A stretch of DNA of 64,000 nt from a virus, in the IMG/VR virus record IMGVR_UViG_3300037258_000125, positions 1 through 64,000 of that record; one strand, given 5' to 3'. Shown piece after piece: positions 1 through 64,000 of the stretch. Within the stretch, counting starts at the first letter, position 1. The number at the start of each line of letters is the position of its first letter. The position numbers and the translations under genes are program-made. The notes beneath the pieces are model-generated. The model searched no databases, was not told the DNA's origin, and saw nothing but the letters and a program-made list of their open reading frames with translations.

Positions 1-195
1 ATTCAGAAAGCGCTCACTGCATTCTTCGCTGGCAACAACGCAGAGTACTTCCAGTACCTATATGACGGCACCAACGGTCAATCCGGTCAAGGTGTCATCA
101 CTGATATCACACTGACTGGCGGTCTCGACGTCATGAACACCTTCGCCATGAAGATCTCTGGCGCCGGTGCAACGACTGCTGTGGGTACGGGCTAA
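1..195 (+). CDS. Major tail (tube) protein, C-terminal 64 codons
   Basis: The first reading frame is open from the window edge to TAA at 193-195, giving the C-terminal 64 residues of a protein whose start lies outside. The piece has a beta-rich, Gly/Thr-rich character (GVITDITLTGGLDVMNTF, then GAGATTAVGTG), as in tail tube proteins. It sits directly upstream of the gpG-like chaperone and the tape measure gene, which is the standard position of the major tail protein in lambda-like tails. The function is inferred mainly from this order. It would polymerise around the tape measure protein to form the tail tube. Confidence 0.6.
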   Translation: MQKALTAFFAGNNAEYFQYLYDGTNGQSGQGVITDITLTGGLDVMNTFAMKISGAGATTAVGTG

Positions 196-242
196 CCACT
201 CCAGATCTGTAGCCCAATAGGACACAAACCCGGGAGGTTATT

Positions 243-620
243 ATGTCCGAACTAAGAGATAAGTTGCGAGCCAAAGTGCTCGCAACTCGTACTCCCACTA
301 CCAAGATCATCAAGTTCTTTGGCGAGAACATCGAGATTCGCCAACCGAACCTTGCTGCAATCTTGGAGGCACGTGATTCGACAGAACGTGAATCGGCGCT
401 CATCAACATTCTCATGATGTACGCCTACGTCCCGGGAACGGACGAGAAGATCTTTGAGGAGGCCGACAAGGATTCGTTGTTGGCACTTCCGTTCGGCGGT
501 GATTTCGTTGCATTGACTGAGGCAATGCAGGAGCTCACCAACGTAAATTTTCTCGATCGAGAGCCCATCTCAGGAACGACGGAGTCAGGTTCTTCATCCT
601 CCGAGTCGCCTGGGAGCTAG
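243..620 (+). CDS. Tail assembly chaperone (lambda gpG-like)
   Basis: The 125-residue product starts at ATG 243 behind a strong GGGAGG ribosome site. It resembles short tail assembly chaperones that bind the tape measure protein before tube polymerisation: a charged N-terminus, an ExRQPNLAAILEA segment and an acidic middle, ending in a low-complexity Ser/Glu tail. The tail (SGSSSSESPGS) is what frame 0 gives when no frameshift occurs. A second frame (-1) continues to 718 and encodes a gpT-like domain, so this gene and its frameshift product replace lambda G and GT. Position between tail tube and tape measure supports the call. Confidence 0.8.
   Translation: MSELRDKLRAKVLATRTPTTKIIKFFGENIEIRQPNLAAILEARDSTERESALINILMMYAYVPGTDEKIFEEADKDSLLALPFGGDFVALTEAMQELTNVNFLDREPISGTTESGSSSSESPGS
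545..551 (+). promoter_or_regulatory. -1 ribosomal frameshift slippery heptamer AAATTTT
   Basis: In the gpG frame the ribosome reads GTA AAT TTT, so the heptamer is A AAT TTT (X XXY YYZ), a classical tandem-slippage site. Slipping back one base yields AAA TTT and enters the frame that stays open to TAA at 716-718. Lambda and most siphoviruses make gpGT this way. The match of heptamer, frame and downstream conserved gpT-like segment makes the assignment strong, although slippage efficiency cannot be judged from sequence. Confidence 0.8.
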
Positions 621-718
621 GACTCTCCGAACAAGCGGTTCTTAGTATGCCTCGTGACGAGTTCGAACGTTGGGGAGCATTCTTCGAGTTAGTGGACGAA
701 GCTAGGAAGAAGCGTTAA
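551..718 (+). CDS. gpT-like extension of gpGT (-1 frameshift product)
   Basis: This frame has no start of its own and is reached by -1 slippage at 545-551 within the gpG gene. It encodes about 55 residues, including FFILRVAWELGLSEQ and MPRDEFERWGAFFEL, closely resembling the C-terminal part of tail assembly chaperones of the gpT/DUF4035 kind. The fusion product joins residues 1-103 of gpG to this domain, about 158 residues in total. In lambda a minor amount of gpGT bridges the tape measure and the tube protein. It ends 20 bases before the tape measure start. Confidence 0.78.
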   Translation, partial: SRSRAHLRNDGVRFFILRVAWELGLSEQAVLSMPRDEFERWGAFFELVDEARKKR

Positions 719-738
719 CACGGCAATTCGGGGCCAAG

Positions 739-3657
739 ATGGCAAGTGGCGGTACCATCAATTTAGGCGATATCGTCTGGGGTCTTGGTCCCGATACTAC
801 CAAGTTACGCGCAGCTTTGAGTGCGATCTTGGACTTTGGCGAAGCTACGGAACGTGCAGCTGACTCTGCTGAAGACGGAGCAAAGAAAACGGAAGCTGCT
901 TTTAGAAAGCAAGAAGCTGCTATCGTCTCTGCACAGATGAAGATGATGCAGTTCAATGCAGCAGCCAGAAACGCTGGTGCTCCCGTTGCAGTTACCAATC
1001 AGTCAACCCTCGCATTCAAAGAGCTCTCTAACCAGATGGTTATGGGAGAGCTAACGCAACTCCAGTTCAATCGTGCTCAGCAACGTTTCAGTACTGAGAT
1101 GTTGCGATCTAAGATGGCTCTAACTGATTTCAAGTCAGGTATTGGACCAGCTGCTGCAGAAGCTGCAGGATTTGCGGGGGTCTTATCACAGTTAGCGAAA
1201 GCTGCTCAGCTTACTACGGGACCCTTGTCAGGTGTGGCATATAGGATGTCAACCCTATCCCAGTTAATGTCTGACAATACATTACACCTTGCATTGATGG
1301 TTGGTGGAATTGCTGCTGCGGCCTTTGCGTTCACGAAGCTTTCAGAGTCAGCTGTACATGCCGAAGAGGGTCTTCTGCGTACAAGAATGCAGCTCTTTGC
1401 GCTATCCAATTCGACTGCTATTGCTCAGTCGGATATGAAATACACTATGGACGTTGCGCAACAGTTCGGCGAAAGCTTTGAAAATATTGCCTCTCACTTT
1501 GCCAAGATCGAACTAGCTGCACGTGGATCTTCCATTGAGGGTGCCAAAGTACGAGATATGTTCAAGGACATTATTTCGTACTCTTCCAATATGGCTCAGA
1601 CACAAGATGAGCTTGGAGGGCAGTTGAACCATGTAACTGAGATGCTCACGCGTCAAAGGTTGCAGTGGCGAGATCTTCGTGGCTTCTTATCAACGGAATA
1701 TCCTGGAGCGCTTCGCATAGCTGCTCAGGCTATGAATATGACTGTTGGTGATTTCGATCGTGCATTGAAGCGCGGTGATATCATTGCAGCGGATTTCTTG
1801 CCGAGGTTCTTCAAGTCTATCAACCAGGCTCGGGGATTTGATCCTTCAAAGACTGTTGACAATCTGTTCTCATCCCAACAGAACCTTGGGAATGCTGCTC
1901 TAAGGATGAACAATGCACTGAACCAGACGCTTGGGCTCTCGGATTCGTATAAGTCAGCCCTTGATAGAATTGCTGGTGCTTTCGATTTCCTTGCTGATCA
2001 TATGGATACCTCTATCAAGGTGATCGGTACCGTTGCTGGTGCTTTCGCTGGGCTCTTCTTACGAGGATCTGTTGTATCAGGAATCACTGCCGTTATTGGA
2101 GCTGTTACAAGTCTTATCGGTTCAATGAGAACTCTCGGTGTAGTTACAGCTATTGTTGAAGCGTTAATGAATCCTGCTATGTGGATTAACATTGCAGCAG
2201 CAGTCGCTGGTGGTGCAATCGCTTGGGCCCTATTTGACAATATCGTGTCCACAAATAAGGACAATCTTATTGGGGCTTTGCCCTCTCTCAAAGCATTTAA
2301 CGATGCTTACGAGAAGACGAGTACAGCAGCCTCTTCCGCAACCAAAGAGTTGCTTGCTAATGCCAATGCTACCCTTCAAAAGGCTCAAGCTGATCTTGTA
2401 GCAGCGCAAGCTGCAAATCTATTCAATGGTGCTCTAGACCCTGAGATGAAAGATACAGGGAAGAAAGTTGCTAAGACTCTATGGGAATCTTTCACTGATG
2501 CTCTGAAGGCATTCGGTACTGCTCCTGGTGATTCTGCTGCAACAGAGAGCGGCGTTAAAACATTCATTGATGCGACTGCAAAAGCTGCGACTGAACGGAT
2601 CACAGCAGCGAAGGACGCAATCCTTAAGCTTCAGGCAGAGATTGCGCGTGGACAAAAGAATCTCAATGATCAGCTCTCTAAGGAGTCTAAGGCAAAGAAT
2701 ACAGGGCTTGAAGAGACTGATCAGCAGAAGCGTATGCGCCTTGCGATGAAGGAGATGTCTCAGTTCATCAACGAATCTAACGCTCAATACAATGCAATGC
2801 AAGAAGGTCCGAAGGCTCTTCAGGATGCTATGGAGAAGATCCAGCTTGAGAAGACGATCGAAGGGTGGCGTGACAAATTAGAGCGCGCAGGATTCACTGC
2901 GACTGAAGTTGACGCTAAGATGAAAGTGCTCACGGCAACAATTGTTCGGTTGCGTGACGCTCAACTGTTCGATAAGCAGTTTGTATTCATCGGCAAGGTC
3001 GTTGCAGATTCGATTGGTAAACTTGGGACAGATTCTGTCAACAAGTTTGTTGATGCCTTGAACAATGGTTCGCTCAAGTCACTCAAGTTCCGTGACTTCG
3101 TCGTCGGTGCTCTCGGCGATGTTGAAAAGAAGATCATGGAACTTGCTATCCTGAATCCAATCTTGAACTCCTTGTTTGGTGGCACAAACCAAACGTTGTC
3201 GTTTACTTCAGGCGGAACAGGCCTTGGAGGCTTATTCGGTAGGATCTTCGGTGGTGGGAGTATCTTCGGTGGCGCATCAAGTGCTGGATCCGGGATTGGT
3301 GGTGCAGCGAATTTCATGCATGGCGGTTCTAACGCAACCAAGTCAAAGCTCTTCATTGATCCAAGCATTTTCTCTGGTGCTCCCAGACTTCATACTGGAT
3401 TAGCTTCAGATGAGTTCCCTGCAATCCTTCAGGATGGCGAGACTGTAATTCCAAAGGGTGGATCAGCGGGCGGCGGTAGTACAGTTATGATCAATGCTCA
3501 CTATCATGATCATCAGGGATCTGCAGGTAATAATCCAGCCGCACAGAAACAAGGTCTGCAAGCTATGAGACGAGAACTTGAATCTCTCATAGATGGTCGA
3601 CTGATCGAAGCGCGTCGTACGGGAGGTATTTACAATAGGCTTGGGAGTACAGTTTAA
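739..3657 (+). CDS. Tape measure protein
   Basis: The 972-residue product is the longest tail gene and follows the gpG/gpGT pair. It sets tail length and is ejected during DNA delivery. Residues about 60-250 hold Ala-rich helices, and the 190-215 and 430-500 regions contain hydrophobic stretches typical of tape measures (for example MVGGIAAAAFAFTKL). A 'tape measure domain'-like segment (around residues 225-375, with QWRDLRGFLSTEYPGALRI) resembles the lambda gpH N-terminal domain. The C-terminus carries Gly-rich spacers and a HTGLASDEFPAILQDGE motif found at the end of lambda H-like proteins. The start has only a weak GGGG ribosome site. The stop overlaps the next start (TAATG). Confidence 0.9.
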   Translation: MASGGTINLGDIVWGLGPDTTKLRAALSAILDFGEATERAADSAEDGAKKTEAAFRKQEAAIVSAQMKMMQFNAAARNAGAPVAVTNQSTLAFKELSNQMVMGELTQLQFNRAQQRFSTEMLRSKMALTDFKSGIGPAAAEAAGFAGVLSQLAKAAQLTTGPLSGVAYRMSTLSQLMSDNTLHLALMVGGIAAAAFAFTKLSESAVHAEEGLLRTRMQLFALSNSTAIAQSDMKYTMDVAQQFGESFENIASHFAKIELAARGSSIEGAKVRDMFKDIISYSSNMAQTQDELGGQLNHVTEMLTRQRLQWRDLRGFLSTEYPGALRIAAQAMNMTVGDFDRALKRGDIIAADFLPRFFKSINQARGFDPSKTVDNLFSSQQNLGNAALRMNNALNQTLGLSDSYKSALDRIAGAFDFLADHMDTSIKVIGTVAGAFAGLFLRGSVVSGITAVIGAVTSLIGSMRTLGVVTAIVEALMNPAMWINIAAAVAGGAIAWALFDNIVSTNKDNLIGALPSLKAFNDAYEKTSTAASSATKELLANANATLQKAQADLVAAQAANLFNGALDPEMKDTGKKVAKTLWESFTDALKAFGTAPGDSAATESGVKTFIDATAKAATERITAAKDAILKLQAEIARGQKNLNDQLSKESKAKNTGLEETDQQKRMRLAMKEMSQFINESNAQYNAMQEGPKALQDAMEKIQLEKTIEGWRDKLERAGFTATEVDAKMKVLTATIVRLRDAQLFDKQFVFIGKVVADSIGKLGTDSVNKFVDALNNGSLKSLKFRDFVVGALGDVEKKIMELAILNPILNSLFGGTNQTLSFTSGGTGLGGLFGRIFGGGSIFGGASSAGSGIGGAANFMHGGSNATKSKLFIDPSIFSGAPRLHTGLASDEFPAILQDGETVIPKGGSAGGGSTVMINAHYHDHQGSAGNNPAAQKQGLQAMRRELESLIDGRLIEARRTGGIYNRLGSTV

Positions 3658-4010
3658 TGGCGTACCTCACCTTTGTACCTCCGAAAGCTCCCGTGATCGA
3701 TGGATCTCCCATCGAAACGAACGCGCGTAGTCTTGAAGCTATGTTCGGTGACGGGTACGCTCAACGTATGCCTGACGGTATTAACACTATCGTCAAGAAC
3801 ACAACACTCTTTTGGCGTGGTCTTACAATCGCTCAAGCAGCCACGATCGATAGCTTTCTTGCGGGTCAAACAGGAACTGTTCCATTTATATATCAGGTCC
3901 CTGGAGATACAATAGCCCGTCAATGGATCTGCAAAAAGTGGACGACACCCATCAGCGATGGCGTCCTTCTTCAGATGACCGCTGATATAGCTCAGGACTT
4001 CTCACTCTAA
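3657..4010 (+). CDS. Minor tail protein, lambda gpM-like
   Basis: The 117-residue protein starts within the tape measure stop (TAATG coupling). Its motif series (FGDGYAQRMPDGIN, then a Trp-containing FWRGL segment and PFIYQVPGD) fits the phage minor tail family of lambda gpM, a tail-tip component between tube and L. Length matches the family. The following gpL-, gpK-, gpI- and gpJ-like genes in the lambda order support the assignment, although two extra genes separate it from the L homologue. Confidence 0.85.
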   Translation: MAYLTFVPPKAPVIDGSPIETNARSLEAMFGDGYAQRMPDGINTIVKNTTLFWRGLTIAQAATIDSFLAGQTGTVPFIYQVPGDTIARQWICKKWTTPISDGVLLQMTADIAQDFSL

Positions 4011-4023
4011 CCAGGAGGGCCAA

Positions 4024-4455
4024 ATGGCCAAAGGCAATACCTTTATCAACGACTATCTGAAGCTGCTCTTCAATGCGACTGCGATTGCCAACATCGCAGA
4101 CAATGCGGCTTCGTCTCCACTCACCAACCTGTATGTGTCTCTGCACACAGCAGATCCTACAGCTTCAGGTACTCAAACGTCATCTGAAGCCACCTATACG
4201 AGTTATGCTCGTGTAGCTGTTGCTCGTACTACGAGCGGTTGGACAGCAGCGTCTGCTCAATCGACTTCGCCAGTCGCCGCTATCACGTTCCCCGCAGGAA
4301 CTGGTGGTTCGGGTACCGTTACGTACTTCGGTATCGGAACGCTGACTTCAGGTACCGGCAAACTCCTATATTCGGGTACAGTCACCCCGAACATCGTTAC
4401 CGGTAACGGTATCACTCCGCAGTTGACCACCGCAACGACTATCTCTGAGACATAA
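4024..4455 (+). CDS. Tail fibre-type structural protein
   Basis: A 143-residue protein behind a strong GGAGGG site. The N-terminus (NTFINDYLKLLFNATAIANI) followed by NLYVSLHTADPT and YTSYARVAVAR resembles a small beta-rich phage protein family usually annotated as phage tail fibre protein and found near tail tip genes. Thr/Ser/Gly-rich strands dominate the second half. I see no enzymatic motif. It probably decorates the tail or tail tip, and the exact location is unknown. Confidence 0.6.
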   Translation: MAKGNTFINDYLKLLFNATAIANIADNAASSPLTNLYVSLHTADPTASGTQTSSEATYTSYARVAVARTTSGWTAASAQSTSPVAAITFPAGTGGSGTVTYFGIGTLTSGTGKLLYSGTVTPNIVTGNGITPQLTTATTISET

Positions 4456-4469
4456 TAAGGGAGGCTACA

Positions 4470-4691
4470 ATGGCAGACGAGAATCAGGGATCACCTGTTG
4501 AACAGGTGATCTCTTCGGCTGTAGGAATTGCAATCGGATCGAATATATCCGGTGACTCGGGTACAGCAGCTCTTGTTCAAGCTGCTATGACTGAGGCAGT
4601 CAAGAAGGCTCACGAGAACAATATCACCGATCCTGAAGCCATCAAGGCACTTATGATGGATGCTCGAGCCAAGGTTCTTTTGGGCTCGTAG
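4470..4691 (+). CDS. Small conserved tail-cluster protein, unknown
   Basis: A 73-residue product with a strong GGGAGG ribosome site identical in style to other late genes (GGGAGGCTACAATG). It is mostly helical, with a Gly/Ala-rich centre and no cysteine or membrane segment. It lies between a fibre-type protein and the gpL homologue, so a tail role is plausible, but I do not recognise the family. Confidence 0.6.
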   Translation: MADENQGSPVEQVISSAVGIAIGSNISGDSGTAALVQAAMTEAVKKAHENNITDPEAIKALMMDARAKVLLGS

Positions 4692-4713
4692 CAACAGTTA
4701 AGGCTACCTCGCA

Positions 4714-6954
4714 ATGTCTTGGGTTGAAACTGATCTAGGTAGTAATAGTAATACCTCCGGCGCTACGCTGGGGCTTTCTGTTGCCAGCATTCTCGCTGTA
4801 GGTACATTAGTCGTAATTGGCGTTGGAGACAAATCAGTTGCTTCATCTGGAGGATCATTAACAGATAGTCAAGGTAATACTTATACATCCATTGTAGCAG
4901 GCGTTATTGGATCCTCTACTCACGGGTTTGGGCAGGTCTTCTATTCGATCCTCACTACAGCTCTAACGACCCTTGATACATTTACGTATACAAAGCAGAC
5001 TAGTGGCGCTGTCGCTAGCATGTCCGCTATGGCGGCGACGGGAGGTTTATCGTCAAGTGACTTAGATTCTTCGGTAACTGTTACAGGGACCGTTTCATCT
5101 GGGGCTTCACTCTCGGTTACCACAGGAACGCCTTCAGTTGCTGGTGATCTTCTCGTTGCATTCGCAATAGCATCACGAGGTAGTTCACTATCTGCTGTAA
5201 CTCCAGATCCAAGTCATGGATGGATATTTCCACCCCTTGACGCTGTACAATCTGGTACCGCAGGTACTGATATATCCAGTGCCGGCGCTTATCAGGTTAA
5301 TGCGGGGACATCCACCACGGTTTGGGCAGTATCTACGTCTAATAGCGGTCAATTAGTATCGTTTGTAGTTGGCTTCAAAGTTAGTACTAGCACAGTTACG
5401 ACAGGTGCTGGTTCATCTGCTGGTACCGGTTCAGCAACTGCAGTAGGGTCGAGTATCGCAGCAGCAGTTGGTGTAGCCGCAGGTGGTGGTAGCTCAACTG
5501 CAGTAAGTAAGAGTACTGCTACCGCTACAGGTGTTTCGGCTGGTGCAGGATCCCCTGTAGCGGTTGGTAAGAGTACAGCTGCATCAGTAGGTACATCATC
5601 TGGTGCAGCAAATGTATCAGCCGCTGGTACAGGAATTATTCCTGCAGTAGGTATTTCAGCTGGTAGCTCATCTGCATCTAGTGCCGGTATTGATGCATCG
5701 ATTGGTACAGGTACTATCGCTGGTTCAGGAACAGCCACTGCAGTAGCACAGAGTACAGCTGTTGCTGTAGGTATAGCCGCTGGTGCAGCAACTGTATCAG
5801 GCGTAGATTCAAGTGTAGCTGCATCGGTTGGTGTATCTGCTGGTGCTGCTTCTACATCAGGAGTTGCTACAGAATTAGCAAAAGCAACTGGTGTTGCATC
5901 AGGTGCTGGATCCGTAGCTGCCATAGGACTTGAATTAGCTAGTGCTACTGGTGTTGCTACTGGTGCTGGCTCAGCTGCTGGTGTCATTCAGAGTACTGCA
6001 AGATCAGTAGCAACTGCAACAGGCGCAGCTATTGTCTCTGGTGTGCTCGCTACAACGGCTGCATCAACTGGTGTTGCTGCGGGAGCAGGGCATACTTCTG
6101 GTACGGATTCAGAAATAGCAGCAGCTGTTGGTATCGCAACAGGTGGAGGTACTACAAGCGCTGCGGGATTATCATATGCGGCGGCGGTAGCAGCTGCTGT
6201 CGGTGGCGGTATTGCAATCGGCTCTGGAGCATTTACATCTCCATGGCCAAGACTTGCCGCTATGGCGCAGAGTCTTTCACCTGATACACTTGTCGAACTA
6301 ATTACCATTGATGCGACAGGTATTGGCGGGGACGTATTTCACTTCGCGCCGTATCCAATAGATCAACCGTCTCCTGGAGATATCCTATTCGGAGGTGTAG
6401 TGTACACTGCTATACCAATGCAGATCTCTGGATTTGTATCTGATTCGCAAGGTACGTTACCTCAACCCGTATTACAAGTCTCGAATATCGGCGGCGTATT
6501 CTCTGCAGCGATTATGGATCATGACGATTTCAAAGGCGCGATCGTCACAAGAATACGTACATACAAACGGTATCTCGACAATGGTGATACCCCAGATCCG
6601 ACTGTGTTCATGGCTCCCGATGTGTACCTGATCGATCAAAAGACTGCAGAGGATAACGTACACGTAGAATTCAAGCTCGCTGCAGCACTCGATCAACAAG
6701 GGATTCAGCTACCTCTTGGTATGGTGCTCAAACGTACTTGTACCTTGATTTATCGCCTGTATGACGGAGAACCATTCAATTATACAGAAGCAACATGCCC
6801 CTACACAGGTAGTGCATGTTTCACAGAGGATGGTGTTGCAACTGATGATACGTCACAGGATCAATGTGGACGTCTCGTATCCGATTGTGCTCTTAGATTC
6901 GGTGCAGGCAATCCTCTACCAACTTCTGCATTCCCTGGCGTATCGGAGTCGTAG
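4714..6954 (+). CDS. Enlarged tail tip protein: adhesin-like N-half, repeats, gpL-like C-half
   Basis: The 746-residue product is three times the size of lambda gpL. Residues about 1-230 form a beta-rich domain (SWVETDLGSNSNTSG, GGSLTDSQGNTYTSIVAG) like N-domains of phage and bacterial adhesins. Residues about 230-510 are imperfect 20-25-residue repeats of Ala, Gly, Ser, Thr and Val (units such as TAVGSSIAAAVGVAAGGG). Residues about 520-746 match the gpL/DUF2163 tail-tip family: LVELITIDA, MQISGF, and a Cys-rich end (TCTLIYR, CPYTGSAC, CGRLVSDC, LRFG). In lambda gpL such cysteines bind a 4Fe-4S cluster. It should sit at the tail tip and may itself contact the host. Confidence 0.85.
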   Translation: MSWVETDLGSNSNTSGATLGLSVASILAVGTLVVIGVGDKSVASSGGSLTDSQGNTYTSIVAGVIGSSTHGFGQVFYSILTTALTTLDTFTYTKQTSGAVASMSAMAATGGLSSSDLDSSVTVTGTVSSGASLSVTTGTPSVAGDLLVAFAIASRGSSLSAVTPDPSHGWIFPPLDAVQSGTAGTDISSAGAYQVNAGTSTTVWAVSTSNSGQLVSFVVGFKVSTSTVTTGAGSSAGTGSATAVGSSIAAAVGVAAGGGSSTAVSKSTATATGVSAGAGSPVAVGKSTAASVGTSSGAANVSAAGTGIIPAVGISAGSSSASSAGIDASIGTGTIAGSGTATAVAQSTAVAVGIAAGAATVSGVDSSVAASVGVSAGAASTSGVATELAKATGVASGAGSVAAIGLELASATGVATGAGSAAGVIQSTARSVATATGAAIVSGVLATTAASTGVAAGAGHTSGTDSEIAAAVGIATGGGTTSAAGLSYAAAVAAAVGGGIAIGSGAFTSPWPRLAAMAQSLSPDTLVELITIDATGIGGDVFHFAPYPIDQPSPGDILFGGVVYTAIPMQISGFVSDSQGTLPQPVLQVSNIGGVFSAAIMDHDDFKGAIVTRIRTYKRYLDNGDTPDPTVFMAPDVYLIDQKTAEDNVHVEFKLAAALDQQGIQLPLGMVLKRTCTLIYRLYDGEPFNYTEATCPYTGSACFTEDGVATDDTSQDQCGRLVSDCALRFGAGNPLPTSAFPGVSES

Positions 6955-6955
6955 T

Positions 6956-7675
6956 ATGGACAAAAGTATGATCATTCCCACGCTACTTCCTGTTGCGATG
7001 CTTGATATCAAATCGCATGCGGTCAGTGTTTGGCCTTTCGAATGCTGTGGTGTCATCATTGATGGTATGTTCCATAGCAAGAAGAATAATAGCCCTGAAC
7101 CTCTCACGTCATACTTAATTGACCCAAGTGAATGGTCAGATGATATTGAGGCTGTTATTCATTCCCATCCTGATGTAACAGATGTGATTCCATCTGCTAG
7201 TGATATGGAGTACCAGCAACAGTGCGGTGTTCCATTTGGTATCATTCCCGTAAAGCAGGGATGGACTGGTGAGATGCGTTGGATTGGAGACTACACACTC
7301 AATCTACCTTTGAAGGGCAGGCAATCGATCCATGGGATCACAGATTGCTATGCACTCATTCGTGCATATTACTGGCAGACACGAAAGGTACTCCTGAAAG
7401 AGGTTCCAAGGGATTGGGATTGGTGGTATCAAGATATACCGAACCTGTATCTGTCTAACTTCAAAGCATTGGGGTTCGAAGAGATTCACGACAATATGCA
7501 AGTCGGTGATGTGCATCTGATGAAGCTGCTCCCGAATACTAAGGGTCCTCATCATGCGGGTGTCGTCACCGAAAAAGGGCTTATGCTACATCATTGGGGT
7601 TCAAGTCTTAGCTGCGAGATTCCATTGGGGCCTTGGCTAACCAGAACAACGAATAGGATGCGCTATGTTGGATAG
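6956..7675 (+). CDS. Tail tip assembly protein, lambda gpK-like (JAMM plus NlpC/P60)
   Basis: Starting at ATG 6956, one base after the upstream stop, the product is 239 residues. The N-terminal half has a JAB1/MPN-type metallopeptidase signature: FECCGVIID, then HSHPDVTDVIPSASD, giving the HxH...SxxD metal ligands. The C-terminal half is an NlpC/P60 cysteine peptidase, with Cys in GITDCYALIRAYYW and His in GPHHAGVV. This two-domain layout is that of lambda gpK, which processes or helps assemble the tail tip. The longer open frame upstream overlaps the L gene and is not needed. Confidence 0.88.
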   Translation: MDKSMIIPTLLPVAMLDIKSHAVSVWPFECCGVIIDGMFHSKKNNSPEPLTSYLIDPSEWSDDIEAVIHSHPDVTDVIPSASDMEYQQQCGVPFGIIPVKQGWTGEMRWIGDYTLNLPLKGRQSIHGITDCYALIRAYYWQTRKVLLKEVPRDWDWWYQDIPNLYLSNFKALGFEEIHDNMQVGDVHLMKLLPNTKGPHHAGVVTEKGLMLHHWGSSLSCEIPLGPWLTRTTNRMRYVG

Positions 7676-8414
7676 AGCACCGGTTCCAGTTATGAAGCAA
7701 TCTACTACGTTGCGCATCATTCCAATGATCGCACCAAATAGGCTTCGCAAGATCTATCTCTCGGGACGTCTCGGCAAACGTTTCGGTAAAGTCTTTACAT
7801 TAGCTGTAGAGACTCCTGCGGAAGCTGTACGTGCTCTATCTGTACTCTGTAAAGGGTTTCGCCAAGCAATGCGCGAAGGAGATTATCGTGTTCAACGTAT
7901 CGGTAAGTCCAAGACCGATCTGCCTTTGATTGGGCTCCACATGTTTATCGGTGATGCCGATATACGTATCGTACCTGTAATGGCAGGAGCAAAGAATAGT
8001 GGTGGTTGGTTGATCCTTGCGGGTGTCGCAATCATGGCTGCTGCTATTTTCTTCGCACCGGCAGCACTTGCAGGAGCATCCTCACTCTTTGGTGCTAATA
8101 TGGGTGCAGCTGCATTCTCCATTGGCGGTCTCGCTACCGTGTCATACGGCACCATTGCTAGCATCGGTTTGATGGTTGCTTTGGTTGGTGTCTCTGCACT
8201 CTTGTCTCCGAAGCCGCAAGATCCGATCTCTACTGTCCAAGGTAATACCTTTGCTGCACTAGCTAACGTCAGTGCTCAAGGTGTCCCAGTACCCCTTCTT
8301 TACGGTACATCCTTGGAAGGTTCGATCATTATCTCAGCTGGTATGTTCTCTCTGCAGACTACTCCTGGTGTTCCACCTCCTGAAAGTCCATCCACCTTGG
8401 TCGTAGGCGCATGA
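7665..8414 (+). CDS. Tail tip assembly protein, lambda gpI-like
   Basis: The 249-residue product starts 11 bases inside the K-like gene. Residues about 20-110 (IYLSGRLGKRFGKVFTLAV, then VRALSVLCKGFRQAM) match the N-domain of gpI tail assembly proteins. Two Ala/Gly-rich hydrophobic stretches follow (about residues 112-185), and the C-terminus (QGVPVPLLYGTSLEGS) matches the usual 'PV.YG....GS' ending. It stops within the J gene start (ATGA overlap), as expected for translationally coupled I and J. Confidence 0.88.
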   Translation: MLDRAPVPVMKQSTTLRIIPMIAPNRLRKIYLSGRLGKRFGKVFTLAVETPAEAVRALSVLCKGFRQAMREGDYRVQRIGKSKTDLPLIGLHMFIGDADIRIVPVMAGAKNSGGWLILAGVAIMAAAIFFAPAALAGASSLFGANMGAAAFSIGGLATVSYGTIASIGLMVALVGVSALLSPKPQDPISTVQGNTFAALANVSAQGVPVPLLYGTSLEGSIIISAGMFSLQTTPGVPPPESPSTLVVGA

Positions 8415-11400
8415 CGAAACACATTCCTAATCTCCGGGGTAAGATGCTTAACTCCGCAGCAATGCGTGGTAGGCTGGGTGGTGGGGCCAGTACCCATACT
8501 GCCGTCGAAGCTCCTGATAGTATCGCAACACTATCATACCTCCGCGTGATTGATCTCATCTGTGAAGGTCCTGTGAAGGCTGTTCTTAAAGATGGTCTCC
8601 AGTCACTCTATCTGAATAACGTACCTATCACTAATGAGCCTGATGGTACCCAAAACATTCTGGGATTAGCTGCTGAAACTCGTCCTGGCAATCCTTCGCA
8701 GACACCTCTAACAGGGTTTCCGGATACCGAAACGCTAATCAACGTCAACGCTCAAGTGCGTTACGGCGTACCAATCATTACCACTGCAGAGGATCCTCTC
8801 GCAACCAAGGTACGTTTCGCTATTACAATTCCCGCGCTGCTATATACGGATCCAGATTCAGGTGATACAAACGGTACATCTGTTGATCTGTCCTTAGACG
8901 TTCAAGCTGCAGGTAGTGATTGGATCTTGAATCCAATCACAATTTCAGGTAAGACACGAGGCCAACAGATCTTAACGTATGAGATCGCGCTCCCGCCTTC
9001 TACTTCAGGGATCTGGAATCTTCGTGTCCAACGGCTCACGCTTGACAATATCTTAACCAACGTCGCTAACGATACATATTTTACGGCATTCGTAACGCTC
9101 GATGAGTTTCTATTCCAATACAACAATCGAGCGCTGTGTGGTATACAGGTCGATTCATACGCTGTTGGTGGGCAGAACCCAGTTCGTGCGTTCTTGGGTG
9201 ACTGGCGCATCATCAATATCCCATCCAACTATAATTCTGTTACTCGAACGTATTCTGGGATATGGGATGGTACATACATCCAGGATTGGACTAATAACCC
9301 TGTATGGGTTCTGAACGATATTATCACTGACAGGCGCGTCGGGCTCGGTAGATACGTTGGAGCGTTCGTCCCAGATAAGTGGAACCTATACCAGATTGCT
9401 CAGTACTGCGATGAGCTCGTCCCAGATGGTTTCGGTGGTACTGAACCCCGTTATACCTTCAATGGTAGCGTAGTCAATAACGTATCTACCCGTGAAGATG
9501 CTATGAAAGTTATCCAGGCAGTCGCTGGTACTTTTAATGGCAACGTATATTGGGGCGCTAATACAGTTCACATCTGGGCTGATATTCCCACAGACTCTTC
9601 TAAGCTTATTACACCTGCTAATATCGTTGGTGGTAAGTTTAGCTATTCAGGCACCTCTGCAAAAGCCCAACATACTGTCGCTTTGGTGTCATGGCGTAAT
9701 CCGGCTAACTTCTATATCACCGAGATCGAGGTGGTAACTAATAATGCTGCACTATATCGCCTTGGCTGGAGAGAGATCAACGTCACACTCCCCGGCATTA
9801 CGTCTCGAAGTCTTGCTCGACGTCTCGGTAATTGGGTTCTCGATACTGAGCAAGGAGCTCCCGGGTTCCCTCCAGAAACAGTTACGTATACAGCAGGTCT
9901 TGATAATGCTGACGCAGTGCCTGGAGAAGTTATCAATATCGGTGATCCGACAAAGCGTGCTTTCCGGGGAGAGGGTCGCTTAAAGTCTGTCACACCAAAT
10001 CAGGTTACGCTCGATGCTCCCTTTACGTTCCTTACAGGCGTAACATATCAATTAGCACTAACACTAGCTGATGGTACGATATTCCTTGGGACTGTGACAA
10101 ATAGTCCTGGTAAGACGGATATCGTATCGTTCCAGGAAACTTTCCCTAGTGGTAATCTTCCACTAACGGGTAGCGTATGGGTTATGCGTTGCTCTAATGC
10201 TGAGCCCAGACAATTCCGTATCATTTCCAACAAAGAGAACGACAAACACCAATTCGAGATCACTGGTCTTCTTTACGATCCGACAAAGTATGCTCGCATC
10301 GAACAGGGCATTAACTTCGTTGCTCCCTCATTTACTGCGTTTCCTAGTGGGCCAATTTTACCGCCATCTTCGATTGTAGTGAACGAGAGTCTAGTGCTCG
10401 CGGGTGGTGTGACTATTAGATCACTTGCTGAAGTTGCATGGTCTTCATCCGCTGACCCAAGAGTACTACAATACGAGTTCCAGATCGGACAAGATGCATC
10501 GGGATATGGTCCTGGGAGTATTTTAACATCTACTTCCTACTCTGTGTATGATATCTCTCCTGGTACATACAACATACGAGTCCGTTCGATTACGGCTCTT
10601 GGGCAGACGTCTGTATGGGTAACAACAGTAGTTACATTATTAGGTCAGTTTGAAGCGCCAGCTGACGTGACTAACTTTAACGTATCCATCTCTGGAGATA
10701 CGTCATCGTTTACTTGGGATCCATCTCCGACATTAAACTTTGACCATTTCCAGATTAGGTATAGCACACAGGAAACTGGTGTAACTTGGGGCGGAGCTCA
10801 AGTCATCGCTGACAATATAACCAGCGAAAATATCCAACTCCCGACATCTTCGGGAACTTATCTGATCAAAGCTGTTACTACGAAGAGCGTTGAAAGTGTC
10901 GACGCTACTGCAATCGTAACAGACGTTGATCCTGGGACTCTCCTTAACGTCGTATCGACACTAGTTGAAAGTCCTACATTCTCTGGTACTAAGACTAATA
11001 CTGTCGTTGAGAGTTCTGACCTTAGATTGTCAGGACTCACGACAATGCATGATTGGCCCTCCCTTGCATTAGTCGCTCGGCTCTCAACTTCGATTGGTGT
11101 AGTCACATACGGGAAATATCTATTCTCGAACTATATCGATTGCGGTGCTGTGATGACGTTCAAGCTCACCTTTGACCTTCGTGTCAGTGGTGAAGTCCAA
11201 TCGTACTTCTTAAGCCAGTGGGCTACTCTACATAGTGTGCACGATCTAGACGGAGGTACATTAGGTGGATGGTCTGCTGTGTTATCATATCGGACAACGA
11301 ACGATAACCCTTCGGGATCTCCTACTTGGGGTCCATGGCTACCTCTAACGACCTCTGATGTTCAAGCGCGGGCTGTTGAGTTCATGTTGGAGCTATACTC

Positions 11401-11701
11401 TGACGATGGATTCGTATCACCAAGCGTATCATATCTATCAGCGACTGTAAGTGCCCCTGACCGGTTCGAATCGCAAACTAATGTATCATCAAGTGGTGGA
11501 GCGAAGGTGATTACATTCACTAACGCTTTCCAGACCTTGGGCGGCGTGGCGGTTGCAGGATTAAATATGACTTCGGGTGATTATTACACGATCACTAGTA
11601 AGTCAACAACAGGGTTCACGATTGAGTTCTTCAATAGCTCCGGCACACCAATCACAAGGAACTTTGATTGGATTGCTCGTGGCTTTGGTCAGATCACTTA
11701 A
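8411..11701 (+). CDS. Tail tip attachment protein (lambda gpJ-like host-specificity protein)
   Basis: The 1096-residue product starts in an ATGA overlap with the I-like gene. The N-terminal 600 residues follow the gpJ core: early SYLRVIDLICEGPVKAV, then SRALCGIQVDSYAV-type segments, NPVWVLNDIITDRRVGLG, and a ring-forming region around residues 380-560 with GLDNADAVPGEVINIGDP. Two fibronectin-III-like strands-rich domains follow (about 640-830). The last 200 residues are Ser/Thr-rich and unlike the core, which is typical for the receptor-facing end. It forms the central tip below the tape measure. Confidence 0.92.
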   Translation: MTKHIPNLRGKMLNSAAMRGRLGGGASTHTAVEAPDSIATLSYLRVIDLICEGPVKAVLKDGLQSLYLNNVPITNEPDGTQNILGLAAETRPGNPSQTPLTGFPDTETLINVNAQVRYGVPIITTAEDPLATKVRFAITIPALLYTDPDSGDTNGTSVDLSLDVQAAGSDWILNPITISGKTRGQQILTYEIALPPSTSGIWNLRVQRLTLDNILTNVANDTYFTAFVTLDEFLFQYNNRALCGIQVDSYAVGGQNPVRAFLGDWRIINIPSNYNSVTRTYSGIWDGTYIQDWTNNPVWVLNDIITDRRVGLGRYVGAFVPDKWNLYQIAQYCDELVPDGFGGTEPRYTFNGSVVNNVSTREDAMKVIQAVAGTFNGNVYWGANTVHIWADIPTDSSKLITPANIVGGKFSYSGTSAKAQHTVALVSWRNPANFYITEIEVVTNNAALYRLGWREINVTLPGITSRSLARRLGNWVLDTEQGAPGFPPETVTYTAGLDNADAVPGEVINIGDPTKRAFRGEGRLKSVTPNQVTLDAPFTFLTGVTYQLALTLADGTIFLGTVTNSPGKTDIVSFQETFPSGNLPLTGSVWVMRCSNAEPRQFRIISNKENDKHQFEITGLLYDPTKYARIEQGINFVAPSFTAFPSGPILPPSSIVVNESLVLAGGVTIRSLAEVAWSSSADPRVLQYEFQIGQDASGYGPGSILTSTSYSVYDISPGTYNIRVRSITALGQTSVWVTTVVTLLGQFEAPADVTNFNVSISGDTSSFTWDPSPTLNFDHFQIRYSTQETGVTWGGAQVIADNITSENIQLPTSSGTYLIKAVTTKSVESVDATAIVTDVDPGTLLNVVSTLVESPTFSGTKTNTVVESSDLRLSGLTTMHDWPSLALVARLSTSIGVVTYGKYLFSNYIDCGAVMTFKLTFDLRVSGEVQSYFLSQWATLHSVHDLDGGTLGGWSAVLSYRTTNDNPSGSPTWGPWLPLTTSDVQARAVEFMLELYSDDGFVSPSVSYLSATVSAPDRFESQTNVSSSGGAKVITFTNAFQTLGGVAVAGLNMTSGDYYTITSKSTTGFTIEFFNSSGTPITRNFDWIARGFGQIT

Positions 11702-11731
11702 CAGTTAACAAATAACTCGGGAGAGCACACA

Positions 11732-13615
11732 ATGAGTCAAGTAGTTACCACTGCAATGGATCCTACTGTAACGTCAGGGGATCAGCTCGCTACTGATTGG
11801 AACGCGCTAGTCGATGCGCTCCTATCTTTGCATAGCGGAGCGTCACGTCCATCATATGCTCAAGCAGGTCTCTTCTGGCGTGATACTTCAGGAGGTGCTA
11901 CCGCAAACCTGCTAAAGTTCTACGATGGTGCGAACGACATTGTTCTTGCCACAATCAACTTGTCGACGCATACTATTTCGATTCCTCTCGCCGTTGGTGG
12001 TACGGGCGGTAACGATGCAGCATCGGCTCGTACAGCTCTCGGCTTGGGAGCTCTTGCTACACTTGCAGCAGTTGGTACCACCCAAATCACTGACGCATCC
12101 GTCACAAACGCAAAGTTGGCAGGATCTATCGCACTATCCAAACTTGCGGCTGATGCGACTAACCTTGGTAAGTTCATCCGGTATAACCCAATTACCGGAG
12201 CTGCTGAAGCTGCGGTCCCTGGTGCAGATACCTCAAAGCTCGTTCAGGCATTTCCGACACGTAGTGGTGGACGTGGTCCGTATTCACTGTGTCCTGCGTT
12301 TCTAATGCAGGATGGTTCAATTCGTATCTTCGGTGCGGCGGGGCTCCTTGGGAACCAAGATCAGGGTGGTCAGCATGTATATCATCCCGTTCCTGCCGCT
12401 ATCGACGGATTCTCTGGCAAGACTGTTGCGAAGATCTATATCGCCGGGAGCTCTGGTTATGTACTCACGACAGATGGCAACGTCTTCGCGTGGGGCAATA
12501 ATAGCAATGGCCAACTCGGACTTGGTGATACTACTAACCGATCTATCGCTACACTCATTTCATACTTCTCTTCTAATTCTATCACGGTCAACGATATCAT
12601 CCTACCGCAGGGCCCTGATAGTAATCAATCAAGTGCATTCTTCCTTACGTCTACAGGTGCGATATATGCCTGCGGATACAATAACGCAGGACAACTCGGT
12701 GATACGTCCACAACAGATCGATCTACGCCCGTTCGTTGCGGTACACTATCAAGTATGATTGGTGCGTCTTGCTCCAACCCCTCGTCTATGCATGTGTACG
12801 CTTGGGATGCTTCTGGTAATCTGTACGCTTGGGGTTATAACGCCGACGGTCAATTAGGTGATGGTACCACCACCAATCGATCCGCACCTGTACTCATTAC
12901 AGGCATGCCAAATACTGCACAAGCCCAAGCGACAGCGAACTATGATGGAGCTTCGCACCACGGTTCAGGTATTGTAATGAATACCTCTGGAGCCGTATTT
13001 GGTACCGGATATAATGGGTACGGTCAGCTTGGTGTGAATGACACATCGAACCGAAGTGCTTGGACAGCTGCGTCTACAGCTGGTGGAGCTCTTCCTGCTG
13101 CGGTAGAAGTATTTGCGGTCGGCGGAGGTATCGGGAGTCACTTCTTTAGAGATGGTAGTGGCAACATTTACGGCGCAGGTAACAACGCAGCTGGTCAGCT
13201 CGGTGATACTACTACTACCAATCGGTCACTATTCACTAAGATCACGGCCATCACTGGAATTGTCAAGCTGGCGTGTATTGGGTACAGTTACAATGGTGTC
13301 GCGACATCAATGGCTGCTCTTACATCGGGCGGTGTACTCTATACTTGGGGATATAACGCTCAAGGGCAGCTAGGCTTAAATTCCACAACGAACGTCTTAA
13401 CGCCAACTATCCCCGATATTCCTCAGGGGCTTGCAGGTGATACTATCCTCGATGTCATGGGGTTCGGTAGAAACGGAAGCGGCCAGTTCATCGCACTGCT
13501 TCTGACATCAGGACGCGTTCTTGCATCTGGTGCTCTTACGACTGTCGGTCCCGCTACTCGTGTGTATCCGAATACTACACAGAATAATCGGCTGATGCCT
13601 ATGATCTTTGCTTAG
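11732..13615 (+). CDS. RCC1-repeat tail fibre or receptor-binding protein
   Basis: The 627-residue protein has an N-terminal phage-fibre region (residues about 1-165; APGD-like anchor, GGTGGNDAASARTALGLG and TDASVTNAKL motifs common in tail fibres). From about residue 185 to the end it is built of RCC1 (regulator of chromosome condensation) repeats: AWGNNSNGQLGLGD, GYNNAGQLGD, AWGYNADGQLGDGT, GYNGYGQLGVND, GAGNNAAGQLGD and WGYNAQGQLGL. RCC1 repeats fold into a beta-propeller. Directly after J, this is the best candidate for the receptor-binding side fibre. Start has a GGGAGA ribosome site. Confidence 0.85.
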   Translation: MSQVVTTAMDPTVTSGDQLATDWNALVDALLSLHSGASRPSYAQAGLFWRDTSGGATANLLKFYDGANDIVLATINLSTHTISIPLAVGGTGGNDAASARTALGLGALATLAAVGTTQITDASVTNAKLAGSIALSKLAADATNLGKFIRYNPITGAAEAAVPGADTSKLVQAFPTRSGGRGPYSLCPAFLMQDGSIRIFGAAGLLGNQDQGGQHVYHPVPAAIDGFSGKTVAKIYIAGSSGYVLTTDGNVFAWGNNSNGQLGLGDTTNRSIATLISYFSSNSITVNDIILPQGPDSNQSSAFFLTSTGAIYACGYNNAGQLGDTSTTDRSTPVRCGTLSSMIGASCSNPSSMHVYAWDASGNLYAWGYNADGQLGDGTTTNRSAPVLITGMPNTAQAQATANYDGASHHGSGIVMNTSGAVFGTGYNGYGQLGVNDTSNRSAWTAASTAGGALPAAVEVFAVGGGIGSHFFRDGSGNIYGAGNNAAGQLGDTTTTNRSLFTKITAITGIVKLACIGYSYNGVATSMAALTSGGVLYTWGYNAQGQLGLNSTTNVLTPTIPDIPQGLAGDTILDVMGFGRNGSGQFIALLLTSGRVLASGALTTVGPATRVYPNTTQNNRLMPMIFA

Positions 13616-13639
13616 TACTTCTTAACTCGGGAGGCTACA

Positions 13640-14470
13640 ATGCAAGTTGACTATAACTTCGTGATGAAGAGCAATATCCTTCTCTCTGAAGGGAAATATT
13701 GCTGGGACGCTGGTGATCCAGGAGGTCCTACGAACTTCGGGATCACATGTTACGATCTTGCAGCTCATCGTGGGCTGAAGATGGATTCGATGGCGAAGTG
13801 GGCTCCGATTGTCAAAGCAATGACTGTCGATGAAGCTCTGGATATCTATGCAACCAAGTATGCAGTCAAGTGCCGTTTCAACGACCTCGCTTCGGGAGTT
13901 GATTACACAGTCTTGGACTATGGAATCAATTCAGGCGTCGCGCGTCCCCCACTCGTCCTATCCAAGTTGCTTGGGCTTCCTGCTTCAACTGTCATGACGG
14001 ACCAAATTGTCCTCAAGACACGCCAAGTCGATCCAAAGCAGCTCATCGCATCTGTTAATGCTGAACGTCTTCACTTCATGCACCAGATTCGTGGCGGTGA
14101 TGCTTGGACTCGCTTCGGTAAAGGTTGGGGAGACCGTGTGAACCATGTGATCACAGTATCTGATCACCTCGTGGACCAGAACGGCGTTCCTCAACCACAA
14201 CTGTTACCTCAGGCTCCGCCAAGCGTGGGTAAGGCCATCCACGTCGCTGATCCTGCTGTGAAGGATAACCTGATAAAGGGTACTGGCGGAGCTACCGTCG
14301 GTTCTCAGGGACTACACCACTTCCTGACTCCGTCGCAAGTGATTGCGATAACGGCAGGCGTGGTAATAGTAGGTGTGGGCGCCATTGCCTTACACTCATA
14401 CCTCGCACATCGGAAGAACAACACAGTTGTGTTACCTCCTGGTGTGACTCCGCTCCTTAAGGCAGCTTAA
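13640..14470 (+). CDS. Endolysin, GH108-type muramidase with C-terminal membrane segment
   Basis: The 276-residue product begins with the GH108 (N-acetylmuramidase, DUF847) signature: Glu in SEGKYCWDAGDPGGPTNFGI is the expected catalytic acid, followed by DALDIYATKYAVK and the LDYGINSGVAR segment of the PG_binding_3-like half. It would cut the glycan strand of peptidoglycan at lysis. A hydrophobic helix near residues 228-250 (VIAITAGVVIVGVGAIAL) and a basic tail anchor the C-terminus, which is unusual, as GH108 endolysins with anchors more often have it at the N-terminus. Strong GGGAGG site at the start. Confidence 0.85.
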   Translation: MQVDYNFVMKSNILLSEGKYCWDAGDPGGPTNFGITCYDLAAHRGLKMDSMAKWAPIVKAMTVDEALDIYATKYAVKCRFNDLASGVDYTVLDYGINSGVARPPLVLSKLLGLPASTVMTDQIVLKTRQVDPKQLIASVNAERLHFMHQIRGGDAWTRFGKGWGDRVNHVITVSDHLVDQNGVPQPQLLPQAPPSVGKAIHVADPAVKDNLIKGTGGATVGSQGLHHFLTPSQVIAITAGVVIVGVGAIALHSYLAHRKNNTVVLPPGVTPLLKAA

Positions 14471-14483
14471 CTGGGAGGCCTCT

Positions 14484-14780
14484 ATGTTAGAGACCACGTC
14501 TCTACTCGTCATCGGAGCACTTGTCGTCGGTGTGATCCTTGGCATCTGGTTGCGTAACCATATGTCGAGTGTTGCGAGCGCTGAAGCTCGTGCGACAACC
14601 CTACCTTCAAGTGACGTCGTTGCTCTGAACTCTCGGCTCGATGGTCTCGGGACGAATCTTCAGAACGTCATCAACAAGCTCAACGCTCCAGTTGCAGGTG
14701 CACTCATTTCTCCTGCTACTCCTGCGGTGGTCGTTACTCCTACTCCTGCAGCACCTGTGGTCCCGCCACCGGCAGCGTAA
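14484..14780 (+). CDS. Small membrane protein of the lysis cluster
   Basis: A 98-residue protein with one clear membrane helix (residues about 6-24, LLVIGALVVGVILGIWL), a short coiled-coil-like stretch (SRLDGLGTNLQNVINKL) and a Pro/Ala/Val tail. It follows the endolysin with a GGGAGG ribosome site. Single-helix plus coiled coil plus Pro-rich tail could fit an inner-membrane spanin or lysis regulator, but I see no lipobox partner gene, so this is only a suggestion. Confidence 0.65.
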   Translation: MLETTSLLVIGALVVGVILGIWLRNHMSSVASAEARATTLPSSDVVALNSRLDGLGTNLQNVINKLNAPVAGALISPATPAVVVTPTPAAPVVPPPAA

Positions 14781-14793
14781 GCTTACAATAACA

Positions 14794-14814
14794 GTGGGGA
14801 GCTAGTCTCCCCAC
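14794..14814 (+). terminator. Hairpin between lysis genes, no U-tract
   Basis: GTGGGGAG, loop CTAGT, CTCCCCAC form a perfect 8-bp stem between the two small membrane genes. No run of T follows, so it may be a weak terminator, an RNA-stability element or an attenuator in the lysis operon. Confidence 0.45.
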
Positions 14815-14846
14815 ACTTCCATCTCAACCTTATTCGGGAGGCTAAT

Positions 14847-15224
14847 TTGACACAAGCTCATCGAATCGCTGAACTGATCGCTGTACTCGTTGCGATTCTC
14901 GCCGTGTACTACATTTGGGTGCGTCCGTATCTCAAGTCGCTCCCTGCACTCAATGATCTCTGGACTTTCGAACACGGGTACTGGGGAGCATTCAAAGCAT
15001 GGCTCGACGGTCGTAAGACTGTTCTCGTAGGTCTATGGGGAACAGTCATCGCCTTCGCTCCAGACTTTCTCCAACAGGCATCTGGGTTCGATCTGAAGAC
15101 CCTTCTCGGGCTTCCTGATCAATGGGCTGCTTGGGTTACTGCTTTCATTCCTGTCATCATGCTAGTCATGAGGACAAAAGCTACAGCTAAGACTGTAGAA
15201 CAGCCGACCCAAGGAGGTACGTGA
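14847..15224 (+). CDS. Membrane protein of the lysis cluster, possible holin
   Basis: The 125-residue product uses a TTG start placed after a GGGAGG site. It has an N-terminal membrane helix (residues about 8-27, ELIAVLVAILAVYYIWV), a central moderately hydrophobic segment (TVLVGLWGTVIAFAP) and a third near residue 97-110 (WVTAFIPVIMLVM). The KAWLDGRKT segment before the second helix is common in small phage membrane proteins of lysis clusters. Together with the next gene it is a holin or antiholin candidate. The end overlaps the next gene by 4 bases (GTGATG context). Confidence 0.65.
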   Translation: MTQAHRIAELIAVLVAILAVYYIWVRPYLKSLPALNDLWTFEHGYWGAFKAWLDGRKTVLVGLWGTVIAFAPDFLQQASGFDLKTLLGLPDQWAAWVTAFIPVIMLVMRTKATAKTVEQPTQGGT

Positions 15225-15682
15225 TGATATCCTTCCTGCTAGGACTAGTCGGTTTCATTCCGGGGCTAATGACTCTGGTCTCGACCATTACCACTAAAGC
15301 CTTCGACATGAAGGTGAACTTGGTAAAGGCTCGTATTGGTGGTGATACCGCCGCTGCTAAAGCTTTGGTGACTGCATCAGCTACAGCCGAACATGAATCT
15401 AGTGCTCGGTTCACTGCCTTACTAGATCATCCGCTAACAATGTGGTTGATTGTAGCATTCGCAACACCACTCGCCTTGTTCGTATGGAAAGTGGTTGTCG
15501 TAGACATTATCATTGGGCCAGGATGTATCTGGTTCACTCATGCATGCTGGGTTGGATCTACAGATCCAATCAAAGGCCAAGTTGCTGATTGGGCTACAAG
15601 CATCATCTACTGCTTGTTCGGATCGTCATCTGTTCTCGCTGCCGGTAAGATGTACTTCGGGAGGGATAAAACCGGCGAGTGA
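15221..15682 (+). CDS. Holin-like membrane protein
   Basis: A 153-residue protein with membrane segments at about residues 4-24, 72-95 and 118-140. The arrangement, with an EHES motif before the second helix and a WATSIIYCLFGSSSVLAAGKMYFGR ending split by a loop, resembles the three-helix holin family described for phage and gene-transfer-agent release, in which a similar 'FGR' ending occurs. It closes the rightward lysis cluster and is followed by a terminator. A role in making the inner-membrane lesion for the GH108 endolysin is inferred. Confidence 0.65.
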   Translation: MMISFLLGLVGFIPGLMTLVSTITTKAFDMKVNLVKARIGGDTAAAKALVTASATAEHESSARFTALLDHPLTMWLIVAFATPLALFVWKVVVVDIIIGPGCIWFTHACWVGSTDPIKGQVADWATSIIYCLFGSSSVLAAGKMYFGRDKTGE

Positions 15683-15718
15683 GTTAGGCTGGGCCAGTAA
15701 GACGTTCTGGCTTGGTCG

Positions 15719-15768
15719 GCGGAGAGGGAGTTGTGCCTCCCGGGGCTATCCCTCTCCGCTTTATCTCT
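15719..15768 (+). terminator. Rho-independent terminator of the tail/lysis transcript
   Basis: An 11-bp perfect stem GCGGAGAGGGA / TCCCTCTCCGC (15719-15729 and 15749-15759) with a 19-base loop is followed by TTTATCTCT on the plus strand. It lies exactly where the rightward cluster meets the ends of the leftward genes. On the minus strand the hairpin may also slow polymerase, but no T-run follows there. Confidence 0.8.
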
Positions 15769-15973
15769 CTAGCCTTGACCATATTAGGCCTATCGGGATT
15801 GTGACAGGCCAAGCAGTAATCAATATAGCTAAAACCAAATCGAAGAACCATCTTGGCCATTCTCGAACTGGCGGTACATTTGAATCGTCTAGCCGGTGAG
15901 CAAGAAATGCTACCATCATCACATAGGCGATGAACCAGAAATTTATGTACCCGAAGGATACTATGTCCTTCAT
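15761..15973 (-). CDS. Small two-helix membrane protein
   Basis: A 70-residue product with two hydrophobic helices (residues about 8-25 and 45-63, FFDLVLAILITAWPVTIPIGLIW) joined by a polar loop. Its start overlaps the stop of the dCTP deaminase-like gene (ATGA), so it is translationally coupled as the last gene of the leftward operon. Function unknown. Confidence 0.65.
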   Translation of the reverse strand: MKDIVSFGYINFWFIAYVMMVAFLAHRLDDSNVPPVREWPRWFFDLVLAILITAWPVTIPIGLIWSRLER

Positions 15974-16500
15974 TCGAATTTCGCTTCCTGCGGTCCAGCC
16001 TTCTGATCCTGGTACTTCCCTTCATAAGGCATTTCCGTAGGCTCATCCAGCTTATGAAAGATGATTTGAGCAATTCCTGTACCCTTAGGTACGTCAATTA
16101 TACCTTGCCCATGGAACCCAAGTTCCAGTGTAAGATATCCACACCAACCAGGTTCGATCACAGTGTTGTGGACACAGAGGCCTTTACGTATCCAGGTTGA
16201 CTTATCATGAACGATGCCACACCAATCGAGTGGCATATCAAATCGTTCAAGAGATGCTGCGAGCAGAAAGTCTTGTGACCACATCCTGATATCTTCCGAA
16301 ACCCTGATGTCGTATCCACAATGGGATAGTCCATAGGATACACCATTGAACTTGGTCTTCAATGCGAATGGTTCAATCATCCGATGGACGGGTGTGCTCA
16401 ACTGTGAAGGTCCCGTCTTATAATGGGACGAAACAGGTTCAGGATAATGGAACCCTCGAATGCATAACTTGTGAATTGTCTGTGCTGACGCTATCGTCAT
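15970..16500 (-). CDS. dcd: dCTP deaminase / dUTPase family protein
   Basis: The 176-residue product carries the trimeric dUTPase/dCTP deaminase fold signatures: SHCGYDIRVS (family SYDLR motif), HDKSTWIRKG (KSSxAR-type phosphate-binding motif), then VIEPGWCGYLTLELGF with the general-base Glu, and a late GIAQIIF strand. These favour dCTP deaminase over plain dUTPase. It would generate dUMP precursors and limit uracil misincorporation. The neighbours FolE and the class II ribonucleotide reductase make a nucleotide-supply cluster. It is coupled to both neighbours by ATGA overlaps. Confidence 0.88.
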   Translation of the reverse strand: MTIASAQTIHKLCIRGFHYPEPVSSHYKTGPSQLSTPVHRMIEPFALKTKFNGVSYGLSHCGYDIRVSEDIRMWSQDFLLAASLERFDMPLDWCGIVHDKSTWIRKGLCVHNTVIEPGWCGYLTLELGFHGQGIIDVPKGTGIAQIIFHKLDEPTEMPYEGKYQDQKAGPQEAKFE

Positions 16501-16733
16501 GGTTTCATCCTTCGATCTTCTGCCAACGCATCAACGAACCCGCATACGGCTAAGACACTGCCATATTTCGGGTCGTTAAGTACATCCCTAAAGAGCTTAC
16601 CCGTCTTATAGAGTTCTACACCATTACTGTAGAAATCAGGTCTATCGGGTAAGGGCGAGGAACTCTGCGCGAAGGGGAGCCTTGCGCATAAAGCGTCCCG
16701 ACATCTTCGAAGTAACTGTCTTAGAGTTCTCAT
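16497..16733 (-). CDS. Unknown 78-residue protein overlapping folE
   Basis: The frame begins at ATG 16733 behind a strong GAGGGGAG ribosome site and ends in an ATGA overlap with the dcd gene, so it is probably translated although its first 92 bases lie inside the 3' end of folE in another frame. The N-terminus is basic (about residues 1-20) and may be forced by the overlap; the C-terminal half (TGKLFRDVLNDPKYGSVL) looks like a normal helical domain. No family recognised. Confidence 0.6.
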   Translation of the reverse strand: MRTLRQLLRRCRDALCARLPFAQSSSPLPDRPDFYSNGVELYKTGKLFRDVLNDPKYGSVLAVCGFVDALAEDRRMKP

Positions 16734-17286
16734 CTTTAACTCCCCTCAAATGGACGCAGTAGTGGGTTGCTTGAATGACCACTGCGACGTCTGGTGTTCC
16801 AAGTATGAACTGAAGTGCTGCAGAGATCTGAGCTGTCAATCTCTCTTGCACCTGTGGACGGCGACTAAAGAAGTCGGTCACCCGATTGAATTTAGATAGC
16901 CCCAAAACTTTGGTCTTTGGGATATACGCAATATGCGCAGACCCAATAAACGGAACAAGATGATGCTCACACATCGACTTGACGGAGCATGATACAGCGA
17001 TCATCTCGTCGTACTTCATCTTGTTCTCGATCGTTGTCATCTTCGGAAAGTTGTCATAGTTCAATCCCCAGAAGACTTCCTGTGTGTACATCTTGGCGAC
17101 TCTCGCTGGTGTATCCTTGAGCGAGTCATCAGTCAAATCAAGCCCAAGCTGTTTCAATGCAGCTTCAATCTGCTTTTCAATGTTCCAAGCAGCTCCTGAT
17201 CTAGGGGTATTCATTGGTGTCTCAAGCCCCAGACGTTTAAGCTGGAGGTGTACACGCAATCCGAGCCCATTCTCTATCTTCGGCAT
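16642..17286 (-). CDS. folE: GTP cyclohydrolase I
   Basis: FolE converts GTP to 7,8-dihydroneopterin triphosphate, the first step of 7-deazaguanine synthesis. The product is 214 residues from ATG 17286, chosen because AAGGAAAGAGAAG precedes it; an ATG 30 bases upstream has no ribosome site. Key motifs are CEHHLVPFIGSAHIAYIP (zinc Cys and His), GLSKFNRVTDFFSRRPQVQE, and THYCVHLRGV with the second zinc Cys. Length fits the bacterial enzyme. Together with queD, queE and queC at 25.9-28.2 kb it supplies preQ0 for DNA modification; it lies in a separate operon part with dcd and nrdJ. Confidence 0.95.
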   Translation of the reverse strand: MPKIENGLGLRVHLQLKRLGLETPMNTPRSGAAWNIEKQIEAALKQLGLDLTDDSLKDTPARVAKMYTQEVFWGLNYDNFPKMTTIENKMKYDEMIAVSCSVKSMCEHHLVPFIGSAHIAYIPKTKVLGLSKFNRVTDFFSRRPQVQERLTAQISAALQFILGTPDVAVVIQATHYCVHLRGVKDENSKTVTSKMSGRFMRKAPLRAEFLALTR

Positions 17287-17446
17287 CTTCTCTTTCCTTT
17301 TTACGTCGCCTTGCATTTCGGCGGTTGATTTTAGCCCGTTCCGGATTTGCGTAGTACCAAGCGAGCGCCCTAGTACGGCGACTGGACACCAAGCGCTTAC
17401 GATGTTTAATCCACCAGGACTTGTAATATGATGTCCTATCTGGCAT
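17237..17446 (-). CDS. Small basic protein, unknown
   Basis: About 69 residues from ATG 17446 (an upstream GTG is possible). It is strongly basic with TSYYKSWWIKHRKRL and NPERAKINRRNARRRKK. Tyr/Trp/Lys helices of this kind form the N-terminal part of many small phage HNH proteins, but no HNH core follows, so it may be a remnant. It overlaps the folE start by about 50 bases and has no clear ribosome site. Confidence 0.45.
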   Translation of the reverse strand: MPDRTSYYKSWWIKHRKRLVSSRRTRALAWYYANPERAKINRRNARRRKKEREDAEDREWARIACTPPA

Positions 17447-17585
17447 AAGGGTGGGGCTCACTTAGACTGTAGCGTATGTACGCCGCTCTTGCCTTTGATA
17501 GAGATTGAACGCTACCCTGTTCTAGTTCAGGACGTTCCCTATCGCATTTGACCTGAGCTCATGCTGCCTAAGAGGCCCCATAACC

Positions 17586-17870
17586 TTATTGCGCCTTCAG
17601 AAGCTCCGCACGCTCGATAGCATGATTGAGCCACCAAGCAGCCTTCTTGAGATCCTCGATCAGGCGTCCCTTGAATGGCGCACGCCATAGATACGTCAAT
17701 GCAGTACCTACGGCTGCACCGACGCTCCCGTTCCTGTACGAGTCAGCAAGGATATCGACGACTTGAATCGTTTCGATTCCTGCTTGATTGTAGTGCGACG
17801 GATGATCTACTGGGTCACCCACATTGACCGTGATCTTCGCCTTACGTGTGTACTTCCGCTTCTTTGCCAT
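17586..17870 (-). CDS. DUF3310-family protein
   Basis: The 94-residue product begins behind a strong GGGAGG site. After a basic leader it has DPVDHPSHYNQAGIE, then YLWRAPFKG and EDLKKAAWWLNHAIE, the conserved blocks of DUF3310, a small helical family common in phage nucleotide-metabolism regions and sometimes called nucleotide kinase-like without biochemical proof. Its place between nrdJ and folE fits that context. The biochemical role is unknown. Confidence 0.85.
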   Translation of the reverse strand: MAKKRKYTRKAKITVNVGDPVDHPSHYNQAGIETIQVVDILADSYRNGSVGAAVGTALTYLWRAPFKGRLIEDLKKAAWWLNHAIERAELLKAQ

Positions 17871-17913
17871 AATGGCCTCCCGATTAGACTAGATACGCCC
17901 TAGTCAATGCGAC

Positions 17914-18132
17914 TTAGTTACCTGTGATCTCAAGACGAATGCGATGCTTAGCTTGGTCGAGTAACTCTGTCAACATACGCATCTCTGTGGTTGTGAATAC
18001 GTTGTTGAGCGCTTCTGAACACCTACTCTCCTGAATCGATTCCAGAGTATGATGAATCGATCCTAAGCGTCCCAACAACCAATGAGCTGCTTGGAGCCTT
18101 GTGATCCTTTGCGGTTTACGGATTGGAGGCAT
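17914..18132 (-). CDS. Small helical protein coupled to nrdJ
   Basis: The likely start is ATG 18132, five bases after the nrdJ stop, giving 72 residues; a longer frame would overlap nrdJ. The product is helical and charged (RLQAAHWLLGRLGSIHHTLESIQ, in two pieces), without cysteines for metal binding or membrane segments. Function unknown. Confidence 0.6.
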   Translation of the reverse strand: MPPIRKPQRITRLQAAHWLLGRLGSIHHTLESIQESRCSEALNNVFTTTEMRMLTELLDQAKHRIRLEITGN

Positions 18133-18137
18133 ATCAT

Positions 18138-20495
18138 TTACCCGCAATCCGAGTGGCCACAACTGGAACATGTCTTACATCCCTCTTTACGGATCAGAGT
18201 CAGAGAATGACATTGGGGACACATCTCCGCAGATGGCAGGACCGCTTGTGCTGTTTCCGAGACGCTCTGCGATTGACGAGTGCTCAAGATATCAGCGAGA
18301 TGAGCTCCGAGGTATGCAACAATGGAGCCATAGCGTTTTGGTTGCGTATCGTTGGGTCCTTTCACGAATGCAGTGTCATGCAAACTCTGCACTTCTTGCA
18401 GCTCTTTGGCAATGAAGCCTGCATTACCCTTCGTTTGCCTTAATAGAGCCGTAAGCATAAGGGACGTAGACATAATCCATTCGTGCGATCTTGCATCCTT
18501 AGAATGGATGAAGACTTCGAACGGATTGCCTAAGGCATCGAAATTGACGGTGAGGTAGAGAGATGAACCAAGTGTTGGCCACTTGATCTTCCGTGTGATA
18601 CCGAATAGTTGATCTGGTCTTGTAAGGGGCATGTTGTCTTTAGGTGCATCGGCAGCTGCGAGAAGTATAGATCCTCGTACATCTGAAGGGCGATAGGTAG
18701 TGCAACCTTTACAGCCGAGCGTGTACGCAAGGTCGTAGACTTTGACGAACCCTTCATAGGATGTATCCTTCGCAACATTGACCGTCTTCGTGACGCTAGC
18801 ATCGATCCAGTTTTGGACTGCAGCTAGCATCGTAACATGATCTTCGATCGTAAGATCGTCGACTGTTACAAAGTAGCCAGGGAGTCCGGTTGTAGCACTA
18901 CGTAGAATTGCTCCGAGGCTGTTCTGCATACAGTGTGCATAGAATCTGGAGCTGAAGCTCTGCGTGTCCATGATCTCTGGCTCACCTTCATTCCGACGAA
19001 CCTTACGCTTGTATGTATGAGCGAATACAGGTTCAATGCCAGAAGAGATATCGCCGTAGAAGATGGATGTAGTCCCCGTAGGTGCTACAGTTAGAAGCAC
19101 ACCATTACGGATACCATATTGTTGCAGTTCTGCAAGCACGACGTGATCAAGTTTACGTCCCGCGAAACCTCCTTGAAATTCGGCTGTCTTAAATAGCGGA
19201 AATGATCCGCGTTCTCTTGCAAGGTTGATTGATGTTTCGTATGCCGCTTGACAGATCGTATAGAAGATCTTGTCGGTTACCTCTCGTGCAGCAGGTGACC
19301 CATATCTCAATCCCAACTGAGCAAGAGCATCAGCAAGACCAGAAACACCAAGTCCGATTCTACGCTTGGCAAGTTCTTCCTCCTGTTGTGCTTTGAGCGG
19401 GTACTTTGTCTGTTCGATTACGTTGTCCAGGAAGCGAACACCTAATGCCGCAAGCTCTCCAAGGAGCTCGTAATCGAACGTAGCTGTTTCCTCGTATGGT
19501 GTGCGAACAAGTCGTGCGAGATTGATTGCACCGAGATTGCAAGTTCCATTAGGTGGAAGAGGCTGCTCACCACAAGGATTCGTGCACTGGATGTCTTCGC
19601 AGTACTTGAGATTGTTCAGATCATTGACACGATCAATGAAGATCACACCCGGTTCAGAGAACTCGTATGTGTTCTTAGTAATGAGTGCCCAGAGATCCTT
19701 TGCCTTATGCACAGAATATGCATACTGCTTCTCGTGAGTCTCGTCATCGGTAAAGTCATATTCCTCTAGCGACGCTTCACGCTCAGCGGGAGGAACATTG
19801 AAGTACAATACCCATTCTTCGTTCTCACGCACAGCTTCCATGAAAGCGTCAGAGATAAGGACACTCACGTTGAAGTTCGTGAGTCTATCCTTAGTCTGCT
19901 TGGCTTTAATGAATGCGGGGAGATCAGGATGAGTATCACAGAGTGTCCCCATCATAGCACCACGACGATGACCTGCAGACATCACAGTGTCAGAGGTTGA
20001 GTCCCACATGTCCATGAAAGGTAATGGACCGGATGCTCTGGACCCGACCCCCCTCACCTCGGCGCCCTGTGGTCGTAGTGTAGAAAAATTTGTGCCCATA
20101 CCACCACCTGCTTGTAGTGTGATGGCATTGTCTTTGTTCGCATCCATGATGGATTGCATTGAATCTTCCATCGTGCGATTCACGTAACAGTTCATCAATG
20201 TTACGTTCTTGGACGTTCCTGCACCTGCGAGAATGCGCCCACCCGGCATCCAGAGCCCCGCAGTCATTGCATGATAACAAGCTGCTGCGAAGTCGTCATT
20301 ATCTTCCCCGCAGATAGCTTTTGCTACCCGCCAGAACGTTTCTCCTGGATTCTTCTCATCCTTGTATCGGTACTTGTCGTGCCAGATCGTCAATGACAAT
20401 GGATGGTCGAAGAGTGGGAAAGACTGATGCTTCGGGTCCAGACGTCCTGTGAACCCGTTCTTTGCGAGCTTAGAAACCGATGTAGCTATGGTCAT
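18138..20495 (-). CDS. nrdJ: Adenosylcobalamin-dependent (class II) ribonucleotide reductase
   Basis: The 785-residue enzyme reduces ribonucleotides to deoxyribonucleotides with a B12-generated thiyl radical, so it works with or without oxygen. Seen motifs: VTLMNCYV (active-site Cys), LQAGGGMGTNFSTLRP, RRGAMMGTL, the finger-loop NPCGEQPLPPNGTCNLGAINL region with radical Cys, and TVAPTGTTSIF. The C-terminus has CPQCHSLTLIRKEGCKTCSSCG, the zinc-ribbon/redox tail common in NrdJ. No separate small subunit is present, as expected for class II. A strong AAGGGG site precedes the ATG. Confidence 0.95.
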   Translation of the reverse strand: MTIATSVSKLAKNGFTGRLDPKHQSFPLFDHPLSLTIWHDKYRYKDEKNPGETFWRVAKAICGEDNDDFAAACYHAMTAGLWMPGGRILAGAGTSKNVTLMNCYVNRTMEDSMQSIMDANKDNAITLQAGGGMGTNFSTLRPQGAEVRGVGSRASGPLPFMDMWDSTSDTVMSAGHRRGAMMGTLCDTHPDLPAFIKAKQTKDRLTNFNVSVLISDAFMEAVRENEEWVLYFNVPPAEREASLEEYDFTDDETHEKQYAYSVHKAKDLWALITKNTYEFSEPGVIFIDRVNDLNNLKYCEDIQCTNPCGEQPLPPNGTCNLGAINLARLVRTPYEETATFDYELLGELAALGVRFLDNVIEQTKYPLKAQQEEELAKRRIGLGVSGLADALAQLGLRYGSPAAREVTDKIFYTICQAAYETSINLARERGSFPLFKTAEFQGGFAGRKLDHVVLAELQQYGIRNGVLLTVAPTGTTSIFYGDISSGIEPVFAHTYKRKVRRNEGEPEIMDTQSFSSRFYAHCMQNSLGAILRSATTGLPGYFVTVDDLTIEDHVTMLAAVQNWIDASVTKTVNVAKDTSYEGFVKVYDLAYTLGCKGCTTYRPSDVRGSILLAAADAPKDNMPLTRPDQLFGITRKIKWPTLGSSLYLTVNFDALGNPFEVFIHSKDARSHEWIMSTSLMLTALLRQTKGNAGFIAKELQEVQSLHDTAFVKGPNDTQPKRYGSIVAYLGAHLADILSTRQSQSVSETAQAVLPSAEMCPQCHSLTLIRKEGCKTCSSCGHSDCG

Positions 20496-20509
20496 GATAC
20501 CCCTTACCC

Positions 20510-20761
20510 CTAGATGGCAGTCTTTTTCAGCTGCACGATGTTGTTGGGAACTTTCGATGTCTTACGTCTCTTTCCTCTTCCTTGGATGAGACGATCGTTG
20601 AGCTTTATGAAATCGTTTCGTAGGCGTCGATTTGGGCCTAGGTTGTCGATTCCTTCTCCTACCGCTTGTATCGCGTCATGCATTGACATTGTCTTACCGA
20701 CGCCTGCGTAAAATAATGCACTGAGTTTCCAGTACTGTTTTGTTCGTTCTTCCAGGTTCAT
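20510..20761 (-). CDS. Unknown 83-residue protein, first gene of the nrdJ operon
   Basis: Starts behind TAAGGGGCGTCA, just downstream of the leftward promoter at 20788-20816. It is a mixed-charge helical protein ending in a basic segment (QGRGKRRKTSKVP) that may bind nucleic acid. No family recognised. Its position as the leader gene of nrdJ is the only functional clue. Confidence 0.7.
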   Translation of the reverse strand: MNLEERTKQYWKLSALFYAGVGKTMSMHDAIQAVGEGIDNLGPNRRLRNDFIKLNDRLIQGRGKRRKTSKVPNNIVQLKKTAI

Positions 20762-20787
20762 TGACGCCCCTTATGAGTGCATTTTTT

Positions 20788-20816
20788 ATTATACAACATT
20801 CCGATGAAGATAGCAA
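20788..20816 (-). promoter_or_regulatory. Sigma70-like promoter for the nrdJ-folE-dcd operon
   Basis: Reading leftward, -35 TTGCTA (20811-20816) and -10 TATAAT (20788-20793) are 17 bp apart. Immediately upstream of the -35 is CCATAATTTGGACTC, a block shared with other leftward promoters. Confidence 0.85.
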
Positions 20817-20838
20817 GAGTCCAAATTATGGTAAGACC

Positions 20839-21207
20839 TTACCGCTTCAAGATTTCCTCAAACTCCTTCGTGAACTGTACATTTAACGGAGCATCTCGGA
20901 ACATTGGTGCGATCTCTTGTGGTTTATATCCAGCAAGTCCGCAACCCACCGAGACTACTTGAAAGTATAATTCTGGATGTTCCCTTGCATAGAGTAGGAA
21001 TGTAGCAATGAAAGGTCTGATGCGATGTAGCGGAAGAACAAAGAGTGCAGAATCTTTAGTCGGGATTGCATATGCTTTTCCTGTACGACCCCAACCAATA
21101 CCGTATTGAGCACCCCATTTATCAACAGCTTCTTTCGCAGAACCACGCCCATGACGCCCCGCAAGGTTAGAACCAAACACAAAGATGGTTTCTCGCTCTT
21201 CAGTCAT
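20839..21207 (-). CDS. Macro-domain-like (A1S_2505 type) protein
   Basis: The 122-residue product has IFVFGSNLAGRHGRGSA, WGRTGKAYAIPTKD and VSVGCGLAGY, matching the phage family related to macro domains and annotated as A1S_2505-like. Macro domains bind ADP-ribose or related nucleotides, so it may reverse host ADP-ribosylation or process NAD-derived metabolites, but catalysis is unproven. It starts in an ATGA overlap with the next upstream gene. Confidence 0.8.
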   Translation of the reverse strand: MTEERETIFVFGSNLAGRHGRGSAKEAVDKWGAQYGIGWGRTGKAYAIPTKDSALFVLPLHRIRPFIATFLLYAREHPELYFQVVSVGCGLAGYKPQEIAPMFRDAPLNVQFTKEFEEILKR

Positions 21208-21404
21208 ATCATGTTCATCGTCATCATGAGTGCTTGATCTTTAGTGAATCCTTCTTTTTCGAGATCTAGGAAGTATTTGCGTTTGACCCTTGCTATGATT
21301 GTAAAGTACTCTGACATTTCGGTTTCAGTACGCTTAAGCTTTTCAAGCGCAGCTTTGAAATCGTCTTTTGGGTCAAGGGTGACTAGTGTTGGTTTATCAG
21401 TCAT
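21204..21404 (-). CDS. Small helical protein between polA and the macro gene
   Basis: A 66-residue, charged, helical product joined to both neighbours by ATGA overlaps, which supports real translation. It contains KAALEKLKRTETEMSEYFTI and a C-terminal EGFTKDQALMMTMNMI. No family recognised. Confidence 0.7.
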   Translation of the reverse strand: MTDKPTLVTLDPKDDFKAALEKLKRTETEMSEYFTIIARVKRKYFLDLEKEGFTKDQALMMTMNMI

Positions 21405-24400
21405 GCTGCTTGACTCCAGTCATATTTGTGAAGGTCTGTTAGGTTGCCCCAACGTTTGCCGAGCTTAGCGTCACCGATGATTGGGATCTTTCTGATGCCC
21501 CACACCTTCGCTGTCTCAGAGATCCTAGCAGTAGTCTCGGCAGCGATATCTTCGATCAGTGGTTGATCATTAGGCACTTCATACAGGATCGAGTCATACA
21601 CTGTATTGACGATATCCACGTTATGCTTTGCTACACGAGGCTGCATCTGCATTCCAACATGCATCACGATATCGCTGACGATACTCTGCATGAAGAAGTT
21701 ACATGCTTCATTCTGGATATCGTTTAGCCGTTCGAAGCTCACAACACCGAGACGCTTCTTCCGTCCAAAGGATGTTACGAGAGTCTTACCTAGGGTAACG
21801 GACTCACGAATCTTCAATAGGAATTGTCTGGCGCCAGGATATCTTTTGTACCAACCTTCTAAATATACCTGAGCGACTTCAGGTGTGTCATCGATCTGAT
21901 CTGCAAGACCGAATGCAGAGATGCCGTATGGGATACCGAAGTTTACGTTCTTCGCACGCATCTTCTGTTCAGCACGTAATCTTGAAGGATCTGAGAATAC
22001 GTTGAACTTGAGCTCTTGCTTACTCAGGAACTCTGGTGTATAGTCTTTGATCGTCCCAAAGATAGCGTCGCATGTAACATCGTGGACAGACATACCTTTG
22101 GTGGTATAGATCTTAGAAAGGGTTTCATCGCCGCTGAGCTCTGCTAAAATCCTGAGCTCCGCTTGGTTAGCATCCGACTCAAGATAGAGCTTCCCATCTC
22201 TGGCTTTGAACTGACCCTTGAGCTTTGGATCACGAGGGATATTGAGGAGGTTGGGGTCTTCTGATGCGAGGCGCCCAGTACCTGTTCCATGTATCTTGTA
22301 GGTAGTATGGACTCCCCCGTCTGTATTGATCCAACCTGTAACGTGTTTGCCTTTGGAGTCTTCGTGGTCGAGTGCCGGAACAACATATGTCGAACGCGCC
22401 TTTTGAACCTTGCGATTCTTCCGTAGTGCGATGACAACTGGATTTGTCGCAGGTAACTTTTCCAAGGTTTTGACATCTGTGCTCGTTGGCCTCTTCCCTT
22501 TGATCGTCAGCTTCATTACGTCATACAGTAGAGTCGAGAGCTGGGCGGGAGAGTTCGCATTGATCTCTGTATGCCCATATTCCAGGCTATACTTATTGAT
22601 CTCTCCGGTATACTTTGTAATCTCAGCCTGGAGAGTCTTATCATTCTCTTGCACTTGAGCAACATCGAGCTCCATACCCTTCATCTCAATCTTAGTCAGG
22701 TAGGCTGACATCGGTATGAGTGTCTTAGTATAGAGCTTTTCGCTGTGCGGATCAGATTTGACTGAGTTGCGAATGTGCGGGAAGACTTGTTTCGTAGCAG
22801 AAATATCTCTACCGGTATAGTCATAAAGAACTGGTAATGGAATATCAGCATAGGTAATATTGTACCCCTTTGGGTACTTTGATGGATCAAGATAAGGCTT
22901 GATCATATATTTCCAATCAGGGGCTCCTAAATAGTCGGAAGCTACTGATTCAAGGTCGTGGATCCCTTTGGTTGTGTCTAAGCAGTTATGAGACTTATAT
23001 CCTTCGGCTATGAGTGTCCTTGTTTCAGTCTCGATCCCAATAACTTCTCCCATTCCAAGAAATTCGGCCGAAACGATTTTAACGGGCGTACATTTTCTAT
23101 TACCTCTCCAAACACGTTCAGCTTTCTCTAACAGTCTTACAGGTCTAAATGTTCCAAGGGCTCGAAGGCCTTCTTTATATCCTCGGAAACTAACTTTAGC
23201 GGAGCTTTTATAGGGGTACTTGTAATAGTTGGTGTCAAATCCCTTTAGCTTAAGATATTCGAGGGTTTGGTCAAGTACCTTTCCTGGGTTCTGTGCAAAA
23301 CTAAGATCCCAATTGGAATCACCATTTTCTCCTGTCCAACCCGAATTAAGAGTGCCTTCTCCATCAAGAATTCCAGATATGTACCCTCCGATACGAGTAT
23401 CGTCGACTTCCCAAGGAGCGGCAAAGAAGAAGAGTTCAGCTTGTTTTCCGCTCATAACAAGCTGCGCAAGCTTTTCCGTTGTAATCCATCGTGCCCATCT
23501 CTGTCCATAAATTCGTGCAGCCCACATATGTCTGTCGCTACTAATTACTTCACCCTTCTCAGTGGAAAGTTTATACCTGGGGGCAAGTAGCCGTTTTAGA
23601 GCTAGAACTTTCGATGGCTTAAAGTTACCTCCTGGCGGTTTACCGTTAGCCCATCTCGAAGAGGTTCCCTGGTTCCCATCAACAGCATCTTTCTTATACT
23701 CATCAAATCCAATAAGTTGATCCCCAATGTTCACTTCAGCGATTCGTGTCCAGGTAAGATCAGTCTTTAGAACGCGTGTTTCCGGTGAAAGACAGTAGGA
23801 CATGAGCATTGTGTCTTCGTCGACGCGGACATTATCCACTCCGGCTTGAATGAAGAACTTTGCGTCAAACTTACCGTTATGCCACACAAAACGACAGCGA
23901 GAGTCAAATAGACTACGAGTCGCGCGTGTAAGCTCAGACGGAACGATATAAACAAGAGCTGGATCAACGCAGAACCCAGAGCACAGAATATGATCGCGAA
24001 GAAAATCAAACCCGGAAAATCCACCAGTCTCTGTATCAGCGGCTGCGACAACATCTGGATCATCCCATTGTTTGGCGAGGTTGAGGATCTCTTCTTCGCT
24101 GGATATGACTTTGAACTTGGGGACAATGTATTGGCGATAGTCCCTAAGACCCTTCGCAAGTTGGCATGCATAATCCACATCAGCCATAAACTGCGATAGG
24201 CTACCAAAGCCTCGCATAAGGTATGAAGGATGAACTGCAGCAACAATACCTCTGGCTGCGATATCAGACGGAAAGACTTGCCCCCGTACTTGTGTAATTT
24301 TGAGCCCAAAGTTGTTGGTCACACTCCATAGAGCACCAGCACCCAGAGCTAGTATGATCTGATGCGGATGTTGTCGGAGCTCTGCTAGTAGTCGAGGTTG

Positions 24401-24679
24401 ACAGCATCCAACAGCCGTGGCAAGCTTATCAGCGTCCTTTGATTTGGAGGTCCCAGGAAAGCATTGATGGCTGTTCGTGATATACGGATTGAGATCTGGA
24501 TGCTGGGCTAATGCTGCTTTAAGGAGTTCGCCAGAAGGTCCTACGAATGGGAGCTCTTCTCGGATCTCATTCTTTCCTGGGCTTTCACCAACAATGACGA
24601 GCGGGCTCATAGGATCTCCTCGGGAACCTACAAGCTTCCCAAGTGGATAAGTACAATGCTGACAACGAACCAAGCTCAT
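21401..24679 (-). CDS. polA: DNA polymerase I with N-terminal uracil-DNA-glycosylase-like domain and intein
   Basis: The 1092-residue precursor has four parts. Residues 1-180 resemble family 4/5 uracil-DNA glycosylase (CQHC, VIVGESPGKNE, LPFVGPSGELL, AAVHPSYLMR). Residues 205-295 and 566-650 form a DEDDy 3'-5' exonuclease: DTETGG (ExoI), WHNGKFDAKFF (ExoII), YTGRDISATKQ (ExoIII). Residues 296-565 are an intein. The rest is a family A polymerase: motif A DANQAELRILAELSGD, motif B RAKNVNFGIPYGISAFGLA, motif C VYDSILYEV. Motif C has YDS where HDE is usual; the catalytic Asp is kept. After splicing the enzyme is about 822 residues. It is the phage replicative polymerase. Coupled downstream by ATGA. 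Confidence 0.93.
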   Translation of the reverse strand: MSLVRCQHCTYPLGKLVGSRGDPMSPLVIVGESPGKNEIREELPFVGPSGELLKAALAQHPDLNPYITNSHQCFPGTSKSKDADKLATAVGCCQPRLLAELRQHPHQIILALGAGALWSVTNNFGLKITQVRGQVFPSDIAARGIVAAVHPSYLMRGFGSLSQFMADVDYACQLAKGLRDYRQYIVPKFKVISSEEEILNLAKQWDDPDVVAAADTETGGFSGFDFLRDHILCSGFCVDPALVYIVPSELTRATRSLFDSRCRFVWHNGKFDAKFFIQAGVDNVRVDEDTMLMSYCLSPETRVLKTDLTWTRIAEVNIGDQLIGFDEYKKDAVDGNQGTSSRWANGKPPGGNFKPSKVLALKRLLAPRYKLSTEKGEVISSDRHMWAARIYGQRWARWITTEKLAQLVMSGKQAELFFFAAPWEVDDTRIGGYISGILDGEGTLNSGWTGENGDSNWDLSFAQNPGKVLDQTLEYLKLKGFDTNYYKYPYKSSAKVSFRGYKEGLRALGTFRPVRLLEKAERVWRGNRKCTPVKIVSAEFLGMGEVIGIETETRTLIAEGYKSHNCLDTTKGIHDLESVASDYLGAPDWKYMIKPYLDPSKYPKGYNITYADIPLPVLYDYTGRDISATKQVFPHIRNSVKSDPHSEKLYTKTLIPMSAYLTKIEMKGMELDVAQVQENDKTLQAEITKYTGEINKYSLEYGHTEINANSPAQLSTLLYDVMKLTIKGKRPTSTDVKTLEKLPATNPVVIALRKNRKVQKARSTYVVPALDHEDSKGKHVTGWINTDGGVHTTYKIHGTGTGRLASEDPNLLNIPRDPKLKGQFKARDGKLYLESDANQAELRILAELSGDETLSKIYTTKGMSVHDVTCDAIFGTIKDYTPEFLSKQELKFNVFSDPSRLRAEQKMRAKNVNFGIPYGISAFGLADQIDDTPEVAQVYLEGWYKRYPGARQFLLKIRESVTLGKTLVTSFGRKKRLGVVSFERLNDIQNEACNFFMQSIVSDIVMHVGMQMQPRVAKHNVDIVNTVYDSILYEVPNDQPLIEDIAAETTARISETAKVWGIRKIPIIGDAKLGKRWGNLTDLHKYDWSQAA
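22985..23794 (-). other. Intein with single LAGLIDADG motif inside PolA exonuclease domain
   Basis: Codons 296-565 of polA encode a self-splicing protein insert. It starts with Cys (CLSPETRVL, block A), has a block-B-like ISSDRHMWAA with His, a LAGLIDADG-type helix (YISGILDGEGTL), and ends VIGIETETRTLIAEGYKSHN followed by Cys+1. Penultimate His and terminal Asn match class 1 inteins. Joined exteins read DEDTMLMSY-CLDTTKGIHD, the normal ExoII-ExoIII linker. The 270-residue size leaves room for a small homing endonuclease. Confidence 0.93.
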
Positions 24680-24737
24680 GCTGAATTAGCCTTGTGTGCT
24701 CATTCCCAACAACCAGAGGTGCTCATTCCCGCTGGTG

Positions 24738-25556
24738 CTATCGATAACCGTATCCATTAAAGAGTGATACAGCACGATCATAGTCGACACCCATATTTAC
24801 GGAGTATTCACCTTTTTCCCACCAGTCACCTCTAGGAGGCATCTTAACTGATAAGTTGAATACCAATCTGTTGTATGCACAACGCATTGGTACTGCTGAA
24901 TCGATTGATCGTACGTAGGGTATCTGTGCACAGATTGCATCGTCGACTAGATCGTCAGAGAAGCCGAACATATGAATCTGCCGCTTTGGATTCATTGCAT
25001 GAAGCATCTCGATCGCCCAACGACGCGATCCATGATACTCGACGATATTACGAGGTACACCCCACCATGCAATCTGAGGATGTGTTGCAAAGGCTTCAGC
25101 AGCACGAAGGAAATCTGCCTTTGTCTTACCCTGAGGTAGGTACATAAATGGAACACCGCGATAGTCGTAGAACTCTTTCAGCCCTTGGTTCCATGGACCA
25201 ATAGCTTCTTGACAGTTTGCGATCGTCTGATCCGTATCGAGATACGCATCAGGGAGAACAATACAGTCAGGTTTGACAATGCTTGTTGCTTCCCTGATCA
25301 TATCGAATTCGACGGGCTTCCCCAACTCCACGACAGAGTTGTCAAGGATCACCAGTTCACGTGAATAAGGATACAAGCCATAGTTGGTTTTGTTCTGCTC
25401 GAGAAAGTATTTGCCATCGAACAATAGACGGTATCCGTCTTTGTGTTCTGGCTTCACAATGTCATGAGCAAGCAAAAGTTGACTGCGCGGCAGAACATCA
25501 CGTCTAGCCATCGCAGAGAGAATCTGGAGTGGCGCCACTGCACAATACTGAGCCAT
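24738..25556 (-). CDS. dpdA: DpdA-like 7-deazaguanine DNA transglycosylase
   Basis: The 272-residue product resembles the TIM-barrel tRNA-guanine transglycosylase superfamily in the phage form that inserts preQ0 into DNA: ELVILDNSVVELGKPVEFD and KPDCIVLPDAYLDT carry strand-end Asp residues, followed by FMYLPQGKT, IAWWGVPRNIVE, IHMFGFSDDLVDD and VRSIDSAVP. I see no CxCxxC zinc cluster of canonical TGT. Identity rests largely on queC, queD, queE and folE nearby, which have no other use in a phage lacking tRNA genes. It starts behind GAGGGGAAAGAG and overlaps the upstream stop (TAATG). Confidence 0.78.
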   Translation of the reverse strand: MAQYCAVAPLQILSAMARRDVLPRSQLLLAHDIVKPEHKDGYRLLFDGKYFLEQNKTNYGLYPYSRELVILDNSVVELGKPVEFDMIREATSIVKPDCIVLPDAYLDTDQTIANCQEAIGPWNQGLKEFYDYRGVPFMYLPQGKTKADFLRAAEAFATHPQIAWWGVPRNIVEYHGSRRWAIEMLHAMNPKRQIHMFGFSDDLVDDAICAQIPYVRSIDSAVPMRCAYNRLVFNLSVKMPPRGDWWEKGEYSVNMGVDYDRAVSLFNGYGYR

Positions 25557-25756
25557 TACTCTTTCCCCTCTAGGAATTCGCGGACCTTGGTGAGCTTGTC
25601 GATGAGCTCATCCAGTTCGTCCTTTGCTTCTTCGTACTGTTTCGACTCGATTAGAGTCTCAACACTCAAACATTCCTCTGCAGCTTCGCCACAGTCTTGT
25701 ACCGCGTCATCGTCGTCGACGGGTAGAAGAAGCTTCTGATTTGGTGTGTCAGACAT
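25556..25756 (-). CDS. Small acidic coiled-coil-like protein
   Basis: Start ATG 25756 is chosen because it overlaps the stop of the short gene upstream (TAATG), giving 66 residues; an alternative ATG at 25810 with AGGGA would add 18. It is very acidic (PVDDDDAVQD) and ends in a helical EEAKDELDELIDKLTKV segment. It overlaps the dpdA start by one base. Function unknown; a partner or inhibitor role for the modification genes is only a guess. Confidence 0.65.
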   Translation of the reverse strand: MSDTPNQKLLLPVDDDDAVQDCGEAAEECLSVETLIESKQYEEAKDELDELIDKLTKVREFLEGKE

Positions 25757-25896
25757 TAAGACACCGGAATATATGCGACTTGGGTCCAATTCCAACCTTT
25801 GAGTTGCCATATAGTCCCTGTCTTCACGACTACATAGAGGCAGCTCTGTAGTAGAAATGTATCCACAACATCTTGTGAATCGAATGGTGATACCAT
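25756..25896 (-). CDS. Short protein after queE, unknown
   Basis: A 46-residue frame starting at ATG 25896, one base past the queE stop, and ending in a TAATG overlap with the next gene. The tight spacing on both sides is the main support. It contains VVDTFLLQSCLYVVVKTGTI and a Trp-rich end (WQLKGWNWTQV). No family recognised. Confidence 0.5.
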   Translation of the reverse strand: MVSPFDSQDVVDTFLLQSCLYVVVKTGTIWQLKGWNWTQVAYIPVS

Positions 25897-25897
25897 G

Positions 25898-26677
25898 TTA
25901 GACGCCTTGTTTGTTGCCCCAGACGAGGACGTGCATCTGTGGAAGGAATTTGACATTGCAGAGATACTGATGCCTCATGACATCTCTTAAGAGATGATCA
26001 TAGCGATCCATAAGTAATGTTCTGAGATGGGATCTCGAGACGTTCTGATCCTTACCAGGAGGCATAGGATTACCTAGTGATAGGAAGAACTGTGACTCGC
26101 GAAGATCCTTACGAACAAGAACGTAGCGTTCGTATAGGAGTGAAGCGAATTCAAGGTCGCGCTCGTCAAAGATCACGACCTTCATGGACATCCGTATCTT
26201 AGGTCCAGAGTCCATGAAGAAGTCGAGCTTCTCTTGATCGTAGCGTTCACCCATTCCCGGACCCTTAGGTGATACTACGACGTGGGAACATCCAAAGAGC
26301 CAGTCAGGAACGAAGGTGCCCTGCGTCTCAACTTGGATATTGATCCCCTGACGTAAGAGTTCACCAACGAGTTCCCTCAGATCATGGATGCATGGGTTAC
26401 CTCCAGAGAACGTAACCCAGTTCGTTGTGTGTTCTCCCTGAGCCTTGCGGTACTTGAGGAACTCTTCTGCAATCTGGGTTTGTGTCCACCAGGACGCATT
26501 CCTTGAAACTTTCTCCGGATCAACAGCATGCATAGAGTCACACATCTTGCACTTGTAATCGCAGAGACCGAACCGAATGAAATAGGTCTGGAGACCTATA
26601 ACAGCTCCCTCTCCTTGGACTGTGGGGCCGAAGACCTCCATCACTGGGATCTTCTTTACACTCGGTTGGTCGTTCAT
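25898..26677 (-). CDS. queE: 7-carboxy-7-deazaguanine synthase
   Basis: QueE is a radical-SAM enzyme that turns 6-carboxy-tetrahydropterin into 7-carboxy-7-deazaguanine. The 259-residue product shows EVFGPTVQGEGAVIG at the N-terminus, the Cys motif LCDYKCKMCDS (CX3CX2C) that holds the 4Fe-4S cluster, WVTFSGGNPCIH with the SAM-binding GG motif, and VETQGTFVPDW. Residues 150-165 (VVSPKGPGMGE) match the substrate region. Its start overlaps the upstream HTH gene (ATGA). Confidence 0.93.
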   Translation of the reverse strand: MNDQPSVKKIPVMEVFGPTVQGEGAVIGLQTYFIRFGLCDYKCKMCDSMHAVDPEKVSRNASWWTQTQIAEEFLKYRKAQGEHTTNWVTFSGGNPCIHDLRELVGELLRQGINIQVETQGTFVPDWLFGCSHVVVSPKGPGMGERYDQEKLDFFMDSGPKIRMSMKVVIFDERDLEFASLLYERYVLVRKDLRESQFFLSLGNPMPPGKDQNVSRSHLRTLLMDRYDHLLRDVMRHQYLCNVKFLPQMHVLVWGNKQGV

Positions 26678-26892
26678 TTGGCCCCCTTCTGCCTTGATGT
26701 GGTATCAATGTTACGTTGCTTTGCGAATTCCCTGATCTGGGGATCGGAGATCCTGAACCGCTCTCGAATCTCTCTATACGATATTTCCTTGTGGTTACGC
26801 AACAAGCTCTCGAGCGTAGTCTTCTGACGTTCAGTCAGACCTACGAGTCCACTCTTGGCTCTGGTGGATAAATGGTTAGGATTCGAAACCAC
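26674..26892 (-). CDS. Small helix-turn-helix protein between queD and queE
   Basis: The 72-residue product starts at GTG 26892, overlapping the queD stop (TAGTG), and ends in ATGA with queE. The part LTERQKTTLESLLRNHKEIS then YREIRERFRISDPQIREFAK reads as a helix-turn-helix of the sigma70-region-4 or Trp-repressor style. It could regulate this operon, but the target is unknown. Confidence 0.65.
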   Translation of the reverse strand: MVSNPNHLSTRAKSGLVGLTERQKTTLESLLRNHKEISYREIRERFRISDPQIREFAKQRNIDTTSRQKGAK

Positions 26893-27359
26893 TATCTCGG
26901 TCTCCGAGCGATTGCAGAGTTACCTCCGTGTTCAGAGACCTCCACTTCAAGGATGTAAGCCTGCGTATTGTATTCCCGATTGTAGAGTTCCATGTAACGC
27001 TCTACCTGATCGAGTACCATCCAAGCAAACGCTTCAGTCCCGACATTTTCGACTTCGATTACGTCTGCTATGCCAGTAATGTGCATAGCACGTATATCGG
27101 GAAATTTCGGGTCGTCCCTGGCAACGAGGAGCTTGTGATCGAAAGTCGCATCAAGCCATTTCTTTACTGGCTTGAGCCCTCCGAAGTCAACAACCCAACC
27201 ACGTTTGTCAAGATGGCTCGAACCGAATGTGAGCTTGAACTGGAGAGCATACCCATGCAAGAATTTGCAGTGAGAATCTGCCTTCCATTGCCTAAAGCAA
27301 ACACTATACCCAAGTGAATGGGTATAGGTCTTTGTCGAGAGGAATTCAACCCCCTTCAT
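26892..27359 (-). CDS. queD: 6-carboxy-tetrahydropterin synthase, QueD-like
   Basis: QueD converts dihydroneopterin triphosphate, the FolE product, to 6-carboxy-tetrahydropterin. ATG 27359 follows GGAGAATGATC, so I use it (155 residues); ATG 27389 would add ten. FRQWKADSHCKFLHGYAL holds the catalytic Cys and the first zinc His residues; the canonical HGH is HGY here. GWVVDFGGLKPVKKW, TFDHKLLV and the late ENVGTEAFAWMVLDQV segment fit the family. It sits between queC and the small HTH gene. Confidence 0.88.
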   Translation of the reverse strand: MKGVEFLSTKTYTHSLGYSVCFRQWKADSHCKFLHGYALQFKLTFGSSHLDKRGWVVDFGGLKPVKKWLDATFDHKLLVARDDPKFPDIRAMHITGIADVIEVENVGTEAFAWMVLDQVERYMELYNREYNTQAYILEVEVSEHGGNSAIARRPR

Positions 27360-27395
27360 GATCATTCTCCATTCTGCCGTGACAGGCATTGCTTC

Positions 27396-28241
27396 TTATG
27401 CTGCGTAACGTGTGGGATCATTGACGCCGGCCTTCACGAAAGCTGAACGACGTGAACGGCATGTGGGACATGTACCACAGTGGTTATCACCACCAGCGTA
27501 GCATGACCAAGTATTCTTCCAATCCACGTTGAGCTTCTCACCAAGCGTAACGATCTCGTCCTTCATCAACCACTGGAGGGGAGTGTAAAGACGGATTGCG
27601 TAATACGATCCTGTATAGATCGCATTCGCTTGGGCGCCGATGAACTCTGGTGTGCAATCTGGATAAGCCCAGTTTGCTGCATCTTCAGAGTGTGCGCCGA
27701 AATAGATCCCAACAGAATCCCTCATCATGTTGGTCGCAGATTGAGTTGTTTCACCCGCATGTTCGACGTATCCCGTAATCTGATTATTCACCCATTTCTG
27801 GGCGTGAGCTGTGATCAGAGAGAGGAGAGTACCATTGCGATATGGTACGTACGTTGGTGACACACCTTTGATGTCAGCGTAATCAATGTTTGGGATCGGG
27901 ACGCTCGCGTCAGCAAGCATCACACCTTTCCCAGAGAGGAGACCTTGGATATTCAGGACCTTGTGATCGATTCCGAACTTCTCACAGGTCTCAGCAGCGT
28001 ACTGCGATTCCTTGATGTGCCGTTGACCATAGTCAACAGAGATCGCTTCGACCCAGTCGATACCACCAGTCTCATTCAGGTTGATCCACTGATTGCGTTC
28101 GGTATCCAAACGCATCACCCCATCATGTCTGATCTCGAGTTCATCTTTGGGGCATGGAGCGAATTCCATGATTGCTTTGTGAAGGCAGGTTGTAGAATCC
28201 ATGCCACCGCTCAAGAGGACGAATGCTTTCTTAGCTGTCAT
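27396..28241 (-). CDS. queC: 7-cyano-7-deazaguanine (preQ0) synthase
   Basis: QueC uses ATP and ammonia to make preQ0 from 7-carboxy-7-deazaguanine. From ATG 28241 the product is 281 residues. The PP-loop SGGMDSTTCL lies near residue 10, SVDYGQRHIKE and YVPYRNGTLLSL follow, and the zinc site is CYAGGDNHCGTCPTCRSR. There is no fused glutamine amidotransferase domain, unlike phage 9g-type Gat-QueC, so preQ0 should be the end product. The start lies one base past the stop of the upstream HTH gene. Confidence 0.95.
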   Translation of the reverse strand: MTAKKAFVLLSGGMDSTTCLHKAIMEFAPCPKDELEIRHDGVMRLDTERNQWINLNETGGIDWVEAISVDYGQRHIKESQYAAETCEKFGIDHKVLNIQGLLSGKGVMLADASVPIPNIDYADIKGVSPTYVPYRNGTLLSLITAHAQKWVNNQITGYVEHAGETTQSATNMMRDSVGIYFGAHSEDAANWAYPDCTPEFIGAQANAIYTGSYYAIRLYTPLQWLMKDEIVTLGEKLNVDWKNTWSCYAGGDNHCGTCPTCRSRRSAFVKAGVNDPTRYAA

Positions 28242-28242
28242 G

Positions 28243-28521
28243 TCATATCTCGCTGGTTTTGAGTTGATGATCACCTGATGGATCTTCTGGAGGTCTTGTC
28301 CCCTTTTGGAGAATGTAGTCGACCTCTTCCTTATAAATCCTGTACTGTCCCCCGACTTTGACAGCTATCACTCGCTTCTCGGCAACGTACTTACGAACTG
28401 TGCGATAATCCAACTCGAGCACTTCCGCGAGTTGGGCAATAGAAATCCATCCCCGACCACGGGGAGTGGGAGTCGTCGACGGAGTATCACCCCCGTCGAC
28501 GTTATTGTCTTCCGATGTCAC
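28243..28521 (-). CDS. Excisionase/MerR-like helix-turn-helix protein
   Basis: The 92-residue product (GTG start, AAGG upstream) has a disordered acidic N-terminus, then a winged-HTH unit: WISIAQLAEVLELDYRTVRKYVAEK, split by the turn at residues about 45-50, and KVGGQYRIYKEEVDYIL. This is the HTH_17 type found in excisionases and phage regulators. Located directly before queC, it may control the modification operon or bend DNA in replication. Confidence 0.8.
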   Translation of the reverse strand: MTSEDNNVDGGDTPSTTPTPRGRGWISIAQLAEVLELDYRTVRKYVAEKRVIAVKVGGQYRIYKEEVDYILQKGTRPPEDPSGDHQLKTSEI

Positions 28522-28534
28522 AGTTGCCTTGAGA

Positions 28535-29023
28535 CTAAGCGAACTGCTTTTCGGGAGTGGCGCCTGCAGCCGTATTCGCCGGCAAGATCTGAGTCAGGTT
28601 CGAACGATCTTCGCCCTGATACTCCTTGATGGCAACACGTCCACGGAACAACTTCCCGAGGAGCTTCCCGCCGTCCGCGATCGCTTTCAGATCGAAGGCG
28701 CCGACGAACACATCCGGAGCGAGCTTCGCACAGGCAGCCTTCGTGAACGGAAGAGCCTTCTGCGAGAACGTCAGATAGTACGGGAGCTTGCGATCGGCAT
28801 AGTCGCCATCGGTGATGCGATTCCAGAGAACCAGCATCGGGCTACCAGCTTGCGATTGCTGCAGTTCACAGGAGTCGACTTCGAAGTTGTACAGCCCTTT
28901 CGGGATGACTTCGAACTTCGCTTCCTGAATCGAATCCAGGTTGACAACGATCGATTCGTTCTCCCCCGCGACGACGGCAGCAGCGAACTGTTCATCAGTC
29001 ACTGTCGTTTTTTCATCAGCCAT
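28535..29023 (-). CDS. DUF669-like putative single-stranded DNA-binding protein
   Basis: A 162-residue protein with an acidic N-terminus and a beta-rich core: KFEVIPKGLYNFEVDSCEL, then PMLVLWNRITDGDYADRK and RGRVAIKEYQGEDRSN. This pattern fits DUF669 and related phage SSB-like proteins usually encoded next to Sak4-type recombinases, which is the case here. Codons are GC-rich, suggesting high expression. It would coat ssDNA during replication and recombination. Confidence 0.7.
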   Translation of the reverse strand: MADEKTTVTDEQFAAAVVAGENESIVVNLDSIQEAKFEVIPKGLYNFEVDSCELQQSQAGSPMLVLWNRITDGDYADRKLPYYLTFSQKALPFTKAACAKLAPDVFVGAFDLKAIADGGKLLGKLFRGRVAIKEYQGEDRSNLTQILPANTAAGATPEKQFA

Positions 29024-29056
29024 GTTTCAGAGTCCTCTGTTTCTGTCTTGTTACGA

Positions 29057-30040
29057 CTACTTGGTACCAAGTAATCCGATAGCCTTCATAATGTTAGCCA
29101 TCGTAGGATCGTCGAAGTACTGACCTTTGAAGCCAGCTATTCGACACTTTGCCGTAAACTGTCGTTCAGGTTGAACCAACAGCCTACGAACCTCTTTCCC
29201 GTCTGGACCGGGAGGTGATTTGCGAAGGAAGCCGACGAGGTCGACCATCCCTTGAACCGAGTTGATAAGCTTACCGGTGAGGAGCGGAGTATACAGTTTC
29301 CGCTTCATCTCGTCTTCGGTATATGCTTCATGGCATATCAAGATGACATGCATTGGGAGATCTCTGAAGCGGCGAACAAGAAGCTCTACCATCATCTTAT
29401 TCCGACGATAGACTCCCCAGTCTGCTACTTCAACGTCTTCAGCGGATCCCTGCATAAGCTTGTTTTCGTCGACCTCCATGAGTGCATACATATTGTATGC
29501 TTCGACCTCTGTCATGGTATCGATGATCACAGTACGGAACTTCTTTGGGACTGTGATCTCTTCGATCGGTACTCCTGTGAGGTATGCTTCGGTCTCACGA
29601 AGTCGCTGGATATTGTTCTCGTCACGATGTTTACAGTGGGCAAGTAGGTAATCATACATGAGCCCCACTTGTCTAAACGTCGAAGCAGGAGCTTGCATGA
29701 TCCCACCGATGTTCTTCACACGTGCATTATCGATCAATGCAAGGTGACCTGATTCGGCGTTGATAATGAAGACATCTGCCATCTCTAGCACGTCAGCTGC
29801 AGACGCAGCAAGAGTCGTCTTACCGATACCTTGCGGTCCGTAGAAGAGCGACTTTAGCCAATGATGGGATCTCTTGATAGCAGAGATCCGAAACGGAGGA
29901 GCAGTAAGCACCGGCTTTGGAGGAGCAGCAGATGGTGAGATTGCAACTCCAGCTGGTGCAGCTACTGCTGGTTTGGCAACGATGGCTCCTGTAGTGGGCT
30001 TGGCGGTAGGAGCTTGGGGGGTGGGAGAAACTGTCGCCAT
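29057..30040 (-). CDS. Sak4-like RecA-fold ATPase (recombination)
   Basis: After a Pro/Ala-rich N-terminus (residues 1-50), the 327-residue protein has Walker A (YGPQGIGKTTLAAS), a sensor-like INAESGHLALIDNARV and Walker B (TVIIDTMTEVEAY), as in the phage Sak4/AAA_24 ATPases that promote single-strand annealing with an SSB. The DUF669-like protein downstream and the PD-(D/E)XK nuclease upstream complete a recombination module. Its first 79 bases overlap the nuclease gene in another frame, and no clear ribosome site is visible. Confidence 0.8.
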   Translation of the reverse strand: MATVSPTPQAPTAKPTTGAIVAKPAVAAPAGVAISPSAAPPKPVLTAPPFRISAIKRSHHWLKSLFYGPQGIGKTTLAASAADVLEMADVFIINAESGHLALIDNARVKNIGGIMQAPASTFRQVGLMYDYLLAHCKHRDENNIQRLRETEAYLTGVPIEEITVPKKFRTVIIDTMTEVEAYNMYALMEVDENKLMQGSAEDVEVADWGVYRRNKMMVELLVRRFRDLPMHVILICHEAYTEDEMKRKLYTPLLTGKLINSVQGMVDLVGFLRKSPPGPDGKEVRRLLVQPERQFTAKCRIAGFKGQYFDDPTMANIMKAIGLLGTK

Positions 30041-31176
30041 GTGTCATACACCGTTGGTCTGGGTTGAAAGAATTGTTCTAGCTCTGATTCCCAATCGCTA
30101 CCATCATCCATGTTGATGCAAGCGTTCAGGAATGAGCAGAAGTGACATTGGAATCTAGATGGGGAAGGATAGAGTGGGAGATCTGGATCAAGCATCTCTT
30201 CAAGCTCCATGATGATCTTCTCACCTTCGGCTTGACAGTAATGCTCGTTGCGATGTACTCTATCCCTACGTACAAAGATATCTTTGGTCTCATCCTCATT
30301 GAAGACGAGATGGTTCAGTACATCAACATTTCGTGCTGGCCACTTTTCTATACCCGCACCATATATCTGGGTTAGGTATGAACGATATAGAGAAACGGTC
30401 GTGCGTTGACGTTTGTCGGTAGAGACAGATCCATCTGCTAGTAACCTAGGGAGCTTGGGAATCTCTTTCAGGTGCTGTTGATAGATCACACCTTCTATTG
30501 GTCTACCGTACACATGGTTACCAGCCCAACAATAGGCGCTAACCTGTGGATCAGTTGGAAAGTGCCGCGTCTCAATCATCTTCGCGGTCTTGTATTCTAC
30601 GATCCAGAGACGTTGTTCGTCGTCCTCAATGACTCGATCGAACGTGAGAGAGTACCATACTTCGTCGTACTCATCCCTAACAAATGCAGGAAGATTCGCC
30701 ATGTCTATTGGGACAATAGCATTTACCTCAACCTGGAATTCTCTATTGTGCACGAACGTTCGAAGTGGATCACGTTGCTTGAGCCAATGTGTCTCATAGT
30801 AATCCATCATCCCTGCGCCAAGATCTACGAGCTCCGATAGATCATATGGCAGATCTACTTTGTGTTTGTTCCGCTTCGTTGCTTCGGTATAAGCAAGGAA
30901 AGCTTCGACTGCAGACGAATAGACTTTATGGGAATGGAAATCTTCGAGACCGTAATGGAACCCTGAACCTAACCAAAGAGGGCTCGCATGTTCCTTAGGT
31001 CCTAGCCCCTGTCTAAGATGTGATTGCCAACCCCAACGACGACGACATGATTTGAACTGTGTACGATCCGACGTACGAATAACAGCGATACGCTTATTAT
31101 TGCGCACCCCTACTATCGTCTCTAATCGCGGATCTGAATAGTCCGCGAGAGCGTCGAATTGTTGCTCTGACATCAT
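29962..31176 (-). CDS. PD-(D/E)XK nuclease, Cas4/RecB-like, with Fe-S cysteines
   Basis: The 404-residue protein has the RecB-family nuclease core: FHYGLEDFH, SLTFDRVIEDDEQRLWIVEYKTAK with the catalytic D...ExK, and QVSAYCW. An early Cys (FKSC, residue about 43) plus FQCHFCSFLNAC near residue 345 form the four-Cys set of Cas4-like nucleases. It would resect DNA ends for the Sak4-like recombinase. The Pro-rich last 30 residues overlap the next gene. First gene after the promoter at 31241-31269. Confidence 0.82.
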   Translation of the reverse strand: MMSEQQFDALADYSDPRLETIVGVRNNKRIAVIRTSDRTQFKSCRRRWGWQSHLRQGLGPKEHASPLWLGSGFHYGLEDFHSHKVYSSAVEAFLAYTEATKRNKHKVDLPYDLSELVDLGAGMMDYYETHWLKQRDPLRTFVHNREFQVEVNAIVPIDMANLPAFVRDEYDEVWYSLTFDRVIEDDEQRLWIVEYKTAKMIETRHFPTDPQVSAYCWAGNHVYGRPIEGVIYQQHLKEIPKLPRLLADGSVSTDKRQRTTVSLYRSYLTQIYGAGIEKWPARNVDVLNHLVFNEDETKDIFVRRDRVHRNEHYCQAEGEKIIMELEEMLDPDLPLYPSPSRFQCHFCSFLNACINMDDGSDWESELEQFFQPRPTVYDTWRQFLPPPKLLPPSPLQEPSLPNQQ

Positions 31177-31240
31177 CGCTTTGTACTGTTGGGAGTTTAG
31201 AGGCGTGTCCTTGGAAGCGTGTTTTTATTGCATGTTCAAA

Positions 31241-31269
31241 ATAATAACATAAGGTACAAAGGAACTCAA
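31241..31269 (-). promoter_or_regulatory. Leftward promoter for recombination, que and polA genes
   Basis: -35 TTGAGT (31264-31269) and -10 TATTAT (31241-31246), 17 bp apart. Upstream lie GACCATAAAGTTCCTC and two further TTGACCA-type half-blocks (31275-31310), related to the element at other leftward promoters. Confidence 0.8.
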
Positions 31270-31283
31270 GAGGAACTTTATGG

Positions 31284-32789
31284 TCAACCAGTGGTCAATT
31301 TCTGGTCGAACTCAGCCTTCAAGAGTTCTGCAAGGTTCGATGGTAGAGACATATCAATGTTCTCTTGCTTAATGCATACCCGATTAACGACTTGATAGTC
31401 CGTTGGAGTCCCATAAGTGTAATACCAAATCAATACGGGGTCCGTCGACGTGAGCCTAAGGAGCCGTTTCTCTGCCTGTCTATTGGGATCGGGGGACCAG
31501 GACGATCCAATAAACCACGCTTTATTAGCTGGTTCCAAACTAAATGCCTCTGCATAGTCGATGGTGCAGAGCGTAATGCCCTTAGTATCTCTGTACGCTT
31601 GGATACGCTGACCTTGCTGATTAGCAGAAATACCCCCATGCAACCAGAAGACGTTAGGAAACCCACGACTGTTGAGGTAGGTAGTGAAATGCTCGAATGC
31701 TGCTTTGAACGGCGTAAAGATAACGGTGTGTCGGTCTTTTTCACTTGCGTCCTCCAGTTCGTCACAGAAGTCTTGGATAGCACCACCACAATCAAATTGA
31801 TTGCCCAAAATCTTTGGGCAAACTAATATCTGACGCAAACGCATCAGCTGGACAAAGCTGTTCTCTGCGAGCAGCCCATAATCTGCACCAGGTGTAACAT
31901 ACCACATGTCCTTTAGGATTGCTTTGTACATCTCTGACTGTTGAGGAGTCATAGCAACAGTCTTAGGGAATCGCTCTATCGGAGGACGTTCTCCTTTAAC
32001 ATCCTCTTCCCTGACAACGTAAAAGTACTTCGCCATGACACGATCCCATTCAGGTTTCGTATCTAAGCGTTGATCTAGGATCTGGGGGCCTAACAGTGAG
32101 TTGTCTTTGTCAATGATATGGAAGTGTTCGATATACGCCCAATAAGATCTGAAGAGTTTAGGATCCATGATACGAAGGTACGACCAAAAGGACCTGGGAC
32201 CTTTGTCTCCAGGTGTACCAGATAGAGGAAGGAATCCCATCTCTTTGCCGAAGCGTGAATGCTCCCGAGTGAAATAGTAGATTCCCAGAAACATTGCGGA
32301 GTCCTTGTTATTGATCTTCTGGCACTCATCGCATATGATTCCGTCCCACCCCTGTCTGCTCTTAATGATCTTTTGTAGCGGTGGTAGAGTTTTACCTACC
32401 TTCTTGGATTTACGCTTAACGGTAAGAGATCTGCAACCCATATCAATGGCGAACGTATTATAGACCACAAGCCATACATGCACTTCATTATCTGGTGTTT
32501 GCAGTGCCCAATCAATCTCACGAGCCCAAGGAGCTTGGTCCATAATGTGTAGCTTGACAGGGAGGCCTGTAAACTCTTCGAGCCAAGCTTTGCCTATTGT
32601 CTTCCAGACTAGGATACCTGAATCCTTACAGGCTACTACTATCCGACGCCAGTTAAGGTTACCGGAGACCTTAGATGCCATAGGTGTCTTGCCGAGTCCC
32701 ATATCGACAAAGAAGCCGACGCGGCCAACTCTAGCCATACCTTTATCAACACCCAACTCTTGGAAGGGTCTAAGTATTCGTCCAGTCAT
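31284..32789 (-). CDS. SNF2-like superfamily 2 helicase/ATPase
   Basis: From ATG 32789 the product is 501 residues. Walker A is FVDMGLGKTPMASK, motif II is IICDECQKI (DECQ), motif III SGTPGDKG, and the C-terminal lobe shows HTVIFTPFKAAFEHF, WLHGGI and ANKAWFIGSSWSPDPNRQ followed by R-finger-like AEKRLLR. This is the SNF2/DEAD phage helicase pattern; it could act in replication restart or translocation on DNA. The start lies one base beyond the stop of the zinc-finger gene, and a longer upstream frame would only overlap it. Confidence 0.88.
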   Translation of the reverse strand: MTGRILRPFQELGVDKGMARVGRVGFFVDMGLGKTPMASKVSGNLNWRRIVVACKDSGILVWKTIGKAWLEEFTGLPVKLHIMDQAPWAREIDWALQTPDNEVHVWLVVYNTFAIDMGCRSLTVKRKSKKVGKTLPPLQKIIKSRQGWDGIICDECQKINNKDSAMFLGIYYFTREHSRFGKEMGFLPLSGTPGDKGPRSFWSYLRIMDPKLFRSYWAYIEHFHIIDKDNSLLGPQILDQRLDTKPEWDRVMAKYFYVVREEDVKGERPPIERFPKTVAMTPQQSEMYKAILKDMWYVTPGADYGLLAENSFVQLMRLRQILVCPKILGNQFDCGGAIQDFCDELEDASEKDRHTVIFTPFKAAFEHFTTYLNSRGFPNVFWLHGGISANQQGQRIQAYRDTKGITLCTIDYAEAFSLEPANKAWFIGSSWSPDPNRQAEKRLLRLTSTDPVLIWYYTYGTPTDYQVVNRVCIKQENIDMSLPSNLAELLKAEFDQKLTTG

Positions 32790-32790
32790 T

Positions 32791-32985
32791 TCATAAACCG
32801 TTCGTATGTTTGAAAGGTTTATGGCATTGATGACAAATGTTGCCGTTCTTCTTTCGCTGGTTGCGTGTCGTCTTAGCTCCGCAACCATGTGAACACTTAA
32901 ACCGTTGGTTAGTATTCACTCGCAGCTTCTTATCACCTCCTACAAAGATAGGAGATCCGCCCGGCGTATATCCAAATAATGCCAT
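32791..32985 (-). CDS. Small zinc-binding protein
   Basis: A 64-residue basic protein with FKCSHGCGAKTTRNQ and ICHQCHKPF, giving four Cys and adjacent His for one zinc site. It lies immediately before the SF2 helicase gene with nearly overlapping stop and start, so it may assist it in binding nucleic acid. No named family recognised. Confidence 0.7.
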   Translation of the reverse strand: MALFGYTPGGSPIFVGGDKKLRVNTNQRFKCSHGCGAKTTRNQRKKNGNICHQCHKPFKHTNGL

Positions 32986-33026
32986 GTTATTTCACAAACC
33001 TCCTTACGCGAATCTGTTGGCTCTAG

Positions 33027-34106
33027 TTAGAGTGGTATCTCATCGTCCATTTCGGACTTGATCTTGACTGACTCTCGGAGCCGTGCGATAACGTACGTAC
33101 GGTTCTCGTTGATGATCTCCCACGTCTTATCTCTGTCACCTGATGCGATTGCACTGATCAATGCAGCGATAAGGTTCTCCTTGGATATCTTCACCTTCGG
33201 ATCAGGACGGAAAGACTTTAGGACCTCTTTAGCTTGTGAACCTGCTGATGGGAGCTCTGCGATAGTATCCAGAAAGATCTTCGAGACGTCAGAGTACCCA
33301 TGACTTCGAAGACCAATCTCTTGTTCGAAACGCTCTTTCGGAGCATTAACGAATCGTTTGATCTCTTCAGGGGACTCTGACAATCTGATTGCGTTCGCGA
33401 TCATCATACGGATGTTGAACTCGCTCTTGACTGTACGATCTTCGGTTAGTTCGATCGTCTCAAGGATATTATAGGTGAGCTCCGACGGTTCCTTCAGGTC
33501 CATTACCCGGAGACCACGGTAGTAGATGTGGTTCGAAGGCCTATCGAAGATTTGGATCGGCTTTGTTGAGTCCTGATGCATTAGCGCATCTGGGAGAAAG
33601 GTCTTCTCCCGCTTGTAGAACTCCCGAACAAACTCTTCGCCCCAGACTTCAATCACTGTTTTAGTCGGATTCGGTGATCGTTTATCATCTGGAGAGTTGA
33701 TTGGATATCCAGGGATATCTTCAACTACCCAAGCCTCACCGTTCTCGTCAAGAGTGTTTGAGTATAGCTCACGAAAAGCTTGCCAGAGCTCCCAATGCTT
33801 ACCGAGATCAGTAGTGAAGGGGAGTTCTGTGGTCTTGTTGAACAGACCTCTTGAGCGCTTGAGGTCTATGAACTCTTTCTCCTGTCCACGGAAATCAACC
33901 TTACGAGAAAGGAACTCGTACTTTGTCGTCCCGCGGTACATGACGACTTTCAGCTTGTGCCGAATAAGTATGGCGATTGCATACTTAAGTCCAGTACCGA
34001 AGACCCCAATCGGATGAGAGCTTTCAGGTTTCGCGTTGACACCGAACGCTGTGAAAGCTCTGATTGGGATTATCCCAGGTGTCTTGAATACGACTGCCTC
34101 TACCAT
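33027..34106 (-). CDS. GHKL-like ATPase with motifs in unusual order
   Basis: The 359-residue protein has near its N-terminus PIGVFGTGLKYAIAILIR, resembling the Hsp90/MORC-type GxFGxGxK motif, and later WQAFRELYSNTLDENGEAW, resembling the N-box (ExxxNxxDE) of GHKL ATPases. In ordinary GHKL proteins the N-box precedes the glycine motif, so this looks circularly permuted. The C-terminal 150 residues are helical. ATP binding is likely; the role in the phage is unknown. The start overlaps the upstream stop (TGATG). Confidence 0.65.
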   Translation of the reverse strand: MVEAVVFKTPGIIPIRAFTAFGVNAKPESSHPIGVFGTGLKYAIAILIRHKLKVVMYRGTTKYEFLSRKVDFRGQEKEFIDLKRSRGLFNKTTELPFTTDLGKHWELWQAFRELYSNTLDENGEAWVVEDIPGYPINSPDDKRSPNPTKTVIEVWGEEFVREFYKREKTFLPDALMHQDSTKPIQIFDRPSNHIYYRGLRVMDLKEPSELTYNILETIELTEDRTVKSEFNIRMMIANAIRLSESPEEIKRFVNAPKERFEQEIGLRSHGYSDVSKIFLDTIAELPSAGSQAKEVLKSFRPDPKVKISKENLIAALISAIASGDRDKTWEIINENRTYVIARLRESVKIKSEMDDEIPL

Positions 34107-34294
34107 CAGTGACCTCCGTCCTTACCACTCAAGAGAGCTTCCATAAAGGTCGAAGTTATCTGCTGGTTGTGTTGATCAGTGAGCTCTGACGATGCAGCAT
34201 CGAGTAACGATCCAATTAGAAGACCTCGCTGAGCATGAACAGGGATAGCTTTAAACCAAGGTTGCTTCGTCATTACCTCATTGACGTTATACAT
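34106..34294 (-). CDS. Small protein coupled to the GHKL-like ATPase
   Basis: Probably 55-62 residues, from ATG 34294 or ATG 34273; a GTG at 34312 is also possible. The stop overlaps the ATPase start (TGATG). The core is PWFKAIPVHAQRGLLIGSLL followed by a helical acidic C-terminus. Function unknown, perhaps a partner of the ATPase. Confidence 0.6.
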   Translation of the reverse strand: MYNVNEVMTKQPWFKAIPVHAQRGLLIGSLLDAASSELTDQHNQQITSTFMEALLSGKDGGH

Positions 34295-34334
34295 TGCGAC
34301 GTGTACTAACACAGCTGTGCAATGAGCTTTGAGA

Positions 34335-34461
34335 TCAACAAATGGTTGCTCCCTGCTCCTTTGGGTAATCCTTTACCCATTCTTCGATCGCACGACCGAT
34401 TCGACAATGGAAACACGTTCTCTCGTGTTCCTTACTGTCCTCACCAGGTTTTTGCTACCAT
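34335..34461 (-). pseudogene. Frameshifted 41-codon gene with CxxC motif
   Basis: ATG 34461 overlaps the stop of the upstream gene (TAATG) but meets TGA after six codons. If one A of the AAAAA run near 34448-34453 is removed, the frame continues as MVAKPGEDSKEHERTCFHC and on through GRAIEEWVKDYPKEQ to TGA at 34335. The quality of this second frame suggests a real small gene broken by an indel, a sequencing error in the homopolymer, or a programmed +1 shift. Confidence 0.4.
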
Positions 34462-34700
34462 TAGTCGCCGCTTTGCGTGATGCTGACGACGGTACCCTTC
34501 TTGAGCGGTACAACTTCGCGGGTATATTCGAAGGTGTACGATTGCCCAGTAGTAAGAAGCACGGCTTTGCAGTTGGTGTCAATTTTCATGTAGACGTTGC
34601 CGTCTGCCATCGGGGCACAGCATTTGAACATCTGCCCCGGTTCGAGATTGTTGAGGCTGGTAGATTCGCTAGATCCGACAATGCTCACTTTGTTCTTCAT
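34461..34700 (-). CDS. Small beta-rich protein, unknown
   Basis: A 79-residue product from ATG 34700, spaced well from GGAGGACT; the ATG directly before it (34703) is too close. It looks like a small beta-barrel: GQMFKCCAPMADGNVYMKID, then VLLTTGQSYTFEYTREV and KKGTVVSITQS. No family recognised. Confidence 0.7.
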   Translation of the reverse strand: MKNKVSIVGSSESTSLNNLEPGQMFKCCAPMADGNVYMKIDTNCKAVLLTTGQSYTFEYTREVVPLKKGTVVSITQSGD

Positions 34701-34879
34701 CATAGTCCTCCAGGGTTAAGTTTCAGTACGCACGCAACAAACAAGATTACGGCCGTAACTCCGCATCAGCACAGAGTCGGTATTAGGGCGACAGCAGTTG
34801 TCCAATACCCTTTCTTCCTGCACGACGGCCAGGCGCATTGTCTACTGACGGACGATCAAGCACGCCAGTAGTGAAGCTC

Positions 34880-34963
34880 TTACCTCCTTACACGCCGTAT
34901 GAGAACGGCTACGAACAGACAGAAGAAGATGAACGTTAACGTATGATTCATGAGCTCAATCAC
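34880..34963 (-). CDS. 27-residue single-helix membrane peptide
   Basis: A GTG start overlaps the stop of the upstream gene (GTGA). The product is almost only a membrane helix (HTLTFIFFCLFVAVLI) with a basic RRVRR end, so it should insert with the C-terminus inside. Translational coupling is the main support. The 176 bases after it, up to 34703, hold only a doubtful 40-codon frame. Confidence 0.5.
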   Translation of the reverse strand: MIELMNHTLTFIFFCLFVAVLIRRVRR

Positions 34964-35280
34964 AGCTGTCCATGCTCCGATGCAAGCGCCTTGGATAATG
35001 ATTCCAAGATCGTGGCGAACTGTGTACTCAACTCTTTCATCCCTTCGAGAACGCTCACACGCGCCATTCTCTGACGGTGATCGAAGTTCTTGTTCAGCTC
35101 ATTCTGTAATGCCTTTCGGCCTTCCATACGGCCAGTATCCCCTGCGAGTAAACGAGCTACTCGGAGCTCTTCAACGTGCTTGGCACGTTCTTCGAGGATG
35201 ACTTGTCTGAGAGATCCAAGGGTGGTTCGCTTGACCTTCTTGGCCTTTGATTTGCTCGTTGCTCTATTCCTGTTGACCAT
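34960..35280 (-). CDS. Helical basic protein, unknown
   Basis: The 106-residue product follows GGAAGGA upstream of its ATG. It starts with a basic stretch (ATSKSKAKKVKRTTLG) and continues as long helices (EERAKHVEELRVARLL, ARVSVLEGMKELSTQF). Its first 124 bases overlap the 3' end of the HNH gene in another frame. Possibly nucleic-acid binding; family not recognised. Confidence 0.65.
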   Translation of the reverse strand: MVNRNRATSKSKAKKVKRTTLGSLRQVILEERAKHVEELRVARLLAGDTGRMEGRKALQNELNKNFDHRQRMARVSVLEGMKELSTQFATILESLSKALASEHGQL

Positions 35281-35762
35281 TTTACTTGAATCCTTCCTTC
35301 AAAATACGGTTGGTATCCTTGATTGTTTTCGATACGATCGATTGTGTGACCCGGCGACGGTCGTGGGCCGACAAACTCGAGGAAACGGTCGAAACCTTTA
35401 CCGTCAGGATTATTTTTGTGCCATTCTGCACAAACCTTGATTCCTCGGCCACCGTAGTCTTTGTAGCTAACATGATCTGGATCCTCTGTTCTCACGTGCA
35501 TCATATGCCAGATGCGGTATTCCTGGTTGTAGATAGTCTTGATCGTCTTCTTTGAACATCCACAGTCTACCTTCGGATTCCCTTTCCGGAGTAGATAGTA
35601 CTCTGGAATATCAAAGACAGAGTTGGGTCCTTTGCATTGACATTCAACATGCCATCTCTGTCTCATGTTGACTGCTGCCTTAGCATTATAGGGAAGCTTA
35701 CGTCGTAGGATAAGCTTTCCCATAATTTGGCCAGTAGATAGTTTTGGCTTTGGTGGAGCCAC
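35157..35762 (-). CDS. HNH-type homing endonuclease-like protein
   Basis: The 201-residue product has a Zn-type Cys pair (HVECQCKG, VDCGCSKK), then YRIWHMMHVRTEDP, YKDYGGRGIKVCAEW and GHTIDRIENNQGYQP with KWSTGIEQRANQR. These are the blocks of phage HNH endonucleases with DNA-binding C-termini. Such genes are often mobile. The last 40 residues (Ser/Lys-rich) overlap the next gene and may be dispensable, suggesting that the nuclease gene landed close to an existing gene. Confidence 0.8.
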   Translation of the reverse strand: MAPPKPKLSTGQIMGKLILRRKLPYNAKAAVNMRQRWHVECQCKGPNSVFDIPEYYLLRKGNPKVDCGCSKKTIKTIYNQEYRIWHMMHVRTEDPDHVSYKDYGGRGIKVCAEWHKNNPDGKGFDRFLEFVGPRPSPGHTIDRIENNQGYQPYFEGRIQVKWSTGIEQRANQRPRRSSEPPLDLSDKSSSKNVPSTLKSSE

Positions 35763-36214
35763 TAGTATGACCTCTTCTGGATCGGCATATCTTTGAGCTC
35801 TTGCTCTGTGAGATCCTTGATATTGATAACCTTAAATTGTTCCCATTCACCTACGTGAATGAACCAAGCAAGAATAATTGGTTGTCTCCTGATCGCGAAG
35901 AGCGCGTATCGATGATGCCCATCTACTAGATATCCATCAGGTCTACCATTGGTAAAGTTACCATCTAGGCAGAAGATGACGGGATCAAGATCTGTTCGAT
36001 GCCAGAGTTCTAACAACCGATCTTTACTAATGGCATTGTTTTTCACAAAGCTCTTTGCGAGAACCCGATCGACTGGTGTGCGAACTGCTTCGCGATTTGT
36101 CTTGAGACACCACTTACGAAGGGCTCCGCTATCAACATGTACGTTTGTGCCATCTTTACCGACAAACGTATAGATCGGATAGCCCGCAGGTAACTTTGAT
36201 CCATCAATTGCCAT
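35762..36214 (-). CDS. ParB/sulfiredoxin-fold protein
   Basis: About 150 residues from ATG 36214, preceded by GGGG; an ATG at 36244 lacks a ribosome site. The core PVIFCLDGNFTNGRPDGYLVDGHHRYALFAIRR, read in pieces as DGYLVDGHHRYAL, is the ParB-type nucleotide-binding signature (G-HHR) shared with ParB CTPases and phage ParB-like nucleases. It may be a nuclease or DNA-binding CTPase. The stop touches the HNH gene start. Confidence 0.7.
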   Translation of the reverse strand: MAIDGSKLPAGYPIYTFVGKDGTNVHVDSGALRKWCLKTNREAVRTPVDRVLAKSFVKNNAISKDRLLELWHRTDLDPVIFCLDGNFTNGRPDGYLVDGHHRYALFAIRRQPIILAWFIHVGEWEQFKVINIKDLTEQELKDMPIQKRSY

Positions 36215-36377
36215 GAGGTTTACCCCATTTAGAATCGGGATCATATTCTGGTTCAGGTGTGATATCGATTGGCTGTGACTTCAATTGAGCAGCCAACATC
36301 ATAGCTCTACCCTGAATTCGGGGAGCTACGGAGGGATTCGTTGCAATGTGCATAAGTAGTTCTAGGATAGTATCCAC
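36204..36377 (-). CDS. 57-residue protein, unknown
   Basis: GTG 36377 overlaps the upstream stop (TAGTG) and the frame runs to TGA at 36204-36206. The N-terminal half is helical (DTILELLMHIATNPSVAP, then RAMMLAAQLKS) and the end is Pro/Asp-rich (DITPEPEYDPDSKW). It slightly overlaps the ParB-like start. No family recognised. Confidence 0.6.
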   Translation of the reverse strand: MDTILELLMHIATNPSVAPRIQGRAMMLAAQLKSQPIDITPEPEYDPDSKWGKPHGN

Positions 36378-36826
36378 TACTTGATCACCTCATGATTTAC
36401 AGGTGTAAGTATCCCACCTCTAACAAGTGCAAGTATGTAATTGTCAATTCGACACTTCTCAATACGTTGCTGTGCAACTGCATGAGGTCCGAGTGTTTGA
36501 GCTGTGACAAGATCATTGTATCGAACTTCGAGCCTTGCAAGTTTGACTCGAGTTGATTGTCCCATCATGGACACACGAAACTTTTGCCAAGACTCTGCAT
36601 CGATTGCGTTATATACACAATCCTTGATGAATCCGATATCCCATGAATCGATACCGTACTCCCAACACCTTATGAGACTTGCACGTTTGCGCAGAGCAAT
36701 ATCTTCATCTTCGTCCTTACGACGAAGATGAGCGAATTTACGTGCGTACTCTTTGAAAGGTTTGATCGCCACTTGGAGTCCTGATCGTCTTGTAGAAGTC
36801 GTGCAGTACGCAGAAATCAGCTGCAC
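36377..36826 (-). CDS. Helical protein, first gene after the structured leader
   Basis: The frame opens at GTG 36826 (149 residues), but GTG 36772 has a better ribosome site (CAGGACTCCAA) and would give 131 residues. Mostly helical and charged: PFKEYARKFAHLRRKDEDED, WEYGIDSWDIGFIKDCVYNA, RVKLARLEVRYNDLVTAQTL. It is the first cistron of an operon whose long leader RNA (36838-37013) can fold extensively. Function unknown. Confidence 0.7.
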   Translation of the reverse strand: MQLISAYCTTSTRRSGLQVAIKPFKEYARKFAHLRRKDEDEDIALRKRASLIRCWEYGIDSWDIGFIKDCVYNAIDAESWQKFRVSMMGQSTRVKLARLEVRYNDLVTAQTLGPHAVAQQRIEKCRIDNYILALVRGGILTPVNHEVIK

Positions 36827-36837
36827 TTCTTCGTCGT

Positions 36838-37013
36838 AATTGGGTTTCGTCTACCCTCGAAACGTTCGAACCGAGTCGCTTTGCTCTTTCGCTGTCATTC
36901 GGCCTGTGTTTACCAGAGGCACCTAGGTGCGAGGTTTCAGAGTCGCCGAACAGACTAAAGAGGTTCGCTCGTGTAACAGATCCGAGAGTAGACGAAACCC
37001 AATCTTTCGATTG
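36838..37013 (-). ncRNA. Candidate long nested-hairpin leader RNA
   Basis: Reading leftward from the promoter, the leader opens with CAATC-GAAA-GATTG, then a 20-base arm at 36984-37003 pairs with 36839-36858 (19 of 20 positions). Inside lie further nested complementary blocks in matching order: ACG/CGT, CGAACC/GGTTCG, TCTTT/AAAGA, CTGT/ACAG and TCGGC/GCCGA, with GCAC-CTAG-GTGC at the tip. The last bases of the long stem compete with the GAAA hairpin. There is no open frame of note. It may be a regulatory leader, a stable small RNA or a new structured RNA class. Confidence 0.6.
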
Positions 37014-37020
37014 TACCTAA

Positions 37021-37050
37021 ATTATAACACAAAGCTTAGATGGTCATCAA
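37021..37050 (-). promoter_or_regulatory. Leftward promoter upstream of the structured leader
   Basis: -35 TTGATG (37045-37050) and -10 TATAAT (37021-37026), 18 bp apart. TTGACCATAATTTGGACTC abuts the -35, the clearest copy of the shared upstream block. Transcription should begin near 37014, at the base of the GAAA-capped hairpin. Confidence 0.85.
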
Positions 37051-37065
37051 GAGTCCAAATTATGG

Positions 37066-37572
37066 TCAAATGGTCTTAGCGTCTTTGTGGAACAATAGCC
37101 AATGTGCTCCGTGTCTAATAGCGTCACGGGCATGAACGAGTCCAGGAAGGTAAAGATCCCAGAGCTTCAACTTAGCATCTGTTGCAAATCCTTTACCGAT
37201 CTGAGCAGTCTGTTCATCGTTTGGGATGTCTCTAAGAATACAATGCGTTCTAAGGCACCCGATGATTTGAATAGTTGGTACGCGAGAGAAAGTATGTTCC
37301 TCCAGCTTCCACTTGTACACATGATAAGCTTCATAGACCACGAAGTTTGGTCTATAGGTATCCATCAAGTCCCTGAATGCAAACACAGCATTCTTTAAGG
37401 GCCATGTTGATTGTTGCCCTGCAAAGATAAGTTGGGCACCCACGATAGTATAATCGTATACAGCAATACCAGTTGTTTCCCCTGGATCTATACATAGAAG
37501 CCTGCCGGAAAAGGCATGACGCTTCTGTGAATGAATTAGTTTGCTAAGCGCGGGGAGTTGCAAGGGGAACAT
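37066..37572 (-). CDS. RuvC-like Holliday junction resolvase
   Basis: The 168-residue product has the RNase H fold of phage RuvC-like nucleases: RLLCIDPGETTGIAVYD with the first catalytic Asp, NFVVYEAYHVYK with the Glu after strand 4, and a C-terminal HARDAIRHGAHWLL with a further Asp. These four acids resolve branched DNA before packaging. It overlaps the upstream gene by 29 bases. Confidence 0.85.
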   Translation of the reverse strand: MFPLQLPALSKLIHSQKRHAFSGRLLCIDPGETTGIAVYDYTIVGAQLIFAGQQSTWPLKNAVFAFRDLMDTYRPNFVVYEAYHVYKWKLEEHTFSRVPTIQIIGCLRTHCILRDIPNDEQTAQIGKGFATDAKLKLWDLYLPGLVHARDAIRHGAHWLLFHKDAKTI

Positions 37573-37786
37573 AGATGTGCACCGCTGATGGTAATTCGTC
37601 CGCCCAGACTTGTAACCGCCCTAAACCGCTCCCTAAGACGATACCAGAAGATGAAAGGACAACACGGTTAAGGTTCTCATACGGTATGAGATGAGGTCTG
37701 TTGATCTCCCAGTGGAGCGTGAATGAGTACCTGAAACCTTCAGGGGCATCTGGATGAGCATTCGATTGGGTTTCAGTTGCGACCAT
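37544..37786 (-). CDS. Unknown 80-residue protein
   Basis: A beta-rich protein (GFRYSFTLHWEINRPHLIPY, LSSSGIVLGSGLGRLQVW) encoded between the terminator at 37801-37838 and the RuvC-like gene. No clear family. Expression probably depends on read-through of the terminator. Confidence 0.65.
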   Translation of the reverse strand: MVATETQSNAHPDAPEGFRYSFTLHWEINRPHLIPYENLNRVVLSSSGIVLGSGLGRLQVWADELPSAVHIYVPLATPRA

Positions 37787-37800
37787 GTCCTCACCTAGTT

Positions 37801-37838
37801 AGAAAAATCCCTCCTGCAGGGGTACCACAGGAGGGATT
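37801..37838 (-). terminator. Rho-independent terminator after the 118-residue gene
   Basis: Leftward, AATCCCTCCTG / CAGGAGGGATT forms an 11-bp perfect stem (loop 11) followed by TTTTTCTAA. It isolates the GC-rich-codon gene at 37871-38227, probably as a very abundant short transcript. Confidence 0.9.
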
Positions 37839-37870
37839 GAGCCCTAAACTCTGAACTTACGTAAAGAGTC

Positions 37871-38227
37871 TTAGGCCTGCTCACCAGCTTCGGCAGGCGC
37901 CGGCTTCGCAGGACCACCTTCGAGATCCTTGGTCGCAGCGAACACGATCTGGTACGTGACCTTCTTCGTGTTGCCTTGCAGACCCTGCAAGCGCGTGCAT
38001 TCCTTGGCGATCGGACCGCGGCCCATCTTGTTGTTCTGCCACAGTTCGCGGATGAGGTCGATACGCTTCACCTGCGTACCATCGCGACCCGGATAGTGTT
38101 GGTCGAGGGTAATCAGAATGTGGCGATCGTCCGAAGCATTCGCAGTCGGCGGAGCAGCAGGCGGATTCGCGGCAGCAGTTGCAGTCCCAGTGTTGGGCGA
38201 AGCGCCCTCTTTGTCGTGCTTGGCCAT
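37871..38227 (-). CDS. GPIAK/YQ-family small protein, abundant (paralog 1)
   Basis: A 118-residue protein with disordered Ala/Pro-rich ends and a helical core: RIDLIRELWQNNKMGRGPIAK followed by KKVTYQIVFAATK. The same order of blocks (T/R-x-IR-x-L, G-GPIAK-x-L, then YQ-x-V-RN) occurs in three other proteins of this window. Codons are GC-rich, the ribosome site is GGGAGG, and its own promoter and terminator flank it, so high expression is likely. A DNA-binding or nucleoid-type role is inferred. Confidence 0.75.
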   Translation of the reverse strand: MAKHDKEGASPNTGTATAAANPPAAPPTANASDDRHILITLDQHYPGRDGTQVKRIDLIRELWQNNKMGRGPIAKECTRLQGLQGNTKKVTYQIVFAATKDLEGGPAKPAPAEAGEQA

Positions 38228-38305
38228 GGTGGCCTCCCGTGTTGTGATGTTCCAGCGGAAAGATGGGTTACATCGGATTGAATCTAAGATTCACTCTACC
38301 CACAG

Positions 38306-38335
38306 ATTATATATGGGGTTCTTAGTGGCAATCAA
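38306..38335 (-). promoter_or_regulatory. Leftward promoter for the 118-residue gene
   Basis: -35 TTGATT (38330-38335) and -10 TATAAT (38306-38311), 18 bp apart. A TTTGACCATCATAAAG block lies just upstream, variant of the common element. Confidence 0.8.
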
Positions 38336-38365
38336 CAACTTTATGATGGTCAAATTCTGGTAGAC

Positions 38366-40759
38366 CTAACCTTTCCTGGCAATACTATTCTGTCGTGCCA
38401 TGATGGAATAGTGCATTCGGTTGTTGACCTTTCTAAGCTCGGTAATACCAGTAAGGGATCTGACCAACGCTTTATTAGTCATAAGATAACGCCCCAACTT
38501 TCTGGTATTAGTTAACATATCGCACTTATCGAACTCATCCTCACCAAGTGCCCAACCTGAAATCTCCGAGGCGCCAAAGCTATTCGGGATATGTTGCTTG
38601 GGTTGGGTTGCAAAGCTAATGAGCCCTTCAAGTACCCAATCGTTCTCTGATACGACACGATTGGTCATATTCGATAGATAGTCCACAACCCAATCAGGCT
38701 TAATCCCGAACACTTTGGCCATTGTCATCATGGCCTGTTCGAAATGAATGAGCCTATATTTAGCTGTGTACCTCGGCTGCCAGTCCTTTCGTACCTGCTG
38801 AAAGAACCGTTGGAGTACAAGGAAATGGTGAGCAAGCCAAGCTTCACGACCACCATGTCTCTTGAGCTGTTGGCTCTTCCATTCTGAATTGTACGTTATG
38901 TTCCCGTCCGCTGTGGACTTGTCAAATTCGAGTACCATCGACCGTTGTAACAAGTCAGCGTTTTGAAAGGGCTGTCTAATAGCTGTAATAGCAAAGACAG
39001 CTCTAACTGGGAATCGTATAAGGTCGGCATTTGTGTAGTACTTACGCTGCTCAATAGTCGGTGAGGGTTCAGTGACGAGACGACAGATCTCGTCGGATAA
39101 CCGCTGCCGAAGCTGGTGGTCGATGAGTTGTACGTTGTCCGTAACATGAAGACCTCCCGTGTTAGCTACAGAGGCGTGCCAATCTTTAAGATCAGCAGGA
39201 GCGTTACGAAGATGAGCAGTACCTGTGAGAATCGATAGGCGAAGCTCTTGTAAGGTTGATTTGCCCGATCCAGACTCTCCCACAATAAGTTCGACTGGCA
39301 ACTGCATACCACGCCATCGGTGCAAGAATGGAGACATGTAATACAGTAGAGAGGTTGCGATACGCTGTCTCTCTTGATCATGGAGCCTCACTTCCGATAG
39401 GGTATCACCCCACCAATTAGGCATACGGTGCCCGTCCTCGTCTAGCTCGCGGAGGTACTCTAGTAGTAGTGGTTCATTGATAGGCTCAACTTGACCTGCT
39501 TCGAACAGAATGCCACCGACACCATTATTCCATACCTTAATCGAATCCGCTGATACCGAGACGAATCGCGAATCCGAGATTTGAAGGAACACTACATCTT
39601 TAGGATCTTCTGGTCGAGCAAAGATCTTATAAGGAGTGACATTGTCGATGGGGGGCTCTGAAGAGAATTGAGTGCCAATCCAGATAAGGGCTTTTTGATC
39701 GACGGCTGAGAGCCCATAGTGTTGGTATAGAAATTGGGAGAATGGCACCTCAAATCCAACGTTAGCTCCAACTGAGAATGTAGCTTGGAACAGTTTTTTA
39801 GTGACAGCGTCGAAGTAATAGACAAGTCCAGAGTCAGATCTAAATCGAGCTCCGTTTGTGTCGAGATCGGATAAGATGGCCATTGCGACATTCATATGCT
39901 CCTTGCGGGTGAGCTTGCTCCGCTGAAGGCGTGAAGCAACAAATTCCCGAATGTTAGGATGCTTGGGGAAAGCTGATCGAAGGGCTATGAGCTTATTGAT
40001 GAGCGAGAGCGTCTTATTGAGCCCTTCATGTTTTAGGAAATCGTCCAGAGCAACCTTTTGCTTGGTATAGGACGATTTTGCAATCTGCGGTAGGATGAGC
40101 TGCCTAATATGATCAAAGGCGATTCCTTTGAACCGGAGCTCAAATCCCAACGTTGCTGCAGCTCGTTGAACGGAGGATTTAGTACCTCCTGCTTCATCAG
40201 AGTCATAACAGATAATGATCTGTTTCTTGTGCAATAGGCAAAGGTCGAAGAACTCTTGCATACCTATTGCTAGGTTGGATGCGATATCTTCCGACGACTG
40301 CTGTGTTGATGGGAGCTTCGCCTGAACAGTATCTCCCTTGCCTACCGTAAGTGAAGTCTCCTTTGGCAGAGTAACAATACGATTACGCCAACTATCAACA
40401 CCACCAAGGCCAATACACGGAATACCTTGTTTACACGCTGCCGCCGCTTTCTTTTCGCCCTCCGTAATGAGGACGTATGGCTTGAGGTCAAATACCTTTC
40501 TGAAGTCCTTCGGGAAGTAAACATGATTAGGGGTATCCTTAACCTGTTGATACTTCGGTGTATGATCGAAGAGCTTGACACGATAGAAAGGGAGTGGTCT
40601 ACCCAAGTGATTGAAGTACGGGATGACGTACCCGTTCAGATGGAAATTGATCGAAGCAGCAGCTCGCTCACTAGGATCTAATATCCTAGCCTGAAGGTCG
40701 TCAGGGACAAGTCCTGATGACGCTAGATCATCATACATCAACTGACTTGGATCTGACAT
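38366..40759 (-). CDS. Primase-helicase (TOPRIM-like plus SF3/DUF927-like)
   Basis: The 797-residue protein joins a TOPRIM-like primase half (YVLITEGEKKAAAACKQG with acidic EGEKKA, and IIICYDSDEAGGTKSS with DSD) to an ATPase half with Walker A LIVGESGSGKSTLQEL and a later GGLHVTDNVQLID Walker-B-like segment. This matches virulent phage replicative primase-helicases related to DUF3854/DUF927 proteins. It would unwind and prime DNA for PolA. Its start overlaps the upstream wHTH gene stop (TGATG). Confidence 0.85.
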   Translation of the reverse strand: MSDPSQLMYDDLASSGLVPDDLQARILDPSERAAASINFHLNGYVIPYFNHLGRPLPFYRVKLFDHTPKYQQVKDTPNHVYFPKDFRKVFDLKPYVLITEGEKKAAAACKQGIPCIGLGGVDSWRNRIVTLPKETSLTVGKGDTVQAKLPSTQQSSEDIASNLAIGMQEFFDLCLLHKKQIIICYDSDEAGGTKSSVQRAAATLGFELRFKGIAFDHIRQLILPQIAKSSYTKQKVALDDFLKHEGLNKTLSLINKLIALRSAFPKHPNIREFVASRLQRSKLTRKEHMNVAMAILSDLDTNGARFRSDSGLVYYFDAVTKKLFQATFSVGANVGFEVPFSQFLYQHYGLSAVDQKALIWIGTQFSSEPPIDNVTPYKIFARPEDPKDVVFLQISDSRFVSVSADSIKVWNNGVGGILFEAGQVEPINEPLLLEYLRELDEDGHRMPNWWGDTLSEVRLHDQERQRIATSLLYYMSPFLHRWRGMQLPVELIVGESGSGKSTLQELRLSILTGTAHLRNAPADLKDWHASVANTGGLHVTDNVQLIDHQLRQRLSDEICRLVTEPSPTIEQRKYYTNADLIRFPVRAVFAITAIRQPFQNADLLQRSMVLEFDKSTADGNITYNSEWKSQQLKRHGGREAWLAHHFLVLQRFFQQVRKDWQPRYTAKYRLIHFEQAMMTMAKVFGIKPDWVVDYLSNMTNRVVSENDWVLEGLISFATQPKQHIPNSFGASEISGWALGEDEFDKCDMLTNTRKLGRYLMTNKALVRSLTGITELRKVNNRMHYSIMARQNSIARKG

Positions 40760-41037
40760 CAGGCTGCTTTTTGTACCAGAGAGATGATGGTGTGAACGGT
40801 ATTTCGTCCACTCGGGAGTTGAGCATGCTGTTGAACTTGATCAACGATACCCTGTTCAACAAGCTCTGCGAGTATCGGACGCCAAACGTTTGGTGCAACA
40901 TTTGGACCAATCGCAGCTTGCAGCATCCCCGGGCTGATCTTCGGATAGACGGTCAGGAAGTGAATGATCTTTTCCCGGACGTCTTTCACATACTCTTCAG
41001 CAGCCAATTGAGCTGTGTCGTGGTTGGTCTCGTTCAT
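40759..41037 (-). CDS. Winged-helix-like small protein upstream of primase
   Basis: A 92-residue protein whose segments VREKIIHFLTVYPKISPGML, NVWRPILAELVEQGIV and GRNTVHTIISLV form a likely winged helix. It is coupled to both neighbours (ATGA at the start, TGATG at the end), suggesting work with the primase-helicase, for example as loader or regulator. Confidence 0.7.
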   Translation of the reverse strand: MNETNHDTAQLAAEEYVKDVREKIIHFLTVYPKISPGMLQAAIGPNVAPNVWRPILAELVEQGIVDQVQQHAQLPSGRNTVHTIISLVQKAA

Positions 41038-41366
41038 GATACGCTTATCTCCTTTTGAACTGCCAGGACAATTTCGTCCAGGTCTATCCTGTACTTTGAA
41101 GGAATATGCTTAAGCAATTGACGCTTCGTTCCGTAAGCTTGTTTCTCCCCAATCGCGAAGCCGTGTTCTTGGAACTCTGACTTGTTCGGACGAATAACTT
41201 TGACGATCCAAGCATGTGTGAGGATCGCCGTGTATTTCGTAGAACCTAACGCTCCTGGACGATAGGCTCTTGAGTCTACGACGGTACCATCAGAGAACGT
41301 TGCCTGATAGACTATCGCTGCTGGTTCGGGTGTATCCTGATCTGTTGATCCGGATGTCCGTTGCAT
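41034..41366 (-). CDS. Unknown protein of about 110 residues
   Basis: The frame can open at 41468, but ATG 41366 is preferred because the first 34 codons (basic, low-complexity) overlap the 3' part of the previous gene. Core: AAIVYQATFSDGTVVDSRAY, ILTHAWIVKVI and IPSKYRIDLDEIVLAVQKE. Looks like a small alpha/beta domain. No family recognised. Confidence 0.65.
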   Translation of the reverse strand: MQRTSGSTDQDTPEPAAIVYQATFSDGTVVDSRAYRPGALGSTKYTAILTHAWIVKVIRPNKSEFQEHGFAIGEKQAYGTKRQLLKHIPSKYRIDLDEIVLAVQKEISVS

Positions 41367-41605
41367 CCTGCCGTTTCCCACCGCAGATATGCCTTTCGAT
41401 CGTGGACGGGCGCTTCGCCTTCGAAGGGTATCACTAAGTGACATATCCCATGCTGGATCCAATTGCATGCGTCGTATCCTCCACAGATCTTTCTAGCTTG
41501 TGATAGTGGTACGTAGCTCTCTTGGACCTTCCCATGATAAGGATGATCATAAAACGCTTGAGGAGTAGCAACAGCAATCTGTAACGCTACGACTGCCCAC
41601 CTCAT
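41312..41605 (-). CDS. Secreted-type protein with degenerate metallopeptidase motif
   Basis: The 97-residue product opens with a hydrophobic, signal-like leader (RWAVVALQIAVATPQAF). Its Cys-rich core (CGGYDACNWIQHGICHLVIP) and RWETAGCNGHP resemble small bacterial proteins with an HExxHCNGWP zinc motif, but both His of HExxH are replaced (WETAG). It is probably inactive as a peptidase. It starts in a TAATG overlap with the 37-residue gene. Confidence 0.6.
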   Translation of the reverse strand: MRWAVVALQIAVATPQAFYDHPYHGKVQESYVPLSQARKICGGYDACNWIQHGICHLVIPFEGEAPVHDRKAYLRWETAGCNGHPDQQIRIHPNQQR

Positions 41606-41718
41606 TAGAAGTCTCGATCCTCCACACGGCCACAGCTATCTCGGTAGAAACGAAGCTCTAACAACTCCTTGAGCAAATCTTCTGCGAGACACTGTGTATC
41701 CCTGTTTAAGTACAGCAT
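41605..41718 (-). CDS. 37-residue protein, unknown
   Basis: ATG 41718 follows AAGGAAGGGG and the frame ends in TAATG with the next gene. Product: YLNRDTQCLAEDLLKELL then RFYRDSCGRVEDRDF; helical with two Cys. Support comes from the ribosome site and coupling. Confidence 0.6.
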   Translation of the reverse strand: MLYLNRDTQCLAEDLLKELLELRFYRDSCGRVEDRDF

Positions 41719-41777
41719 GTAAAGTATCCCCTTCCTTGTAGGGAATAAAACATGATCCTGCGGGACTTCCGAAATAC

Positions 41778-42125
41778 TCATATCGGTTTCGCGAAGCCGG
41801 CTGCTCCTACAGGACGTTCGAGAATCTTCAAGGTCGTATATCGTGAGACCTTGAGAAACCCTTTCGCGATCAGATCGTCACGAGAGAAGGCAGACTTGAT
41901 TGCGTCCGTATCAAGTCTCTCGCTGGTGACTTCGGTAAGTTGGCCTGTGTGCTTTTCCGACTCGATAGAGGTTGCACCTTCTGGCATACGAGCATCCATA
42001 GCCTCTTTGTAGAGACCTTCAAGGAACTTGGCATCCTTCTGAATGTCTCTCTGTTCCTTCACCTTATCCAGTAGAGACCCTAAGGTCTCGTTCGCCAAAT
42101 TCGGTAATACTCGTTCCTTAGCCAT
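41778..42125 (-). CDS. Unknown 115-residue helical protein
   Basis: ATG 42125 follows a perfect AGGAGG; the frame extends further upstream but without a start signal. Helical and charged (GSLLDKVKEQRDIQKDAKFL, DAIKSAFSRDDLIAKGFLKV). Its style suggests a small soluble protein of the replication region. No family recognised. Confidence 0.7.
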   Translation of the reverse strand: MAKERVLPNLANETLGSLLDKVKEQRDIQKDAKFLEGLYKEAMDARMPEGATSIESEKHTGQLTEVTSERLDTDAIKSAFSRDDLIAKGFLKVSRYTTLKILERPVGAAGFAKPI

Positions 42126-42141
42126 CTTTTTACCTCCTGTG

Positions 42142-42447
42142 TTATTCGAATGATGGATCATGCATTGCAAGGGAGAATGCTCCTGCGGGCGAACCTATCC
42201 CACCAGTATATTCAGTACTACCACATTCGGGGCAAGGTGTATTCGTCTCATTGTTAGGTCCGAACTGACCTACAATATAAGTCCCGCACTTTGCACATTC
42301 AGTTTCATACGAATTCGGATCGAGCTTATCCCAATCTTCCCTCGTTGTAGTCTTTGTAACATGAACTAGTACACCTTCAGGTAAGGCTTTACCTTCGATG
42401 ATTGCGGTCATAGTCTCTTTGAGCTTTTCCTTATCCTGATCACTCAT
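42142..42447 (-). CDS. Zinc-ribbon-like protein
   Basis: The 101-residue protein has ETECAKCGTYIVGQF and TPCPECGSTEY, two CxxC pairs 22-23 residues apart that should bind zinc. The N-terminal 50 residues are acidic and helical. It starts in an ATGA overlap with a second zinc-ribbon gene. Possible nucleic-acid or transcription-complex binding; function unknown. Confidence 0.7.
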   Translation of the reverse strand: MSDQDKEKLKETMTAIIEGKALPEGVLVHVTKTTTREDWDKLDPNSYETECAKCGTYIVGQFGPNNETNTPCPECGSTEYTGGIGSPAGAFSLAMHDPSFE

Positions 42448-42665
42448 GACTTTATCTCGGTTGCGCCCGGATAGGCTTGTTCGAATGAGAGTCTGGGTCT
42501 AGGGTCACGATAACCACACACCCTGCATCTCTGTTGCGGTAGTAGGATCGTGGGAGACGCCTTCGGCAACTTGATAGTACACGTAGGGCAAGCGATACCA
42601 TATTTGGCTCGCCGCTCTTTACGCATCTTGTTCAAGTCGTTAAAGACGTCTCCCATGTCACCCAT
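42444..42665 (-). CDS. Small zinc-ribbon protein
   Basis: A 73-residue product with KYGIACPTCTIKLP and QQRCRVCGYRDP (two CxxC pairs about 20 apart), N-terminal helix and no membrane segment. Adjacent to another zinc-ribbon gene by ATGA overlap. Function unknown. Confidence 0.7.
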   Translation of the reverse strand: MGDMGDVFNDLNKMRKERRAKYGIACPTCTIKLPKASPTILLPQQRCRVCGYRDPRPRLSFEQAYPGATEIKS

Positions 42666-42671
42666 GGATAA

Positions 42672-42932
42672 CTACTCCTTGCTGCCGTCGTCCTCGACAT
42701 CATCGAAGCTGAACGAATCGAGGCTGTTCAGATCGATCTTGGTTTCGAGATCGCCGGCGTCGTAGATCGTCATGACGGTAATGTCAGCAGTCTCGATGAC
42801 AGACTGGAGAGTCCAGTTGTCATTCTTGAACTGGTGGAAGTTGGCAACATTCGCAGCATCGGGAGCTTTGATAATGCACATCTGTTGCTCGACGTTTTCG
42901 TCCTCGTAGAAAACCAGAAAACTCTTATTCAT
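42672..42932 (-). CDS. Unknown acidic protein with GC-rich codons
   Basis: The 86-residue protein resembles a small alpha/beta domain (SFLVFYEDENVEQQMCIIKA, TLQSVIETADITVMTIYDAG) with an acidic Asp/Ser end (SFDDVEDDGSKE). Codon use is more GC-rich than its neighbours, suggesting high expression. AGGAGG precedes the ATG. Confidence 0.7.
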   Translation of the reverse strand: MNKSFLVFYEDENVEQQMCIIKAPDAANVANFHQFKNDNWTLQSVIETADITVMTIYDAGDLETKIDLNSLDSFSFDDVEDDGSKE

Positions 42933-42982
42933 TGTAGTCCTCCTCTTCCGCGACCGAGGTTATCCCAGCCGTCTGAAGCTCG

Positions 42983-43120
42983 TTAAAGTCCGATGATAGC
43001 AGGTATCCAGAAACCGATGACCGCAGCAAGTACAGCTGTAGCGATCAACGCAACTGGAAGATTTCGGAATAGCAATAAGCATATTCCGAAAAGTAGAATG
43101 AGCATGATGATCATGAACAT
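42983..43120 (-). CDS. 45-residue two-helix membrane protein
   Basis: ATG 43120 lies six bases after GTGGAG and five past the ligase stop. The product is two membrane helices (MFMIIMLILLFGICLLLF, then PVALIATAVLAAVIGFWI) with one Arg-Asn turn. Function unknown. Confidence 0.65.
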   Translation of the reverse strand: MFMIIMLILLFGICLLLFRNLPVALIATAVLAAVIGFWIPAIIGL

Positions 43121-43123
43121 GGT

Positions 43124-44038
43124 TTACTCCACACCTCTGAAGCCTTTGAATATCGGGATTCGCGGTTTATCTTGAGACCCATAAGCTTGGTACTTAAAGG
43201 AGACCTGTTTGCCAAGGTACTTCTCCTTGTTGGCCCATACCTGAGCTCTGGTAGCATCATCGAGGCCGCTACCACAAGAGAAGTCACCCCATTTAGGGTG
43301 ATGCAAGATGAATTTGCCAAGCGTACCTCCTGGTATCATACCAGCGTTATGTGAACTACGCTTGGCAAGTCCCATTGGGTTAATCACTTGCTCGTTCTGA
43401 TTCCGATAAAGCTCTTCGAACCCAGCAATTACTGCTTCGTCGTCCGTGAAGCGCTTCATCTTGATCAGGATTTGTTGATTGAACGTTGATCGTCCGTACT
43501 TATAACCCCCGCCAGGGAAACGGAGCATGATTCCTTCATACCCATCACCGAGACATTTCTCTTCGTACGCAAGAACCTCCTCCACGTTATGAAGCATACA
43601 ATGATCAAGAACACGAACATACGGATATCGTACGTCATCTTCGTCATTGCCATACTTCTCACGGAGAATAGCTTGACGTGAGGTGAATGATATAGTTGGT
43701 TCTGTGAAGATGTCAAAGACCCAGTAGATGAAATCTGGTTCGCCATCTTGTGACATCACACCGGACTGAGCTCTACTCATAACTCCATCACCTGAACGAG
43801 CTCCTACGATCAATTCGCCATCGAGCCCTACGAGCTCTGGACGTTCAAGCTTTGATCGTATAAACTTGTTAGGAAGGAGCTTCATTGAACGGCTCTTAAG
43901 CCCTTCTGCATGTACAAGGCCACGTATCCCATCAAGTTTGGGGGATGCAATTACAGGATACGACAACAGCTTCAATTGGTCAACAGCGATCTCTGGCTCA
44001 ATTGTGGCTGATAGAAGAGGACTGAAAGGTTTTGCCAT
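43124..44038 (-). CDS. ATP-dependent DNA ligase
   Basis: From ATG 44038 the product is 304 residues. The adenylated Lys is in VIASPKLDGIRGLV (KxDG). Further nucleotidyltransferase motifs are LVGLDGELIVGAR, FIYWVFDIF, DGYEGIMLRFPGG and QQILIKMKRF; an OB-fold follows (GGTLGKFILHHP, VSFKYQAYGSQDKPRIP). It is T7-like in size and seals nicks during replication and recombination. The segment ahead of ATG 44038 in the open frame belongs to the upstream gene region. Confidence 0.93.
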   Translation of the reverse strand: MAKPFSPLLSATIEPEIAVDQLKLLSYPVIASPKLDGIRGLVHAEGLKSRSMKLLPNKFIRSKLERPELVGLDGELIVGARSGDGVMSRAQSGVMSQDGEPDFIYWVFDIFTEPTISFTSRQAILREKYGNDEDDVRYPYVRVLDHCMLHNVEEVLAYEEKCLGDGYEGIMLRFPGGGYKYGRSTFNQQILIKMKRFTDDEAVIAGFEELYRNQNEQVINPMGLAKRSSHNAGMIPGGTLGKFILHHPKWGDFSCGSGLDDATRAQVWANKEKYLGKQVSFKYQAYGSQDKPRIPIFKGFRGVE

Positions 44039-44039
44039 G

Positions 44040-44210
44040 TTAATCTGCCTTCCTGACCACTTCAAAGATTACGTATGCAAGAAGTCCAGCGCAGATAGTA
44101 CCTGCAAAAGCTCCGAGACCGATTGGTCCGTACTTGAATGCTATAATAGCAATCCAACCGGAGATGAAGCAGATAACGAAACTTGCACGTAAGATCGCAA
44201 TTTCAGACAT
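44040..44210 (-). CDS. 56-residue two-helix membrane protein
   Basis: ATG 44210 follows GGAGATAAC. Product: a helix (ILRASFVICFISGWIAIIAF), a Gly-rich turn and a second helix (LGAFAGTICAGLLAYVIF), then a basic end. It lies between the ligase and another small gene; function unknown. Confidence 0.65.
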   Translation of the reverse strand: MSEIAILRASFVICFISGWIAIIAFKYGPIGLGAFAGTICAGLLAYVIFEVVRKAD

Positions 44211-44211
44211 G

Positions 44212-44475
44212 TTATCTCCAATATGGCTCAATTGTGCCAGGCATCTTAAGGATCTCGTAGGTTTCTTTGTCCTTCTTGACGGGGTTGCCGAGCACATCAC
44301 GTTTGATAATGAGTACGTAACCCTCGTCTACGTTGTAACCTACACAGTCTTTGGTGATAACGTGTCCATTGAACTTGACACCGATGTGTCTGCAGTACGG
44401 TGAGAAGTCCGGGTGCTTTGAACTTGACGAGCACTTTCGAGGTACAGGCTGATCTCTGAACGAAGGTTTGCTCAC
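44212..44475 (-). CDS. Unknown protein of 87 residues
   Basis: GTG 44475 overlaps the upstream stop (GTGA), so this start is preferred over an upstream in-frame codon. The product has SFRDQPVPRKCSSSS, then beta-like GVKFNGHVITKDCVGYNVDE and GYVLIIKRDVLGN. No family recognised. Confidence 0.65.
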   Translation of the reverse strand: MSKPSFRDQPVPRKCSSSSKHPDFSPYCRHIGVKFNGHVITKDCVGYNVDEGYVLIIKRDVLGNPVKKDKETYEILKMPGTIEPYWR

Positions 44476-44708
44476 CACGCTCTCCAATGTGTTTTGACAC
44501 CGATGTCCCACGAATCTTTGGCTTCGTTCCAAGTAGCCTCGAAGAACGCTTTGAAGTCGTTTCCTAAGGCTTCCTTAACCTCGGCAGGCACATCCTTTTC
44601 CGGTATATGACACATTCTTGCTCTGAGCTGGTCATACACCATCCAAGGAATGTGCTTGTCATTCGTGGAGATGGGTCGTTGGACCTTAACTATGTGGTAC
44701 ACTTCCAT
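44472..44708 (-). CDS. Unknown 78-residue protein, first gene of ligase operon
   Basis: ATG 44708 lies about 25 bases downstream of the promoter at 44737-44765. Product: YHIVKVQRPISTNDKHIPWM, YDQLRARMCHIPEKDVPAEV and FFEATWNEAKDSW. Soluble, mixed alpha/beta. Family not recognised. The next gene starts in its stop. Confidence 0.7.
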   Translation of the reverse strand: MEVYHIVKVQRPISTNDKHIPWMVYDQLRARMCHIPEKDVPAEVKEALGNDFKAFFEATWNEAKDSWDIGVKTHWRAW

Positions 44709-44736
44709 GGTTTTTGGTCCTCTTGCTATGTTCCCT

Positions 44737-44765
44737 ATTTTACAACACAAATAAAGGTCAAGCAA
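44737..44765 (-). promoter_or_regulatory. Leftward promoter for the ligase-primase operon
   Basis: -35 TTGCTT (44760-44765) and -10 TAAAAT (44737-44742), 17 bp apart. GGTCGACCAGAATTTAACCTC abuts the -35, a variant of the shared block. Confidence 0.8.
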
Positions 44766-44786
44766 GAGGTTAAATTCTGGTCGACC

Positions 44787-45179
44787 TTACTTGGTCTGGA
44801 GAGCGTCTGCTACTGCGGAATGGCCTTCGCGATGACCCTTAGGGGCGTAAGCATCTCGCGGCAGCTCCGAGCGCTGAGTCGTACGGATGACGTGCTGGAA
44901 ACGCTCGAGGATCATCTCCATATCCTGATCGTCCATCTCCCCGGTGAATGTTCCGCTCTTGGCTCTGATGAACAGGTGGTTGTTGAACTCGCGGATGAGG
45001 AACATTCTGAACAGGCGAGCGTCGTCGGCGCGTAAACCACCGATTAAGCTCATAAGTCCAGAGACTGATCCTTGCGGTGCTGACGAACCAGCACCATTTG
45101 ATGCGGGAGGCCTTTCGCGATTTGATGGAAGATGCGGATCGTCTTGCTGGGGCGGGTGTCCTTGGCTCTGGTCTGACAT
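44787..45179 (-). CDS. Unknown 130-residue protein with GC-rich codons
   Basis: The ATG follows AGGAAGAAAATC. The N-terminal 45 residues are Pro/Ser/Asn-rich and disordered; the C-terminal part is helical (LFRMFLIREFNNHLFIRAKS, MDDQDMEMILERFQHVIRTT). Its frame looks genuinely coding, though its first 341 bases also lie within the open frame of the upstream signal-peptide gene. Function unknown. Confidence 0.7.
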   Translation of the reverse strand: MSDQSQGHPPQQDDPHLPSNRERPPASNGAGSSAPQGSVSGLMSLIGGLRADDARLFRMFLIREFNNHLFIRAKSGTFTGEMDDQDMEMILERFQHVIRTTQRSELPRDAYAPKGHREGHSAVADALQTK

Positions 45180-45681
45180 TGATTTTCTTCCTGTTGTTGC
45201 GGTTCATCATGAACCATGCTACTATGAACGCAGATAACGCACCACCTCCAATACCTTTGAATACGTCTGGCATTGAAGCTGTCTCGAGTGACGGTAACTT
45301 ATAAGGTCCTGAGACCTTAACTACTGGGTAATACCCAGATGCCGGTGAGATATATGAAACTGTCTTGATCGGTTTCCCTGTTGCTACAACCACAGCAGAT
45401 ATGATCTGCTCTTTAGGGAGCATAAGAGGTTTCCTGGCATCAGCAGATGTGACCGTCTTTCCTGGGAGCACAGTAGGTGGATCGACCTTTATCTTTGTTG
45501 GACGCAACCATCGATTTGGGTCAATCTTTCTTACGTGGTACTCCGCTCTATGAACTTCGTGATGTACAATCACAGGCGCTTTGACGACACAAGTGCTCGG
45601 GTATCGTTGATCGCAGGCTTGAGCCAAGGCAGTCGAAGATAGTAGAACTAAAGCAGCTGAGCCGATAATGTTACGATGCAT
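44839..45681 (-). CDS. Signal-peptide and membrane-anchored protein overlapping the next gene
   Basis: ATG 45681 follows GGAGAGC. It has a cleavable-type signal (NIIGSAALVLLSSTALAQA), a periplasmic-type domain (VVKAPVIVHHEVHRAEYHV; PVVKVSGPYKLPS) and one membrane helix (GGGALSAFIVAWFMMN) ending near residue 175. The last about 105 residues are basic, read out of frame through the 130-residue gene, and look like overlap translation. Either the real protein is long or its C-terminus is an accident of the overlap. Possibly an envelope-acting factor. Confidence 0.6.
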   Translation of the reverse strand: MHRNIIGSAALVLLSSTALAQACDQRYPSTCVVKAPVIVHHEVHRAEYHVRKIDPNRWLRPTKIKVDPPTVLPGKTVTSADARKPLMLPKEQIISAVVVATGKPIKTVSYISPASGYYPVVKVSGPYKLPSLETASMPDVFKGIGGGALSAFIVAWFMMNRNNRKKINVRPEPRTPAPARRSASSIKSRKASRIKWCWFVSTARISLWTYELNRWFTRRRRSPVQNVPHPRVQQPPVHQSQERNIHRGDGRSGYGDDPRAFPARHPYDSALGAAARCLRP

Positions 45682-45886
45682 GTCTAGCTCTCCTACGCAG
45701 GAATTCCTGCCAATGGTACTGTTGAGCGTGAGGCGAATCTTGCTGAACAAAGTTCAATCCAGAGAGTGCTGATTGGAATTGTCCATCTTCGTCCATATAA
45801 TCGATTGACATGAACGAATGTGGTGGAAGCCCTTCATATTGATGGGGCGTGAAAGTCACTTTTACGAGCGTACAAGTTTGGGGCAT
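45671..45886 (-). CDS. Unknown 71-residue protein
   Basis: From ATG 45886 the product has PQTCTLVKVTFTPHQYEGLP, SFMSIDYMDEDGQFQSALSG and an RRRARH end. It overlaps the next gene's start by 11 bases. No family recognised; the sequence between it and 45962 holds nothing I can name. Confidence 0.65.
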   Translation of the reverse strand: MPQTCTLVKVTFTPHQYEGLPPHSFMSIDYMDEDGQFQSALSGLNFVQQDSPHAQQYHWQEFLRRRARHAS

Positions 45887-45961
45887 TTCAAAACCTAGCA
45901 AATTTGTTCGGATTTTCCGGTATCACGCCAAACGCTTCGAAGCACAGTCAGACGGATTGAA

Positions 45962-46054
45962 TTAGTCTGATCTGATAGTGCTAAGGAAGCAAGACGCTTT
46001 GTAGTAAGCGATTGCAACCATAGCTAGAACTAATCCTACATAGATAAGGATCAT
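45962..46054 (-). CDS. 30-residue membrane peptide
   Basis: ATG 46054 follows AGGAGAGTCAC, a strong ribosome site. One membrane helix (LIYVGLVLAMVAIAYY) then a short polar tail with one Cys (KASCFLSTIRSD). Confidence 0.6.
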   Translation of the reverse strand: MILIYVGLVLAMVAIAYYKASCFLSTIRSD

Positions 46055-46063
46055 GTGACTCTC

Positions 46064-46237
46064 CTAGTTAGCACTTAGTAAGACTGTGGCGATTAGTCCA
46101 CATAGAAGACCTGCAGCACCATTTATTGCAGCTCCTAAGAACCCTTCTGCGAAAAGGAACTTGTAGAAGCACCTGATTAATAGCCCCACACAGAAACAGT
46201 AGAGCACTGCAACTAGAACCTGAGACACTATGCTCAT
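46064..46237 (-). CDS. 57-residue two-helix membrane protein
   Basis: ATG 46237 overlaps the upstream stop (TAATG). Two hydrophobic helices: VSQVLVAVLYCFCVGLLI and, after a KFLFAEG turn, GAAGLLCGLIATVLL. Function unknown; one of several tiny membrane genes in this region. Confidence 0.65.
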   Translation of the reverse strand: MSIVSQVLVAVLYCFCVGLLIRCFYKFLFAEGFLGAAINGAAGLLCGLIATVLLSAN

Positions 46238-46692
46238 TAGGTCACCTCTCCCGGTTTCTTATCACGCTCACTCATCTTTGCTGCACGCGCTCCGACAAGT
46301 GCAACGTAAGCAATGTTACGTGCTTGTGCGCTACCGATTACAGAACCATATTTGTTCATGATCTCTTTGACAGCACCATCTACTTCGATGATGTCAGCGC
46401 TAGGCATCTCTGTCATTGTAGCCTTCAAGCGATGCAGCGCAGCTTCTGTAGTGTCCCAAACTTGTTCACGAGTTGGAGCGTGAGGAGTATCAAAGGCTCC
46501 TGGTATGAATGCACGGAGACGAAGATAAGCAGCGCTCAGTTCTTGAGCAGCTTCTTTCCAATCGATCTGTGCTCTGGCTTGTGTCACGGCAAGCGCTAAA
46601 GCAACGAGGTCATCGTCTACATAACGGCTATCAGTGAAGCCCTTCATACGCTCATTCAAGAACTTGTCAACAGCTTCAATCAAGTCTTTCAT
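46237..46692 (-). CDS. Unknown 151-residue helical protein
   Basis: A soluble helical protein (DLIEAVDKFLNERMKGFTD, KEAAQELSAAYLRLRAFIPG, VWDTTEAALHRLKATM) with an Ala-rich C-terminal part (AQARNIAYVALVGARAAK). The middle carries conserved-looking Asp/His. No family recognised. Confidence 0.7.
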   Translation of the reverse strand: MKDLIEAVDKFLNERMKGFTDSRYVDDDLVALALAVTQARAQIDWKEAAQELSAAYLRLRAFIPGAFDTPHAPTREQVWDTTEAALHRLKATMTEMPSADIIEVDGAVKEIMNKYGSVIGSAQARNIAYVALVGARAAKMSERDKKPGEVT

Positions 46693-47149
46693 TTGATAAC
46701 CTCAATGCATCGATATAGATGTCGCATATGCCACACCGCTTTGGATCTAACTCTGATGCAACGTGTCCTGGACAATCTTCTTCGGATGGACGATTACGAA
46801 TGCGCCAGAGCTCTGTAGCTTGGCAGCAATGTCCTTCCTGTCCAAATATGTCAGAGAGTCCCGTCGCAGCCTTTAGTACGGGTAGTAGTTTCGGGTTCTC
46901 TCTGATATATTCGTTCCAGAGTTCCGTATAGAGGTTGTTGCAATCGGCTTGATTGTCAGCCCTCATTCCTTTGGCCTTACGCCAATTGACTCTGTACTCA
47001 TATTCCCGTTCGTGAAAGATCTTCGAACTTTGGTAGAGCTCCTCAATTGACTTATTCCCCCGTGCTTTGATACGGGCAAAGAACGCTGAGAAGCGTTTAT
47101 CGCCACGACCAGAGCATTCAAGGAATGGAGCTACTCCATGACGAATCAT
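46676..47149 (-). CDS. Unknown 157-residue protein with Cys/His-rich C-terminus
   Basis: Helical N-terminus (FSAFFARIKARGNKSIEELY), then a segment with EGHCCQATELWRIRNRPSEE, CPGHVASELDPKRCGICDIY. The Cys/His pattern (HCC, CPGH, CGIC) suggests one or two metal sites. It overlaps the next gene by 17 bases. Function unknown. Confidence 0.65.
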   Translation of the reverse strand: MIRHGVAPFLECSGRGDKRFSAFFARIKARGNKSIEELYQSSKIFHEREYEYRVNWRKAKGMRADNQADCNNLYTELWNEYIRENPKLLPVLKAATGLSDIFGQEGHCCQATELWRIRNRPSEEDCPGHVASELDPKRCGICDIYIDALRLSNERLD

Positions 47150-47434
47150 TCAGTTCTCCAGCTGTTGGAGAGGCGGTAGAAAGACTTCTCTGTCGTGGTT
47201 CCACATCCATCCAGTATCCATCTTTTCCCTGAAGGCTGGATCAACCTTGTAACGTCGAACCATTTCACGATGTCGACACGTTGACTTGTTATTAGCGAAG
47301 CATGAACATTCAAGTCGTCCACCGATGTCAGAGACAGCGTATGAACCGGTTGGCTCATAGTCTACCTTGTCACACTTATAGACTGTCCAGTGATGGTTCT
47401 CCCAAGCGAGTTTGTACAGTTCTTTATAGCTCAT
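47150..47434 (-). CDS. SWIM-like zinc-binding protein
   Basis: The 94-residue protein has LECSCFANNKSTCRHREMVRR, a CxC...CxH pattern as in SWIM zinc fingers, with flanking Tyr/Trp residues. SWIM domains bind DNA or protein partners. It is coupled upstream by ATGA. The phage role is unknown. Confidence 0.65.
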   Translation of the reverse strand: MSYKELYKLAWENHHWTVYKCDKVDYEPTGSYAVSDIGGRLECSCFANNKSTCRHREMVRRYKVDPAFREKMDTGWMWNHDREVFLPPLQQLEN

Positions 47435-47733
47435 GACGTGAGCTCTTGGATCTTGGTGACAGTAGCGAGCAGCTCATCGACCTTTGCTTCAACCCGTTTG
47501 GGGAGCATATCTCTGTAGGTCGCATCCTTTATGAAGCTTATGGCTTCATATATTGACAAGGTCACACGTTGTTGAGGTTCTACTCCATGTGATTGGAATG
47601 TGACGTCTGTGTACGCAGAGCTTGGGATATCGTTGTAGATCTTAGTAAAGATCGTATCAAGCTCCCTACGGAGTTCTTCCCGTGCTTGAGCTTCGAGCTT
47701 AGACTCGATGATTGACTGCGGTGTATCTGTCAT
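47431..47733 (-). CDS. Unknown 100-residue protein
   Basis: Helical and acidic (SIIESKLEAQAREELRRELD, MLPKRVEAKVDELLATVTKI) around a beta-like SAYTDVTFQSHGVEPQQRVT segment. ATGA overlaps on both sides. No family recognised. Confidence 0.7.
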   Translation of the reverse strand: MTDTPQSIIESKLEAQAREELRRELDTIFTKIYNDIPSSAYTDVTFQSHGVEPQQRVTLSIYEAISFIKDATYRDMLPKRVEAKVDELLATVTKIQELTS

Positions 47734-47945
47734 GGGTCCTTTACCTTTAATGCTCTGACACCGTCGAGAGCGAGAACGATCTTTGATGAGTAGCCTATGA
47801 TACCGATGTACTTAAGCCAATCATCAAAGATCTCCCCTGATGAACGAGAATCCAGTTCTATGTGGAGCGTCTTGATAGTACAGTGGTATCGCTCACATAG
47901 ATCTGTGATCATAAACGGCGGGAGATTCTTTTCGACGTGGGACAT
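47730..47945 (-). CDS. Unknown 71-residue protein
   Basis: Small alpha/beta product (PPFMITDLCERYHCTIKTLH, DWLKYIGIIGYSSKIVLALD). Starts overlapping the stop of the next gene by one base and ends in ATGA. Function unknown. Confidence 0.65.
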   Translation of the reverse strand: MSHVEKNLPPFMITDLCERYHCTIKTLHIELDSRSSGEIFDDWLKYIGIIGYSSKIVLALDGVRALKVKDP

Positions 47946-48160
47946 TATGTTCGTGCGAGCCCCATGTTCATGATGTGACGCCCCGCACGTTCGACGGACT
48001 TGAACCTTATGAAACGTTCGCCGTCACGTTTCATGAGACCTTCCACTATGACACGTGGCTTAGGTCTCTTACGGTAGTGTACACGACTGAGAACCGTTGC
48101 CGGTATAACTTTATACCGACGGCCGTGGATCAATCCATCATCACTGTTGAAGTCTGACAT
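47945..48160 (-). CDS. Unknown basic 71-residue protein
   Basis: Basic beta-type protein (GRRYKVIPATVLSRVHYRKR, PRVIVEGLMKRDGERFIRFK). May bind nucleic acid. Coupled with its neighbours. No family recognised. Confidence 0.65.
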   Translation of the reverse strand: MSDFNSDDGLIHGRRYKVIPATVLSRVHYRKRPKPRVIVEGLMKRDGERFIRFKSVERAGRHIMNMGLART

Positions 48161-48163
48161 TAT

Positions 48164-48421
48164 TTACCCTTTGTTTAGTACCCATGACTCACCGACGAGT
48201 TTGAAGGTCTTACTGGAATGTTGTTTGATCCAGACAAGAGCTCGTCCTTGTGATCGCTTTCGAATAGCCTCGAACGTTTCTAAGGCCAGTGGAAAGCTAT
48301 CCTCGAACTGGTATTTGTACCGTTTACCGTTGATAGAGACCGTTATGCTCTGATCCTGGTTGTCAGTAGAAACGACCTCCAGTTGTAGTTGGCTCTCGCG
48401 GGTAAACGGTACATTATTCAT
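48164..48421 (-). CDS. Unknown 85-residue beta-rich protein
   Basis: Product with SQLQLEVVSTDNQDQSITVS, GKRYKYQFEDSFPLALETFE and ALVWIKQHSSKTFKL. Starts in an ATGA overlap with the 55-residue gene. No family recognised. Confidence 0.65.
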   Translation of the reverse strand: MNNVPFTRESQLQLEVVSTDNQDQSITVSINGKRYKYQFEDSFPLALETFEAIRKRSQGRALVWIKQHSSKTFKLVGESWVLNKG

Positions 48422-48585
48422 TTGGGTTTCATCCCAAGCTCTTCGCGGCGCTTCTGATCGATCCAGAGAGCTGCACCATCATACGATTGAGACGTATGAA
48501 CGAGTTCCCCGCCCTTGAAGACTCGATAGCCTTCATGGTCGACCGAGTAATCGATCTCATAGCCTCGATAGATGTCTCGTGCCAT
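48418..48585 (-). CDS. Unknown 55-residue protein
   Basis: ATG 48585 to TGA 48418, coupled to the next gene by ATGA and three bases after the previous one. Product: DIYRGYEIDYSVDHEGYRVF then KGGELVHTSQSYDGAALWID, a small beta-hairpin-type phage protein. A longer open frame in another phase over the same bases is Ser/Arg-rich and looks like a shadow. Confidence 0.7.
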   Translation of the reverse strand: MARDIYRGYEIDYSVDHEGYRVFKGGELVHTSQSYDGAALWIDQKRREELGMKPK

Positions 48586-48588
48586 CGA

Positions 48589-48780
48589 TTAGTACTCGAT
48601 GGTAACGGTGATCTTGTCGGGGATCGTACCGTTGAATGTGTTCTTGCGAACGTACATTGTGTTGATCTTGCCGTACGTTTGATCAACGTCGTGAAAGGTA
48701 CCATCCTTCTGTTCGACCTCTTGGAACAGAGCAGCGCCTTTGGTTTCGCGCACCTTACGGAGAATGACTTGGACTTGCAT
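48589..48780 (-). CDS. Unknown 63-residue protein with GC-rich codons
   Basis: Beta-rich product (VQVILRKVRETKGAALFQEV, TMYVRKNTFNGTIPDKITVT). First gene after the promoter at 48822-48850; codon bias suggests strong expression. No family recognised. Confidence 0.7.
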   Translation of the reverse strand: MQVQVILRKVRETKGAALFQEVEQKDGTFHDVDQTYGKINTMYVRKNTFNGTIPDKITVTIEY

Positions 48781-48821
48781 GGAGTGATCGTCCTTGGTTT
48801 GGGTTTTCGAACTTACACACT

Positions 48822-48850
48822 ATTTTACTACACTCTTTAAGGTCTTTCAA
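48822..48850 (-). promoter_or_regulatory. Leftward promoter at 48.8 kb
   Basis: -35 TTGAAA (48845-48850) and -10 TAAAAT (48822-48827), 17 bp apart, with TTGACCATCATTTGGACTC directly upstream. Confidence 0.85.
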
Positions 48851-48886
48851 GAGTCCAAATGATGGTCAACCGTTTCTGTGGACGCT

Positions 48887-49153
48887 TTAAACAGAATACC
48901 CATATTTTTGGGCGAACTTAAGAGAATCGTTCCAGTGTGTCTGTAGGCAATAGATCACGAGCTCTGCCATTACAGGATCTTCGACTTCGAGGTACCCTGC
49001 AATCGCAATTGTCTTTCCATAGCCTTTAACATCACCCTCTTCCGTCCAAGACTCTTCTCGAGCTCTTGCAGTGTCTCTTATGCCTTTTGCAAAGGCCTTT
49101 TTCCATTCCTCGGTTACGGGAACTTTGAATTCGTCCAACCATAGTGGGTTCAT
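48887..49153 (-). CDS. Unknown 88-residue protein
   Basis: Helical and charged (PVTEEWKKAFAKGIRDTARA, GYLEVEDPVMAELVIYCLQT). Starts in an ATGA overlap with the upstream gene. No family recognised. Confidence 0.65.
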   Translation of the reverse strand: MNPLWLDEFKVPVTEEWKKAFAKGIRDTARAREESWTEEGDVKGYGKTIAIAGYLEVEDPVMAELVIYCLQTHWNDSLKFAQKYGYSV

Positions 49154-49332
49154 TGACTACCTCCAAGTTTAGAAACCATATCAAGTAAGTGTGACTGAGC
49201 CCGACATATGTCAGCCATAATTAAGTGGCTAACAGCGTTGGCTGGTTGAACACGTTCCAGAAATCTTACGTGTTCATCGAGTCTTCCTTGCAGCTTTGCT
49301 GCTACCAATTTGTCTTGATTTGTAAGAGCCAT
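49150..49332 (-). CDS. Unknown 60-residue protein
   Basis: Helical product (NQDKLVAAKLQGRLDEHVRF, HLIMADICRAQSHLLDMVSK) linked to both neighbours by overlaps. No family recognised. Confidence 0.65.
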   Translation of the reverse strand: MALTNQDKLVAAKLQGRLDEHVRFLERVQPANAVSHLIMADICRAQSHLLDMVSKLGGSQ

Positions 49333-49730
49333 CAGTTATAGTCCTTTGGGTTGCCGTTGACGATGCTTGGATCTTTGACTTCGTTACCTTTCATTGCGAC
49401 TGCCGACACTGAATGATGCTTCTTGCCGATAGCACGTAATGCATCATCCAACTCTTGCGTGAACATTACGACATCTGTCCAAGTGTTACGCATAGCCATA
49501 ACATCTTTAGCTGCTTCACATGCATCCACAACGTCAGGAAAGACACCAATGACACTAATGTCAAAGGCAACTCCTAACGGAGCACAACCTAACATGAAGT
49601 GCTTCTTACCATTGTGCTTGATGTCCATGACGAAGATCTCTACGTACTTCCAAACAGTACGCTTCTTCATCAGACCATTATCGTGCATGACGAAGATCTC
49701 AACTTGGTCGAACAGTGGCGGTATCGCCAT
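49332..49730 (-). CDS. Unknown 132-residue protein
   Basis: Alternating beta and helix: VEIFVMHDNGLMKKRTVWKY, KHFMLGCAPLGVAFDISVIG, FPDVVDACEAAKDVMAMRNT. No catalytic pattern is evident. It precedes a 60-residue gene in the same operon. Function unknown. Confidence 0.65.
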   Translation of the reverse strand: MAIPPLFDQVEIFVMHDNGLMKKRTVWKYVEIFVMDIKHNGKKHFMLGCAPLGVAFDISVIGVFPDVVDACEAAKDVMAMRNTWTDVVMFTQELDDALRAIGKKHHSVSAVAMKGNEVKDPSIVNGNPKDYN

Positions 49731-49734
49731 GATG

Positions 49735-50067
49735 TTATCCTATTGCTGGGACCGAACGATCGATGATGAGGTGACTCTTCTCACCGATCATATTGACAAG
49801 TGTGAACTTGATCCACTTGGGTGTGACATAGGGAGTCTCAGCAAGATGCCAATGAGCTTTAGGCTCGTTTGGATGCTGCGTTCCATGGGGCATGACACAA
49901 TTGTTGTGGTGGTCAAAGCTCCCGAGACATAGTACGGGTAGCTCCTTAATGAGCTTACCTGCATCCTTGTACCACTGCATGACATCGCAGACATGCTTCT
50001 TAGGAGCGAACATACGCTTGGTCACATTGATCTTGCGTACCTCATCCCTGAATTGTATCAGAGCCAT
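49735..50067 (-). CDS. Unknown 110-residue protein
   Basis: ATG 50067 follows GGAGAACTATAC; a longer upstream frame overlaps the previous gene. The product has VMQWYKDAGKLIKELPVLCL, a His/Asn-rich centre (FDHHNNCVMPHG, AHWHLAE) and WIKFTLVNMIGEKSHLIIDR. The His/Cys cluster may bind metal. No family recognised. Confidence 0.65.
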   Translation of the reverse strand: MALIQFRDEVRKINVTKRMFAPKKHVCDVMQWYKDAGKLIKELPVLCLGSFDHHNNCVMPHGTQHPNEPKAHWHLAETPYVTPKWIKFTLVNMIGEKSHLIIDRSVPAIG

Positions 50068-50243
50068 GTATAGTTCTCCGGCGCCTCGGTGAATGTCCAA
50101 GCTGATGATGTACCAAGATCACTTCGGTACTTAATCTGTTGGAGAGCGTCTTCAACACATTCGTGCATGAGTGTGCCAAAGGCTCTGATGACTCCCTTTG
50201 GATCTGTTCCAATGAAGTTGACTTTGTTCTTCCCCCGAACCAT
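50058..50243 (-). CDS. Unknown 61-residue protein
   Basis: ATG 50243 follows GGAGGTTTAAT. Product: RGKNKVNFIGTDPKGVIRAF then MHECVEDALQQIKYRSDL and a short tail. It overlaps the next start by 10 bases. No family recognised. Confidence 0.65.
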   Translation of the reverse strand: MVRGKNKVNFIGTDPKGVIRAFGTLMHECVEDALQQIKYRSDLGTSSAWTFTEAPENYTWL

Positions 50244-50244
50244 A

Positions 50245-50481
50245 TTAAACCTCCCCAGTATATTCCTTTGGTTTGAACCAACGCCCTTGCTTACCACAGA
50301 AGCCGCTGACCAATGCATCAAACCAATTGGCCCGGCGTTGGGTCTCACACGATTCAAAACGCCACTGCGGAATTGGTTCCTTGGTAAGGCGCGTGAGCAC
50401 TTCCATGTTCTGTGGTGCGTGACACTTCCAAGAGTATGGTCCCTTGAACGAGAAGATGCAGTCTTCGCAGAGCTTTGTCAT
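50245..50481 (-). CDS. Cys-rich 78-residue protein
   Basis: TKLCEDCIFSFK, WKCHAPQNM, ESCETQRR and GFCGKQGRWFKP give at least five Cys plus His, spaced as a likely zinc or Fe-S site. Starts in an ATGA overlap. Function unknown. Confidence 0.65.
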   Translation of the reverse strand: MTKLCEDCIFSFKGPYSWKCHAPQNMEVLTRLTKEPIPQWRFESCETQRRANWFDALVSGFCGKQGRWFKPKEYTGEV

Positions 50482-50699
50482 TTGTCTAAATCCGTTGGAC
50501 GAGCTCTAAGCTCATCTGGTACGTGGAGACCTACTTCATCGAACGCTCTGATGAGTGCGCAGACAAAGTTGATCGGATGATCATATCGTTTCTTACCGAT
50601 ACGATAACGTTGGAAGAGCGTGCTAGTCTCACAGTCGAGATGATGCTCCCGAGCTAGCTTGGCAAACTCTTCCGCTTGCTGATAACTATTCAGAGCCAT
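50478..50699 (-). CDS. Unknown 73-residue helical protein
   Basis: ATG 50699 follows AAAGGATGACG and lies 14 bases inside the preceding gene. Product: QQAEEFAKLAREHHLDCETS, RYRIGKKRYDHPINFVCALI and DELRARPTDLDK. No family recognised. Confidence 0.65.
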   Translation of the reverse strand: MALNSYQQAEEFAKLAREHHLDCETSTLFQRYRIGKKRYDHPINFVCALIRAFDEVGLHVPDELRARPTDLDK

Positions 50700-51120
50700 C
50701 GTCATCCTTTGATTCGACTGGCTTTGGTGTGATCGTCTCTTTAGGCCTCCAGTCTTCATTTGGCCCACGCTTCAATTCGGTCGTGCACACATTCCTGGCG
50801 TGCTGATAACGTATGCCAAGATGTTTGGATATCATGAGCGGTGTTGCACCCTTACCTTCAGGATGCCAAAGACCACTATGAAGATATCTGATGGCTGCAG
50901 ACTTCGTCTTGTAGTGTTCTTTCAACCATGAAAGAGTGGGCATGCCGTCTTGTGGCTCTACCTTTGTACTGCCGTCACCAAAGAACTCCTTGGCAAACTC
51001 TTCAGGAGTCTGCTTGAACTCTTGTTCGCGGATCTCTTCCACTTCAAGAGCCTTTGGCTTTCCAGTCTTACGAGAACCAAGTCTAATGACGTTGGTCTCG
51101 CCCCTTGGCTTACGTGCCAT
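50686..51120 (-). CDS. GPIAK/YQ-family protein (paralog 2)
   Basis: A 144-residue protein with a basic N-terminus and a core TKSAAIRYLHSGLWHPEGKG, then LMISKHLGIRYQHARNVCTT. The block order (AIRYL, a GPIAK-like ISKHL, then YQHARN) matches paralogs at 37.9, 53.1 and 54.2 kb. It looks like a small helix-turn-helix. Partner or DNA target unknown. The stop overlaps the next gene. Confidence 0.7.
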   Translation of the reverse strand: MARKPRGETNVIRLGSRKTGKPKALEVEEIREQEFKQTPEEFAKEFFGDGSTKVEPQDGMPTLSWLKEHYKTKSAAIRYLHSGLWHPEGKGATPLMISKHLGIRYQHARNVCTTELKRGPNEDWRPKETITPKPVESKDDDGSE

Positions 51121-51296
51121 TATGACACCTTAATGTCGGTGACATGTGATGATAGCCAATCACGAGCTTCGCTATCATCAACACTGTCTTCATGAATTGC
51201 TACACAGAGCGCTTCATGTAACGATTCTGAAGCGGTATTGCACTCTGGAAGGTTGGGAGTATCATCTCTCAGTTCAAACGTGATCGTCACTTTCAT
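51120..51296 (-). CDS. Unknown acidic 58-residue protein
   Basis: ATG 51296 overlaps the upstream stop (TAATG) and is spaced well from GGAGG. Product: KVTITFELRDDTPNLPECNT, LHEALCVAIHEDSVDDSEAR. Strand then acidic helix. No family recognised. Confidence 0.6.
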   Translation of the reverse strand: MKVTITFELRDDTPNLPECNTASESLHEALCVAIHEDSVDDSEARDWLSSHVTDIKVS

Positions 51297-51550
51297 TACC
51301 ATATCCTCCGAATGTTAATGATCGTAAGCGCGCCAACTACTTCTTCGAAAGCGTCAGCCTTACTATCGGAAACAAACATATCAACGATGATATTGCCGTC
51401 ACGATCGATAGCAATGTCGTTTGTTGCGTCGCCTAAGGTCTTTAGAGCGTCAAAGAACTTAGCAACGATTACTCTTGCTTGATCGTAGGTACAAGCTTCC
51501 TCTTCAGCGACAAGTTCTTCAACCTTCGCTGTTAACCTAAACTTGATCAT
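51296..51550 (-). CDS. Unknown 84-residue protein
   Basis: ATG 51550 follows CAGGGGTACATC. Product: KFRLTAKVEELVAEEEACTY, ARVIVAKFFDALKTLGDATN, and a strand with DRDGNIIVDMFV. First gene after the promoter at 51593-51621. No family recognised. Confidence 0.65.
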   Translation of the reverse strand: MIKFRLTAKVEELVAEEEACTYDQARVIVAKFFDALKTLGDATNDIAIDRDGNIIVDMFVSDSKADAFEEVVGALTIINIRRIW

Positions 51551-51592
51551 CTGATGTACCCCTGTTTCATAGCTTATTAACCAATACACCAT

Positions 51593-51621
51593 ATTTTATA
51601 GTAGTTTAGAGGTCAAATCAA
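51593..51621 (-). promoter_or_regulatory. Leftward promoter at 51.6 kb
   Basis: -35 TTGATT (51616-51621) and -10 TAAAAT (51593-51598), 17 bp apart. GACCA lies next to the -35; CCGGTCC (51638-51644) and ATTATGGTC lie further upstream. Confidence 0.8.
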
Positions 51622-51678
51622 TGGTCAAAATGAAGAGCCGGTCCACATAAAATTATGGTCACACGGTCATAGGACATA

Positions 51679-51699
51679 AAGACCAAAGTCTTTGGTCTT
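51679..51699 (-). terminator. Hairpin AAGACCAAAG/CTTTGGTCTT after the 51.8 kb gene
   Basis: A near-perfect 21-base dyad, effective stem about 8 bp with a 5-base loop, followed leftward by TATGTCC. It lies between the small gene at 51768 and the next promoter. The T-run is short, so termination is only probable. Confidence 0.5.
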
Positions 51700-51767
51700 C
51701 GACATATCTGTTTAAGGAGCGAGCCATACCACTTTAGCCTGCGCTATGACTGCTCTTGCATGCGTAG

Positions 51768-51944
51768 TCACCCAATGTGCAGGAATGACTCTCGGCACAC
51801 CCAAACACTGCTTTGGGTCTCTGCCCTGCGCCTCTGCACTTGGTAATGTGGAAAGCGTTCGTGATGATGCCAACGAACACGATAGGTTTCGTTCTTCATC
51901 TGGAACTCTTTCCAGTCTTGATGTCGGCTAGCGTTGATGAGCAT
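51768..51944 (-). CDS. Small basic/aromatic protein, unknown
   Basis: A 58-residue frame from ATG 51944, with an internal ATG at 51902 that also has a GGAAAGAG site. Product: NETYRVRWHHHERFPHYQVQ then RRRAETQSSVWVCRESF. It follows the 75-residue gene closely. No family recognised. Confidence 0.5.
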   Translation of the reverse strand: MLINASRHQDWKEFQMKNETYRVRWHHHERFPHYQVQRRRAETQSSVWVCRESFLHIG

Positions 51945-51951
51945 TGGCAAT

Positions 51952-52179
51952 CTATCCCCTGTTTCCGGTTGGCTCTAAGTCCGATTGTGGATGAGATCCT
52001 ACCGAATCCTGAAGCCTTAAATGAGGCCAATAGATAAGGTAGGTTTGATCACTTGAGCGGTGCGTTATTACATAGCCAAGAGTTCCTGGATCTACGTAAT
52101 TGTCGGATAGCCCGATTCGAGTACGATTGATAGCACGTACTTCGAGCTTACCTTTCTTGAACTGAGCTTTAGTTGGCAT
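51952..52179 (-). CDS. Unknown 75-residue protein
   Basis: Basic N-terminus (TKAQFKKGKLEVRAINRTRI) followed by a compact beta-type region (GTLGYVITHRSSDQTYLIYW). First gene after the promoter at 52212-52240. Could be a small nucleic-acid or protein binder. No family recognised. Confidence 0.65.
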   Translation of the reverse strand: MPTKAQFKKGKLEVRAINRTRIGLSDNYVDPGTLGYVITHRSSDQTYLIYWPHLRLQDSVGSHPQSDLEPTGNRG

Positions 52180-52211
52180 TGGTTGTACCCTGTAAATGTT
52201 GTAGCCTAATT

Positions 52212-52240
52212 ATAATACCATCTTTCTAGAGTCAAATCAA
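52212..52240 (-). promoter_or_regulatory. Leftward promoter at 52.2 kb
   Basis: -35 TTGATT (52235-52240) and -10 TATTAT (52212-52217), 17 bp apart; an overlapping TATAAT lies three bases on. GACCATCATTTGGACTC abuts the -35. Confidence 0.85.
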
Positions 52241-52380
52241 GAGTCCAAATGATGGTCGGGAGCACCTGAGCGCATGGCTACTCTACTGTAACCCTTAGTG
52301 ACTATTTTATTGTTCCGTTCGCTTCGGTGCCTTTAGAAATCGTAGGTTAGGGCATCATGTTTGGGGAATGTTCTATGGCT

Positions 52381-52676
52381 AACTAGGGGAAAGTAGTTTT
52401 TGGTCAATTGAGCTAACTCGTTGATTTTATTAAGGAAAAGTAGTATCATTACTTACTTACTCTTTTTAAGAAATAGTATAAGAAAAAATAAAGGAATAGA
52501 TATAGAATAGTAATAGAATAATAGGAATAGAATAGGAAGATATGTAGGAATATGTAGGAAGATAAAAAATAAAGAATATAGAATCTGTTAAACAAACTAA
52601 GTAAGTAGGGAAAGTACTTTTCTTTAATGATTTCAATAGGTTAACAAGGAAGTGCCGAAACTACTTTCCCCTAGTT
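52381..52676. repeat. AT-rich island bounded by a 19-bp inverted repeat; origin candidate
   Basis: AACTAGGGGAAAGTAGTTT (52381-52399) returns as its exact reverse complement at 52658-52676. Nested inside are TTAAGGAAAAGTA (52430-52442) against TACTTTTCTTTAA (52615-52627, one mismatch) and TTACTTACTT-type words against AAGTAAGTA (near 52450 and 52600). The 150-base core is purine-rich on one strand with many GAATAG words and two ATATGTAGGAA copies. An easily melted core with iteron-like words and flanking dyads fits a replication origin or a large cruciform. Confidence 0.55.
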
Positions 52677-52925
52677 TCTAAAGGAATGTTTGAGGAATGT
52701 TGGCAATTACCTATGGTTTTTAGGTGACCTAATATGTAGGACGATTGATCAGAACGATAGTGTATTGTAGGACTTAACAGAGACCCTTCGGCCCGGACAC
52801 ATCAGTACTATTTAGGAGCAGTCGGATTTTGGTCGGCCAGCTTCAGACGTTTATTGGCAACGGCAACCACCAGTACAACCGCTCCGACTATATGACGGTT
52901 TGGGACATGTCGGACCGGTCCTTAG

Positions 52926-52965
52926 GTGACCAAAAGAACTGGGAGACCCTCTCGAGCCTCCCAGT
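52926..52965 (-). terminator. Terminator downstream of the 53.1 kb gene
   Basis: ACTGGGAG / CTCCCAGT (52938-52945 and 52958-52965) forms an 8-bp stem; leftward it is followed by TCTTTTGG. About 100 bases past the stop of the gene at 53065. Confidence 0.65.
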
Positions 52966-53064
52966 GTTCCTTAGTGCCCTACATGTGCTGCATGTGACAG
53001 TACCTGTATAAGGATAAGGAGCGATAGCGTCCCGAAGAACGCTACCGCAAAGTAGTGGACCGCG

Positions 53065-53334
53065 TTAGACCTGCGCTGCGGTCTTGATCTTCTGGTTCAG
53101 CTGGTTGCGGACGTGCTGATACTTCACCGGTTTGGTGTACAGCGCGTTCTTGCCCACGAGACCGCTGAGGTACTTGGCGATCGGCCCCGTCTTCCAACCG
53201 AGGTTCGCAAGGAACCGCATCGCTTGCGCTTTGGTCGTGTACCCGGCGATCGTCTTTTCCTGAGCCGACGTCAGGGTATTGACCGCGGGAACCACAGCAG
53301 TGGCAACGGCGGCAGTGTTGGTCTTGTCGTTCAT
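53065..53334 (-). CDS. GPIAK/YQHVRN-family protein (paralog 3)
   Basis: The 89-residue product has a Thr/Ala/Val N-terminus, then TKAQAMRFLANLGWKTGPIAK, LSGLVGKNALYTKPVKYQHV and RNQLNQKIK. The blocks match the 37.9, 50.7 and 54.2 kb proteins. GC-rich codons plus its own promoter and terminator suggest abundance. Basic C-terminus and helical core fit a small DNA-binding protein; the origin-like island lies just downstream. Confidence 0.75.
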   Translation of the reverse strand: MNDKTNTAAVATAVVPAVNTLTSAQEKTIAGYTTKAQAMRFLANLGWKTGPIAKYLSGLVGKNALYTKPVKYQHVRNQLNQKIKTAAQV

Positions 53335-53384
53335 GTTGTGATCGTCCTTCTATTAGGTTGAAGTCATTTCAACCTTACAAAACT

Positions 53385-53413
53385 ATAATATCGCATCCTC
53401 TGGGTCAAATCAA
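53385..53413 (-). promoter_or_regulatory. Leftward promoter for paralog 3
   Basis: -35 TTGATT (53408-53413) and -10 TATTAT (53385-53390), 17 bp apart. Upstream are TATAGTCGGCC and, farther, AGCGAATTTTGCTTGGC (53465-53481). Confidence 0.85.
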
Positions 53414-53573
53414 CAACAATCTTATAGTCGGCCTATATGATTTATTGCCTTGGCTACCGAGCCCAGCGAATTTTGCTTGGCTCAGTCCTTTATTGGCAAC
53501 TAGGCCAGCTAGCCTAGGGCTAAATTCCTATGACCGGGCATACCAGTCCAACCGGTCCCCAGGTAAGGGAATA

Positions 53574-53593
53574 GGAGGATCTTTCGATCCTCC
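53574..53593 (-). terminator. Hairpin after the 53.6 kb gene
   Basis: GGAGGATC / GATCCTCC, 8-bp stem; read leftward its loop is GAAA, a stable tetraloop. It lies ten bases past the stop at 53602. No T-run, so it may stabilise or process RNA rather than terminate. Confidence 0.55.
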
Positions 53594-53601
53594 CGTTCCG
53601 C

Positions 53602-53778
53602 TCAGGATTTATCGCGGATCACGTACGTGATCGTTTGTATGAGCGTGAGCATGCGAGCTAGGTACTTTGGTTCCTGTGGATCGTTCTTGATCTCTTCCCT
53701 GTGGAACTCCAGATCCTTCTTCATGGACTCAAGCGTTGGAACCGAGAAAATACAAACCATTTCTTTACTGAGCATCAT
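53602..53778 (-). CDS. Unknown 58-residue protein
   Basis: ATG 53778 follows AAAGGAGAACGATT. Product: LSKEMVCIFSVPTLESMKKD, LEFHREEIKNDPQEPKYLAR, then TLIQTITYVIRDKS. A charged helical protein with its own promoter (53810-53838) and trailing hairpin. No family recognised. Confidence 0.7.
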   Translation of the reverse strand: MMLSKEMVCIFSVPTLESMKKDLEFHREEIKNDPQEPKYLARMLTLIQTITYVIRDKS

Positions 53779-53809
53779 AATCGTTCTCCTTTGTTTACCT
53801 TACCATTTT

Positions 53810-53838
53810 ATAATAGCGCATGTCCTAATATGCCGCAA
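53810..53838 (-). promoter_or_regulatory. Leftward promoter for the 53.6 kb gene
   Basis: -35 TTGCGG (53833-53838) and -10 TATTAT (53810-53815), 17 bp apart. AGCGATTTCGCTTGGC (53862-53877) lies 24 bases upstream. Confidence 0.8.
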
Positions 53839-53906
53839 CTACTAATATCGCTTAGCTGATAAGCGATTTCGCTTGGCCTGGTTAACCGGTCCCTTGTGGT
53901 AAGACT

Positions 53907-53935
53907 ATAGTCCTAGGACCTACGCCTAGGACTAT
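53907..53935. terminator. 11-bp stem hairpin after the 38-residue gene
   Basis: ATAGTCCTAGG / CCTAGGACTAT with a 7-base loop, just past the stop at 53940. It has no T-run on either strand. Equivalent in position to the hairpins at 52938 and 53574, each followed leftward by GGACCGGT. Confidence 0.5.
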
Positions 53936-53939
53936 GAGC

Positions 53940-54056
53940 CTATTGGACTAGCCCAGCTATAACGACGTGGGCTACATAAACCCCGTACGTTATATAGAAC
54001 AGGGATAGTACAGTCACTGCTACACTAACAGTGACAACGATGTCGGTACGTCCCAT
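53940..54056 (-). CDS. 38-residue membrane protein
   Basis: ATG 54056 follows GTTGGAGATCCCCT. After GRTD the product is one long hydrophobic helix (IVVTVSVAVTVLSLFYITYG) and a moderately hydrophobic tail. It sits between two hairpins, downstream of paralog 4. Confidence 0.6.
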   Translation of the reverse strand: MGRTDIVVTVSVAVTVLSLFYITYGVYVAHVVIAGLVQ

Positions 54057-54083
54057 AGGGGATCTCCAACTGTTGAGGGTGGT

Positions 54084-54108
54084 GGGTGGGTCCTAATAAG
54101 ACCCACCC
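54084..54108. terminator. 9-bp hairpin between paralog 4 and the membrane gene
   Basis: GGGTGGGTC / GACCCACCC with loop CTAATAA, ten bases past the stop at 54118. No T-run. Probably an RNA-processing or attenuation element. Confidence 0.45.
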
Positions 54109-54117
54109 TATTGGATG

Positions 54118-54315
54118 TTACTGACCCTTCAGAGGAGTGATCAGTACGTTCCTGACCCACTGGTATTTGATGTTGAGGACCTTAGCGATGGCGCCTCGTT
54201 TGAGACCCTGACCATCCAGGTACCGAATCTTGGCTGACGTAGTAGTGAGCGTGGTCAGGTGGATAGGATCGAAAGCAAGTGGTTCGGTGATGGGTTGTTC
54301 TTTAGTCTTAGACAT
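54118..54315 (-). CDS. GPIAK/YQ-family protein (paralog 4)
   Basis: From ATG 54315 the product is 65 residues: TLTTTSAKIRYLDGQGLKRG, AIAKVLNIKYQWVRNVLITP, LKGQ. The shortest and clearest member of the family, essentially one helix-turn-helix-like unit. It is the first leftward gene, beside the divergent promoter for the packaging genes, so a regulator role is plausible. The ATG 78 bases upstream would overlap the control dyads. Confidence 0.7.
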   Translation of the reverse strand: MSKTKEQPITEPLAFDPIHLTTLTTTSAKIRYLDGQGLKRGAIAKVLNIKYQWVRNVLITPLKGQ

Positions 54316-54714
54316 TTTAGTACCCTTCGTTTTGGTTGGTTGCTTAATTGCTAACCAATGATCATAGTATATAAGGGAATAATATTCCCGCACGTACTAT
54401 TTTAGCTTGACTGATAAGCGAATTTCGATGGGCTCAATCAGATACCGAGTAATTTTCGGACTAGGAATATATTCCTATTCAAAAAGCAACTCAGTATCCC
54501 GCAAAACGTACGGTATTCTATAGGATTTTTGGAGGCCATATTCAGGTGTGATCTCTCCTAACAAACGTACGATATTTTTGCGGAAATTTGAGGGGCCATA
54601 TCCTGAATAGTCAAATATCTTTTGGTCACACCGAAAAAACCCTCTTGACGTCTCATCTGACCTCTGTTATAATTGGAGCACAGTACAACACTGAATCGGA
54701 ATAGGACAGTGATC
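54316..54714. promoter_or_regulatory. Divergent control region between leftward and rightward genes
   Basis: No gene in about 400 bases. It contains GGGAATAATATTCCC (54375-54389), AGCGAATTTCGATGGGC (54417-54433), the 16-base palindrome TAGGAATATATTCCTA (54462-54477), and two imperfect direct repeats (about 54501-54543 and 54561-54604) sharing AAACGTACG-TATT and GGCCATAT. TATTCAGG (54539-54546) and CCTGAATA (54602-54609) are inverted. The leftward promoter here is unclear. The rightward promoter follows at 54645. Confidence 0.7.
54645..54673 (+). promoter_or_regulatory. Rightward promoter for packaging and head genes
   Basis: TTGACG (54645-54650) and TATAAT (54668-54673), 17 bp apart, the best sigma70-type promoter in the window. 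Start of transcription near 54680. TTTTGGTCACACCG lies upstream. Confidence 0.9.
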
Positions 54715-55248
54715 ATGAGACTGTTCGCTCTTAATTTCCACCACAGTGAGTATCCTTGGGAAAAGGCGACTCCAGTGGAACTCGAGCTCCGTGAAATGTT
54801 GTTGCTGGTAATCCGAAACCAGGAGAAGCTCATGTCCGTACAAGATGACCTTGTTGCGGTAGTCCAAGCACTATCTGATGGCTACGCAGCACTTCACAAC
54901 GATATCACTGCAGAGCTTGCTGCGTTGTCAGCTGCTCAAGCTGCTGGTGATACCACGAAGGTGGTTCAGTCGATCGCCAACATCCAGAATATCGTCAATT
55001 CGATGGCTACTGACGCAGCCGCTCTATCCACTTCCGCTGGTGCTACCGCGACTGCTCCAGTCAATCCTCCGGCGCCAGCAGTTCCGCCGACAACGACTCC
55101 AGCTTCTGTATCTGTCACGCCGGCTCCTGATGCGCCTGCAACCTCTGCTCCTGCGGATGGTTCGAATCCCGCTCCCGTGGCTGATCAAGCGGCGCCAGCT
55201 GATGCTGCTCCTCCGGCTACTCCGGACACGCCTCCCGTTCAGTCCTAA
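54715..55248 (+). CDS. Helical protein with Pro/Ala-rich tail, first rightward gene
   Basis: From ATG 54715 the product is 177 residues; ATG 54832 has a stronger AGGAG site and would give 138. The middle (VQDDLVAVVQALSDGYAALH, DITAELAALSAAQAAG) is an amphipathic coiled-coil-like helix, and the last 75 residues are Pro/Ala/Thr repeats. It is bracketed by a promoter and a terminator, so it should be made in excess over the packaging proteins. It may be a small structural or scaffolding-type protein; the family is not recognised. Confidence 0.7.
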   Translation: MRLFALNFHHSEYPWEKATPVELELREMLLLVIRNQEKLMSVQDDLVAVVQALSDGYAALHNDITAELAALSAAQAAGDTTKVVQSIANIQNIVNSMATDAAALSTSAGATATAPVNPPAPAVPPTTTPASVSVTPAPDAPATSAPADGSNPAPVADQAAPADAAPPATPDTPPVQS

Positions 55249-55279
55249 GAGCTGGTGCTATCGTACTGATCTGAACACT

Positions 55280-55309
55280 CCCGGGAGACTAACCTCTCCC
55301 GGGTTTATT
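55280..55309 (+). terminator. Rho-independent terminator after the first rightward gene
   Basis: CCCGGGAGA / TCTCCCGGG, 9-bp stem with loop CTAACC, followed by TTTATT. Downstream packaging genes must rely on read-through or anti-termination. Confidence 0.85.
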
Positions 55310-55324
55310 CCTAAGAAGGGTGTT

Positions 55325-55636
55325 ATGGCCAATTTTATCCCTAGAGTTATTACACAAGAGAGTGCAGCACAGGGATATAATAATGAAGGGCGTGGCAAAC
55401 TCCTTGGTTATGTTGCCAGACCTTCAGAGCATGAAGAGACGTGCCGCTATCGTATTTCTACAGGAGGTGATCCTAATAAAGAGCCTCACGAACCTTGTTC
55501 TTGTCGTATCGGATTATGGAAAGATGAGACTATGGTTAAGGGTCCGTCAGGTAAAGTGCAAAAGTCAAAGGCTCTGCGTAAACCACGCAAGGTTTCTAAA
55601 AGGAAACCTGTCCGTAAGGCAAAGAACAAAGGGTAG
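55325..55636 (+). CDS. Unknown basic 103-residue protein
   Basis: ATG 55325 follows AAGAAGG. The product has GYNNEGRGKLLGYVARPSEH, EETCRYRISTGG and EPCSCRIGLWKDE (Cys pairs) and a Lys/Arg-rich tail (KPRKVSKRKPVRKAKN). The tail suggests nucleic-acid binding. Long frames in other phases here are shadows. Confidence 0.65.
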   Translation: MANFIPRVITQESAAQGYNNEGRGKLLGYVARPSEHEETCRYRISTGGDPNKEPHEPCSCRIGLWKDETMVKGPSGKVQKSKALRKPRKVSKRKPVRKAKNKG

Positions 55637-55993
55637 ATGGGTCAAGTGGGTCAAGTGGGTCAAGTGGGTCAAGTGGGGAAATTTCTTCGCAAGTTTGGAA
55701 GACCGCCCAGTGAGACTTTCGGGTATCTCCACGGCGAAGGGTTTGCTCATTGGTGTCCTGGATGTGAACAGATTCATGCGTTTGCAGTAACTGCACCATT
55801 TGACAATGGCTGCAAATGGACATTCGACAACAACCTTGAAGAGCCGACGTTCACGCCAAGTATGAATATCGGTCCAGGATTTTGTCATTATCACCTGACT
55901 AAAGGCAAATTGATATTCGGAAGTGATTGCCATCACGAGCTTAAAGGCAAAACCGTTCCACTACCAGAGCTACCTGAATGGGCGAGAGACTAA
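55637..55993 (+). CDS. DUF6527-like protein with GQV repeat start (copy 1)
   Basis: The 118-residue product begins with four Gly-Gln-Val units encoded by a 9-base tandem repeat. The rest has HWCPGCEQIHAF, CKWTFDNNLEEPTFTPSM, CHYHLTKGKLIFGSDCHHEL, the Cys/His and W-F-N-PTF-S blocks of DUF6527 proteins, small zinc-binding phage proteins of unknown function. Its stop overlaps the next start (TAATG), and the next gene is a divergent copy. Confidence 0.75.
   Translation: MGQVGQVGQVGQVGKFLRKFGRPPSETFGYLHGEGFAHWCPGCEQIHAFAVTAPFDNGCKWTFDNNLEEPTFTPSMNIGPGFCHYHLTKGKLIFGSDCHHELKGKTVPLPELPEWARD
55640..55675 (+). repeat. Four tandem copies of GGTCAAGTG
   Basis: A perfect 9-base repeat four times directly after the ATG at 55637. 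Copy-number change would add or remove Gly-Gln-Val units without breaking the frame. Confidence 0.9.
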
Positions 55994-56304
55994 TGGCAGA
56001 GAAACTCAACGTTCAGGGTATTCGGGTTGATAGCTTACCCTTCAACGCTCCCGCAGGTTACTTCTGCTTCGAGTATGAAGGTGATAAGATTGTTCGTCTA
56101 CGTTGCGGTTGTCCCTGTGGTTGTGGCGCTCATCACGGCGCACGCTTTACAGGTGAGGGAGCTTGGGGCTTCGACGGCAACCTAGATAAGCCAACAGTAA
56201 CAGGTTCTTTCGGTATGTATCCATCGTACCGTAGTGAAACATTACGAGAAGGTAAGTACCATTGGCATGGTCACCTCCGTAATGGCGTCTTTGAGGAATG
56301 CTAA
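55993..56304 (+). CDS. DUF6527-like protein (copy 2)
   Basis: From ATG 55993 (TAATG with copy 1) the product is 103 residues: CGCPCGCGAHHGARF, GAWGFDGNLDKPTVTGSF, KYHWHGHLRNGVFEEC. It repeats the W-F-N-PT-S and H-L-G-F pattern of copy 1, indicating tandem duplication followed by divergence. Cys/His clusters suggest zinc binding. Function unknown. Confidence 0.75.
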   Translation: MAEKLNVQGIRVDSLPFNAPAGYFCFEYEGDKIVRLRCGCPCGCGAHHGARFTGEGAWGFDGNLDKPTVTGSFGMYPSYRSETLREGKYHWHGHLRNGVFEEC

Positions 56305-56308
56305 GCCA

Positions 56309-57445
56309 ATGGGACAGATTACGGACCTAGAGCAATTCAAGCGAGGGGTTAAGAATAACCCTAAGCCTGAGACTATTGAGCTTCCTGATGTATTGAAGAC
56401 CGATAGCCATAGCACTAATGGCTCCCCATCTCAACAGTCTCACTCTCAACAGTCAACAGCTCATGATGCACTGGACGGTGAGATAGTCACTCCCACTGGT
56501 GCTCACGACCCTATCAATTCTCTGGTTCCGTTGCATGGGGACATTCTACCTCCGACGGAACAACCGAAATCGAATATCCCAGCTTCCCTCACTGGAATCG
56601 ATCTTACGAAGACGATGACTCGTGCAGAGCTCATCTTCGCGCTCCAAAATAACATACCACGGAATGAATACAATCTCCCGCGATATCTCTATCGCACTGA
56701 CCTCTTGGATCCAGGTATCTTCCATCTGACGGAACAAGAGCAGCAAGAGATTGACAACGGCGAAAACGACAAGTATCAGATTATGCAGGCATCTTTAGAT
56801 GCAGCAGTCCTTGAATTGACCTATCAAGAGGGCTTTCCCGCCTTCAGGGCTACCGGTGCTGCTATCTGGTCAAAACTGGACTTTGAGAGTCCTGAAGACC
56901 ATGACTTGTTCGAATCTTATCGTTCTCTGCCGGGAGCTCGCCAACTTGAGCTATTACCGGCACAACATAAGAAGCGTACGATTGTGCTCTTCCATACCAA
57001 CTATTGGGCTGTTCGAACACTAGCATCCGACGCTTTTGCTTCCGTTCACATGCGTAGAATGCGCGAACAGCGTATCTTGAAGACAGATGACGCGCATTTT
57101 CTCATGTCAGAACGATTGATTACCAAGCTAAAAGATGTCGAATCTGGCGTAAATTGGGACGTCTTGAAGGAGAATCCGCAGGAATTTGTGCAGACTTTAG
57201 AGCGTGTTGCTAAGCTCCAACGGCAGTCTTTGGGGCTCGTTTCTGCTAATGGTTCAGGTGGAAAAGCTCCAGAAGGCGTCGAATCAGTCCAATCTGCTAT
57301 GCGTCGTTCACTAGAACAGCCTGTTCAGTCAGAAGCCACTAGTGCTCCCGAAGCAGCAGATATCCTGAAATTGCTCGGTGACGACAAGTTGGCTGGTATG
57401 GCGCAAGAGGTCATTCTCAGGGTCCAACGAAAGCCGCGCACGTGA
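56309..57445 (+). CDS. Large protein upstream of terminase, possible small terminase subunit
   Basis: From ATG 56309 the product is 378 residues. Residues 1-100 are polar and disordered (SPSQQSHSQQSTAHD). Residues about 100-300 are helical with MTRAELIFALQNNIPRNEYN, AAIWSKLDFESPEDHDLF and RRMREQRILKTDDAHFLMSE. It ends in a GTGA overlap with the large terminase gene, the usual place of the DNA-recognition subunit. The assignment is positional; I do not recognise the family. Confidence 0.55.
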   Translation: MGQITDLEQFKRGVKNNPKPETIELPDVLKTDSHSTNGSPSQQSHSQQSTAHDALDGEIVTPTGAHDPINSLVPLHGDILPPTEQPKSNIPASLTGIDLTKTMTRAELIFALQNNIPRNEYNLPRYLYRTDLLDPGIFHLTEQEQQEIDNGENDKYQIMQASLDAAVLELTYQEGFPAFRATGAAIWSKLDFESPEDHDLFESYRSLPGARQLELLPAQHKKRTIVLFHTNYWAVRTLASDAFASVHMRRMREQRILKTDDAHFLMSERLITKLKDVESGVNWDVLKENPQEFVQTLERVAKLQRQSLGLVSANGSGGKAPEGVESVQSAMRRSLEQPVQSEATSAPEAADILKLLGDDKLAGMAQEVILRVQRKPRT

Positions 57446-58944
57446 CAATTAACGTACAGGATAGAGAAGCACTCCTTCAAGTCGCTAACTCTTGGCGAAT
57501 GACTCCTGCTACGTTTATGAACAAGGTTACGAATGATCAGTGGATCCCTGCACCGTGGTTGCAATATTGTTCTCTCAGAATTGCACGAGGTATCGTTAGA
57601 GGTGGTGCACGCATCATCATCTCCGCTCCGCCTCGTCACGGTAAGACTGAGCTCGTCTCTGTAGGCACCTCTGCTTGGGTTCTCGAGAACTTTCCTCGCA
57701 AGAACATTATCCTTGCAGCGTACGGTGCTGACCTTGCAGAGCAGTATGGTCGTAAGGTCAGAGATCTTATCATTGATCGCAAGGACATCTTAGACGCTCG
57801 TATCAGAGCTGACGTCTCGAGAGTCAATGCGTTCTTGACAGAGACAGATGGATACATGTTCTCTGTCGGTCTTGGTGGTGCAATCACTGGTCGTGGTGCT
57901 CACGTCCTACTGATTGACGATTACATCAAGGAGATCAAGGAAGCTCTATCGCCTGCTCATCGGGACTATATCTACGATTGGTTCAGAACAACAGCACGAA
58001 CTCGTTTAGAGCCAGGCGCTTCCATCATCATTATCGCTACCAGATGGCATAGCGACGATCTTATCGGACGGCTTGTCAAGCTCTTTCCTGGACGCTGGGA
58101 GAATATCGTATTCCCTGCTATCGCTGAGGAGGGAGATCCTCTCAACGCCATTATCGGTAGGAAACCTGGTGAAGCTCTTTTCCCAGACAGGTACGACATC
58201 AAGAGCCTGATGGAGACGAAGGAAGAGCTTGGATCTGTTTACTTCGATGCTCTGTATCAACAAAAGCCAGTTGATGAATCCAAGCGTCTCGCAGATGGTT
58301 CATGGTTAAAGCTATCCGCTGAGATTCCTCATCCATCAAGGCTCCGCTCGATCAGAATGTGGGATCTTGCAGCGACTCAAGGTGGCGGTGACTTTACAGT
58401 CGGATCACTATGTGGTTACGCTCGCGATACAGATATGTTCTTTATCATGAATATCGTTCGCAGGCAATTGTCACCACATTCCGTCGAAGATCTTGTTCGT
58501 CAGACCGCAATCTCTGATGGGACTGGAACTGAGATTGGGATTGAGCAAGAACCAGGATCAGCTGGTTTGGCTCTCGTCGAACACTATGCACGTAACGTAG
58601 TCCCTGAATTTCGCGTCACACCTTTTCCGGTGACGAAGAATAAGATCGTCAGAGCTCAACCTCTACTGGCCGGTGCTGAGGCGGGGAAAGTTATCCTTGC
58701 TATCGCATCCTGGAACAAAGAGTACATTGATGAGTTCAACGAGTTCCCTGGTGACTTCGACGATCAGATTGATACCACATCAGCCGCGTTTACTAAGTTG
58801 ACAGGGAAGAAGTTTTTCACTGCGTCTTGGGGACGCAACCTTCCATCGGACAATACAAAGAAATCACTTGGTGGAGCACAGAAAGCTTCATTCAGTCTTG
58901 GTCGTAGAGCTGCATCTTGGGGTAGGAGCAATTATAATGTCTGA
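57442..58944 (+). CDS. Terminase large subunit
   Basis: The 500-residue motor protein starts at GTG (GTGA overlap). The ATPase has IIISAPPRHGKTELVSV (Walker A-like), HVLLIDDYIKE (Walker B) and IIIIATRWHSDDL (motif III). The nuclease half starts with SIRMWDLAATQGGGDFTV (first Asp) and continues through IEQEPGSAGLALVEHYA and FPGDFDDQIDTTSAAF (late Asp pair). It cuts and pumps DNA into proheads through the DUF1073-type portal encoded next. Confidence 0.95.
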   Translation: MTINVQDREALLQVANSWRMTPATFMNKVTNDQWIPAPWLQYCSLRIARGIVRGGARIIISAPPRHGKTELVSVGTSAWVLENFPRKNIILAAYGADLAEQYGRKVRDLIIDRKDILDARIRADVSRVNAFLTETDGYMFSVGLGGAITGRGAHVLLIDDYIKEIKEALSPAHRDYIYDWFRTTARTRLEPGASIIIIATRWHSDDLIGRLVKLFPGRWENIVFPAIAEEGDPLNAIIGRKPGEALFPDRYDIKSLMETKEELGSVYFDALYQQKPVDESKRLADGSWLKLSAEIPHPSRLRSIRMWDLAATQGGGDFTVGSLCGYARDTDMFFIMNIVRRQLSPHSVEDLVRQTAISDGTGTEIGIEQEPGSAGLALVEHYARNVVPEFRVTPFPVTKNKIVRAQPLLAGAEAGKVILAIASWNKEYIDEFNEFPGDFDDQIDTTSAAFTKLTGKKFFTASWGRNLPSDNTKKSLGGAQKASFSLGRRAASWGRSNYNV

Positions 58945-60346
58945 AGACGGCGAATCGAGATTTAGCTCATACCTTAACCGGGTACGTATGTTCCTGGCAG
59001 GTGTCTCATATCACGGCAAACGTGATATGTACGAGATCCTCGGATATAACCGATCTCCAACGAACCTGGATTATGCTGCAAGATATCTTCGTCAGGATAT
59101 TGCACGCAGAATTGTCAACGCTCCTGTCCTATCGACTTGGGCAGATCCGCCCCAGATCGAAGTGGATGATGCTGCATTTATGACTGCATGGGAGAATCAT
59201 CTCGATGCAGTTCCTGTTTGGCACAACCTTATAAGGTTGGACAAGCTTGCCGGCCTCGGACAATTCGCTGGACTCGTGATCGGCTTCGATGATGGCGGAG
59301 CTCTCAACTCACCTGTTAAACCGGCACAAGGTCGTAAGGTCATCTATCTACAGCCTTACGCTGAAGCCGCTATCAAGGTTACGTCCTATGTGACGGATAA
59401 TAAAGACCCGAAATTCGGGCAACCACTCCTATATGCAGTCTCTCCAGGACGATTCCGTCCGGAGCAAAGAACTGGTGCTATCGGGTTTACGTATTCGTCT
59501 GAGAATGGGCGTGCAATGTTCTCTGCACACAACTCTCGGATGTTGACTGTTGCTGACGAGCTACTCGAGGATGGTACCTTCGGCCACTCTCGTCTTGAGG
59601 ACGTCTACAACCTACTCGACGATATGCTGAAGGTTACTGGCGGGGCTGCAGAGACCTGGTGGTTGTCAGCAAACCGAGGTATGCAGGTCGACGTCGATAA
59701 GGAAATGGATCTTGAACCCGAAGACGAAAAGAACCTTACTCAAGAGGTTCTGGATTGGCAAAACGAGCTCAGCCGTATCGTACGTACTCGTGGTGTCACA
59801 ATGAAAGGTCTCGGCGGAGAGAAGTCTGACCCGACAGGTGTGTACACTGTGCTCAAGAACCAGATCTCTGGCGCTCGTGGAATTCCACAGACCATATTAT
59901 TTGGTTCTTCTGCTAACGCGCAAGCGTCACAGCAAGATCGTGCTGCGTGGGCTGAACGAATTGGTGAACGTGTTCGAGAGTACGCAGAACCGATTGTCTT
60001 TCGTCCGTATCTGAATATGCTCATCAATGCGGGTGTACTGCCAAAGCCAAAGCAGAATATTCAGATCAATTGGCCGGAAGCATACAAATTATCACCCCTG
60101 GAACGAGGACAAACTTCCGCGCAGATGGCTCGCTCTGCTGCGAACCTTTCCAAGGCTGATCGTGATAATCCCGCTTCTGCTAAAGAACCGCCGCTCTTCA
60201 GCCGTGCGGAGAAACGGAAGATCGTATCCTTCGGATCTCGTGTTCCACAGTTCGAGTCTGATAAGCTCAATACGCTCTCTGATGCAAATCCAGATGATTC
60301 GCCTGCACAGCCTGGATCCAATGGTACTCCGGAAGGAGGACTATAA
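58937..60346 (+). CDS. Portal protein (DUF1073-like)
   Basis: From ATG 58937 the product is 469 residues and overlaps the terminase end by 8 bases. Blocks include YLRQDIARRIVNAPVLSTWA, GLVIGFDDGG, GRKVIYLQPY, HNSRMLTVADELL, and ISGARGIPQTILFGSSANAQ. These match portal proteins of the DUF1073/anti-CBASS-associated family of siphoviruses. It forms the dodecameric ring at the prohead vertex. Stop overlaps the next start (TAATG). Confidence 0.9.
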   Translation: MSEDGESRFSSYLNRVRMFLAGVSYHGKRDMYEILGYNRSPTNLDYAARYLRQDIARRIVNAPVLSTWADPPQIEVDDAAFMTAWENHLDAVPVWHNLIRLDKLAGLGQFAGLVIGFDDGGALNSPVKPAQGRKVIYLQPYAEAAIKVTSYVTDNKDPKFGQPLLYAVSPGRFRPEQRTGAIGFTYSSENGRAMFSAHNSRMLTVADELLEDGTFGHSRLEDVYNLLDDMLKVTGGAAETWWLSANRGMQVDVDKEMDLEPEDEKNLTQEVLDWQNELSRIVRTRGVTMKGLGGEKSDPTGVYTVLKNQISGARGIPQTILFGSSANAQASQQDRAAWAERIGERVREYAEPIVFRPYLNMLINAGVLPKPKQNIQINWPEAYKLSPLERGQTSAQMARSAANLSKADRDNPASAKEPPLFSRAEKRKIVSFGSRVPQFESDKLNTLSDANPDDSPAQPGSNGTPEGGL

Positions 60347-60816
60347 TGTCACATCGTTATCAGCAAGCCGAACCGAGATGCTCAAATCGGCTATTTGAGT
60401 GGGTATCTGCGCTCGCAATGTTACAGATGGGGATCATTGCTCTTGCTGCGAGCGGATTCGCAGACGTAGGTATCCATGTATCGATTGCGAGCCTTGATCT
60501 CGCATTTGGAGCTCTCTTGGATATGGGACTCTCTCTGAAATGGCTTGGAGTATTATTCTTCATATTCGGTGGAGCACGTCTAATTGCATTAAGGTTGAAC
60601 GGGAGTTGGGTTCTTGGTCCTCATATTCGGATCATCTGTGCTCTCGTAGGACTATCAATTTGGGTCCAACTATTGTATGGTGTGGTTGATATCTATTACC
60701 AGACAGGAGATGTTCTTTTTACGGTGGCGATCTGGGATACTCTACTATGGGGCGAATATAAGTCGCTGACGCGTGCGGTTGTAGATATTCGTCGCAAGCC
60801 CTCTCCTGAAGAATAA
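60346..60816 (+). CDS. Four-helix membrane protein in the head cluster
   Basis: The 156-residue protein has hydrophobic segments at about residues 15-35, 55-75, 80-100 and 110-130. It begins with a polar basic leader and ends with a basic-acidic tail (RRKPSPEE). Membrane proteins between portal and protease are unusual; it could relate to host takeover or superinfection exclusion. No family recognised. Confidence 0.65.
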   Translation: MSHRYQQAEPRCSNRLFEWVSALAMLQMGIIALAASGFADVGIHVSIASLDLAFGALLDMGLSLKWLGVLFFIFGGARLIALRLNGSWVLGPHIRIICALVGLSIWVQLLYGVVDIYYQTGDVLFTVAIWDTLLWGEYKSLTRAVVDIRRKPSPEE

Positions 60817-60829
60817 AGGAATGGACACC

Positions 60830-61213
60830 ATGCTAGAGGAGTTCAGTAAACTCCCGCAGTTTCTTCAGCTGTGCGTAGGTCTAGGCGCAGCTCTTGGTGC
60901 TTACTTCGCTGTAGCACGCGGGTTCAAGCTACGTAAAATTTTCGCCAATCAGGACCGGGATTCTGGGGCGGTAACAGCCGACTATGTACAGCAACAGCTT
61001 CAAATCACCCGTAAGGGTGTATACGAGCGTCAGGAGAAGTTTGGTCTTGAAGTAGATCAGCGTTATGATCGTCTTGAGACTCGTGTTCGTGATACTGAAG
61101 TAGCTCATGCAGGTGTAAAGAGTGATATCAGTAACCTGCGTAATGACTCCAACAACCTGCGCAATGAGTTCAATAGCTTGCGTAATGAGATCTCTCGGAA
61201 TAAACACAGATAG
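60830..61213 (+). CDS. Membrane-anchored coiled-coil protein
   Basis: ATG 60830 follows AAAGGA at good spacing; an ATG nine bases earlier overlaps the site. The product (127 residues) has one N-terminal membrane helix (LCVGLGAALGAYFAVARGF) and a heptad region ending in repeated NLRND/NLRNE/SLRNE units. The layout recalls i-spanin or membrane-tethered regulators, but location in the head cluster makes function uncertain. Confidence 0.65.
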   Translation: MLEEFSKLPQFLQLCVGLGAALGAYFAVARGFKLRKIFANQDRDSGAVTADYVQQQLQITRKGVYERQEKFGLEVDQRYDRLETRVRDTEVAHAGVKSDISNLRNDSNNLRNEFNSLRNEISRNKHR

Positions 61214-61254
61214 GCGAGACCAAAATTATTTGTAGTTTGACCATCAAAAATTGG

Positions 61255-61283
61255 TTGACCGCGTTTCGAAGTCAATCTATAAT
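61255..61283 (+). promoter_or_regulatory. Rightward promoter for protease, decoration and capsid genes
   Basis: TTGACC (61255-61260) and TATAAT (61278-61283), 17 bp apart. TTTGACCATCAAAAATTGG abuts the -35, the rightward counterpart of the shared block. Confidence 0.88.
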
Positions 61284-61313
61284 TGAGGGTAACAAGGTCC
61301 ATTCGGTGGCGGG

Positions 61314-63182
61314 ATGATAAAGAACAAGAAGGGGAAATACTATCTTTATTCCCAGGATGGATCCAAGAAATTGGGCGGTCCTTACAATACACGTTCTGCT
61401 GCTACCGCTCGTGAGCGTCAGGTGACCTACTTCAAGAACCAATCCAATTACATCGGCATTCGCGCTCAGATCGGAGGTTCTTTCCGTACTGAGGCTTTCA
61501 ATGGTAGAGAGTATACCGTTGTACCGGTTGTCGCTCTTGTCGAAGGGGTTCTCCAAGGGGTTACAGCTGAAGCACCTGAATTGGCGCTCGCTGAAGAGTT
61601 CGGAAGATTTCCTGCAGGATGGAATGGTCGTCCAGTTGTGATGGACCACCCGGAGATCGTAGTCGACAATGTCGCCTATAAGGTCTCTGCGAATTCTCCT
61701 GCAATATTGGAGAAGTATCAATTCGGGTTCATGTTCAACTCCAAGATGGATGGCACACGCCTCCTTACGGAAGCTTGGATTGATAATGAACGTGCTGGAG
61801 CGTTGAATACGGATTCTCAACGAGTTCTGGAACGCCTCAAAGCGAACGAGACCATCGAGATTTCAACAGGTCTCTTCACTGGAGTGCTTGAGCATTCGGG
61901 ACGCTTCAACAATGAAGACTACGCAGGTATTTGGAAAGGCGTCGTTCCAGATCATCTTGCATTCCTTCCTGAAGGGGCTACCGGTGCATGCTCAGTCGCC
62001 GATGGTTGTGGGGCAGCTCGTCAGAATCAAGCATCGTATGAAGTCCTACGAGCGAATTGTGGGACCAACGTAGATTGTGGGTGTAATATGGCACAAGCTC
62101 AACCTGTACGTCTTGCAGCACATGCCCCTGCGAAGAAAAAGAAGCCTGGTGATCCAGGGTATGTTGCTCCTGCAGCTCCTCCGGTTGCGAATCCGAGTAC
62201 TTCGGATGTCATGACCAACGAAAAGGCAGTCACATCCCTTGCTGACTACCTTGGGACTCTCGTGTCCGCAAACCTTGGTGCTCCCGACGGTCTCATGGAT
62301 AGCGATGTTCGTTCGCTTCTGAGTGCCGCGGTTTCAGCCCTCTATCCCAACGATTTCTCCTACGTCGTCGGCTTCACCAACAAGACCTGTGTCTATATGG
62401 CATGGGACGACGACGATGGGACGTACTGCTATTTCCAATGCAGCTACAGCATCGACGACAACAAGACGGTTACCTTTGGCAATGATATGCAGGAGGTGAT
62501 CCTCACCACCCAAATCACACCCGTCACCGAAGCTGATGAAGACGGTGCGGATGCTGACCTTTCGGCGCAAGCCGGAAACCCCGGTGCTAGTGCACCAACC
62601 ACGGAGACTGTCATGTCTACACCCGCTACGCCGGGAACTCCGGCTTCTGCGGCGACGATTACGGCCGCTCAGGCGCGTACGTATCTCGCCGACTTTGGTC
62701 ACGACGCAGCTGCGTTGACCGCAATGACGGACGAAAATGTCCTCAAGCTGCATACGAAGGTCACTACCAAAGTGACTGCACTCGCTGCTCCGGCGACTCC
62801 TGCTGTAACTGCTCCGGCAGTTGTTCCTGCGACTGCCGAACAGCCGAAGGTTCAGACCACTGCGGAATATCTGCAGGCTGCGCCGGCGGAAATTCGCGAG
62901 TCGATGGAATCTGCGATGCGTCTGCAGAAGGCGCACAAGGATCGTCTCATCAAGGCTCTGCAAGATACGAAGCGGTGCAAGTTCACCGTCGAGCAGCTTG
63001 CTGCGATGCCGGTCGATCAGCTCGAAAATCTGGCCTCTCTGGCTGATGTTCCGGCGCCTGCTGACTACTCGGGGCTCAATACGAATTCGCAGCCCCGCGA
63101 CAATGCGAACAGCTTCTCTGGTTTCGCTCCGGAGCCTCCGAAGTTGGTCGTCAGCAATCCTCCTGCTGCCGCTGCGGCGTAA
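61314..63182 (+). CDS. Prohead protease with scaffold-like C-terminus (DUF2213-like)
   Basis: The 622-residue protein has residues about 50-240 like the DUF2213 prohead protease family (RTEAFNGREYTVVPVVALVE, WNGRPVVMDHPEI, NETIEISTGLFTG, WKGVVPDHLAFLPEGATGAC). Residues 240-420 include an acidic domain (YMAWDDDDGTYCYFQC). The rest is Ala/Thr/Pro-rich and helical, like internal scaffolds (RESMESAMRLQKAHKDRLIK). It should guide capsid assembly and be removed. Codon use shifts to GC-rich about 62140 onward. Confidence 0.82.
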   Translation: MIKNKKGKYYLYSQDGSKKLGGPYNTRSAATARERQVTYFKNQSNYIGIRAQIGGSFRTEAFNGREYTVVPVVALVEGVLQGVTAEAPELALAEEFGRFPAGWNGRPVVMDHPEIVVDNVAYKVSANSPAILEKYQFGFMFNSKMDGTRLLTEAWIDNERAGALNTDSQRVLERLKANETIEISTGLFTGVLEHSGRFNNEDYAGIWKGVVPDHLAFLPEGATGACSVADGCGAARQNQASYEVLRANCGTNVDCGCNMAQAQPVRLAAHAPAKKKKPGDPGYVAPAAPPVANPSTSDVMTNEKAVTSLADYLGTLVSANLGAPDGLMDSDVRSLLSAAVSALYPNDFSYVVGFTNKTCVYMAWDDDDGTYCYFQCSYSIDDNKTVTFGNDMQEVILTTQITPVTEADEDGADADLSAQAGNPGASAPTTETVMSTPATPGTPASAATITAAQARTYLADFGHDAAALTAMTDENVLKLHTKVTTKVTALAAPATPAVTAPAVVPATAEQPKVQTTAEYLQAAPAEIRESMESAMRLQKAHKDRLIKALQDTKRCKFTVEQLAAMPVDQLENLASLADVPAPADYSGLNTNSQPRDNANSFSGFAPEPPKLVVSNPPAAAAA

Positions 63183-63222
63183 CCGAGCACTCGCAAGCTC
63201 AATCCACTAGGAAACCAAGGTC

Positions 63223-63804
63223 ATGGTTGACGTCACGACTAATACCACGCCGCGGACCATTCTGCTCAAGGGGCGGAATGTCCACACCGAGCGTGTTGCT
63301 GGGGGAACTGTTCGCCCCGGTTCGTTTACCGTTCTCGCATCGGGTAATACCGTAACCGAGAACGCCACTGCGAAGTCCAAGATTCCTCTGGCGATCGCAG
63401 TCGAAAACGAGCTCGAAGGGCTCGGGATCGATGACAGTTATCTCGTCAACGATCTGGTGCAGATGGAGCGTCTCCACGCCGGCATGGAAGTGCTTGCGTT
63501 CGTTGCCGCTTCTGCTGCAGCACTCGTCATCGGTGATCTCGTCGAACTCGACGGCGCCGGCGGTGTTCGCAAGATGTCTGCTGCGATTCCGCTCACTGAC
63601 GCCGTTGGTACCCCGATTGGTACCGGCATCATGTTGGATGTGACTGCAACTCCGACGCAGACACTCGTCAACAACAACTTCGCAACGGTTGCGGCACAGT
63701 TTACTGCGCTGACGCAATCTACCGCCATCGGCCAAGTTCTCGCGGCCGTCGATAACTCGGGTAACAGCGGTAGCATCGCCCGTGTCCCCATCGTGATTCT
63801 GTAA
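63223..63804 (+). CDS. Head decoration protein
   Basis: The 193-residue protein is beta-rich, with ILLKGRNVHTERVAGGTVRP, SKIPLAIAVENELEGLGID, VIGDLVELDGAGGVRKMSA and a VDNSGNSGSIARVPIVIL ending. It is placed between protease/scaffold and the major capsid protein, the usual site for a capsid-stabilising decoration protein. Codons are strongly GC-rich. AAGG precedes the ATG. Confidence 0.75.
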   Translation: MVDVTTNTTPRTILLKGRNVHTERVAGGTVRPGSFTVLASGNTVTENATAKSKIPLAIAVENELEGLGIDDSYLVNDLVQMERLHAGMEVLAFVAASAAALVIGDLVELDGAGGVRKMSAAIPLTDAVGTPIGTGIMLDVTATPTQTLVNNNFATVAAQFTALTQSTAIGQVLAAVDNSGNSGSIARVPIVIL

Positions 63805-63841
63805 TCCACAGATCACACAGAGTCACAAGGAACAACACAAC

Positions 63842-64000
63842 ATGGATCCCGCAGTCAACGTCGATATGCTGACGGTCAATGCGTCGAACGGCAATGTCGG
63901 TGCTACCGGCTTTGTTGCTCAAGCACTCGCCGGCGGCTTCAACGTGAATCGCCTTCGTCCAGCTGGGCAGAACGAATCTCTGCAGCCCGACGGAACGCTT
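63842..64000 (+). CDS. Major capsid protein, N-terminal 53 codons
   Basis: ATG 63842 follows AAGGAAC and the frame is open to the window edge. The visible part (VNVDMLTVNASNGNVGATGF, VAQALAGGFNVNRLRPAGQN) looks like the N-arm of a major capsid protein, but the call rests mainly on its position after the decoration gene and on highly expressed-type codons. Confidence 0.7.
   Translation, partial: MDPAVNVDMLTVNASNGNVGATGFVAQALAGGFNVNRLRPAGQNESLQPDGTL

What the first reader, a model, noticed from the sequence alone, without database searches (positions are those of the whole stretch)
36838..37013. Long nested-hairpin RNA between a promoter and its operon
The transcript should start at a GAAA-capped hairpin and then form a 20-base outer stem enclosing five further complementary blocks in perfectly nested order. 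The end of the outer stem competes with the first hairpin, the arrangement of a switch. It has no coding frame and I recognise no known RNA class. It may regulate the helicase/ATPase operon, be a stable phage small RNA, or interact with host RNA-binding machinery.
Basis: seen in the sequence. Interest (0 to 1): 0.8.

Follow-up and report, generated by a model that had tools for sequence, protein, structure and literature searches.

The report
Long-stem leader RNA after phage promoter
Between a phage promoter and the gene it drives sits an unusually long leader RNA closed by a 24-pair stem, found so far only in this phage; it is probably a cut or folded leader that tunes gene expression, not a demonstrated switch or a known RNA class.

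Summary
A phage promoter (37059-37021) is followed, from about 37014, by a leader of about 245 nt that folds into one long unbranched rod (-73.4 kcal/mol, z -6.3). Only the outer stem (37004-36981 pairing with 36861-36838) is beyond chance; arms of this quality never arose in 200 shuffles of the window. The inner "nested blocks" fold no better than shuffled sequence (146 of 500 as good). The 5' GAAA hairpin forms only on nascent RNA and has probability of at most 0.003 in the full leader, so a switch is not supported. The promoter belongs to a family shared by related phages (49 sites on the gene strand, none on the other). In at least six relatives it drives the same downstream gene through a short leader (about 15-60 nt), so the RNA is an addition special to this phage. 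No homologue was found in Rfam, in IMG/VR (exact stem patterns), in phage and plasmid collections, or by covariance model in 1.33 Mb of related DNA, so covariation cannot be tested. Most likely it is a leader processing or stability stem of the RNase III type; antitermination, a released small RNA and a non-functional duplication remain open.

The parts
37021..37059 (-). Phage promoter TTTGGACTCTTGATG-N-TGTTATAAT (-35 TTGATG at 37050, 18-nt spacer, TG before the -10, -10 ending at 37021)
   Evidence: consensus shared by 49 sites on the gene strand of relatives, 0 on the opposite strand
37000..37013 (-). 5' terminal hairpin CAAUC-GAAA-GAUUG directly after the predicted start site; forms only on the nascent transcript
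36981..37004 (-). 5' arm of the 24-pair outer stem
36862..36980 (-). Inner 119-nt region: weak, interrupted nested pairs ending in the palindrome GCACCUAGGUGC (36930-36919); not beyond chance as a fold
36838..36861 (-). 3' arm of the outer stem
36787..36832 (-). Second, smaller hairpin (GAAG/GUGCAG with CUGCAC/CUUC) between the rod and the RBS
   Evidence: fold of the whole leader
36377..36772 (-). First gene of the transcript: 131-aa protein of unknown function; start GTG at 36772 with AGGA upstream, chosen by homology (the mechanical ORF starts at 36826)
   Evidence: alignment with L025, L041, L026, L051, L032; AlphaFold model all-alpha, pLDDT 87.5
37066..37572 (-). Upstream gene, RNase H-like protein; synteny anchor in relatives
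   Evidence: PHROG 1981 and 5202; relatives

Best explanation
It is the 5' untranslated leader of a phage operon transcript, lengthened in this lineage by about 200 nt that are closed by a 24-pair stem. Shown: the promoter, its conservation, the stem, and the absence of the insert at the same promoter in the relatives found. Inferred: the two-turn helix is bound and probably cut by the host's RNase III (or protects the 5' end if uncut), which trims the leader, perhaps releasing the roughly 120-nt lobe, and sets the stability and translation of the downstream mRNA. The GAAA hairpin is a transient fold of the nascent RNA or, after processing, a 5' end cap.
For: Promoter family with 49 sites on the gene strand and none on the other. 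The same promoter lies a short leader before the same gene in L025/L108, L041/L109, L112, L117/L118, L032/L120, L051/L116, so the extra RNA lies inside a known transcription unit. The target leader has the lowest folding energy of the 49 (-74.6; mean -52.9, sd 9.7) and the greatest distance to a start codon. Stem arms are far beyond chance and as long as the helix of about 20 bp that RNase III is known to need (own knowledge). The interior does not fold beyond chance, which fits an element whose closing helix is what counts. The RBS stays outside the rod.
Against: No homologue, hence no covariation or conservation showing selection on the RNA. RNase III cleavage is inferred from helix length only. 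There are no RNA data. A young inverted duplication without function would look similar.
Confidence: 0.4

Rival explanations
1. Non-functional or young inverted duplication, or the remnant of a small mobile element (MITE-like: 24-nt terminal inverted repeats, 167 bp), inserted between promoter and gene.
For: Lineage-specific; strong terminal arms with a near-random interior, the anatomy of a MITE.
Against: No second copy in the phage, none in the phage or plasmid collections or, by exact 24-mer, in IMG/VR. No target-site duplication is visible at the ends. The arm begins only a few bases after the predicted transcription start, a coincidence for a random insertion.
Confidence: 0.25
2. Processive antitermination or attenuation leader: the nascent RNA acts on RNA polymerase, as the put RNA of phage HK022 does, and lets it read the long minus-strand gene block.
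For: Promoter-proximal position ahead of a long same-strand gene block. Known precedent: HK022 putRNA (PMC9378689, abstract).
Against: Relatives with the same operon order do without it. put RNA is about 65 nt with two short stem-loops, not a 167-nt rod (own knowledge). No terminator-like site was found in the leader on this strand.
Confidence: 0.12
3. A stable noncoding phage RNA, released by processing, that acts in trans (for instance as a decoy for a host double-stranded-RNA-binding protein or nuclease).
For: 24-pair helix and very low energy; transcription from a conserved phage promoter.
Against: No terminator of its own; the RNA runs into a gene. No homologue. No evidence of a discrete transcript.
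Confidence: 0.12
4. An RNA switch in which the 5' GAAA hairpin and the outer stem exclude each other.
For: GAUUG (37004-37000) is shared by both folds.
Against: Hairpin probability at most 0.003 against at least 0.94 for the stem; only 5 of 24 pairs are contested; neither fold covers the RBS.
Confidence: 0.04

Closest known systems
RNase III-processed phage leaders (T7 early mRNA sites; lambda N leader)
   Same: Long double helix in the 5' untranslated part of a phage mRNA
   Different: No cleavage shown here; the helix encloses 119 nt; no sequence relationship was seen
HK022 put RNA
   Same: Structured RNA directly after a phage promoter
   Different: put is short with two stem-loops and acts on RNA polymerase; no size match; relatives with the same operon lack the element
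rRNA-type processing stems and 23S intervening sequences of alphaproteobacteria
   Same: A long closing stem around a region of little specific structure
   Different: In a phage mRNA leader; excision not shown
MITE-like elements
   Same: Terminal inverted repeats of about 24 nt and a length of 167 bp
   Different: Single copy, no target-site duplication, no parent transposon found

Membership tests
Any Rfam family | Covariance model match at or near the gathering score | tested here: not met
   0 matches in the window; the permissive search of the region gives only a chance miRNA hit at 16.6 bits, gathering 41
RNase III-processed leader | Double helix of about 20 bp or more in the untranslated leader | tested here: met
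   24 consecutive pairs
RNase III-processed leader | Cleavage by RNase III | not testable with these tools
   needs RNA from infected cells or purified enzyme
Riboswitch / RNA switch | Two mutually exclusive folds of comparable stability that expose or hide a control site | tested here: not met
   5' hairpin at most 0.003, outer stem at least 0.94; RBS outside both
Riboswitch / RNA switch | Conserved, covarying aptamer in homologues | tested here: inconclusive
   no homologue in 1.33 Mb of relatives or in IMG/VR by exact pattern
MITE / insertion element | Several copies and a target-site duplication | tested here: not met
   single copy, no flanking direct repeat
put-type antiterminator RNA | Suppression of termination | not testable with these tools
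   reporter assay needed

The most novel reading that the evidence does not exclude
A phage-specific noncoding RNA of about 120-170 nt, cut out of the operon leader by a host double-strand nuclease, acts in trans as a decoy or regulator during infection.
Probability: 0.1. Interest if true: 0.6.

Novelty: new member of a known kind. Interest (0 to 1): 0.32.

Why it matters
It gives a clean, testable case of a long structured leader gained by one phage at a promoter whose position and sequence are conserved across its group. The work also defines the promoter family of this group of phages related to the Brevundimonas siphoviruses MaInes and StAshley. If the RNA proved to be excised or to act in trans it would be of wider interest; as it stands it is one unconserved leader.

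Tried and rejected
Rfam, normal and permissive: nothing. tRNA/tmRNA: none. DNA similarity in phages and plasmids: none. Stem-arm 16-mer in IMG/VR: 17 hits, none with a complementary arm nearby, taken as chance; 24-mer: 0. Single-protein searches in IMG/VR found nothing; the alignment-based search gave 80 loci. Genome collection: 3 distant, uninformative loci. Covariance model from the single sequence: only itself and its own opposite strand. Strong folds near the same gene in L111, L114 and L124 lie mostly within high-GC coding sequence and share nothing with the target. Long hairpins at other places in relatives (L043, L044, L047, L049, L027) are at other positions and gave no covariance-model match to the target. 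Fold search of the downstream protein: no match in PDB or BFVD, so its function gives no hint. Attenuation through the 15-codon frame at 36898 was considered and not pursued: weak Shine-Dalgarno, no homologue.

Full report
What is there. The window is part of a 68,067-base virus record, a tailed phage whose nearest named relatives are the Brevundimonas siphoviruses MaInes and StAshley (44-46% identical primase). Genes around the finding run on the minus strand. Read on that strand, a phage promoter at 37059-37021 (TTTGGACTCTTGATG, then TGTTATAAT, 18-nt spacer) is followed within a few bases by CAATC-GAAA-GATTG (37013-37000) and then by arms 37004-36981 and 36861-36838 that form 24 consecutive pairs. 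The predicted fold is one unbranched rod, -73.4 kcal/mol, z -6.3. A smaller hairpin and the ribosome-binding site follow.

How much is beyond chance. Arms of this quality with at least 40 nt between them were not seen in 200 dinucleotide shuffles of the window (best shuffled score 15, target 18). The interior is different: once the outer stem is removed, the 119-nt interior folds at -32.2 against -30.6 +/- 3.4 kcal/mol for shuffles, 146 of 500 as good, and the complementarity of its two halves is only 94/2000 once the apex palindrome is left out.

The promoter is real and conserved. The search with the primase alignment gave about 30 related contigs, most with the same gene order. The promoter consensus (TTTG-N-CTTG-N-TATAAT) occurs 49 times on the gene strand of these contigs and of the window, and never on the other strand. 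Four copies in the window are shown. In L025, L041, L112, L117/L118, L032 and L051 a promoter of this kind precedes a homologue of the same downstream gene by a short leader, and in several others it follows the same RNase H-like gene. Homology also sets the likely start of the downstream gene at GTG 36772 instead of 36826, so the leader here is about 245 nt. Among the 49 leaders the target has the lowest folding energy (-74.6; mean -52.9, sd 9.7) and the greatest distance to a start codon. In MaInes the corresponding promoters also have short leaders and no such inverted repeat was found in the whole genome.

No homologue of the RNA. Rfam, phage and plasmid collections, exact patterns in IMG/VR and a covariance model over 77 sources, 1.33 Mb found none. 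Covariation, the natural test, therefore cannot be made. Records very close to the window may be hidden from the tools, and the nearest relative found has only 53% primase identity, so absence in true siblings is not shown.

Is it a switch? GAUUG is shared by the 5' hairpin and the outer stem, but only 5 of 24 pairs are contested. On growing transcripts the hairpin is present up to about 170 nt and is replaced as soon as the 3' arm is complete; in the whole leader its pairs have probability at most 0.003. Neither fold covers the ribosome-binding site. A switch is not supported by these numbers.

Most likely function (inference). A leader stem of two helical turns in a bacterium is a natural substrate for RNase III. 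I think it most likely that the stem is cut or bound there and sets the stability or translation of the mRNA of the first gene, a 131-aa all-helical protein of unknown function, and of the genes behind it, which include a SNF2-type helicase and a PD-(D/E)XK nuclease. Rivals are a non-functional inverted duplication or mobile remnant, an antiterminator leader, and a released trans-acting RNA. None is excluded. The strong-arms/weak-interior anatomy fits both the processing-stem and the remnant readings, which is why the first gets only 0.4.

Noticed in passing
window 52381-52676, with L052 1-320, L028 2089-2335, L032 358-628, L036 1369-1688; long hairpins also at L023 2960-3230, L027 3800-4100: A second, larger inverted repeat in noncoding DNA recurs in this phage group: a convergent pair of the motif AACYYRTTGAAATCATTA about 200-300 bp apart. 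In the five genomes compared each arm matches the motif better than it matches its partner (arms were picked by the motif, so this is biased), which suggests paired protein-binding sites, perhaps a replication origin; not found in MaInes.
   Followed up: partly
window 20825-20784, 37059-37021, 48859-48820, 52249-52210 (minus strand): Four copies of an extended phage promoter ACCATMATTTGGACTCTTG-N-TATAAT; the same family is found in related contigs.
   Followed up: yes
window 52700-54700 (minus strand): Several long noncoding stretches with similar pieces (GGACCGGTT..., GCCAATAAA...) and strong folds lie around small ORFs (54118-54393, 53065-53334) whose products hit the same places in relatives.
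   Followed up: no
window 21401-24679: One ORF joins an N-terminal uracil-DNA-glycosylase domain to a family A DNA polymerase.
   Followed up: no
window 25898-28274: QueC, a 6-pyruvoyl-tetrahydropterin-synthase-type (QueD-like) protein and a radical-SAM protein, a set for 7-deazaguanine as also annotated in MaInes, suggesting modified phage DNA.
   Followed up: no
window 36377-36772: The downstream protein belongs to a small unnamed family of this phage group, all-alpha model at pLDDT 87.5, with no Pfam, PDB or BFVD match.
   Followed up: partly
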